From: Oligoflexia bacterium
Lineage (GTDB): Bacteria > Bdellovibrionota > UBA1018 > CAIMNF01
Assembly (NCBI GenBank): GCA_903845155.1
Contig: CAIMWN010000248.1
Location: 1 to 34,100 of the forward strand
DNA: 34,100 nt
Reading direction: 5' to 3'
This document shows, piece after piece, positions 1 to 34,100 of this stretch. The notes beneath the pieces are model-generated. The model made no database searches. It was given only the letters and a program-made list of their open reading frames with translations, and was not told the DNA's origin. Both the position numbers and the translations under genes were made by a program. Numbering within the stretch: position 1 is the stretch's first letter; each line of letters opens with the position of its first letter.

Positions 1-33
1 GGCAACCAAATTCATTGATTTTCCCGGTTTAAG

Positions 34-52
34 TTAATTAATTAAATTGACT
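34..52 (+). promoter_or_regulatory. AT-rich tract plus TTGACT box upstream of the first gene
   Basis: A TTAATTAATTAA tract at 34-45 runs into TTGACT at 47-52, a fair -35 hexamer. No good -10 lies 16-18 bases downstream; the region up to the ribosome binding site is A/T-only sequence where several weak candidates exist. A very similar tract joined to TTGACT precedes the 1412-residue lipoprotein gene at 20358-20372, which suggests a shared promoter or UP-element style. The promoter call is inference. Confidence 0.3.
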
Positions 53-86
53 TAGTGTATTAAAAACATTAAAAAAGGAGTCTGAA

Positions 87-1157
87 ATGAAAGTATCGAA
101 TGCATCAATCAAGAATAAGCAAATTTGGGTAATGGGCGCAATCGCCCTCATTACCTCGCTGGTTCCTATGAACAGCCAAGCCCAAGAAGGTTCCGGCAAC
201 TCAGGGGGCGGAAGAGCAAAAGAAGGGGATCTTCGCCACTACATCGGAAAGATCGATGAGTACTTACTCACTGGTGAAGGCAAAAAAACCTTTCCTGAAA
301 TCGTAGAATACGACCGATTGCACCCCACAGAAAGTTTTCACGCCCTGATTCAAAGAGTCCGCCCAATAGTCAACATTGGTCCAGTAGAGGATGCTTTTCA
401 AGATGACCGGGATTGTGTAAGCCATTTTGAAGACCTGAATAATCGTTATTTCGTTTGTAATACAAACGCACTTCCAGAAGTTAAACTTGCGAACGACCCA
501 AGCTATCTCCGAATTGTGTTCCACGAGCTCTTAGTACAAACCTTATTAGAATTGCCAATCAATAAGAAGGTTCCCTCAGAATATACAATCTCTTGGAGAA
601 TCACCGAAAACCTTCATCTTGAAACTTATCAGGAATGGGTGCCAGGTAAGAAAAAAGTGGTACACAATGAGTTCGTCACGTTGGTAAGAAAATTATTTAA
701 AGACCAAAGCTCTACTTACGATTTTCAAAAAATTAATTCTCTCGCATGGGATACCAAAGGTTGTACAGGAGTAATGATTGGTGGAACCGGAATGACGAGC
801 CTAGGAAGTCCAAATGAAACTAGAATTACTGGTGAAATCAATTGGTATGGATTTCCTGAGCATATGGGCCTCGAGTTTAAACATTTAATAACGAACTCAT
901 ACCAGTTTTTAGATTACCCAAATTTACCCTACAGCAACGACGGTCCACAGCTTTTCACATTGATTAAGGCGAATACAATGCAAGCCAATTACGGCCCTTC
1001 CCGATTAACGGTAAAGCTAGTAGATAACACCACCATAGTCGTTGAGGCTGCGATTAACCAAGATGGACCTTTTTATAATCAATTCGCGCCCGTTACCGGC
1101 CCAAGCGTTACCGACTCAAAGTACATTCCATTCGTCTATTTTATCTGTAAACAGTAA
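87..1157 (+). CDS. Secreted protein of unknown function
   Basis: I do not recognise this 356-residue protein. Residues 1-32 form a signal peptide: a basic, polar start, a hydrophobic core at about 13-27, and a likely cut after Ser-Gln-Ala at residue 32. A Gly/Ser-rich stretch follows, then a mixed globular domain with Cys in pairs (the CVSHFED and YFVC segments, a GCTG segment, and a Cys three residues from the C-terminus), which suggests periplasmic disulfides. No catalytic motif is evident. The start is set by AAAAAAGGAG at 71-80, six bases before the ATG. The gene stands alone, with its own terminator just downstream. The same initiation region, with 23 of 25 bases identical, recurs in the inverted repeat at 1499-1523. 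It is probably a lineage-specific periplasmic or secreted protein; being coding is well supported, function is not. Confidence 0.85.
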   Translation: MKVSNASIKNKQIWVMGAIALITSLVPMNSQAQEGSGNSGGGRAKEGDLRHYIGKIDEYLLTGEGKKTFPEIVEYDRLHPTESFHALIQRVRPIVNIGPVEDAFQDDRDCVSHFEDLNNRYFVCNTNALPEVKLANDPSYLRIVFHELLVQTLLELPINKKVPSEYTISWRITENLHLETYQEWVPGKKKVVHNEFVTLVRKLFKDQSSTYDFQKINSLAWDTKGCTGVMIGGTGMTSLGSPNETRITGEINWYGFPEHMGLEFKHLITNSYQFLDYPNLPYSNDGPQLFTLIKANTMQANYGPSRLTVKLVDNTTIVVEAAINQDGPFYNQFAPVTGPSVTDSKYIPFVYFICKQ

Positions 1158-1177
1158 TACAACTCAATTATTTTTCG

Positions 1178-1211
1178 ATTGCCATCGTTAACCTTTAACG
1201 ATGGCAATTTT
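1178..1211 (+). terminator. Rho-independent terminator after the first gene
   Basis: A 14-bp perfect stem (1178-1191 with 1195-1208, core TTGCCATCGTTAA) closes a three-base loop and is followed by TTT. It starts 20 bases after the stop codon of the secreted protein gene. Base pairing was checked by eye. Confidence 0.8.
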
Positions 1212-1346
1212 CCTTTACCAAAAGAACTTTGGTACATTACACGGCCGATGATATCAAAAACTGCATCCTCCCCTCACGTGATTTAAAACTCTTGTATAAA
1301 AGTGATATCATTCTGCCTTACTTCCGAACGCCCCTCAAAGACCCCA
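1212..1346. other. Gene-free spacer with small inverted repeats
   Basis: No gene is visible in this part of the convergent gap. It holds a hairpin with stem TACCAAA at 1216-1222 and TTTGGTA at 1228-1234, and a separated inverted pair ATGATATCA (1248-1256) and TGATATCAT (1303-1311). No clear promoter pair or ribosome binding site is seen. It leads into the larger inverted repeat. Confidence 0.5.
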
Positions 1347-1564
1347 GAAAATAAAATCCTGTGCCTGCGCCAAAATAGTATGGAGTTGTTTTTACATTTG
1401 AGTCTCCTTTTTTAAATTCGTGAAGTCACCCCATATCGAGCGCGGCCAGGATGGCCGGCAGCGAGAGGACAGGACGTCCGAGGGGCGACTTCATGAATTT
1501 AAAAAAGGAGACTCAAATGAAAGATCTATATATTACACGGGCGCAAGCACAGGACTTTATTTTC
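1347..1564. repeat. Composite inverted repeat carrying outward-facing RBS-ATG in both arms
   Basis: Inner arms at 1395-1432 and 1482-1519 are inverted copies with 36 of 38 positions matching. Outer arms at 1347-1371 and 1540-1564 match at 23 of 25 positions; the spacers between inner and outer arms (23 and 20 bases) are diverged. The 49-base centre contains two small hairpins: CGGCCA-GGA-TGGCCG at 1443-1457, and GGAC at 1467-1470 with GTCC at 1476-1479. Each inner arm ends in AAAAAAGGAGACTCAAATG reading outwards, a strong Shine-Dalgarno plus ATG. The right outer arm includes the last codons and stop of the yejE-like gene. There is no transposase and no target duplication that I can see. It could be a repeated non-autonomous element, an inverted duplication of a gene start, or a terminator structure for the minus-strand operon. 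Confidence 0.8.
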
Positions 1565-1606
1565 GTGGATCGAAGGATTCACGCAGTGACTCCCCTATTA
1601 AATTAA
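1517..1606 (+). CDS. Possible 29-residue ORF starting in the inverted repeat
   Basis: An ATG at 1517, preceded by AAAAAAGGAG at 1501-1510, opens 29 codons and stops with TAA at 1604-1606. It is antisense to the end of the yejE-like gene from 1557 on. The mirrored ATG of the left arm is followed directly by TAA, yet further out both arms encode AQAQDFIF in the same relative frame. It may be a relic of a duplicated gene start and not an expressed peptide. I hold it only as a possibility. Confidence 0.15.
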   Translation: MKDLYITRAQAQDFIFVDRRIHAVTPLLN

Positions 1607-2576
1607 TCGAAATCAACATCCACGACAACGCCACCGTCGGAGTAATTAAAAGCCAAGCTGCATTTTGAATGTAGGTTCGACCTTGCTGCAGAAGCTCACC
1701 TAAACTGGGCGTGGGCGGAGAAAGTCCAAAACCCAAATAATCGAGCACCGCAAGTGTAGCAATCCCCGCAGAAACAGTAAACGGAGTTAAGGTTAAAATG
1801 GGCGTCACCGCATTAGGTAAAATATGGACGAAAATTATTCTCAGATCTTTTGCGCCGGCCGCGCGCGCAGCCTCGCAGTACTCGCGTTTTCTTAAACTTA
1901 AAAACTGTGCTCGCAATTGAGAAGAGACGCTTGCCCAAGAAAAAAGCACGACCACGAAAAGCGTAAGCCAGAAAGAATCTGACTTCATGAGACCGTTCAC
2001 TAAAATCACGACCGATAAGAACGGCAGTATTTCGATGAGTTCCTTCAAGCGCTCCGTAATAAAATCGGTAGTGCCTGCAAAATAGCCTTGTATTGATCCG
2101 ATAAAGATCCCGATCAAGAAACTCAGAAGCCAAAACAATAGCCCATACGAAAGCGAAACACGTGTTCCGTAAATGAGTCGGGCAGTAACATCACGGCCTA
2201 AAGAATCTGTACCAAGCCAATGCGTAGACGATGGTGCAGTCATGATTTCGGTAGTTTGTTCATAGGGGTCCCAGGCATTGAGCGGAAACCATGCCCAGGT
2301 TTCAAGATTTGTTTCTTGATCTTTTTTAACGAGAGCGCGGTAATCCACCACAAATGAATCAGTCACTCCAAATTTACTAGCCGAGTAATGCAAAAAGGCC
2401 GGCGCAAACCAATTCCCATCGCGTTTCATTAAAATGGGTTTGCTGTTTGACCAAAACTCAGCCGTCATGGAAATGATAAAAACAAACAGAAATCCACAAA
2501 GCCCCACCCAGGCGCGCTTTTGTCTGAAAAATGTATTCCAACGTCTCAACGTGAGTGGGCTAAATCTGAAAGCCAT
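1557..2576 (-). CDS. yejE: Peptide ABC transporter permease, YejE-like (OppC family)
   Basis: Inner-membrane permease subunit of a peptide importer, 339 residues. An N-terminal membrane segment at about 23-40 is followed by a periplasmic stretch with the KPILMKRDGNWF segment typical of YejE, where E. coli has a very similar KPLLVRYDGSW. The HWLGTDSLGRDVTARLIYGTR block and the EAA loop (EAARAAGAKDLRIIFVHILPN), which contacts the ATPase, are both clear; it ends in the family's usual DPRK. Its start codon shares one base with the yejB stop (TAATG), so the two are translationally coupled. The stop codon lies inside the outer arm of the inverted repeat. No yejF-type ATPase follows it; the gene is the last of its operon. 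Confidence 0.92.
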   Translation of the reverse strand: MAFRFSPLTLRRWNTFFRQKRAWVGLCGFLFVFIISMTAEFWSNSKPILMKRDGNWFAPAFLHYSASKFGVTDSFVVDYRALVKKDQETNLETWAWFPLNAWDPYEQTTEIMTAPSSTHWLGTDSLGRDVTARLIYGTRVSLSYGLLFWLLSFLIGIFIGSIQGYFAGTTDFITERLKELIEILPFLSVVILVNGLMKSDSFWLTLFVVVLFSWASVSSQLRAQFLSLRKREYCEAARAAGAKDLRIIFVHILPNAVTPILTLTPFTVSAGIATLAVLDYLGFGLSPPTPSLGELLQQGRTYIQNAAWLLITPTVALSWMLISINLIGESLRESFDPRK

Positions 2577-3613
2577 TATCGATCACCTCCACCGAAATCG
2601 ATGCGGGGATCAACGAGCACATAAGCAATGTCGCTGATCAACTGTCCGAACATCACAATACCTGATTGAATGACCGCAACCCCCATGAGGACGTTATAAT
2701 CGCGGGAATTAAGGGCCTCAATCATCAGCCTACCCATGCCAGGTAAACCAAAAACGGTTTCAATCACAATAGAACCGGCGACAAATGCAGATAAGAAGCC
2801 CCCCACGCCGACCATCAACGGAAGGATCGCATTCCGAAGTGCGTGCTTAAAAATCACTCTCGATTCGGAAAGTCCCTTTGCCCTAGCTGTGCGAATAAAA
2901 TCGCTGCTGAGCACATCGAGCAGGGAGTTTTTCATCAGCATGGTGAGAAAGGTGAAGCCACCTAAAAGTGACGCACAAACTGGCAAAAACATGTGTTTTG
3001 CATAATCAATACATTGATGAAGAAAATCAAGTTGATCGAAATTATCAGCTCGCGCCCCTCCCAACGGAAAAAGAGCGCCTCCTGGCAAGACTCGGTCCGT
3101 ACAAAAAATAAGCAAAAGGACCACTGATACCACTAAGGCCGGAATGCTATATGCAATGAAAAGCAAAATAGAACTAGAAACGTCAAAACCACTCCCATCC
3201 TTCAAGGCCTTCAGCATTCCTAAAAAAATACACACTAAATAGGTGAGAAAGAAACCAGGTATGCCGAAACCAAGGGAAATGGGAATTCGTTCAAGAATTG
3301 TTTTGATCGCAGGCTGCCGAGTAGAGGTGGAATCACCGAAATCGAGTACGCTTATTTTCTTGAGCCAAATGAAATAACGCTGATAGACAGGCTTATCGAG
3401 ACCGTATTGGATTTCTAATTCCTTTTTTAATTTACCAATGTCATCGATCGACATCGTACTTCCACCACCATCGCTCCCGCCAAATTGAATGCGACTGAGG
3501 ATCTCCTGAACGGGGCCGCCCGGCAGATAATTTTGAACGCAGAAGTAAACGGCGGTCATCAGGAAGAACATCGGGATCATGGTGACCAGACGTCTCAAAA
3601 GGTAACTGAACAT
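2576..3613 (-). CDS. yejB: Peptide ABC transporter permease, YejB-like (OppB family)
   Basis: Partner permease of the YejE-like protein. The chosen start (ATG at 3613) gives MFSYLLRRL, aligning with the usual N-terminus of YejB/DppB proteins, and leaves 17 bases after the yejA stop. A longer reading from 3652 would overlap yejA and add a non-family tail. The chain has the first membrane segment, LPGGPVQEI, a YGLDKPVYQRYF segment, a central membrane block and the EAA loop (RTARAKGLSESRVIFKHALRN), and ends in LVDPRIDF, as E. coli YejB does. Shine-Dalgarno pairing before the ATG is weak, so coupling to yejA is likely. The family imports oligopeptides, including in E. coli microcin C; the substrate here is not known. 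Confidence 0.9.
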   Translation of the reverse strand: MFSYLLRRLVTMIPMFFLMTAVYFCVQNYLPGGPVQEILSRIQFGGSDGGGSTMSIDDIGKLKKELEIQYGLDKPVYQRYFIWLKKISVLDFGDSTSTRQPAIKTILERIPISLGFGIPGFFLTYLVCIFLGMLKALKDGSGFDVSSSILLFIAYSIPALVVSVVLLLIFCTDRVLPGGALFPLGGARADNFDQLDFLHQCIDYAKHMFLPVCASLLGGFTFLTMLMKNSLLDVLSSDFIRTARAKGLSESRVIFKHALRNAILPLMVGVGGFLSAFVAGSIVIETVFGLPGMGRLMIEALNSRDYNVLMGVAVIQSGIVMFGQLISDIAYVLVDPRIDFGGGDR

Positions 3614-3630
3614 AGCTCTAGTGTGACTGT

Positions 3631-5376
3631 TTATTCGGCAGAATACAACCAAATGGCAGGCTGATCATCGTAACTCATCATCCATTTCTTCGCTTTCAAT
3701 TTGGTATGGTAAGCCGCAAGAAATCCTGGAATTTCAGCAATAAAGGCATAAGGCTGGTCGTCATAAATAATGGCACCAATTTTTTGCAATAACTTATGCC
3801 GTTTTGCCCCGTTGAGCTCAGATTCGGCCAGATCAGAAAGCTTATCTACCTCAGGGTTACTGTAGGCGACAAAGTTTGACCCCTTATTTTCATACGACTT
3901 CGTATCCCAAAGCTGCCTGACATTGGCGTTCACACTCCCCTTTGCCCAAGAAAGAATAAAAGCATCTGAAGTTCGATTATCAATTTCGTTAATGTACGTC
4001 ACCCACTCCAGTGCCTGGACATTCACCACGATGCCTGCTTTTTTAAATTGTTCCTTAATCATCTGAGCAGTCTTAGCACGAACTGGGTTATCCGAATTAT
4101 AGCGAAGGGTAAATTCAAATTTCACTTTCTTTCCGTCGATCACTTTATCCAGTATGCCGTCGTCATCGGTATCACTCCAGCCATCTTCTTTTAGCATTGC
4201 AATTCCCAGGCTTGGGTCAAACTTGAATGCCTTGCTCTTTTGATCAGGGGCCGCATCGAGCGTTGAACTACCAAAGGGGCTGACACACCTTTCATAAAGC
4301 CCGTAAAACAGAGTTTTAATTATTTGATCATAATCGATCAGGTGCGCCAAAGCCTGACGAGTCTTTTTACTCGCAAAATAAGGCCTTTTTAAGTTCCAAC
4401 CAATATAATTCCACACGGGTGGTGCCTTCGTCACTTGTTTTGCAGCCCACATTTCTTTGCCTGAATTGGGTGAACTACCAAACTTATCTTTGTCGATGCC
4501 CTTCACTTTCGAGCCGAACATTTCTGCATTCATTGCAATGACATCTATTTCACCCTTTACAAACTTCTCATATGCGAGGGTGGTATCAGGAATGATTCGA
4601 AAGATGATGGAATCAAAATTATGAACTCCCTTGTAGTAAGGAAGTTTAAATCCCCACCATTCCTTGTTTCTTTCGAGCTCTATTTTTTGATCGGGCAAAT
4701 AGCTCTTTAATTTATAGGGTCCCGAACCAATCGGCTGCATGATGCCTTTTGAGTTCGTGAAGCTTGCCTCATGTTCAAACTGTTTTTTTTGAATGACATA
4801 AAAATCTGAATTGGTTTCGGGCAAAGTGTTGATGCTGGGTTTATCGTTTTTGAACTTGAAAACGTATTGATTCACTTTTTCAAATGTATATTTCTCAAAA
4901 TAGCTTCGCTTTGGCGCGTTGTCGTTTTTACCATCCATCAAAATCTTAAAGCTGAATTCTACATCATCGGTAGTAATGGGGCTTCCATCCTCCCAAGTTG
5001 CTTCTTTCCTCAGGGTATACACCATCTCTTTGTGGTCTTTAGAAATCTCAAGCTTTTCTGCAATACAGGGGAAAAACTCACCAGTTTCACGATCATAATC
5101 ATATAATTTTGCGAAGATGAAACTGAGCACATTCATTCCATTTTCATCTTGAGTCAGCATTGGATTCAAATACTTGAAATTTCCACTCACCCCGGAATAG
5201 ATTGCTCCCCCCTTTTTCGCTGCCGGCAGATTCTTGAATGAGTCCCCTGCCGTTTTGGAATAAGGGTTAATATATTGATGAGCAGAATCCATCTCTTTTG
5301 GGTCTTTAGCACCTGCAGCAAATGCACCAGCATTCACCAGAACAAATAACGCACATAATAAACTCATTTTGATCAT
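3631..5376 (-). CDS. yejA: Periplasmic peptide-binding protein, YejA-like (SBP_bac_5)
   Basis: Substrate-binding subunit of the importer, 581 residues. A signal peptide of about 21 residues ends in AGAFA. The mature protein has the SBP family-5 pattern: YLNPMLTQDENG near the N-terminus, then FAKLYDYDRETGEFFPCIAEKL, a W-E-D-G-SPITTDDVEFSF block, and GSGPYKL, a family hallmark. An Asp-rich DTDDDGILD loop is of the kind often seen in peptide-binding proteins of this family. It is first in the order yejA-yejB-yejE, matching the E. coli operon except that the ATPase gene is absent. A second in-frame ATG three codons in is possible; neither has a strong ribosome binding site. Peptide binding is family knowledge; the exact ligand is unknown. 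Confidence 0.88.
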   Translation of the reverse strand: MIKMSLLCALFVLVNAGAFAAGAKDPKEMDSAHQYINPYSKTAGDSFKNLPAAKKGGAIYSGVSGNFKYLNPMLTQDENGMNVLSFIFAKLYDYDRETGEFFPCIAEKLEISKDHKEMVYTLRKEATWEDGSPITTDDVEFSFKILMDGKNDNAPKRSYFEKYTFEKVNQYVFKFKNDKPSINTLPETNSDFYVIQKKQFEHEASFTNSKGIMQPIGSGPYKLKSYLPDQKIELERNKEWWGFKLPYYKGVHNFDSIIFRIIPDTTLAYEKFVKGEIDVIAMNAEMFGSKVKGIDKDKFGSSPNSGKEMWAAKQVTKAPPVWNYIGWNLKRPYFASKKTRQALAHLIDYDQIIKTLFYGLYERCVSPFGSSTLDAAPDQKSKAFKFDPSLGIAMLKEDGWSDTDDDGILDKVIDGKKVKFEFTLRYNSDNPVRAKTAQMIKEQFKKAGIVVNVQALEWVTYINEIDNRTSDAFILSWAKGSVNANVRQLWDTKSYENKGSNFVAYSNPEVDKLSDLAESELNGAKRHKLLQKIGAIIYDDQPYAFIAEIPGFLAAYHTKLKAKKWMMSYDDQPAIWLYSAE

Positions 5377-5505
5377 ATGGCCTAGTTTACACTAAGGATT
5401 TTCCTTGTATAGCCCTCTTGACATTAACGGACTTAAGTTCATTCTAGAGAGTAGAATTACCACTCAAATTTAAAAATTAATTTTTAGAAAGGAGACACCC
5501 TCATC
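5377..5505. promoter_or_regulatory. Divergent intergenic region between yejA and the ABC cluster
   Basis: This 129-base gap must hold both promoters. On the plus strand TTGACA lies at 5418-5423, but the hexamers 16-18 bases downstream are poor; the best -10, TAGAAT at 5452-5457, has no good -35. ATTCTA (5441-5446) and TAGAAT (5452-5457) form an inverted repeat. TAAAAATTAATTTTTA at 5471-5486 is a perfect 16-base palindrome just before the AAAGGAG ribosome binding site at 5488-5494. These could be operator sites; AT-rich palindromes also arise by chance. Confidence 0.4.
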
Positions 5506-6438
5506 ATGATCGATGTATCGGGCCTCACTAAACTCTATGGTTCTCGAACTGCAATCGAGGATCTTAACTTCAATATTAAATCTGGCGAAATCGTAGGATT
5601 TCTCGGACCCAATGGTGCTGGAAAAAGTACGACGATGAAAATCTTGACTGGCTTCATGCCGGCAAGTTTTGGTTCTGCAAAAATTGCAGGATTCGACGTC
5701 TTTGATCAGCCCATCGACGTAAAACGAAATGTAGGTTATTTACCAGAGACCCCTCCGGTCTATTTGGAGATGGTGGTCGAAGACTATCTCGACTTTGCAG
5801 CAAGACTGCATGATGTAGAGAAAGCAAAATTGAAAGCGGCTGTTTCTAGTGCAATAGAACGCACTGGGCTGAGCCAAGTACGGAAGCGCATCATTGGAAA
5901 CCTTTCAAAGGGTTACCGCCAACGCGTAGGTATCGCGCAAGCTCTCGTTCATGATCCAAAAGTGCTGATTTTGGATGAACCAACCGTGGGATTAGATCCA
6001 GTCCAAATTATTGAGATTCGTGAGCTCATTAAAGGCCTTGCCGGACAGCATACCGTGATTCTCAGCTCCCATATCCTCCCTGAGGTCACCGCCACATGCC
6101 AACGAATCATTGTCATTAATAAAGGGAAAATCGTAGCGCAAGATACCATCGAGAATCTTACTAACCGAATCAACCGCGGCGTTCTTTTCACAATGGAAGT
6201 AAAAGATGCTACTTCAAGCGGTATCTCTGCGCTAAAATCGCTGAGCGGTATTAAAACAGTCCAAATAGAAGGCCCCGGAAAACTACTCATTGAGCTGAAC
6301 CCCGAACAAGGCGAACTTCGCGACATTATCATTGAAGCTGCCGTTCGGGAAAAAATGGGCGTCCTTTCTTTTGGATCAGAAAAACTAAGCTTAGAAGAAG
6401 TATTCCTTCAGCTCACCACTCAGGAGAATCATTCATGA
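5506..6438 (+). CDS. ABC transporter ATPase, GldA-like
   Basis: Cytoplasmic ATPase subunit, 310 residues. Walker A is GPNGAGKS at 34-41, the signature LSKGYRQR at 133-140, Walker B VLILDEP at 153-159, and the switch His is in SSH at 187-189. The Q-loop position reads GYLPE, as in the GldA/CcmA/NatA group. A C-terminal region of about 90 residues follows the nucleotide-binding domain. The start follows AAAGGAG at 5488-5494. It overlaps the permease gene by four bases (ATGA), so the two subunits are coupled. With GldF- and GldG-like partners next door it most likely powers an export-type ABC complex. In Bacteroidota the GldA/F/G set is needed for gliding; in other phyla its role is not established. 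Confidence 0.93.
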   Translation: MIDVSGLTKLYGSRTAIEDLNFNIKSGEIVGFLGPNGAGKSTTMKILTGFMPASFGSAKIAGFDVFDQPIDVKRNVGYLPETPPVYLEMVVEDYLDFAARLHDVEKAKLKAAVSSAIERTGLSQVRKRIIGNLSKGYRQRVGIAQALVHDPKVLILDEPTVGLDPVQIIEIRELIKGLAGQHTVILSSHILPEVTATCQRIIVINKGKIVAQDTIENLTNRINRGVLFTMEVKDATSSGISALKSLSGIKTVQIEGPGKLLIELNPEQGELRDIIIEAAVREKMGVLSFGSEKLSLEEVFLQLTTQENHS

Positions 6439-7202
6439 AAAAAATATGGACCATTGCCTGGAAAGACTTTCGTACTTACTTCACCTCCCCGATCGCCTAT
6501 ATCGTGATCGCCGGATTCCTCATCATCATGGGTTGGATGTTCTTTTTTAATTTAAGTCATTTTAATTTGCAGAGCATGCAATACAAACAATATGGCATGG
6601 GCGGAAAAGGCACGAGCATCACCGAAGGAATCATTCGCCCTCTTTACGGCAATATGAATGTTATTTTCCTTTTCCTCGTTCCCTTTATTACGATGCGTTT
6701 ATTTGCTGAAGAAAAGAAGATGCAGACGATCCAACTCCTGATGACTTCGCCCGTTACCTTGGGTGAGATTGTCCTTGGGAAATTCCTCTCTGCGTTTTTG
6801 TTGGTACTCACCATGCTGACACTCACGATGGTTTATCCGATTATCCTTTTTGTATTTGGTAATCCTGATCTGGGGCCTCTCTTCACGAGCTATCTTGGCA
6901 CTCTTCTTTTGAGTGGCTGCTATCTGGGAATGGGCGTTCTCTTTTCATCCATGACTGAAAATCAAATCGTTGCAGGAGCATTGACCTTTGCGGCAGGATT
7001 ATTTTTCTGGTTGATCAATTGGGCTTCTCAATCGGTAGGTCAAACTTTCGGTGAAATCTTAGACTATTTGTCACTCATTCAACATTATAACAACTTCAGC
7101 CAGGGGATACTTGAAACGTCAGACGTCCTCTTCTATTGCTCGTTCATTGGTGTGAGCTTATTCCTCACTCACCGGGTTTTAGACTCTTATCGTTGGCGAT
7201 AA
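6435..7202 (+). CDS. ABC-2 type permease, GldF-like
   Basis: Integral membrane subunit of 255 residues with about six hydrophobic segments. It has the GldF-type N-terminus (KKIWTIAWKDFRTYFTSPIAY), the conserved FITMRLFAEEKKMQTIQLL block and the TSPVTLGEIVLGKFLSAF block that ABC-2 permeases of this group carry after the second membrane segment. It overlaps the ATPase gene by four bases and is followed after 24 bases by the GldG-like gene. The pairing with an adjacent ATPase and auxiliary protein supports a three-part complex. Substrate and direction of transport cannot be read from the sequence. Confidence 0.9.
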   Translation: MKKIWTIAWKDFRTYFTSPIAYIVIAGFLIIMGWMFFFNLSHFNLQSMQYKQYGMGGKGTSITEGIIRPLYGNMNVIFLFLVPFITMRLFAEEKKMQTIQLLMTSPVTLGEIVLGKFLSAFLLVLTMLTLTMVYPIILFVFGNPDLGPLFTSYLGTLLLSGCYLGMGVLFSSMTENQIVAGALTFAAGLFFWLINWASQSVGQTFGEILDYLSLIQHYNNFSQGILETSDVLFYCSFIGVSLFLTHRVLDSYRWR

Positions 7203-7226
7203 CATAAAGGCTTCAGGAGACAAAAT

Positions 7227-8621
7227 ATGAATCAAAATCAAAAAAAAGATCTAAACAAAAGAGCACTGTCGTTTGGCGTGAATTCGGTTTTTATCACCTT
7301 GGTGGTGATCGCACTGGTAGGAGTTATTAACTTCCTCGCGAGTCGATATCCTCAAAAACTTGACCTCACGAAGAACAAAATTCACACTTTCTCTGATCAA
7401 AGTGACAAAATCATGCATGGGTTGAAATCGGATGTTACGGCAACTTTTTTTGCTGATGTCGGATCCAAAGAAAAGTATCGCCCTATTTTTGATAATTACA
7501 AAAAGCTCAGTTCAAAATTCAAATTAGAAGTGGTTGATCCAACGAAAGAGCCCATTCGCACTAAAGAAATGGGAATTAAGAAAATGGAAACCTTGGTACT
7601 CGGCTACCAAGGTAAAACCACTAAACTAGAAGAGATCACCGAAGAGAAAATCACGAACGCGCTCATCAAACTTGCTAAAGAAGGCAAGACCATGGTGTGC
7701 ACGACCGTCGGTCATGGTGAGCCAAGCTTCACGAATACACTTGCTGAAGCCTTTCAAGCCGCAAAAAAAGGCTTAGAAGATCAAACTTACGATGTAAAAG
7801 AGATCACACTTGCTCAAGAGCCTAAAGTTCCTGCTGATTGTTCAGTCCTCGTGATGATGGGCGCCAATAAAGCGCTTTTTCCTGCCGAAGTGAAAATGCT
7901 GAACGACTACCTCGATAATGGTGGAAGCTTGGTAGTAGCAGTGGACGCGGCCATTGCTCAAGTAGACCAAACCAAAGAGATGAAAGCCCTCCTTACACCT
8001 TGGGGGATTGAACTTAAATCAGGCTTAGTGATTGATCCGTCATCACGCCGAATGAATGTGGATGTATCAGTACCGATCATTTCTCAATTCAACAATGACC
8101 ACAGCATCACTAAAGGTTTTGACCAAAAATGCTATTTCCCACTTTCTCGTCCTCTTGATTTAGTTAATCCAACTCCTGCAGGAATACAGGCAACTTGGTT
8201 GGCGAAAACCAGTCCTGAAGCCTGGGGCGAAACCGACATGGCTTCGATTGCCAAAGGTGCAGTTCAATACAATGCGGGCGTCGATCTTCAGGGGCCGGTT
8301 GCAACTGCAGTGGCAGCGAGCGGGAAAAAGAAAGACTCAAAAGCACCGCGCGAAACCCGCATTGTTGTTTTTGGCTCCAGTCAATTTGCAAACAACAATT
8401 ACTCTCGCTTTGGCGGAAATTTAGATTTTTTCTTAAACTCGGTCAGTTGGGCGATTGCGGATGAAAGCATGATCTCGATTCGGGCGAAAGAGGATGATGC
8501 GGGAAAAGTGGAGCTCTCCCAAAATCAAGGGATTGCTATTTTCTGGGTAAGCGTTGTGATTGTTCCCCTCATGATTGCCATTGCGGGAATTGTGATCTGG
8601 GTAAGACGTAAAAAACTATAG
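7227..8621 (+). CDS. GldG-like auxiliary protein of the ABC complex
   Basis: A 464-residue protein with an N-terminal membrane segment at about 18-38 and a C-terminal one at about 438-459 ending in a basic tail, so the large middle part lies outside the cytoplasm. After the first segment comes the family's LDLTKNKIHTFSDQS stretch, then a ThiF/thioredoxin-like alpha/beta region with GHGEPSF, and a DYLDNGGSLVVAVDA segment typical of the ABC_transp_aux (GldG) family. AGGAGA at 7215-7220 is a good ribosome binding site. Such proteins always sit beside GldF-type permeases, as here. No enzymatic motif is evident. Confidence 0.88.
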   Translation: MNQNQKKDLNKRALSFGVNSVFITLVVIALVGVINFLASRYPQKLDLTKNKIHTFSDQSDKIMHGLKSDVTATFFADVGSKEKYRPIFDNYKKLSSKFKLEVVDPTKEPIRTKEMGIKKMETLVLGYQGKTTKLEEITEEKITNALIKLAKEGKTMVCTTVGHGEPSFTNTLAEAFQAAKKGLEDQTYDVKEITLAQEPKVPADCSVLVMMGANKALFPAEVKMLNDYLDNGGSLVVAVDAAIAQVDQTKEMKALLTPWGIELKSGLVIDPSSRRMNVDVSVPIISQFNNDHSITKGFDQKCYFPLSRPLDLVNPTPAGIQATWLAKTSPEAWGETDMASIAKGAVQYNAGVDLQGPVATAVAASGKKKDSKAPRETRIVVFGSSQFANNNYSRFGGNLDFFLNSVSWAIADESMISIRAKEDDAGKVELSQNQGIAIFWVSVVIVPLMIAIAGIVIWVRRKKL

Positions 8622-8664
8622 TCATGAATTAAATTTTTGAAAAAGATAAGTAAGGAAGTTCAAT

Positions 8665-10056
8665 ATGAAACAACCTAGCTGGAAAATGCCGCTCATTTTA
8701 TCAACCTCTCTTCTTGTTTTGGGGAGCTTCACCTATTGGTTAGAGTTTTCACATAAACCGAAAAAAGAAAAAGAAGATACGGCCACGAAGAAACCCCTGG
8801 GTCTTCCAAGCGAAACAACTCAAATCGTTTCCTTCAAAATTAAAAGTTCTACCAAGGGACTGATTGAAGGAAAATGCGACGATTTAGCTCAGAAAAAGTG
8901 CTCAATTGACAGTAATGGTAATTGGAGCCTGACCTACCCTGAAGTATTGAAGGCCGACAATGAGAATGTGAAGTCACTCCTCTCAGCGGCAACCAGCCTG
9001 ATCGCTACCGAGACCATTGATTTAAGCGATGAGACGCCTGAAAAAAGAAAAAAACTGCTCGACGATTATGGATTAAGCGACACCAAACGCACAGATCTCG
9101 CCACTCAATTCATGGAGCTCACACTAGAGGATGGAAAGAAACTCACTCTTTGGTTCGGGATTGAGTATCCACTCGGAGACAAGACCTTTGCGGCAGCTTC
9201 AGTGAATGGCAACGTCAATGAAAAAACTATTTATTTAGTCACTAATTATTTTAAAAACAATTTTGATCATGACTTAACCTATTTTAGAGATAAAGCGCTT
9301 TTCTCATTTGATCGTGGCGCAATTGAGAGTTTTAAAGCTAAAACAGCCGGCGGAAGTTTAGTGGGCCTCAAAAAGGATGGCTTGTGGTTGATCAACGATC
9401 TTCCTGCCGACTACGACCGCATTCAAACCCTGATCACTAGCATTGCGCTATTAAAAGCGAAGGGATTTCCACAGGATGCCCCTATCCATGGGCTGAAGCC
9501 CATGGTCAGCTATGAACTCAAAAACAAAACTGAAACGTTTCATTTTGATCTCTTTGAAAAGAACATTAAAGAAAAGAAAGTGGAACACAAAACCTACTAC
9601 GCACGCTCGTCTGAACGGAAGGAAGTAGTAGAAGTAGACAACTTGATCCTCAGTCAAACCAATAAGAAACTGAATGAACTCCGCAAAGGCTTTCTTTTAA
9701 GCCAAGCGGGTCAAGTGAGTGTAACTACCGTCGATTTAACGGGAAAGCACTACACGAAGCCCTATCATTTCACTATTGGAAAGGGTGAGCCTAAAGAATT
9801 AAAGAACCTCATGGACTCCATGGTCAGCAGTCGAATAGTGGATTTCATTCCCGCCATCCCCGCGGGCAAGTCGGGTGAGATCACTCTAAGTTTTGGAGAT
9901 CAACAAAATCCTGAGAAGTACCACTATCGCTTCACTCGTTCGAATAAAAAGATCTATGCCGAGGACCTGAACGCGAAACGCAAAGAAGCGTTTTTATTAA
10001 GCGATTCTTTTAATAGTGCTTTACCTTTTGAGGAAGAATCGTGGAAACTAAAATAA
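8665..10056 (+). CDS. DUF4340 membrane-anchored protein
   Basis: A 463-residue protein with a single N-terminal membrane anchor at about 8-26, followed by a Lys/Glu-rich linker and beta-rich repeated modules. Segments such as ETTQIVSFKIKSS, LSDETPEKRKKLLDDYGLSD and LTLEDGKKLTLWFGIEYPLGDKTFAA (each read in parts) match the DUF4340 pattern, a family that commonly follows GldG-like genes. AAGGAAG at 8652-8658 precedes the ATG. The gene abuts the next one without a gap. The family's molecular role is not known; the context suggests it is the outer part of the GldFG-like complex. Confidence 0.82.
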   Translation: MKQPSWKMPLILSTSLLVLGSFTYWLEFSHKPKKEKEDTATKKPLGLPSETTQIVSFKIKSSTKGLIEGKCDDLAQKKCSIDSNGNWSLTYPEVLKADNENVKSLLSAATSLIATETIDLSDETPEKRKKLLDDYGLSDTKRTDLATQFMELTLEDGKKLTLWFGIEYPLGDKTFAAASVNGNVNEKTIYLVTNYFKNNFDHDLTYFRDKALFSFDRGAIESFKAKTAGGSLVGLKKDGLWLINDLPADYDRIQTLITSIALLKAKGFPQDAPIHGLKPMVSYELKNKTETFHFDLFEKNIKEKKVEHKTYYARSSERKEVVEVDNLILSQTNKKLNELRKGFLLSQAGQVSVTTVDLTGKHYTKPYHFTIGKGEPKELKNLMDSMVSSRIVDFIPAIPAGKSGEITLSFGDQQNPEKYHYRFTRSNKKIYAEDLNAKRKEAFLLSDSFNSALPFEEESWKLK

Positions 10057-10839
10057 ATGGATGAAAATGAAACGCCGACCAATTTACCCACGCCAGAGTC
10101 CGAGCCCACCGATTTTAAACCGACGGAACCTGAGAATCTATTTAAACAATTTTATCGGGACATCGTCGATTCATTAACTGAGCCTAAATTATTTTTTACG
10201 AATCGATATCCGAAGATTTCTTTGAGTTACGCCCTCGCCTTTACGGTCGTCGTGAATTGGATTTCAGATTTACTGCAATGGCTCACTCGCATCGTGAGGC
10301 ATGAAACTCTCCTTGATGGACTACTGAAGATGCGCAAGCAACTAGAGAGTCTTCCACTTTGGAAAGAACTGCCTTCTAGCATTTGGGCACAAGTTCCAGA
10401 ACACACCTCATTTTTTCCGGCTTGGCTTGCTGAAGTTCTAGGCGTGACGCTTAGCCCACTTCATTCACTCTTTCGTGCAGCAATTGGCGGCGTCGTTCTT
10501 TGGATTGGAGCACTTTTATTAGTTCCTAAAGACTCAGATCGCGATGGAATTCAACTTGCAAACTTTGTGAAGCTCGTCGCCCTCGTTTCTGCACCAAACT
10601 TAATTGGGGCGATCTTAGGCTTCCTCCCCATGGGACTAGGTGCCTTTTTTGCCTGGATTTTTGGGATTGTCCTCATGATTTATGCGATCTCACTTCGCTA
10701 TAAAATTTCGAAGCTTCGCTCGATCGGCGTCATGATCATCCCAGGAATCGTCTTATCCGTCGTTGCTACCTGCGTGATCGGTGTTTTCATGGGATTATTT
10801 TTTGGAATTATAGCAGCACTCTTTGGGATGAACACATGA
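10057..10839 (+). CDS. Yip1-like multi-pass membrane protein
   Basis: A 260-residue protein with an acidic, Pro-rich cytoplasmic N-terminus (about residues 1-28), then NLFKQFYRDIVDSLTEPKLFF, similar to the start of bacterial Yip1-domain proteins, and four to five hydrophobic segments, with a Gly/Phe-rich last one. The ATG follows the preceding stop directly and its end overlaps metG by four bases. No enzyme motif is seen. It may assist the neighbouring ABC complex, but this is inference from position only. Confidence 0.7.
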   Translation: MDENETPTNLPTPESEPTDFKPTEPENLFKQFYRDIVDSLTEPKLFFTNRYPKISLSYALAFTVVVNWISDLLQWLTRIVRHETLLDGLLKMRKQLESLPLWKELPSSIWAQVPEHTSFFPAWLAEVLGVTLSPLHSLFRAAIGGVVLWIGALLLVPKDSDRDGIQLANFVKLVALVSAPNLIGAILGFLPMGLGAFFAWIFGIVLMIYAISLRYKISKLRSIGVMIIPGIVLSVVATCVIGVFMGLFFGIIAALFGMNT

Positions 10840-12308
10840 AATTCAGCGTCACTACCGCAATCGATTATCCAAACGGAGCCCCCCACCTTGGCCATGCTTA
10901 TGAAAAGATCGTGACCGATTCCTACGCGCGTTGGTACCGTCTACTCGGCAATGAAGTCTTTTTTCTGACCGGCGCTGATGAAAACGGACAAAAATTAGTG
11001 AAAAGTGCGGAAGCATCCGGCCTCAGCACTAAAGAATTTGTCGACAAAAATGTGGCTGTATTTAAAGACCTTTGCGCAAAACTCAATATTTCTTACGACG
11101 ATTTTATCCGTACTTCTGAAGAACGACACATCAAAGCGACTCATGAAATTTGGAAAATCCTTGAAGATAAAGGCGATATTTATTTTAGCAGTTACCAGGG
11201 CCATTACTGTTTAAACTGCGAAGCCTACTACACCGACCTTCAGGCTCCTGATAAGAAATGTCCTGAACATCACACTCCGCTCGAGCTCGTGGAGGAAGAA
11301 GGGTACTTCTTAAAAACGAGTCAACACCAAGCATGGGTGATTAACCATATTAAATCGAATCCTACCTTCGTGATGCCTGACCTCTCGCGGAATGAGATTA
11401 TTTCTCGCCTCGAGAGTGAACCCATGAGAGATCTCTCGATCACACGGCCCAACAAAGGCTGGGGCATTCCTGTTCCTGGCAAGCCCGATTTCGTAATTTA
11501 TACTTGGTTCGATGCGCTCATTAATTACTACACCGCCAGTACGGTTCGGGGTTTTTGGCCGAACACCATGCACGTCATCGGACGAGATATTTTGTGGTTT
11601 CATGCCGTAATTTGGCCCATTATGCTTCATGCTGCAAAGATCGCACTCCCTTCGCAAGTCTATGTACACGGAATGGTGCTCGCCGCTGATGGCAAGAAAA
11701 TGTCTAAAAGCTTGAACAATGGCGTCGATCCGTTTGATGTCATCAAAGAAGTACCGGTGGATTCATTTCGCTACTACCTTCTCCGTGCCATTCCATCGAA
11801 CAGCAATGGCGCTTTCGTGATGGAAGATTTATTGAAGCGACATCAGTCGGAACTCGGGAACGATTACGGAAATCTCCTCATGCGAGTAGTAAAACTATCC
11901 ATGAAAAGAATCAGCGGCGAAATTACTCCCGAGAATATCAAAGTTGCTTTTAATTTCGAACCACTCATTGCCGACATGAAAGAACTCATGTTGAAGCGAG
12001 AACATCATCGAACTCTCGAACGCCTCTGGCAAGAAGTGAATATGGTGAATTTATATATTAATGATCAAAAGCCTTGGTCGGTGAAGGAAGACGATCGTCT
12101 TTTTAAAGAAATCATCTATAACGGCCTATATGGGATTGATGTCATTTCTCAATTATTGAGCGCATTTCTCCCAGAAACGGGTGCGAAAGCATTGGCCTCA
12201 CTCGGCAGAAAACCTAGCGTGCTCGACATCACCCATGGAAATTACACTTTGGTCGATCCGCCCGTCTTGTTTCCAAGAATCGAACCAAAAACAGATCCTA
12301 CGGTATGA
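10836..12308 (+). CDS. metG: Methionine-tRNA ligase
   Basis: Class I aminoacyl-tRNA synthetase that charges tRNA-Met, 490 residues. The HIGH motif is HLGH at 17-20, GADENGQK follows, and KMSKS is at 288-292. A single zinc knuckle is visible: Cys125, Cys128, Cys142 and His145 or His146 (CxxC and CPEHH). The anticodon-binding helical domain fills the C-terminus, with the conserved INDQKPWSV segment. The C-terminal tRNA-binding (Trbp111-like) extension of E. coli MetG is absent, as in shorter family members. The gene overlaps both neighbours by four bases, so an essential gene is translated in the middle of an ABC-complex operon. Confidence 0.97.
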   Translation: MKFSVTTAIDYPNGAPHLGHAYEKIVTDSYARWYRLLGNEVFFLTGADENGQKLVKSAEASGLSTKEFVDKNVAVFKDLCAKLNISYDDFIRTSEERHIKATHEIWKILEDKGDIYFSSYQGHYCLNCEAYYTDLQAPDKKCPEHHTPLELVEEEGYFLKTSQHQAWVINHIKSNPTFVMPDLSRNEIISRLESEPMRDLSITRPNKGWGIPVPGKPDFVIYTWFDALINYYTASTVRGFWPNTMHVIGRDILWFHAVIWPIMLHAAKIALPSQVYVHGMVLAADGKKMSKSLNNGVDPFDVIKEVPVDSFRYYLLRAIPSNSNGAFVMEDLLKRHQSELGNDYGNLLMRVVKLSMKRISGEITPENIKVAFNFEPLIADMKELMLKREHHRTLERLWQEVNMVNLYINDQKPWSVKEDDRLFKEIIYNGLYGIDVISQLLSAFLPETGAKALASLGRKPSVLDITHGNYTLVDPPVLFPRIEPKTDPTV

Positions 12309-13111
12309 CCTTGGTGAGTCGGCGTTCTCTCTCAGCAGCAATAGTGTGCCTGCTTTTGGCCTCATGTAATGGACCCCGCTCAAAAGAGATCTACCTCCGA
12401 AATCAAAACTCTGCCGACGATAGAAAGTACATGAAGCTTCTGATTCCACTCGAAAACGGCCTACCCACCGGGACCGTTAAAACTTACGATTCTGAAGGGC
12501 ACCTCGTGAGTACGCAGAATTACGTTGCAGGCAGAGTTCTCGAAAAATCGCAAGCCGCCACTCAGCGGAAGGATCAGTACAAAAATCCATTTACCGATAA
12601 GAAGACCACGAAGTTTCTTGAACTGAAAACATTCACTAAACTCTATTGCGGCTGGATTAAGTATTCCGACGAGCGAATTCAATCGGATGAACTCGAATTA
12701 ACCCGTGATGGTAGCAAAATCAAAGCGGCACGACTCTTTAGCGAAGGTGACAATTTCGAGCCAAATCAATTTGAGGCGAGCGACAGCGGAACGACCGACT
12801 CAGCCCACTTTTCCCACTTCAGCTTCACCAAGGGGATCAATCCCAATCGTGAAGGCGAACTCAAAATCCGTGTGTTTCAGGACGGAGCAAGATTCCACAT
12901 CCAAGCTTACGGATTCTTGCGGCATAAAGCGGTGCCCATCACGATGGACGTGATGAAACAAGACGACTCAAAACTCATTGATTTATTTAGCCAAAATCTC
13001 CATTGTGACGAGATTGAGCGACGTGGCCTTGAAAGAATTGACCTGCTCTGTAATGAGAAAGAAATTGAGGATCGATCTGACTATTCAAAAGAAGAGTCAG
13101 ACGAAGAGTAA
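12305..13111 (+). CDS. Predicted lipoprotein of unknown function
   Basis: A 268-residue protein with a lipoprotein signal: basic start, hydrophobic core, and lipobox L18-A19-S20-C21. A short segment, YDSEGHLVSTQNYVAGRV, resembles one unit of the MORN-like/antitoxin-type repeats in which text like 'G-x-x-x-G-x-x-x-x-Y-x-x-G' recurs, but only about two units are seen. The rest is mixed and ends in an acidic, Glu/Asp-rich tail. It overlaps metG by four bases and closes the operon. No clear terminator follows; TAATCA/TGATTA at 13119-13134 is only a weak hairpin. Confidence 0.75.
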   Translation: MTLVSRRSLSAAIVCLLLASCNGPRSKEIYLRNQNSADDRKYMKLLIPLENGLPTGTVKTYDSEGHLVSTQNYVAGRVLEKSQAATQRKDQYKNPFTDKKTTKFLELKTFTKLYCGWIKYSDERIQSDELELTRDGSKIKAARLFSEGDNFEPNQFEASDSGTTDSAHFSHFSFTKGINPNREGELKIRVFQDGARFHIQAYGFLRHKAVPITMDVMKQDDSKLIDLFSQNLHCDEIERRGLERIDLLCNEKEIEDRSDYSKEESDEE

Positions 13112-13186
13112 GCTTTTGTAATCATTATTGATTATACCAATAGCCAGAGCCTTGACGAACTGTCTCTCAGTCGGTAACTCTAAGGC

Positions 13187-13876
13187 ATGGGGTTAACACA
13201 GATGGGTTGCATCGAAGTAGTATGCGGAAGCATGTTTAGCGGGAAAACCGAAGAACTGATGAGACGGCTCAAACGTGCTCAATACGCCAAGCAAAAAATA
13301 CAGGTTTTTAAACCTGTCATCGACCAACGCTATAGCACCGATCATGTTCAAAGCCATGATGCGAACAAGATTCTATCAACCCCAGTGAAGACTGCTAAAG
13401 AAATATTAGACCGCGTCGACGACAACACTCGCATCGTGGGTATCGACGAGGCACAATTTTTTGATGATTACATTGTGGAAGTTGCCCAAAAACTCGCTTA
13501 CCGGGGTACTCGCGTGATTTGCGCAGGTCTTGATCTTGACTTCAAAGGACAACCGTTCGGCCCGATGCCACTTCTTCTAGCCGTAGCAGAAAGCGTGACT
13601 AAGCTATCTGCAGTTTGTGTAGTTTGCGGTGCTCCTGCCACTCGCTCACAACGTTTAGTGGCTCAAACAGAAACCATTCCAGCTGAAAACGACAGCAACT
13701 TCAAAGAAGGCCAAGTACTGGTCGGCGCGCATGATTATTACGAAGCTCGCTGCCGAATTTGCCATGAACCCAATGCTATCATGACATCGCAACCTGGACT
13801 TTTCCCAAATCAAATGAAAAGCCAAATTCAAAACTCTTCAAAGCAGAATAATAAAAATCTTGCAGAAATAGGTTAA
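13187..13876 (+). CDS. tdk: Thymidine kinase
   Basis: Type II thymidine kinase, phosphorylating thymidine for salvage; 229 residues. The P-loop is GSMFSGKT at 14-21, the Walker B-like segment DEAQFF at 88-93, and a structural zinc site is formed by Cys144, Cys147, Cys189 and Cys192. A Lys/Asn-rich tail of about 30 residues follows the conserved core. The start is uncertain: ATG at 13187 has TAAGG only one base upstream, and an in-frame ATG at 13202 would give MGCIEVVCG, closer to the usual family start. The stop shares one base with the ATG of the upp-like gene. It is first in a seven-gene operon. Confidence 0.95.
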   Translation: MGLTQMGCIEVVCGSMFSGKTEELMRRLKRAQYAKQKIQVFKPVIDQRYSTDHVQSHDANKILSTPVKTAKEILDRVDDNTRIVGIDEAQFFDDYIVEVAQKLAYRGTRVICAGLDLDFKGQPFGPMPLLLAVAESVTKLSAVCVVCGAPATRSQRLVAQTETIPAENDSNFKEGQVLVGAHDYYEARCRICHEPNAIMTSQPGLFPNQMKSQIQNSSKQNNKNLAEIG

Positions 13877-14694
13877 TGAAACCCATCAAGGACTCACAAT
13901 ACGACGCTATCCCCTTTCGCCTCTCAGAACGTGAACACCGTTATGGCAAAAATGTTCATTTAATCTCTGACCCTTTTCTTCATTCCCATCTTGCAAAGCT
14001 TTGCTCGATAGATACTTTTCAGCCTGTAATCAACGAACTCGTCACCACACTTTACTCGTCATTATTGAAGATAGTGGTGAACCAGGAGTTCCCACAAAAA
14101 CAAGTCATTACCCATTCAAGAATGAGCGAGTTCCATGCCGAGGGAAATTTCGAAAGCCCGCTCATTGACGAAAACACTCCGGTCGTAAGCGTGAACCTAG
14201 CCCGTGCAGGTACCCTTCCATCGCACATTTGCTACACTGCTCTGAATTACTTCATGAAACCGAAACTAGTCAGACAAGATCACATCAGCATTTCGCGTAG
14301 AACTGGCGTGAACCATCAGGTAACCGGAAGTGAAGTTTCTGGCCACAAAATCGGTGGAACTGTGGACGACGCTATTGTCCTCTTTCCTGATCCCATGGGC
14401 GCTACCGGCAGTACCCTGGTAGAAGCACTGGATCTGTACAAGAAACAAGGAAAAGCACTCAAATTCATATCACTTCATTGCATCGTCACTCCCGAATACC
14501 TGAAGGCACTTCATGCTAAACATCCAGACCTTCACGTGTACGCCATTCGTCTCGATCGCGGGCTCTCGAGTGAGAAAGTTTTAAAATCAATCCCAGGAAC
14601 ATTCTGGGATGAAGAACGCGGCCTAAACGAACAACAATATATCGTTCCGGGCGGCGGCGGTTTTGGGGAGATCATGAACAATGCCTTCGTATAG
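13876..14694 (+). CDS. upp: Uracil phosphoribosyltransferase, long form
   Basis: Converts uracil and PRPP to UMP. The PRPP-binding loop is PDPMGATGST at 171-180; SVNLARAGTLPS at 105-116 matches the family's conserved R-A-G loop; the C-terminal uracil-site segment starts YIVPGGGGFGE at 255-265, where the usual form is YIVPGxGDxGD. At 272 residues it is about 60 longer than E. coli Upp, mostly by N-terminal and internal additions. It starts inside the tdk stop and overlaps hpt by 14 bases. The family is clear; uracil specificity is probable but the altered C-terminal loop leaves some doubt. Confidence 0.87.
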   Translation: MKPIKDSQYDAIPFRLSEREHRYGKNVHLISDPFLHSHLAKLCSIDTFQPVINELVTTLYSSLLKIVVNQEFPQKQVITHSRMSEFHAEGNFESPLIDENTPVVSVNLARAGTLPSHICYTALNYFMKPKLVRQDHISISRRTGVNHQVTGSEVSGHKIGGTVDDAIVLFPDPMGATGSTLVEALDLYKKQGKALKFISLHCIVTPEYLKALHAKHPDLHVYAIRLDRGLSSEKVLKSIPGTFWDEERGLNEQQYIVPGGGGFGEIMNNAFV

Positions 14695-15211
14695 TGAACC
14701 AAAAGTCTATATTTCAGAACCCGATCTCAAAGTTCGCGTAAGAGAACTTGCGGCGAAAATCAATGCCGAGTATGGCATGCAAGAAATTACTGCCATTTGC
14801 ATTTTGAAAGGCAGTATTGTTTTTTTTACAGACCTTCTTCGAAATTTAAAAATGCCAGTCGTGTGCGAGTTCCTCGGAATGTCTAGTTACGGAAACCACA
14901 CTACTTCTACGGGCGAAGTAAAAGTTACCCTCGATCTGAATGAACCGCTCATTGGGAAACATGTTATTGTAATTGAAGACATCGTAGATACCGGACTTAC
15001 CCTTTCGTACATCATCGATTATTTGAAGATGAAAAAACCAAGCTCGATTAAAACTGCGGCACTTCTTTTTAAACCTGAAGCCCTTAAAGCACAGGGACTT
15101 AAAATTGATTACATCGGTTTTGAAATTCCCAATCACTTTGTGGTGGGCTACGGACTCGATTACGCAGAGAAAATGCGCGCTCTTCCCTATATTGGAATCA
15201 TCGAACAATGA
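14681..15211 (+). CDS. hpt: Hypoxanthine phosphoribosyltransferase
   Basis: Purine salvage enzyme making IMP, possibly GMP, from the free base and PRPP; 176 residues, a normal length. The pyrophosphate loop is LKGS at 42-45, the PRPP motif VIVIEDIVDTGLTL at 95-108, and the C-terminal VVGYGLDYAEKMRALPYIGI carries the conserved Asp and the base-stacking aromatic residues. It overlaps the upp-like gene by 14 bases and the kinase gene by four. With tdk and upp it forms a compact nucleobase and nucleoside salvage set. Confidence 0.94.
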   Translation: MPSYSEPKVYISEPDLKVRVRELAAKINAEYGMQEITAICILKGSIVFFTDLLRNLKMPVVCEFLGMSSYGNHTTSTGEVKVTLDLNEPLIGKHVIVIEDIVDTGLTLSYIIDYLKMKKPSSIKTAALLFKPEALKAQGLKIDYIGFEIPNHFVVGYGLDYAEKMRALPYIGIIEQ

Positions 15212-16293
15212 GTACTGAACGATCTATTATTGAATCCATTGCCCCTGTACGCATTGACCTTGCTGGAGGAACCGTTGATATTTGGCCTCTTTATTTACTT
15301 TTGAATCAGCCCAAAACCATTAATTTCGGAATCAGTCTTTTCGCTAAGACCGTGATCGATGTATTTCCATCCGCAAGCCCTCAGGTCAAAATTCAATCTT
15401 TGGATCAGAAAAAGGAACATGTCTTTACCTGGAATGAAATCCTCGACGAATCGTCTACTCCTATTCCTGAACTGATACTTCCTGTAAAATTGTTGCAATA
15501 CTTTGCCAAAGAACACAGCAACCCACGTGGCCTCAATCTGACCTTAACCACTGAAGCAAAAAGTCCTTCGGGTGCAGGCTTAGGTGGATCATCGGCTCTC
15601 AGCATTTCTATTATTGGAGCACTTTGGAAATGGACTCACCCACGCACGCCACTTGATTTAGAAAAAGATGGTGAATTTTTGATTTCACTTACGCGAGATG
15701 TGGAGAGCCAGGTTCTCTATACTCCCGCAGGTTTACAGGATTACTACGGTGCTGCTTTTGGCGGACTTCAGGTGTTAAATTGGAAAATAGCGCGCAATGA
15801 ACGCACAGCACTTCCAGTTTCGACTTTGAAGGAATTAGAAGCACGAACTCTTCTTTTTTATTCCGGCAAATCCAGAAACTCTGGAATCAATAACTGGCAA
15901 CTCTTTAAAGGCCTGCTCGACAAAGACGAGAGTGTAGCGCGCAAATTCAAGGCGATCTGTGATGCCACTACACGCGTTCAGGATGCTCTCTTGAAACAAG
16001 ACTTTAAATCGGTAGTGAATGCCGTTCGCGATGAATGGGAAGTGCGTAAGACGCTCGCACCCGGAATCAGCACACCTGAAATGGATGAGGCTTATGCTCG
16101 CGCTTCCAAAATTACCGATCTAGCTTTCAAAGTATGTGGTGCAGGTGGCGGCGGATGTTTCTTTATTCTTCTTCCCGAAAAAGACGCAGGAGTCAGAAAA
16201 AAGGTGAGCGATGCGGTTCTGCAATCACCTGAAATTAAACTTCTTTCTTTTGAGTCAGTTCCACACGGACTTACGGTACAAGTCAACTCATGA
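15208..16293 (+). CDS. GHMP-family kinase, substrate unknown
   Basis: A 361-residue small-molecule kinase. Motif 1 is APVRIDLAGGTVD at 12-24, the ATP-binding motif 2 is SPSGAGLGGSSAL at about 119-131, and motif 3 is VCGAGGGGCFF near 309-319. The first motif resembles that of heptose-7-phosphate (HddA) and fucose kinases (A-P-x-R-I-x-x-x-G-G-x-x-D), more than mevalonate or homoserine kinases, so a sugar substrate is the best guess. No heptose or lipopolysaccharide gene lies nearby to support a specific role. It overlaps both neighbours by four bases. Confidence 0.85.
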   Translation: MSTERSIIESIAPVRIDLAGGTVDIWPLYLLLNQPKTINFGISLFAKTVIDVFPSASPQVKIQSLDQKKEHVFTWNEILDESSTPIPELILPVKLLQYFAKEHSNPRGLNLTLTTEAKSPSGAGLGGSSALSISIIGALWKWTHPRTPLDLEKDGEFLISLTRDVESQVLYTPAGLQDYYGAAFGGLQVLNWKIARNERTALPVSTLKELEARTLLFYSGKSRNSGINNWQLFKGLLDKDESVARKFKAICDATTRVQDALLKQDFKSVVNAVRDEWEVRKTLAPGISTPEMDEAYARASKITDLAFKVCGAGGGGCFFILLPEKDAGVRKKVSDAVLQSPEIKLLSFESVPHGLTVQVNS

Positions 16294-17240
16294 ATCAAAA
16301 GCGTTATCTCGGCCTCGAGCTTTCTGGAGCGAAAAACGCAAAGACCACCATCGCTGTTTTGGAATACTATCCTAAAGAGCAAAAAGTTTTCTTGCTTGAT
16401 GTTCATGCTGGAATTGGAGCAGACGCCACTGCCAACCCTGATGAGGCTCTCATTGAAATTATAATGGAACACGCGGATGAGCATCCAGATCTACGCCTGG
16501 GAACCACTGCACCACTCACCCTTCCCCCGTGCATGAACTGCACACGGAAGGCTTGCTTGGCCGCAAAAAACTGTGCAGCCAATGAAGTAAAGTGGATGAA
16601 ACTCTTTACTGCAAAACACCCAGCCTACCTGCGCGGAAAAATATCGAAAAAGACTGCCCGCATGCGCGATTTTTTCACACCTTATACTCAACGGCCAGTG
16701 GAGCTATTTCTTAAAGGTGAAGTGTTTTCAAAGTTACCTGAGAAAATACGATTTGAACTCGATGAAACGTTAGGCGCTAACAAAGCCCCCCTCACTGCGC
16801 GCATGCATTTTTTAAAACTTCACCTACAGAAATTTGAACTACATGAGGTGCTACCTAAACTAACAGTTGCACTCTTAAGTCCTAAACTGAAGATTAAGGG
16901 CACAACACTTCAACACTATAGAAAATTAGAAGAAGGCGTTCAAGCGAGACAGGCCATCATTGAGAAAATGGCAGAGGGTCTTGATATTTTTATTTACGAT
17001 CGAGACATGAAGAAACTCACCCAAAACATCAACGCCTTTGACGCATTTATTTGTGCCTACACCGTACTCCTTCATGATCGAAATGAATGTGTTAATCCAC
17101 CTAAGGGATTCCCAGTAAGTTCGGGTTGGGTGCGTTACCCGAAATCACCACTTTTAAGTGCAATCCCCGACGCTCACCTACAAAAAATGATGAACGACTC
17201 CGAAGGTGACAATGAAGAAGATGAAGAGGACGAGGGATAA
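16290..17240 (+). CDS. DUF429-like protein with a cysteine cluster
   Basis: A 316-residue protein. The N-terminus (YLGLELSGAKNAKTTIAVLEY, read in parts) resembles the first strands of the RNase H-like fold in DUF429 proteins; TTAPLTLPP at 72-80 and FDAFICAYTVLL near the C-terminus match two other conserved places of that family. Directly after the second motif come Cys81, Cys84, Cys89 and Cys95 in a C-x2-C-x4-C-x5-C spacing, which could bind a metal or an iron-sulfur cluster. The C-terminus is a run of Asp and Glu. It overlaps the kinase gene by four bases and abuts oppB. The function of the family is unproven; nuclease activity is inferred from the fold only. Confidence 0.65.
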   Translation: MNQKRYLGLELSGAKNAKTTIAVLEYYPKEQKVFLLDVHAGIGADATANPDEALIEIIMEHADEHPDLRLGTTAPLTLPPCMNCTRKACLAAKNCAANEVKWMKLFTAKHPAYLRGKISKKTARMRDFFTPYTQRPVELFLKGEVFSKLPEKIRFELDETLGANKAPLTARMHFLKLHLQKFELHEVLPKLTVALLSPKLKIKGTTLQHYRKLEEGVQARQAIIEKMAEGLDIFIYDRDMKKLTQNINAFDAFICAYTVLLHDRNECVNPPKGFPVSSGWVRYPKSPLLSAIPDAHLQKMMNDSEGDNEEDEEDEG

Positions 17241-18167
17241 ATGCTCACGTACCTTTTGAAAAGAATGGTTCAAACATTCATCACTTTGCTTTTTCTTACT
17301 GTTGCCACTTTCTTTTTGCTCCGGCTTGCTCCAGGCGGCCCCTTCGATGGCGAAAAGGTTTGGCCCGCAGAAATTCAAGCAAACATTGAAGCGAAATATG
17401 GTTTGAATCGGCCCCTCTACTCGCAGTTTTTCACTTGGGGCAATGACCTCATCCACGGTGACCTTCGCGAGTCTTTCCATTATATCGGAACCCCGGTGAG
17501 AGAAATTATATCGGATGCACTTCCGCCATCATTAGAGTTAGGGTTTTTCGCTCTCGTTTTTTCACTTTCGATCGGCATCGTTTTAGGCGTCCTTTCAGCG
17601 TGGAAACGGGGAACATTTTTCGATTTTTCTGCCATGTTTATTGCCATCGCAGGAATCACGCTGCCGGCATACTTGGTCGGAACGCTTCTCGTTCTTTTAT
17701 TTTCAAATTATTTAGGTTGGCTTCCGCCTGCGCTCTGGGAAGATAAGCAGTCGATGATTCTTCCCACCATCACTCTGGCACTTCGTCCCCTTGCCATCAT
17801 CGCCCGAATGACCAGGACCACCTTGCTGGAAGTAATGCATGCTGATTATATTCGTACTGCCTATAGCAAGGGGCTCAGTGATTCGAGCGTATTGTTTAAA
17901 CACGCACTGAAGAACTCAATGATCCCCATCATTACGATGCTTGGGCCGATCACTGCATCACTGATCACGGGAAGCTATGTAGTTGAAACGATTTTCCAAA
18001 TACCAGGGCTTGGGCAATATTTTATCACCTCGGTGCTCAATCGAGATTATCCACTCGTGATGGGGATGACGCTCACTTACGGATTGATTTTAACTCTATG
18101 TAACTTGTTTGTAGATATCACTTACGGCTGGATTGATCCTCGGATCAGAGTGGATGCCAAGAAATGA
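17241..18167 (+). CDS. oppB: Oligopeptide ABC transporter permease OppB
   Basis: Inner-membrane permease, 308 residues. It starts MLTYLLKRMVQ and has LAPGGPFDGEKVWPAEIQAN followed by IEAKYGLNRPL, closely matching E. coli OppB in a region where DppB differs. The EAA loop (RTAYSKGLSDSSVLFKHALKN) and the terminal DITYGWIDPRIRV are present. The ATG follows the upstream stop directly and its end overlaps oppC by four bases. Neither the peptide-binding protein nor the OppD/OppF ATPases are encoded here, so they must be supplied from elsewhere, or the ATPase may be shared with the YejBE system. Confidence 0.93.
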   Translation: MLTYLLKRMVQTFITLLFLTVATFFLLRLAPGGPFDGEKVWPAEIQANIEAKYGLNRPLYSQFFTWGNDLIHGDLRESFHYIGTPVREIISDALPPSLELGFFALVFSLSIGIVLGVLSAWKRGTFFDFSAMFIAIAGITLPAYLVGTLLVLLFSNYLGWLPPALWEDKQSMILPTITLALRPLAIIARMTRTTLLEVMHADYIRTAYSKGLSDSSVLFKHALKNSMIPIITMLGPITASLITGSYVVETIFQIPGLGQYFITSVLNRDYPLVMGMTLTYGLILTLCNLFVDITYGWIDPRIRVDAKK

Positions 18168-18997
18168 AAAATCCATTTTTAAAGGATAAACGCTTTGTAG
18201 TGAGTGTGATCGTGCTGGCAATTCTCTGTGTTTTGGCTTTGGGGGCACCTTATTTTGCGCCATTTTCATATGATGCGGTTTCTGTAGGGCCAAATCTCGC
18301 TCCGCCTGGCGGCGCCAATATCATGGGTACCGATGTGTTGGGTCGAGATCTTTATAGCCGGGTACTTTACGGAGCTAGGCTCTCTCTTGCGGTTGGTTTT
18401 TGCACCGCAATTTTCTCGCTGGTGTTAGGGACCCTCACTGGGGCAATTGCAGGTTACTTTGGCGGCATCTGGGATAAACTGCTCATGAGCATCGTCGATA
18501 TTTTCTATATTTTCCCCATGCTCCTTCTTGCCATTTTGTTCACCCTCCTTTTAGGGCGCGGTTTTTTAGGGATCTTTATGGCTATCGGCATGACTACCTG
18601 GGTGACACAAGCTCGACTCGTGCGTGCACTCGTTCTTCAAGCACGCGAACTACCCTATGTTGAAGCGGGCCGCGCTCTCGGTTTGACCCATTTGAAAGTT
18701 TTGTTTAAGCATATTTTACCCAACCTCATGGGCCCCATGATTGTTTCGCTCACTTTCCAAATCCCTAATAATATTTTGACTGAAAGCTTCCTGTCCTTTG
18801 TGGGACTAGGCCTCCAACCCCCTTATTCAAGCTGGGGAACGCTTGCTAATGAAGGATACCGTGGGATTCAAAGCTATCCGCACCTGATGCTTTTTCCGGG
18901 ACTTGCACTTTTTATCACCATGATTGCATTTCATTTTTTGGGTGATGCACTTCGTGATATTTTGGATCCAAAAAGCTCAATCGGTTCCATTAATTAG
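18164..18997 (+). CDS. oppC: Oligopeptide ABC transporter permease OppC
   Basis: Partner of OppB, 277 residues. The order of motifs is standard: an N-terminal membrane segment at about 13-32, MGTDVLGRDLYSRVLYGARLSL, several membrane segments, the EAA loop (EAGRALGLTHLKVLFKHILPN), LSFVGLGLQPPYSSWGTL and a terminal GDALRDILDP. It is the last gene of the salvage/peptide operon. After the stop there is a weak hairpin (GGAAT/ATTCC, 18998-19012) without a T-run, so termination here is not evident. Confidence 0.93.
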   Translation: MKNPFLKDKRFVVSVIVLAILCVLALGAPYFAPFSYDAVSVGPNLAPPGGANIMGTDVLGRDLYSRVLYGARLSLAVGFCTAIFSLVLGTLTGAIAGYFGGIWDKLLMSIVDIFYIFPMLLLAILFTLLLGRGFLGIFMAIGMTTWVTQARLVRALVLQARELPYVEAGRALGLTHLKVLFKHILPNLMGPMIVSLTFQIPNNILTESFLSFVGLGLQPPYSSWGTLANEGYRGIQSYPHLMLFPGLALFITMIAFHFLGDALRDILDPKSSIGSIN

Positions 18998-19036
18998 GAA
19001 TGGCATTGATTCCTCACTCACGTTAAACTCGGTGTT

Positions 19037-20239
19037 ATGAAGAACCCTTTCTTATTATTCACGTTGATCCTTGTCATCAGTGCATGCACTCACCATGAAA
19101 AATCCGACGTGCAAGCATCTCCTACCCCTGTGGTCTCGGAAGCACTTCTCACACCTGGGAAAAATTTCGAACAAGTTAAACCAAACGATGTTCAGTTCCG
19201 ACTCTATCAACTTCTCTCTTCATCACCGAAGAATACCAATTTTTCGCCGATCAGTATGGAAATGGCGTTTGGAATGGTTCATCTGGCCTCACACGGAGCT
19301 ACCCGAGACCTCATTCAGAAGATTTTTGGGTTTTCTGAAAATATGGACTACTCATTCCTGCCCGAACAGTCATTAGTGGGAAAAAAAGAGAACTCAGAAC
19401 TTTATTTTGCCAACTCAGTGTGGGCAAAAAATACGAAGCAAATCTCGGCATTATTTTTAGAGAATTTAACCAAATACTTTAACACTGAAGTTTCTCCCCT
19501 TCATTTAAGAAATATAAATGAATGGGTAGATAGTTCTACTCATCATAAAATTCAAGAATTGATTAAAAATCTTGATCCGAGTACTTCAGCCATTTTTATT
19601 AATGCCTTGTATTTTAAATCCGATTGGGTCAGTAAATTTAAAAAACCGCAAACTCAGCCTGAAGTATTTGTTAGTTCTGCCAATCATTCGGTAAGGGTTC
19701 AAATGATGAATCAAACCAATCAGTTCAAATATTATGAAGATGAGGAAGCAAAATGGCTCATCCTTCCCTATCAAAACTCCCCTTTTGCAATGTTATTGGC
19801 CATACCGAAGAAAAAATTTAATTTAAGAGCAATTGAGGACAAGTTAAGTCACAGCTATCTCCATTCAGTGGTAAGCAAAATGACCGAAGAAAAGGTGGAG
19901 TTGAAACTTCCCAAATTTAAATTTAATACCGAACATTCGCTCAAGACTATTTTTATTGAGGCTGGCTACAGTGAGTTATTCAAGCACGGCGACTTTAGTA
20001 ATTTTTCAACAACTAAGGACATTTCCATTTCTGACATTATTCAGGCAACTGCAATTAGCGTTGATGAAATGGGTACGGAGGCGGCGGCTGCAACGGCAGT
20101 TTCCACATTAGAGGCGTCCGCGATGAGCATGGGGATTGCCAAAGAGTTTTTTGCCACTGAGCCTTTCATTTTTATTCTTAAAAACATGCAATCAGACCAA
20201 ACCTATTTTATGGGCAAAGTTTATAATCCGAATGAATAG
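19037..20239 (+). CDS. Serpin-family protease inhibitor, predicted lipoprotein
   Basis: A 400-residue serpin. A lipoprotein signal ends in I14-S15-A16-C17. The serpin core is nearly complete: NTNFSPISMEMAFGMVHLAS, FANSVWAK, FINALYFKSDWVSKF, KLPKFKFNTEHSLKTIF and a C-terminal EPFIFILKN. The reactive loop starts with the hinge G346-T-E-A-A-A-A-T353, the small-residue pattern of inhibitory serpins. Counting from P15 at Gly346 puts P1 at Ala360 and P1' at Ser361, which suggests elastase- or subtilisin-like targets. No strong Shine-Dalgarno precedes the ATG at 19037. Lipid anchoring would place it at the envelope. Scattered occurrence of serpins in bacteria suggests past transfer; this is inference. 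Confidence 0.93.
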   Translation: MKNPFLLFTLILVISACTHHEKSDVQASPTPVVSEALLTPGKNFEQVKPNDVQFRLYQLLSSSPKNTNFSPISMEMAFGMVHLASHGATRDLIQKIFGFSENMDYSFLPEQSLVGKKENSELYFANSVWAKNTKQISALFLENLTKYFNTEVSPLHLRNINEWVDSSTHHKIQELIKNLDPSTSAIFINALYFKSDWVSKFKKPQTQPEVFVSSANHSVRVQMMNQTNQFKYYEDEEAKWLILPYQNSPFAMLLAIPKKKFNLRAIEDKLSHSYLHSVVSKMTEEKVELKLPKFKFNTEHSLKTIFIEAGYSELFKHGDFSNFSTTKDISISDIIQATAISVDEMGTEAAAATAVSTLEASAMSMGIAKEFFATEPFIFILKNMQSDQTYFMGKVYNPNE

Positions 20240-20313
20240 ATCGCTTAGCATCAGACAAGAATACTGGCCATTCAGATCGCGACGCTGAGTAGACCTATTC
20301 TGGGGCTCATGGC

Positions 20314-20396
20314 ACAACATGTTGTTATTTAAGCTAATTAATTAATGTTTCAACGAAATTAATTAATTGACTATTTTGGTCATCTATTGGTATCCT
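20314..20396 (+). promoter_or_regulatory. Likely promoter region of the 1412-residue lipoprotein gene
   Basis: ACAACATGTTGT at 20314-20325 is a perfect 12-base palindrome. AATTAATTAAT (20336-20346) and ATTAATTAATT (20358-20368) form an inverted repeat that runs into TTGACT at 20367-20372. TATCCT at 20391-20396 is 18 bases further on and gives a modest -35/-10 pair. The ATG at 20427 has a G-rich AAGGGG just upstream. The palindrome and the AT repeat could be regulator sites; only the -35 box is strong. Confidence 0.4.
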
Positions 20397-20426
20397 TAAG
20401 GCTAGGGTCTTGGATAAGGGGTATTC

Positions 20427-23400
20427 ATGTTCAGGGGAATCAAAATAGCTTTAGCATTTTTGCTGCTTTTCAGTTTCGGCTGCACAGGAAGTACTATTTC
20501 TACAAAAAGCTTAGCTGTACCGAACCTCAGTCTGTCTCAAATGCCCGCTGCCCTGCCCGCAGATACTGATGTGAAAATTAATTACAAAAGCGTTCAGGAT
20601 GGAAATAAAACAATTAATTCAGTTACATTAGAGTACTCCTTGGATGGCGGCGTAAGTTGGGTCAGAGACGCAAACGCAAGTGCAACTGGAACCGATTCTT
20701 TTTGCAATTGGCATACACCTGCCACAGATTATTCAACTGTAAAAATAAGAATTACCACAAAAGACAATCGAGGTCTTTCGAGTGCTACACAAGTTTCAAA
20801 CTTATTTCAAATTTTAACAAACCATTTAAAATTAACAGTGGATAACTCTACGGTGGTTGCAAATTTTCAATCTGCGCCCACATCAAATACTAACTCTGCG
20901 ACCTTTACCGGAACATGTGTTCCAGGTTATTCGCTTCACTTCTATGGCGGAATAGTGCCTCAACTTCCAAGCGCTGTGGCTTCAAATTATACAAATGATG
21001 AAATTGCGAACGCAAGCATCAGTTGTCAGACTTCAGCGGGAAGTGCGATTGGCGGAATTTGGTCGTTAACCGTTACTGATCCTTCTCATGTAAATTATAA
21101 TTTCAGTTATTATGTTCAAGCTTCAGATATTGCAGGAAATACTGCTTTGGTTGGCTTTATTTGGGAGAGAACCGCGCTTGGTCCCGTAATTACTGCGAAT
21201 ACTTTGGCTATTAATCAAAGTACAGGTTCATTTCCTGTCACCACGTATCGCTCATATAATAAAATGTCAGCAACGGTTACTGATCTTTACTCACCCATTA
21301 CCGCAGTTTGCACTAAACGATACCCTGGTAATTTAGTAAAGGTAGCAAGCAATGGCAGCTTAGTGCTGAAATCAGGTACAGCAGTCCCTGCTCCCGCCAA
21401 GGCAAATGATACTAATTTCAACTGTAGCTCTATCACTGCTCAAACTGGTTCGGCGCCATTTAGTTATAATTATACGGGGAATGTTTCTGCGGGAGTGATA
21501 CCAGGTGTTGTTCAAAATGAATTTATTTGGTTTTTTAATGCAGCTGGAAATATTTCTCAACCTCCCTCCGGGCAATTAGCTGCAACGGTAGGTTTTGATG
21601 TGGCATCGATTAATTATCTTCCTGCTAATCCACCTCTTTTTAACAGTATTTTAGTCACGAATACTGCAACTCCTCATCTCCCACCCCTTCCTTCTGAAAT
21701 GGTGATTTCGAGTGGTTCGAATGCATATATACAGTGGAATATTGCCGATAATAATGGTGGAAATACGCTCCCCCCTGGAAGCATCGGGCTTTCCTTCACG
21801 CAAGATGAAGTAAGCTATTCAACAATTGTGGGTGGTCTATCAAATGTGAGCAATGGGTGTGTACTGAGTTCAGGTTTTACAGGTTGTTATATTTGGACGC
21901 CCACTTTATTAAATAAAAACTACTTAAAAGTGAGAGTCTCTGCCACTAACTCCATGGGGCTTTTAGGTTATGGATCTTCCGCTGCTCTGAATATGGGGAA
22001 GAACACAGGTTTCGGATTAAATTGGCTCGCAGGTAATACGGATTTAGGGGTGGGCGGAAGTGCAGGTGCCGCAATTTTTGAACCGATTCAAAATGGTGGG
22101 CAATATCACGACGGACATTCTTTTGTAGTGGCGAGCGATGGGACGCTTTATTATCGTCACGCTGCCTTGGGAATAGTAAAAGTAGATCCTGATACGGGAG
22201 TGGTGTCTACCTATGTTCCTATTAATTCAACCGCTGGAGCCGGTAGCGGAAGTACTGCAAGTACGGTGGCGAGCTTAACCCTACCTAATCCATTTTCAGC
22301 TTCGGTTTGGCTTTCAATCGATAGTAGTGATCATTTACTAGTATGGGTGAGCGATCGCATTTTAAGTATTAATACTGCTACGGGCGCCGTGAGTACATTG
22401 ATTGGTGGTGGTGCATCTACCTCTACGACTGGCCCCATTACTGCTACATCGCTGCTGATTTCAGGAGCAGCAAGTTTGATGCAACCCTTGCCGAACGGAG
22501 ACTTAGTTTTTCAATCTAATAATGATTCAGGTTCAAGCATGCCCATTTCTGTAACCTCCGCAACACAGACACCCGTGCTTCGCTACTTTCATGCCACAGC
22601 AGATACTTCTGCAAATCATGCATGGGCAGCAGGTCAGGTCACCAGCATGAAAATTAATTTTGGATCAGGGGCTGGTGCAATGATTAGCGCTGGTTCAACT
22701 TTTAACCAACCTAGCCCTACCCAAGGAACAGTTGCGGAGTATTATAGCGGCTACAATGTAGCCTCCACTTATGGGATCTCTGCCAATAGAATTGCTTCAT
22801 TTGCATATCGTTTCGGAGCAAGCTTGGGTTCTACCTACTCTGGTTCAAATACTGCTTCGATTACTGCCTTTTTAAACGCACTCCAGACTGGGGGGCAGGG
22901 TCATAGTGTTGCCATGAGTTTTGGAGTAAACCCAATGGCTTTAGTGAGCGGTTATAGTGTGGCCACCAATAATGGCACTGCAAGTAATTTAATTACTACT
23001 GCTTTTAGCGGTGGTTCAGGGACTTATGATCCTGGAACGGGAAGTGCCACAATATTGCCTAATGTTTCTTTTCCAGTCGGTAACGAAGGCGTAATTACAG
23101 GGTACTCCAGCACTACCGGCTTTGGTTACAGTTTAGATGATTATCTTGATTTTGGTTTCTTCAATGCACCGAATGGAGATCTTTATTCGATCTCACGGTG
23201 GGATTCCGCACTTGAAAAATATAGTCCGGCTACGAATCTGTGGTCTATTATCTTAGGCGGAAATGGACCAGGAAGTTGTGTTGATGGAACCTTAGCAACC
23301 AGTTGCAATGTAATGCTGCAAGATGCGTTTGTTACTGCTGCAGGACAGATTTATTTTGTAGATGCAGGCGTTATACGGGCAATTGACGATAATGGAAAGG

Positions 23401-24665
23401 TAATCACTGTTTTTGGCCAGTCAAAAACATTTGGTGACCAGCAGCCTGCTCTCACTGCACGATTTGATTCAATTTCTTGGTTAGATTTAACTACCACTTC
23501 AGTTTCAAATGGCATCGGTGGAACCATCAGTAATATAATCGTTCCTGATTCTCCTGAGAATCAAATTCGTTTGATTGATTATGCAGGTACCTGCGGTGGT
23601 GCGGGCAACAAAGCGAATTATTCAAAATGTACTCCAGGAAATATGGTGACCCTTGCGGGAAATAGTAATTCAGTGACGGGAACGATTTTGAATGGAGCTT
23701 CAGCAAACACCTCCATGCCTATGCTGATCTCCAATCAACAAGATATAGTTGCAATTACTAATATCCCCGGCACACAAGATTTTTTAATGGGAATATCGGG
23801 ATTGCTTTATAAATATGTGAGCAATACTGGACTTTGGAGTCAGTTATCAGCTACTCCGAATACATCAGGTAATTATTTCTCAAATGATGGTGTAGCAGTG
23901 AGTGCAGTGATTTATGATTACACGCCCAGCATTTTTGGAATCAATGCAAACGGATTTTTAGTGGCCGATCATCATTGGACCGGATCTGTATACACTGACT
24001 CACGTTATAATCGAGTCAGCTCAAGCGATAATTTCACTTCTAATTTTATAAATAATTTATATTTAGGCGAGGCGTCCACCGCAGATGACAGCAGTACCTC
24101 GGCAAGTTTTCATTATTGTGCCGATGGCACTTCCTTAAGTAGCAGTAACTCATGTAATGTTCCGGAAGAATACGGAGTTACACGCTCCACTTATGATTCA
24201 AGCAATCATGAATGGATGATCTTGGATGCATATCATTATCCAACCACAGTTAAGGTTTTTCCCGATACAATTACTGGAGGAAGTGTCAGCTCAATCACCC
24301 TTAATAATGCTGCCAAATCATTTGTTTATGTTCCTTGGTCCTCCATTCCAAGTAAAGGCGCAATCTATTATTGTGCGAAGAGTGATGGGATGATTCATAT
24401 GGTTCCGGATAGTTCAAAACCAAGCGTGAATGATGTTGCACTCTCTTGGCCAACAAACTTAATTGGAACGACGCAGGTGAGTTGTACTGGTAAGAGCATT
24501 TCTTATGTCCCATCAGTTCCAGGAGTGCTTCCATCAGCGCTTATTTTTCCGATTACGCAAAATGGCTTAGGTGGAGTGATTGAATACATTGGACCAAAAG
24601 AAGAGTGTATTTCAAAGAATGGCCCAATCACTCAAGCAAACGGTGGATATGTTTGTCCTCAATAA
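20427..24665 (+). CDS. Very large predicted lipoprotein, Ig-like and beta-propeller-like
   Basis: A 1412-residue secreted protein. The signal has a hydrophobic core and Cys19 in S-F-G-C, a loose lipobox. Residues of about 30-500 hold three or so Ig/fibronectin-like beta modules (for example TINSVTLEYSLDGGVSWV and SLTVTDPS...YYVQASDIAGN). From about residue 530 a propeller-like part follows, with recurring 'D-G-x-L-Y ... V-x-x-x-D-x-x-x-G' units such as LYYRHAALGIVKVDPDTG, ILSINTATGAVSTLIGGG and GQIYFVDAGVIRAIDDNGK, similar to NHL repeats. Composition is rich in Ser, Thr, Asn and Gly and poor in Lys. The chain ends GGYVCPQ, like the giant protein at the window's right edge. A surface adhesin or recognition role is a guess. 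Confidence 0.85.
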   Translation: MFRGIKIALAFLLLFSFGCTGSTISTKSLAVPNLSLSQMPAALPADTDVKINYKSVQDGNKTINSVTLEYSLDGGVSWVRDANASATGTDSFCNWHTPATDYSTVKIRITTKDNRGLSSATQVSNLFQILTNHLKLTVDNSTVVANFQSAPTSNTNSATFTGTCVPGYSLHFYGGIVPQLPSAVASNYTNDEIANASISCQTSAGSAIGGIWSLTVTDPSHVNYNFSYYVQASDIAGNTALVGFIWERTALGPVITANTLAINQSTGSFPVTTYRSYNKMSATVTDLYSPITAVCTKRYPGNLVKVASNGSLVLKSGTAVPAPAKANDTNFNCSSITAQTGSAPFSYNYTGNVSAGVIPGVVQNEFIWFFNAAGNISQPPSGQLAATVGFDVASINYLPANPPLFNSILVTNTATPHLPPLPSEMVISSGSNAYIQWNIADNNGGNTLPPGSIGLSFTQDEVSYSTIVGGLSNVSNGCVLSSGFTGCYIWTPTLLNKNYLKVRVSATNSMGLLGYGSSAALNMGKNTGFGLNWLAGNTDLGVGGSAGAAIFEPIQNGGQYHDGHSFVVASDGTLYYRHAALGIVKVDPDTGVVSTYVPINSTAGAGSGSTASTVASLTLPNPFSASVWLSIDSSDHLLVWVSDRILSINTATGAVSTLIGGGASTSTTGPITATSLLISGAASLMQPLPNGDLVFQSNNDSGSSMPISVTSATQTPVLRYFHATADTSANHAWAAGQVTSMKINFGSGAGAMISAGSTFNQPSPTQGTVAEYYSGYNVASTYGISANRIASFAYRFGASLGSTYSGSNTASITAFLNALQTGGQGHSVAMSFGVNPMALVSGYSVATNNGTASNLITTAFSGGSGTYDPGTGSATILPNVSFPVGNEGVITGYSSTTGFGYSLDDYLDFGFFNAPNGDLYSISRWDSALEKYSPATNLWSIILGGNGPGSCVDGTLATSCNVMLQDAFVTAAGQIYFVDAGVIRAIDDNGKVITVFGQSKTFGDQQPALTARFDSISWLDLTTTSVSNGIGGTISNIIVPDSPENQIRLIDYAGTCGGAGNKANYSKCTPGNMVTLAGNSNSVTGTILNGASANTSMPMLISNQQDIVAITNIPGTQDFLMGISGLLYKYVSNTGLWSQLSATPNTSGNYFSNDGVAVSAVIYDYTPSIFGINANGFLVADHHWTGSVYTDSRYNRVSSSDNFTSNFINNLYLGEASTADDSSTSASFHYCADGTSLSSSNSCNVPEEYGVTRSTYDSSNHEWMILDAYHYPTTVKVFPDTITGGSVSSITLNNAAKSFVYVPWSSIPSKGAIYYCAKSDGMIHMVPDSSKPSVNDVALSWPTNLIGTTQVSCTGKSISYVPSVPGVLPSALIFPITQNGLGGVIEYIGPKEECISKNGPITQANGGYVCPQ

Positions 24666-24710
24666 ATGGAATTAGAAAGGTGGGTAGCTTGTGTAGTCCG
24701 GGTTACGCAG

Positions 24711-25004
24711 TTACTCCGCATTCACCACTCGAACAGTAACATTGCCACTGATCTTTGATTGGCATGCTAAACGTGATTTTGGTGTGCGACTATCGAGCAC
24801 ATCTAAACGTTCGAGTTCATCCTTATCAGGAGCCTCAAGATTCTCAGTACCTTCGATCACTTCACAGTGACAAGTTGTGCATGCGCAGAAGCCGCCGCAG
24901 GCATGTTGTATGGAAACTCCATTGGCGAGCGCTACATCCAATATCGTTTCGCCTTTCATCACTACGAACTCGGCTCCGGATGGTAAAAATTTAATTTTTG
25001 GCAT
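24711..25004 (-). CDS. fdx: ISC-type [2Fe-2S] ferredoxin
   Basis: Electron carrier for iron-sulfur cluster assembly, 97 residues with the start chosen here. The cluster ligands are Cys36, Cys42, Cys45 and Cys81 (C-x5-C-x2-C ... C), and the N-terminus MPKIKFLPSG matches Fdx of E. coli (MPKIVILP). The start at 25004 is favoured over an ATG four codons upstream because GGAGG at 25010-25014 sits five bases before it. It ends the iscS-iscA-fdx operon, 29 bases after iscA. No terminator is clear in the 45 bases that separate it from the convergent lipoprotein gene. Confidence 0.93.
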   Translation of the reverse strand: MPKIKFLPSGAEFVVMKGETILDVALANGVSIQHACGGFCACTTCHCEVIEGTENLEAPDKDELERLDVLDSRTPKSRLACQSKISGNVTVRVVNAE

Positions 25005-25009
25005 TTTGG

Positions 25010-25014
25010 CCTCC
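25010..25014 (-). promoter_or_regulatory. Shine-Dalgarno that decides the fdx start
   Basis: GGAGG on the minus strand lies five bases before the ATG at 25004. It overlaps the alternative ATG at 25016-25014, which has no such site, so translation from 25004 is favoured. Confidence 0.7.
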
Positions 25015-25033
25015 ATGACCTGTAAATTGATTG

Positions 25034-25357
25034 CTACGCTGAAAAGCTAGATCCGCAACCGCAGGTTCTTTTCGCGTTAGGGTTATTAAATACAAAACCC
25101 TTGCCATTCAGTCCATCAGAAAAATCAAGCTCAGTGCCGGTCAGGTATAAAAATGACTTTTTATCGACAGCAAGCATCACACCGTCGCGCTCAAAAGTTC
25201 TGTCTTGGTCACTGGGCGGCTCTTTGTCAAAGCCAAGCTTGTAACTCATTCCTGAACAACCGCCCCCTACTACTTGAACCCGCAGGTAGGATGTTTCACC
25301 TTCAGTGCTTTTTAACCTTTTAATTTCATTTACTGCTTTATCCGTTAAATTAATCAT
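25034..25357 (-). CDS. iscA: Iron-sulfur cluster assembly protein, IscA/ErpA type
   Basis: A-type carrier of 107 residues that passes Fe-S clusters to client proteins. The three conserved cysteines are Cys34 (GGGCSG), Cys99 and Cys101 (TCGCGSSF). It overlaps the end of iscS by eight bases. Standard isc operons place iscU between iscS and iscA; here there is no room for it. IscA and ErpA cannot be told apart with confidence from these motifs alone, but the operon position favours IscA. Confidence 0.92.
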   Translation of the reverse strand: MINLTDKAVNEIKRLKSTEGETSYLRVQVVGGGCSGMSYKLGFDKEPPSDQDRTFERDGVMLAVDKKSFLYLTGTELDFSDGLNGKGFVFNNPNAKRTCGCGSSFSA

Positions 25358-26573
25358 TCAAACATTCTCCGTCTACTAAGTCATGCGCTTTAAATCCAGT
25401 TTGGATTTGAAACTCTTTTTCCATTTGCCTGAGCTCTTTCACTACTCGAACCACTTCATTCACGGCCACTTGAATATCGCCATCTTGATTGAATCGTCCT
25501 AGCCCAAATCGCATACTCGCTTTGGCGAGATCTTTCTTCACTCCAAGTACACTGAGTACTTGCGAGTAATCTTGAGAACCGTTCAAACACGCAGAAGCAT
25601 TGGACACCGCTATGGATTTCAATCTTCCAAAAAGCGCCGGTCCGTCCACTCCTACGATACTAAAGTTGAGATTGTTGGGGAGTGCATGAGTTGCATCGCC
25701 ATTTCTGATTAAACAGGGCAATTGTTCTTTCAGGTTTGCCCATAATGAATCACGGAGCTTTTCGAGCCGAGCCGCCTCTGATTCAAGTTGTGCACCCGCG
25801 AGGGCTGCTGCTTTACCAAAGCCAACAATTCCAGGAGTATTCGGGGTACCCGCCCGCATTCCCCGTTCTTGATTTCCGCCCCAAAATAAAGCATCAAGTT
25901 CCACGCGCGGATTCTTCCTCCGAACGAAGAGCGCACCTATTCCTTTAGGACCATAAATTTTATGTGCACTTACGGTCATCAGATCAATACCAGAATCATT
26001 CACCGCGAAACGAATTTTACCAAATGCCTGAACTGCATCGCAGTGAAAAATTGCGCCAACCTCATGGGTGAGTTTTGATATTTCTTTAATTTCTTGAATG
26101 GTGCCTATCTCGTGATTTGCGAAGGCAATAGTCACTAAACCAGCTTCAGACGCATGTTCTCTTAATTTTAGTTTCAGATCACCTAAATCCACGCGACCAT
26201 TGCTTGCTGTCTTCACCCAAATAATCTTAAATCCACGTTCCTTTAATTGTTCAAGTGGTCCGAGAACCGAGGCATGCTCGATCTCAATTGAAAAAATGGT
26301 GCGTCGTTTTGATTTCTCAAGGTAGGGCGCTAAACCTAAAATGGCGAGATGATTACTCTCGGTTGCTCCACTCGTAAATATAATTTCCTTCTCGTGGGCA
26401 CCCATCAATTGAGCCAGCTCACTCCGGGCATTCTCCACTGCAGCCTCTGCTTCCCAATTGAAATGATGAACGCCATGGGAAGCATTTCCGAAACGCTCCA
26501 TGAAATATGGCTTCATTGCCTCAAAGACTGCAGGGTCCATGGGGGTAGTAGAATGGTGATCAAAATAGATCAT
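25350..26573 (-). CDS. iscS: Cysteine desulfurase, IscS/NifS family
   Basis: PLP enzyme that takes sulfur from cysteine for cluster assembly; 407 residues. Seen are the YFDHHSTTP start, His100 in EHASVL, Asp179 and Gln182 in CDAVQAFGK, the PLP lysine Lys205 in SAHKIYGPKG, and the mobile-loop catalytic Cys329 in SNASACLNGSQDYSQVL, which corresponds to the SSGSACTS loop of IscS. It is first of the iscS-iscA-fdx operon, with a good promoter upstream. AAAGGA lies about 12 bases before the ATG, longer than ideal. No iscR-like regulator gene is in the window. Confidence 0.93.
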   Translation of the reverse strand: MIYFDHHSTTPMDPAVFEAMKPYFMERFGNASHGVHHFNWEAEAAVENARSELAQLMGAHEKEIIFTSGATESNHLAILGLAPYLEKSKRRTIFSIEIEHASVLGPLEQLKERGFKIIWVKTASNGRVDLGDLKLKLREHASEAGLVTIAFANHEIGTIQEIKEISKLTHEVGAIFHCDAVQAFGKIRFAVNDSGIDLMTVSAHKIYGPKGIGALFVRRKNPRVELDALFWGGNQERGMRAGTPNTPGIVGFGKAAALAGAQLESEAARLEKLRDSLWANLKEQLPCLIRNGDATHALPNNLNFSIVGVDGPALFGRLKSIAVSNASACLNGSQDYSQVLSVLGVKKDLAKASMRFGLGRFNQDGDIQVAVNEVVRVVKELRQMEKEFQIQTGFKAHDLVDGECLND

Positions 26574-26614
26574 AAGTGATTTTAGTCCTTTAGCCCGTAT
26601 TTAGGCCACCACTT

Positions 26615-26643
26615 AAAATACGACAAAAAGGTATGGATTTCAA
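26615..26643 (-). promoter_or_regulatory. Promoter of the isc operon
   Basis: On the minus strand TTGAAA (26643-26638) and TATTTT (26620-26615) are separated by exactly 17 bases, a good sigma-70-type pair. Transcription would start near 26608, about 35 bases before the iscS ATG at 26573. It lies in the 100-base gap after the upstream gene. No recognisable IscR site was found by eye. Confidence 0.55.
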
Positions 26644-26673
26644 GAAAAGGCGTAACTCACTGTTATTTAATGA

Positions 26674-27258
26674 CTAATATTCGATTCGTTCGATTTTCTG
26701 CTTCCATTGAAACAGATACGCAACCTCGGATTCAGGCCGCCCACGGATTCCTTGGAACTGCCCATCGAGATCATTGAAAATCATATTTTTGAGTTCAGTG
26801 GATTTCGAGAATTCAGTAAGATCAACCACGTACTCCATTAAATTTTTATACTGGTCAAAAGATTCATGCACATTCCCAGTAGCAACTAAACTCTGAATTC
26901 TTTCTATCGTTTTTGCAGGGTCTTTTGAAAACTCCATGCGAAGTGCATTTTTATTTGAGTCTTGAACTTCACTCAAAATGTCCTTTTCTAAAATAAAGTT
27001 TTCATTGGGTTTAATTTCATCGGTGACGATCGTGCTTTCCACCGATGCAGGGGCACGATTAGCTCGGCTCTTTTTCGGTGCATGCTTTTCAGACGAGAAT
27101 GCCGCCGCAATTTCAGGTCGACTATCCAGAGTTTGCGCAGTCAGTTTCAGGGCTTCTTCCGAATTGATTGAAGAATGAACGTCCTGCTTGACGAGTAGAT
27201 AATAGAATCCACCGTAGGTAACACTGATAAATGTGGCCACAAGAAAAAAGAGCTTCAA
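26674..27258 (-). CDS. Small membrane-anchored protein of unknown function
   Basis: A 194-residue protein I do not recognise. A hydrophobic N-terminal segment at about 2-22 is either a membrane anchor or a signal peptide; no cut site stands out, so an anchor is preferred. A charged, low-complexity stretch (about 55-90) and a helical, Lys/Glu-rich C-terminal domain follow. The ATG overlaps the stop of the HAMP-like gene by four bases, so it is translationally coupled and is third in the operon headed by the giant protein. Confidence 0.72.
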   Translation of the reverse strand: MKLFFLVATFISVTYGGFYYLLVKQDVHSSINSEEALKLTAQTLDSRPEIAAAFSSEKHAPKKSRANRAPASVESTIVTDEIKPNENFILEKDILSEVQDSNKNALRMEFSKDPAKTIERIQSLVATGNVHESFDQYKNLMEYVVDLTEFSKSTELKNMIFNDLDGQFQGIRGRPESEVAYLFQWKQKIERIEY

Positions 27259-27689
27259 TCTTTATCCTTCCTTTGTTGAAATTGCAGGTTATAAGCGACT
27301 GGTATTTCAAGAAAATAATCTTTCTTTCTAAATTGCAGCGGTTTTTTTACTTCTGCATCGGCTGTTTCTTCTAAATGCTTCTTTAAGCGATACAAAGGGC
27401 CAGCGATTCGATGCGACCAGAACACACTCCATGTGGCACTTAACAAGACTATGATTCCTGAGCTCACAACAGTTACCCAAAATAGACCCATTTCTCGATC
27501 GTGTATGAATTGAAAGAAAACATGATTTGGGGGTAGTCCAGCCGCAGCAGCTTGATGTCTGAGCTGATAAAAAAACCAAACATGTGAGACTTGAATCACT
27601 AGGGTCATAAAGAGAACAAATCCCACTGTCCAAAGCAAAAATGATAGCTGAAACTTTGGATTCACAATATACGTCTTTCTTAAGGACAT
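27255..27689 (-). CDS. Two-pass membrane protein with HAMP-like segment
   Basis: A 144-residue protein with membrane segments at about 15-38 and 70-93. After the second comes HRIAGPLYRLKKHLEE, which resembles the start of a HAMP linker (P-x-x-R-L). There is no kinase or methyl-accepting domain after it, so it is not a complete sensor. The start at 27689 is chosen because AGGAAGGG at 27695-27702 lies five bases upstream; an in-frame ATG at 27779 lies deep inside the giant gene. The start codon overlaps the last codons of the giant gene by 10 bases, so the two are coupled. It might sense or anchor the giant protein; this is inference. Confidence 0.75.
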   Translation of the reverse strand: MSLRKTYIVNPKFQLSFLLWTVGFVLFMTLVIQVSHVWFFYQLRHQAAAAGLPPNHVFFQFIHDREMGLFWVTVVSSGIIVLLSATWSVFWSHRIAGPLYRLKKHLEETADAEVKKPLQFRKKDYFLEIPVAYNLQFQQRKDKD

Positions 27690-30600
27690 ACAAACCCTTC
27701 CTGCCCACACAGCCATCGCTGTATTGGGAACACATTGTTTGAATTCATTCCTGTTGGTACCTGAGTAGGCATTACCCACGTTGACGTAAAATCAAAGCCA
27801 ACATAACTCGATGAATTCGTTGCATTGGCATCAATTAAAGCAGTAGCCAGAGTATCTGATAATTTTGAATTGAGAGAAGGTAGATAATAAACATTACTCA
27901 AAGTCTCAATATTGGTGGCAGCTCCCACTATTCCTTTAGTATTGTAATTACCGATCACCCCACTCACTCCCACCACACTTGAAGCGGCAGTAACTTTTGC
28001 AAGCGCATAACTGGTTGTGAGATTACTGCTTAAATACCCACCCGCAATTAACCCAGCTGAAAAACCCGTACTTTGATTAGAAGTCGCAGTAACACTGCCC
28101 AAAGAGAAGCTGTCGATAACACTGAGAACGCAATTGGTTGCATCAAGTCCCGCGGCGGAAGTTTGCGCTTGCACACTTGCAAAATTTGCCGCTCTGGTTA
28201 AGGTGTTTCCGCAACCTGTACCGCTCACTCCTCCCACATAATTAGCTCCTGAAATCGAGCCCAACATCATGGCATCAGTGACTTGAATACTATAACCACT
28301 TCCATAAATACCACCGATCGCATTACCGCGCCCCACGATTCCAGCAGTGGTAGTTTTTACTTTTACTCTTTGCAAGATATTTGGGGAGTTGATATTTAAC
28401 TGATCGAGATCGCCTACGATTCCACCCACCAAATTACCACCGGTGATTGACCCTGCGAATGTACTATCAATAATGGATACGCCTGAACCATATCCGAGGA
28501 TACCGCCCGTTTCGGTCCAATTCATAACGTCGTTGCCTGAGGACCATAGCAAAGTTCCACTGACAGAGACTTTGCTAAAATAACTCATCGACTGATTTTG
28601 CACCAAGGTAGCTCCAGCTCCGGCACTCGTGTGATGCATGACTCCCACTACTCCACCCACACCCGCATCAGTGTACGCACTGTTAGTGTTGCCATTACCC
28701 ACTTGTGTCCCATTTGCAGTGCTCACTAGATTTTCATTCGCTAGCTGAATATTACTAAATAAATTTCCATCAAGGGCCTCACCTACTAAACCGCCCACAC
28801 TTCCCTTACCCTTGAGCGAAAAGGTAGAACTTGCGGTGTTTTGAATATTGAGAAAGCTAGATGAATAAGCATAACCGGCCAAGGCACCGACACGGTCGCC
28901 ACCGACGATATTAACGTTTTGTAATACAATATTTTTGATTTCGGCATTTTTTACGGTTCTAAACAAACCAAGAGCTTGGGTTAAATTTGCGGTCACCTCT
29001 GTGAAACTAATGTTTTTCACATTAAAGCCAGCGCCATCAAATCCGCCTCCATTGAGTAAGGTCACTGGAGTGAAAGTAGCAGTGCTAAAATCGAGATCTT
29101 GAGTGAGCTGATACCGTGCACCTACAGGGCCATTTGCGATTGCATTAAACTGCGCCACTGAACAAATAAGATACGGATCACTTACTGAGGTATTACCGCC
29201 ACCACCGAAAGGCGAAGCAGTTGGATCGCACGCTCCTGTAGTCAGCGTAGTACCCGTCAAATTAGTCCGAATAGTTTGCATTGCTTTCGCTTGAGTAGCA
29301 GTGGTGAGCACCCAAATTGGCGAACTCAGATCAGCCGTTTTTCTTACAAATGTGAATCCGCATGAATTTGCATTTAAGGTAGCCAGCGCTTTCGTGGACG
29401 GATAGGTGAACGGTGCAAAGGGCGCATAAGATGGCGGTGTGATGATTGGTCCGCCCGTACCTGTACCACCACCTGGCGCTGAGCCGACTGCGGACCCTGT
29501 TGCTGAACCAACGATTGCAATAGCAGATTTAGCAACTACAATTCTTGTATTAGGAATCACTGGCGTAGTTACAACCGGCGTAGTGGTCTTGGGCACAGCC
29601 ACCACAGAGGAGGTAGTAGTGTTAGAGCATTTATTATATTGAGTCTCAGCGCAACCTGCATAAGCCTGCAAGAATACTGAAGTGGGGTTAGCGGCAGAAT
29701 ACTCAACTCCATATGGAGGGTTTGAAGTCGTTCCCGTAAACGCATTTTCACTCGCGTTGTAATTGGGTAACTGACTCATCACTGCTGCAAGAAAATTTCC
29801 GCAATCTGCATCGGCAGGAACAGTAGTACCAGCACTGTTCCAATTAAAAAGTGCTTCCCAAGAGGCAGAGCAACTTTTCATTGCAGTTTCTAATGGTGAA
29901 AGCGTCACCGCTCCTGTGCCAGTAGCCTTACCTGAAGCAGAACCGGCCAATGAAAAATCCACCTTTGCATTTTGGTTCGAGTTACCAGTAAAATAACTTG
30001 GATTCACAACAGCTGTTTTCACACCTATTGAAGGGATATAGCTGAGCTGGGCTCCGAGTGTACAACTTTCATCGCCACCGTTCACAGTGGTATTTTTCGC
30101 CACACTACATTTTGGATAAGTAGAATCTGGGTATGCGGTAGTACCAGCACTCACATCTGAAACCAAAGTGGTTTTCGTAAATGGGATCGGTGAAGCAGAC
30201 GGACCAAAAGTCAATACCGGCCACATCGCCACAGTTGAATACGCCTGAGCCTGTGGTAATTTTCGTATATAGCTACAATTGAAACCACTCGGAACTAAAC
30301 TTTGACATGCAGCTGCAGTTGCAGCTGTGGTATTCATGATTGTCTGGGGAGCTCCACTCAGACCCATGAGTTGCAAAACACACGGTTGCGAATAATTTAG
30401 GCCATTTCCTGTATAGTTTGGCGCCGTAGAGTTTGGATTCAGTGAAGGTAAAATTTGATTTGCTCTCACCTTAAGATCAACTGTACAGGTTCCAATATTA
30501 GATGAAAGTGTATTAAACTTCGACTGAAGCATAAGGGTCACTTTTGAGCATGATGTATTCAAAGTTGTACAATAAGTACTAGGTATTAATTGCGTAAGAA

Positions 30601-33600
30601 TCGCGCCAGGTAAGGACTGACATGTTTCATCCTTGTTGGCTTGGTCAGAAAGATTGTAAAACCCAAGCGATGCTTGACAGCTTCCGCCATCCGTTGCAGC
30701 ACTTGAGTTTGAATCAAGTGTCGGATTTCTAACAAATACAGGCGCCTGATAATTAGCTGCTGCCGTTCCATTTGAATTGATGGCTGATGCAACTTGCAAT
30801 GAACAAGTAGTATCAGTAGTGGAACCACCATCGCTGTCTTTACTCAAAATGCCGCTCATTCCAGGATCGGTTACTCCAACCACAATGCCATTTACTCCAA
30901 CTACACATTGACCTAAGGTTTTAGTCTGTATTGGATTTGCGACTCCATTTTGGTAAGATTTATATGAAACTGTGAGGGAAACATTGCTGGTGATATGATT
31001 CGAACCACAGAAAAGTGATGCATTCGCAAAACCGGTGCCTTCGCCAATGCACTCATTTAAACTCATGGCGTCTGTAACTGTAGGACTTCCCGGAATCGTC
31101 ACCCCACTACTAGTGTTCACGACTGAACAACTGGAAGCGTAAGCAGGAGGGGGCGCAGATAAATTGAAGCTGCAGTTACTATTAATCAAACATTGTTTAA
31201 TTGCAATTGCACTCCATGGCCTACCCGTAGTCGGTGTATATGCTATATTTTCGCTTGCCACTACACTATTTCTATTTGTATACGACAAGGTTTGATAATT
31301 GTGATTGATAATTGGATTAAAGTTCTGCAAAACTTGCTGACATGTATTTTGATAGACCGTGATTTGATCTTGGAATGGGCCATCTTGCGCACCACAATCT
31401 GAATAATTGTTCTGTGAAGCAGGAAAAGTGATCGTGGCCAACGGGAGTTTTTCGAAAAATACTTGGCAAGTAGCTAGCGATTGAATGTTTGAAGTATGCT
31501 TGTGACACAATACACTCCCACCTTCATGATTGCTCCAGCTTTCCGTCGTGAAGAGCGTAGAAAACCCTGCAGTTCCATTTAACTGATTGTAGCCACCACT
31601 CACAAATGGCCCCTGAATTACCGCTGGAGCTGTCACAAAATACGTGATCGCTTGGCTATCACTCAAATTCGCAGCCTGAACAGCAGTGAGAACGTGGGTT
31701 GTTTCAAAACACAAATTTTGGGCGTTCGCCTGACGCAAAAGACAAGCGGCATACGCAGTCGTGCCCGTGGAGCTCACCGAGCTTCCTAAAATTGCATGAC
31801 CATTTGTAATTTGCGTAGCTCGCGACATAGTCGCTTGCCCGTCGGCACCTACCCCTAAGCTAGAATCAATGCTCTTTAACTGGCTAAAAACGCCAGGATA
31901 CAAACATCCCAATTGGGTATTCAGTACATTCTCAAAAACATTTCCAGTCGGACTTCCATTTGGAGGATAAGCAGCTCCCCCTACGCTCAATTGCAATTGA
32001 CCGTCTGAAGTCGTAAATGCGGTACAGGAACCTAATTGCTGCCCAATCGCGGCATTTACTAACTCGGCATTGCTCATTAAATTTAGGTCTTCTACATTGA
32101 TAAACTCATTTAGTTTTGAATCTGAATTCATCAGACTAATATAGGCACCACCCACTATAGTGTTATTTACCATTTTAGGAATCACGATCGGTGATGCCAA
32201 ATTTTGCTGCTGCCTCAATGTCGTAGTCATATCAGGCGTTGCTGCCGGAGTCGCCGTTGCACCAGGTGCCGGTGGAATAGCAACCATTCCCACAACCATT
32301 CCGGGCAAAGCCTCTGGCAGCGCAGGAAGAATAGTACCCACAGGCTGACTCGTTAAATTCGCCATCGAGGGTCTATTTGAATAAGATCTCAATTGCTGAG
32401 TGAATCCGCTAAAACTTGTTTTTGAATCTACTAAATTGGGCTTGTACCCCGTGACGGACCCTACTCCGAGCACACTTTCAGCATTACTATTAAATCCACT
32501 AGCACCACCCGCCCATACTGTCTTAACAAAAGTATTAGTGCTCGGGTCCATGCGAGCAGAAACATAACGGGTTACATCGCTTGAATATGCGCTAGCAAGA
32601 GAAGCATTTTGTAAATCACTCGCCGAATCTGAAGAGGCAATAATGCGGGCGCCGTCATATAGAATATTGGCTTGTGTCGTTGATACCGGAGAGACTCCAG
32701 CATACTGAGTCTGTAAGGTTTTAAAATTATCTTTAGGGGTTGCTGCGAGGCAAGACGATATTCCTCCATCTTTACATCGCGGATCAGGATTACTGCCAAG
32801 GCAATCTGCATAAACACTTGCGCATTTAGGCTCTAAATCAATTCGTCCTACCAACCATTGTTTAAAGTGAGTTTGCCCTGGAAAGCTCACGATCACATAC
32901 TCGCCCGAAATCGTAACACTTAAATCGTCGTAGCCGATGATCAAAGAGTAGATCGCGTCGATCTCTCCCGACAAAATAGTAGTAGTAAGGTTTGCGGTAA
33001 GGTCGATAAATTCAGCTCCACCCACATAGTTTAAATCCCCACTCGCCCGCACCTTGATCAAATCAATAGTACCTATAATACCGACGTAGAGCTGAGCAAT
33101 ATCCAAGTCGATCCCTAAATCTACCTCTACCCACCCAGTCGCTTGTCCTTGTACGGCTATTTCAACATTTGCCTTTACCTGACTCAAAAGCACTTGCGTG
33201 ATATTCGTACTCCCATTCAGAACATTTGCAATCATCTGTGTTTCTTGAACAGCAGCATTGACGTCATCATAGGCTTTTCGTAATTGCGAACCCATGGATG
33301 CGGTATTAGCTAGGGCATCACAAATTGCATTCGGATTGCCTCCCAAGTAAGTTTGATAATCTTTAAGATCTGCCCATGTCTTATTGGCACTATCCAGAAA
33401 AACTTTTGTGTTTTCAGAACTAAAATCATTCACTGCACGAGTATAAACTGAAGAAACATTATCCCAAGGTGTGACGAACTGCGAACTAGAAGAGCTGGTA
33501 TTCGTTTGAAACATCCCCACTTGTTGGGTTGAGGTACTACTATTACATTGATCTGTAGCAGAAGGAGCATCTTTTGCCTCACAATAGGTCTTCTTACTAG

Positions 33601-34100
33601 AATTGGTGTGTGCGTCCGGCGCTAGAGTGATACTCATTTGCCCATGAGCTCCACCAAAGGGCGTGTCAATTCCGTAAGATAAATCGGCAGCAGCACTCAA
33701 TACAAAACCGAAATCGATAAAGACAGAAATGGGAGGAACAATTGGTATTTCAAGCTTCTTGCCTCCTCCTATACTGCTACTATAACTTCTTCTAAAATCG
33801 AGCGGTTTTTGCTTGGCTCCCGTGCGATCTGCGAGGGGATTTCTCGAATCGCGAGCATAATCAGTAGCGGTTCCGCCATTTTTAACTTGATTCTGAAAAT
33901 CATTAAGTGAGGTCTTAGCCGCACCTCTGAGCTTACTTGAAATATTAATTCCAAGAATTTTGTATCCAAATACAATGCCTTGCCCTTTGGGAGCACCATT
34001 TGCATCGGTAGGCGCGTTTTTTTCTTGTTGAACGGTAGCGGTGGCCTCAAAAACATTAAACTTAAAACCAAATAGAGCGCCCTTAATGACCACTTGAGGA
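27680..34100 (-). CDS. Giant secreted protein with GLUG repeats, 5' end outside window
   Basis: At least 2137 residues; the reading frame is open to the right edge, and the GTG at 34093 is only the first internal candidate, so the true N-terminus and any signal peptide lie outside. The first 420 visible residues are beta-rich (VSVFIDFGF-like and GWVEVDLGIDLDIAQLYVG segments). A Cys-bearing Ser/Thr/Asn-rich middle follows. A Pro/Thr/Gly linker (27 bases and more of GTGTGG-type code, about 29400-29560) leads into a GLUG region, about 29170-27800: YQLTQDLDF, FDGAGFNVKNISF, then repeated V-G-G-[ILV]-[VS]-G units. It ends RWLCGQEGFVCP. It probably is a surface or adhesin-type protein. It is first of a three-gene operon. 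Confidence 0.88.
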   Translation of the reverse strand, partial: PQVVIKGALFGFKFNVFEATATVQQEKNAPTDANGAPKGQGIVFGYKILGINISSKLRGAAKTSLNDFQNQVKNGGTATDYARDSRNPLADRTGAKQKPLDFRRSYSSSIGGGKKLEIPIVPPISVFIDFGFVLSAAADLSYGIDTPFGGAHGQMSITLAPDAHTNSSKKTYCEAKDAPSATDQCNSSTSTQQVGMFQTNTSSSSSQFVTPWDNVSSVYTRAVNDFSSENTKVFLDSANKTWADLKDYQTYLGGNPNAICDALANTASMGSQLRKAYDDVNAAVQETQMIANVLNGSTNITQVLLSQVKANVEIAVQGQATGWVEVDLGIDLDIAQLYVGIIGTIDLIKVRASGDLNYVGGAEFIDLTANLTTTILSGEIDAIYSLIIGYDDLSVTISGEYVIVSFPGQTHFKQWLVGRIDLEPKCASVYADCLGSNPDPRCKDGGISSCLAATPKDNFKTLQTQYAGVSPVSTTQANILYDGARIIASSDSASDLQNASLASAYSSDVTRYVSARMDPSTNTFVKTVWAGGASGFNSNAESVLGVGSVTGYKPNLVDSKTSFSGFTQQLRSYSNRPSMANLTSQPVGTILPALPEALPGMVVGMVAIPPAPGATATPAATPDMTTTLRQQQNLASPIVIPKMVNNTIVGGAYISLMNSDSKLNEFINVEDLNLMSNAELVNAAIGQQLGSCTAFTTSDGQLQLSVGGAAYPPNGSPTGNVFENVLNTQLGCLYPGVFSQLKSIDSSLGVGADGQATMSRATQITNGHAILGSSVSSTGTTAYAACLLRQANAQNLCFETTHVLTAVQAANLSDSQAITYFVTAPAVIQGPFVSGGYNQLNGTAGFSTLFTTESWSNHEGGSVLCHKHTSNIQSLATCQVFFEKLPLATITFPASQNNYSDCGAQDGPFQDQITVYQNTCQQVLQNFNPIINHNYQTLSYTNRNSVVASENIAYTPTTGRPWSAIAIKQCLINSNCSFNLSAPPPAYASSCSVVNTSSGVTIPGSPTVTDAMSLNECIGEGTGFANASLFCGSNHITSNVSLTVSYKSYQNGVANPIQTKTLGQCVVGVNGIVVGVTDPGMSGILSKDSDGGSTTDTTCSLQVASAINSNGTAAANYQAPVFVRNPTLDSNSSAATDGGSCQASLGFYNLSDQANKDETCQSLPGAILTQLIPSTYCTTLNTSCSKVTLMLQSKFNTLSSNIGTCTVDLKVRANQILPSLNPNSTAPNYTGNGLNYSQPCVLQLMGLSGAPQTIMNTTAATAAACQSLVPSGFNCSYIRKLPQAQAYSTVAMWPVLTFGPSASPIPFTKTTLVSDVSAGTTAYPDSTYPKCSVAKNTTVNGGDESCTLGAQLSYIPSIGVKTAVVNPSYFTGNSNQNAKVDFSLAGSASGKATGTGAVTLSPLETAMKSCSASWEALFNWNSAGTTVPADADCGNFLAAVMSQLPNYNASENAFTGTTSNPPYGVEYSAANPTSVFLQAYAGCAETQYNKCSNTTTSSVVAVPKTTTPVVTTPVIPNTRIVVAKSAIAIVGSATGSAVGSAPGGGTGTGGPIITPPSYAPFAPFTYPSTKALATLNANSCGFTFVRKTADLSSPIWVLTTATQAKAMQTIRTNLTGTTLTTGACDPTASPFGGGGNTSVSDPYLICSVAQFNAIANGPVGARYQLTQDLDFSTATFTPVTLLNGGGFDGAGFNVKNISFTEVTANLTQALGLFRTVKNAEIKNIVLQNVNIVGGDRVGALAGYAYSSSFLNIQNTASSTFSLKGKGSVGGLVGEALDGNLFSNIQLANENLVSTANGTQVGNGNTNSAYTDAGVGGVVGVMHHTSAGAGATLVQNQSMSYFSKVSVSGTLLWSSGNDVMNWTETGGILGYGSGVSIIDSTFAGSITGGNLVGGIVGDLDQLNINSPNILQRVKVKTTTAGIVGRGNAIGGIYGSGYSIQVTDAMMLGSISGANYVGGVSGTGCGNTLTRAANFASVQAQTSAAGLDATNCVLSVIDSFSLGSVTATSNQSTGFSAGLIAGGYLSSNLTTSYALAKVTAASSVVGVSGVIGNYNTKGIVGAATNIETLSNVYYLPSLNSKLSDTLATALIDANATNSSSYVGFDFTSTWVMPTQVPTGMNSNNVFPIQRWLCGQEGFVCP

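Follow-up and report, generated by a model that had tools for sequence, protein, structure and literature searches.

Long palindromic elements with a conserved branched tip in Bdellovibrio-related bacteria

Results

A nested inverted repeat lies behind yejE

The stretch of DNA analysed here, 34.1 kb from an Oligoflexia bacterium and referred to as the window, carries a convergent gap between a gene without Pfam family and a yejE-like ABC permease gene. The right part of this gap is occupied by a long inverted repeat, whose right arm overlaps the stop codon of yejE (Table 1). A first-pass annotation of the sequence had described this position as well as two nested inverted pairs around two central mini-hairpins. 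All of this is borne out, with counts exactly as claimed: 36 of 38 positions pair in the inner arms and 23 of 25 in the outer arms. No other inverted pair with at least 30 of 38 positions matched and a spacer of at most 150 was found elsewhere in the window. Folding of 1347-1564 yields about -121 to -123 kcal/mol on the two strands (z -14.9 and -17.4) and none of 200 shuffles was as stable. Beyond the ends of the repeat, pairing goes on weakly. On the plus strand, the left arm at 1340-1354 reads GAC CCC AGA AAA TAA, coding D-P-R-K-stop, and mirrors the final codons of yejE (GAT CCA CGA AAA TAA, 1557-1571) with 12 of 15 bases identical.

Table 1 Features of the inverted repeat and its surroundings (window coordinates).
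Feature	Position	Strand	Evidence or remark
Left convergent gene	87..1157	+	without Pfam family
Intrinsic-terminator-like hairpin of left gene	1177..1209	+	ordinary, apart from the element
Outer arm, left	1347..1371	+	23/25 vs 1540-1564
Internal segment, left, unpaired or poorly paired	1372..1394	.	fold; by eye, copies of other genomes have a similar poorly matched stretch mid-arm
Inner arm, left	1395..1432	+	36/38 vs 1482-1519
Shine-Dalgarno/ATG-like words in left inner arm, same as in right	1395..1410	-	ATG, then TAA directly
Conserved tip, 54-nt core defining the family	1432..1485	+	covariance model R1 71.8 bits, E 3.9e-18 (window copy in training set); 74-member alignment A3
Tip mini-hairpin P2, GGCC AGGAT GGCC	1444..1456	+	family-wide covariation
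Tip mini-hairpin P3, GGAC AGGAC GTCC	1467..1479	+	family-wide covariation
Inner arm, right	1482..1519	-	36/38 vs 1395-1432
Shine-Dalgarno/ATG-like AAAGGAGACTCAAATG in right inner arm	1504..1519	+	29-codon frame; judged incidental
Internal segment, right, unpaired or poorly paired	1520..1539	.	fold
Outer arm, right	1540..1564	-	final 8 bases = yejE end and stop codon
yejE-like ABC permease (BPD_transp_1)	1557..2576	-	3′ end abuts and enters right arm

Could this be an ordinary terminator, a chance palindrome or an artefact of assembly? The convergent gap and the draft state of the metagenome assembly (337 contigs) would suit such an explanation, but the fold is far more stable than the shuffles and the left gene already has an ordinary terminator of its own, a perfect 14-bp hairpin ATTGCCATCGTTAA/TTAACGATGGCAAT followed by TTTTCCTTT. 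Nor do the two arms match perfectly, as an assembly fold-back would; they differ at several positions.

The inner arms had further been read as a head-to-head duplication of translation starts. The letters are present in both arms, where AAAGGAG..ATG points outward at 1504-1519 (+) and 1410-1395 (-), but functional support is absent: on the minus strand ATG is followed directly by TAA, and the plus-strand frame encodes 29 amino acids running into the antisense of yejE. Because one start codon meets a stop immediately, we rejected these words as functional starts and regard the duplication as incidental; they may be there by chance or may have been captured. The Shine-Dalgarno/ATG word occurs at few further places in the genome. 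The inner arms share an unusual start region, AAAAAAGGAGNCTNAAATGAAA, with two gene starts, at window 69-93 (92% over 25 nt) and at G000:C11:56913-56933 in the same genome (21/21).

The tip recurs while the arms are new at each site

BLAST with the entire stretch 1347-1564 against its own genome, 40 relatives, plasmids and phages returned no further copy, and a family repeated over the whole element was rejected on this basis. With its 54-nt centre (1432-1485), weak matches appeared both in the own genome and in relatives, the first five of them each within a different long inverted repeat. The earlier suggestion of a repeated element family therefore holds for the centre and the architecture but not for the full stretch, as the arms are new at each site.

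We built a covariance model of the centre (R1) from the window copy and these first five matches, and a second model from 74 members (alignment A3). Among the limited number of candidates scored per genome, R1 detected at least 9 copies in the own genome (G000), at least 35 in G002, 37 in G039, 19 in G011 and 17 in G008, and fewer elsewhere. With the 74-member model, the corresponding minima were 9 in the own genome, 45 in the congener G002, 25 in G011 and 21 in G008; by this model the tip is present in at least 19 of 39 relatives, a set outside which G039 lies. A scan of 369 genomes of the phylum, with few candidates scored in each, returned matches at E <= 1e-5 in at least 15, all from one order, to which the family is nearly confined among the candidates scored. 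In named GTDB contigs, the exact tip pattern was found in assemblies of Bdellovibrionales and Oligoflexia and also in one of Hydrogenedentota and one of Spirochaetes. The last two were not counted as members, having one mini-hairpin in common and no long arms. At these loci (L115, L117, L121 and L125), CGAGCGAG-NNCAGGATGNN-CGAAAGCGAG follows an ACGGAT/ATGAAT hairpin, which comes near one half of the tip, and J094 holds several copies of this motif. Viral contigs had no match to one tip pattern. None of the copies matched an Rfam family other than at chance level or in microRNA-shaped hits.

As the models cover the tip alone and not the arms, the flanks of held-out matches could be scored separately. 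All 20 of 20 tip matches outside the training alignment, down to E 5e-4, have complementary flanks scoring at least 15, compared with 1.7% of places drawn at random from the retrieved DNA, a null that is, if anything, too high because some of these places lie near real copies. The held-out test refutes a terminator, chance or artefact origin as a whole, the same tip is found across many independent assemblies, and we regard this explanation as highly improbable. The window copy may still act additionally as a terminator.

Branched tip and copy-specific arms

In the tip consensus an almost invariant GC/GC pair encloses an NNCA-GGA-TGNN hairpin with GAG/GAAA flanks and a second NNCA-GGA-TGNN hairpin, together with GNGGAG. 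Both short hairpins covary strongly: 96.4% of cells are paired, double changes number 111 against 33 in shuffles, and the covariation of 0.51 falls to 0.02-0.09 when the hairpins are slid. Two hairpins with GGA-type loops are likewise found in TwoAYGGAY RNA (RF01731) and among CsrA-binding hairpins. The window, however, reaches only 29.8 bits with RF01731, against a gathering cut-off of 43, and the other members tested did not match. Unlike in CsrA-sequestering RNA, GGA is not found in every tip loop, CGA, TGA and AGA occurring in either hairpin; a CsrA-type reading was downgraded because of this variation.

Nearly all of the 71 copies in the 60 regions retrieved form a long hairpin of about 20-140 bp per arm, with the tip as its cap. 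Short or undetectable arms were seen in a few tip matches of the first set (L063, L069 and L109). Arms measure about 72 bp in the three congeners G002, G008 and G011 and up to about 140 bp in G039. The order of the window copy, from inner stem through a poorly paired segment to outer stem, resembles the mid-arm break of copies in other genomes. Over the first 40 nt, the arms in G000 are 89% identical within a copy and 59-63% between copies (shuffled 68%); the respective values in G039 are 0.93 and 0.73 (shuffled 0.66). The G039 copies L072-L091 have asymmetric conserved blocks in their arms, GGCGAGGACGTCTTTGTCAAAGACC on one side and GGCTGCGGAATGTCTTTTTACAAAGACC on the other. A single copy, L114 (G020:C13:76107), has almost perfect arms of ~110 bp and folds at -172.6 kcal/mol.

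Copies are located at 3′ ends

After the reading frames had been cleaned, the flanking genes of 37 copies were convergent, those of 27 tandem and those of 3 divergent. Copies also lie next to the 3′ ends of RNase P RNA and several tRNAs. The window copy has an A-rich/T-rich outermost stem (GAAAATAAA ... TTTATTTTC), and the element ends with GCACAGGATTTTATTTTC, a stem followed by a U-rich run on the minus strand, that of yejE. After the stem, the minus strand reads ATTTTATTTTC, where a simple terminator scan makes no call. By its sequence, this outer stem would suit a putative terminator of yejE, and the element would also supply the gene with a strong 3′-end hairpin whose outer ends are rich in A and in T.

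The first-pass annotation had also raised the possibility of an RNA structure. The copies might be functional RNAs, that is, transcribed 3′-end structures (bidirectional terminators or protective hairpins) with a GGA-loop tip that binds a protein, all under selection at the RNA level. The strong 3′-end bias, the stable-RNA neighbours, the covarying tip and the U-rich end of the window copy are consistent with this explanation. It is at odds with the outer ends across the family, where a T-tract is not seen and was rejected as a family trait, with the varying loops and with the lack of a match in Rfam.

In places, the far arm carries the 3′ end of the host gene in inverted form, as at yejE (12 of 15) and at a tRNA-Ser (L066, 16 of 18). 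Across all copies this signal is weak, with a mean identity of 0.54 compared with 0.50 (p 0.01). In the right flank of L066, in L016 and in L018, tRNA genes have CAGGATGGCC-type repeats next to or within them; the arms of L018 and L066 repeat the tRNA 3′ end in inverted form.

Whole hairpins are present or absent in near relatives

Flank searches in three near relatives revealed two empty sites (L062 compared with G008 and L097 compared with G002) and one replaced site (L096 compared with G008), at which flanks of ~95-98% identity enclose 46 nt of other sequence instead of the element. The breaks between filled and empty sites read ACTGGC...GCCAGT; the ends are visible in these pairs and there is no consistent target duplication. 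Arms are missing along with the tip at empty sites, so the unit gained or lost is the whole hairpin. Insertion of a core into the loop of an existing host terminator was rejected at the three sites for the same reason. Behind yejE, none of 10 congeners has a hairpin; this is not a clean empty site because relatives lack synteny on the far side of the locus. L094 (G011) shares its right arm and right-hand flank with L060 (G002), whereas its left flank is similar to that of L069 (G002), as if two copies had recombined and rearranged the chromosome.

The outer ends of copies in G002, G008 and G011 match those of an IS1-like insertion sequence of ~1 kb, and in G008 the 20-nt ends ACTGGC.TCG.TC..TGTTG also flank insertion sequences of 1.0 kb. 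The transposase of the insertion sequence, ~310 amino acids long, is only a distant IS1 relative (NCBIfam IS1 equivalog, 38 bits where the cut-off is 100; E 1.5e-9). Since element ends equal insertion sequence ends, movement by this transposase is probable in some congeners. It was rejected as the mover of the window copy, as the window's genome has no match to it and the ends of the window copy differ from ACTGGC. The view that the repeat has the form of neither an ordinary terminator nor a known insertion sequence holds. Y1_Tnp (PF01797), the transposase type of the RAYT genes associated with REP and REPIN sequences, has three matches in the genome, none on the contigs with the nine copies. 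In G008, insertion sequences of ~1.0 kb (L187, L188 and L189) lie within about 12 bp behind stop codons and the stop codon of their transposase is completed by target TA.

These ends, shared over 20 bp with 1.0 kb insertion sequences in G008 and G011, the length of ~200 bp and the discrete insertions would fit plain MITEs, internally deleted IS1-like insertion sequences in which the tip is a mere passenger. However, the insertion sequence copies examined lack the tip and the arms inside the end repeat are not insertion sequence. The tip is moreover common to elements with unrelated ends and to genomes without such a transposase (G000, G034 and G015) and is therefore not an internal remnant of one insertion sequence, so we consider plain MITEs quite unlikely.

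Arm copying may alternate with decay

Among arm mismatches on the tip-plus strand, G.U exceeds A.C (233 vs 161, p 3e-4) while control mismatch types are near balance. Such an excess would favour the functional RNA explanation, but it is unstable to alignment stringency, with p 0.14 in one setting and 0.01 in another. Arm changes at four orthologous filled sites are mostly single and uncompensated; compensated double changes number 9 at one pair of loci and 0-1 at the others. This is the pattern expected of decay, which argues against selection on the RNA and also indicates that arm copying is not continuous. We hold the functional RNA explanation to be unlikely.

Template switching is reported to homogenise the arms of inverted repeats and to invert their spacer (PMC8794818, PMC8604942). 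The tip has opposite orientations in L064 and L096, which lie next to the same gene. Perfect arms of unrelated sequence together with mostly uncompensated changes look like occasional copying of whole arms followed by decay. Arm covariation would likewise result from arm copying at the DNA level and not from RNA selection alone.

Discussion

The inverted repeat behind yejE is best explained, with a probability of roughly 0.6, as a member of a dispersed element family of one order of Bdellovibrio-related bacteria, whose long palindromes have a conserved branched tip and copy-specific arms. The family is widespread, its tip covaries, its arms are complementary and specific to each copy, it is located at 3′ ends, and its copies are present in some genomes and absent from their near relatives. 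These long DNA/RNA hairpins are so far undescribed; in the literature on Bdellovibrio relatives we found no description of such elements.

Like REP, BIME and REPIN sequences (GTAG and CGTC super-families; PMC3733652, PMC3116915), they are palindromic, extragenic, present in many copies, enriched behind genes and apparently non-autonomous. REP stems, however, span 5-13 bp, carry a GTAG or CGTC tag and belong to a palindrome that is itself conserved (PMC3733652), whereas here arms of about 20-140 bp (36-41 bp in the window copy) are copy-specific and the tip is conserved. No GTAG or CGTC tag was seen at the stem end in aligned copies. With bacterial MITEs and interspersed palindromes such as ERIC/RU-1, RU-2, BOX and RUP (PMC2759123, PMC3049150), they have in common a length of 100-400 bp, inverted ends, an intergenic position and presence or absence between relatives, and the copies in G002, G008 and G011 are MITE-like in that their ends match a resident insertion sequence. 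Those elements are conserved along their sequence, while the tip alone is common to all copies and genomes of this family. The IS1 family (a single long transposase frame; NCBIfam transpos_IS1, a weak match) resembles copies of three congeners at the outer ends but encodes a transposase and lacks the tip. Hairpins generated by template switching (PMC8794818, PMC8604942) are similar in their perfect arms of arbitrary sequence, arm homogenisation and spacer inversion; they arise anywhere and have no loop in common, whereas the spacer of this family is a conserved structured motif.

The best reading of the family is that of non-autonomous palindromic elements defined by their conserved branched tip. 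Such elements would be gained and lost as units, mostly in spacers right after stop codons, tRNAs and RNase P RNA, and in some congeners they were probably moved by the IS1-like transposase. The arms probably stay or become complementary by arm-to-arm copying during replication or transposition, as in template switching, and the tip may be conserved because something recognises the folded nucleic acid. A bolder proposal, which we consider doubtful, is a new class of genetic element defined by the folded tip alone. Here, a three-way-junction module of ~54 nt would create or capture a new perfect hairpin of arbitrary sequence where it lands and spread via a folded single-strand or template-switch route. 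Capture is suggested by arms that sometimes seem to include an inverted host gene or tRNA 3′ end (yejE, tRNA-Ser).

For the preferred reading of a dispersed, tip-defined family, the consequence is first one of detection. Interspersed palindromes of bacteria are normally recognised by their repeated sequence. Here the stems vary from copy to copy and only the branched tip repeats, so ordinary repeat searches miss the family, as with the whole-element BLAST that found zero copies. With dozens of long hairpins in a genome and sites that are filled in one near relative and empty in another, the family forms a natural test set that allows a direct test of how long perfect stems originate and are kept up, whether by RNA selection, template switching or transposition.
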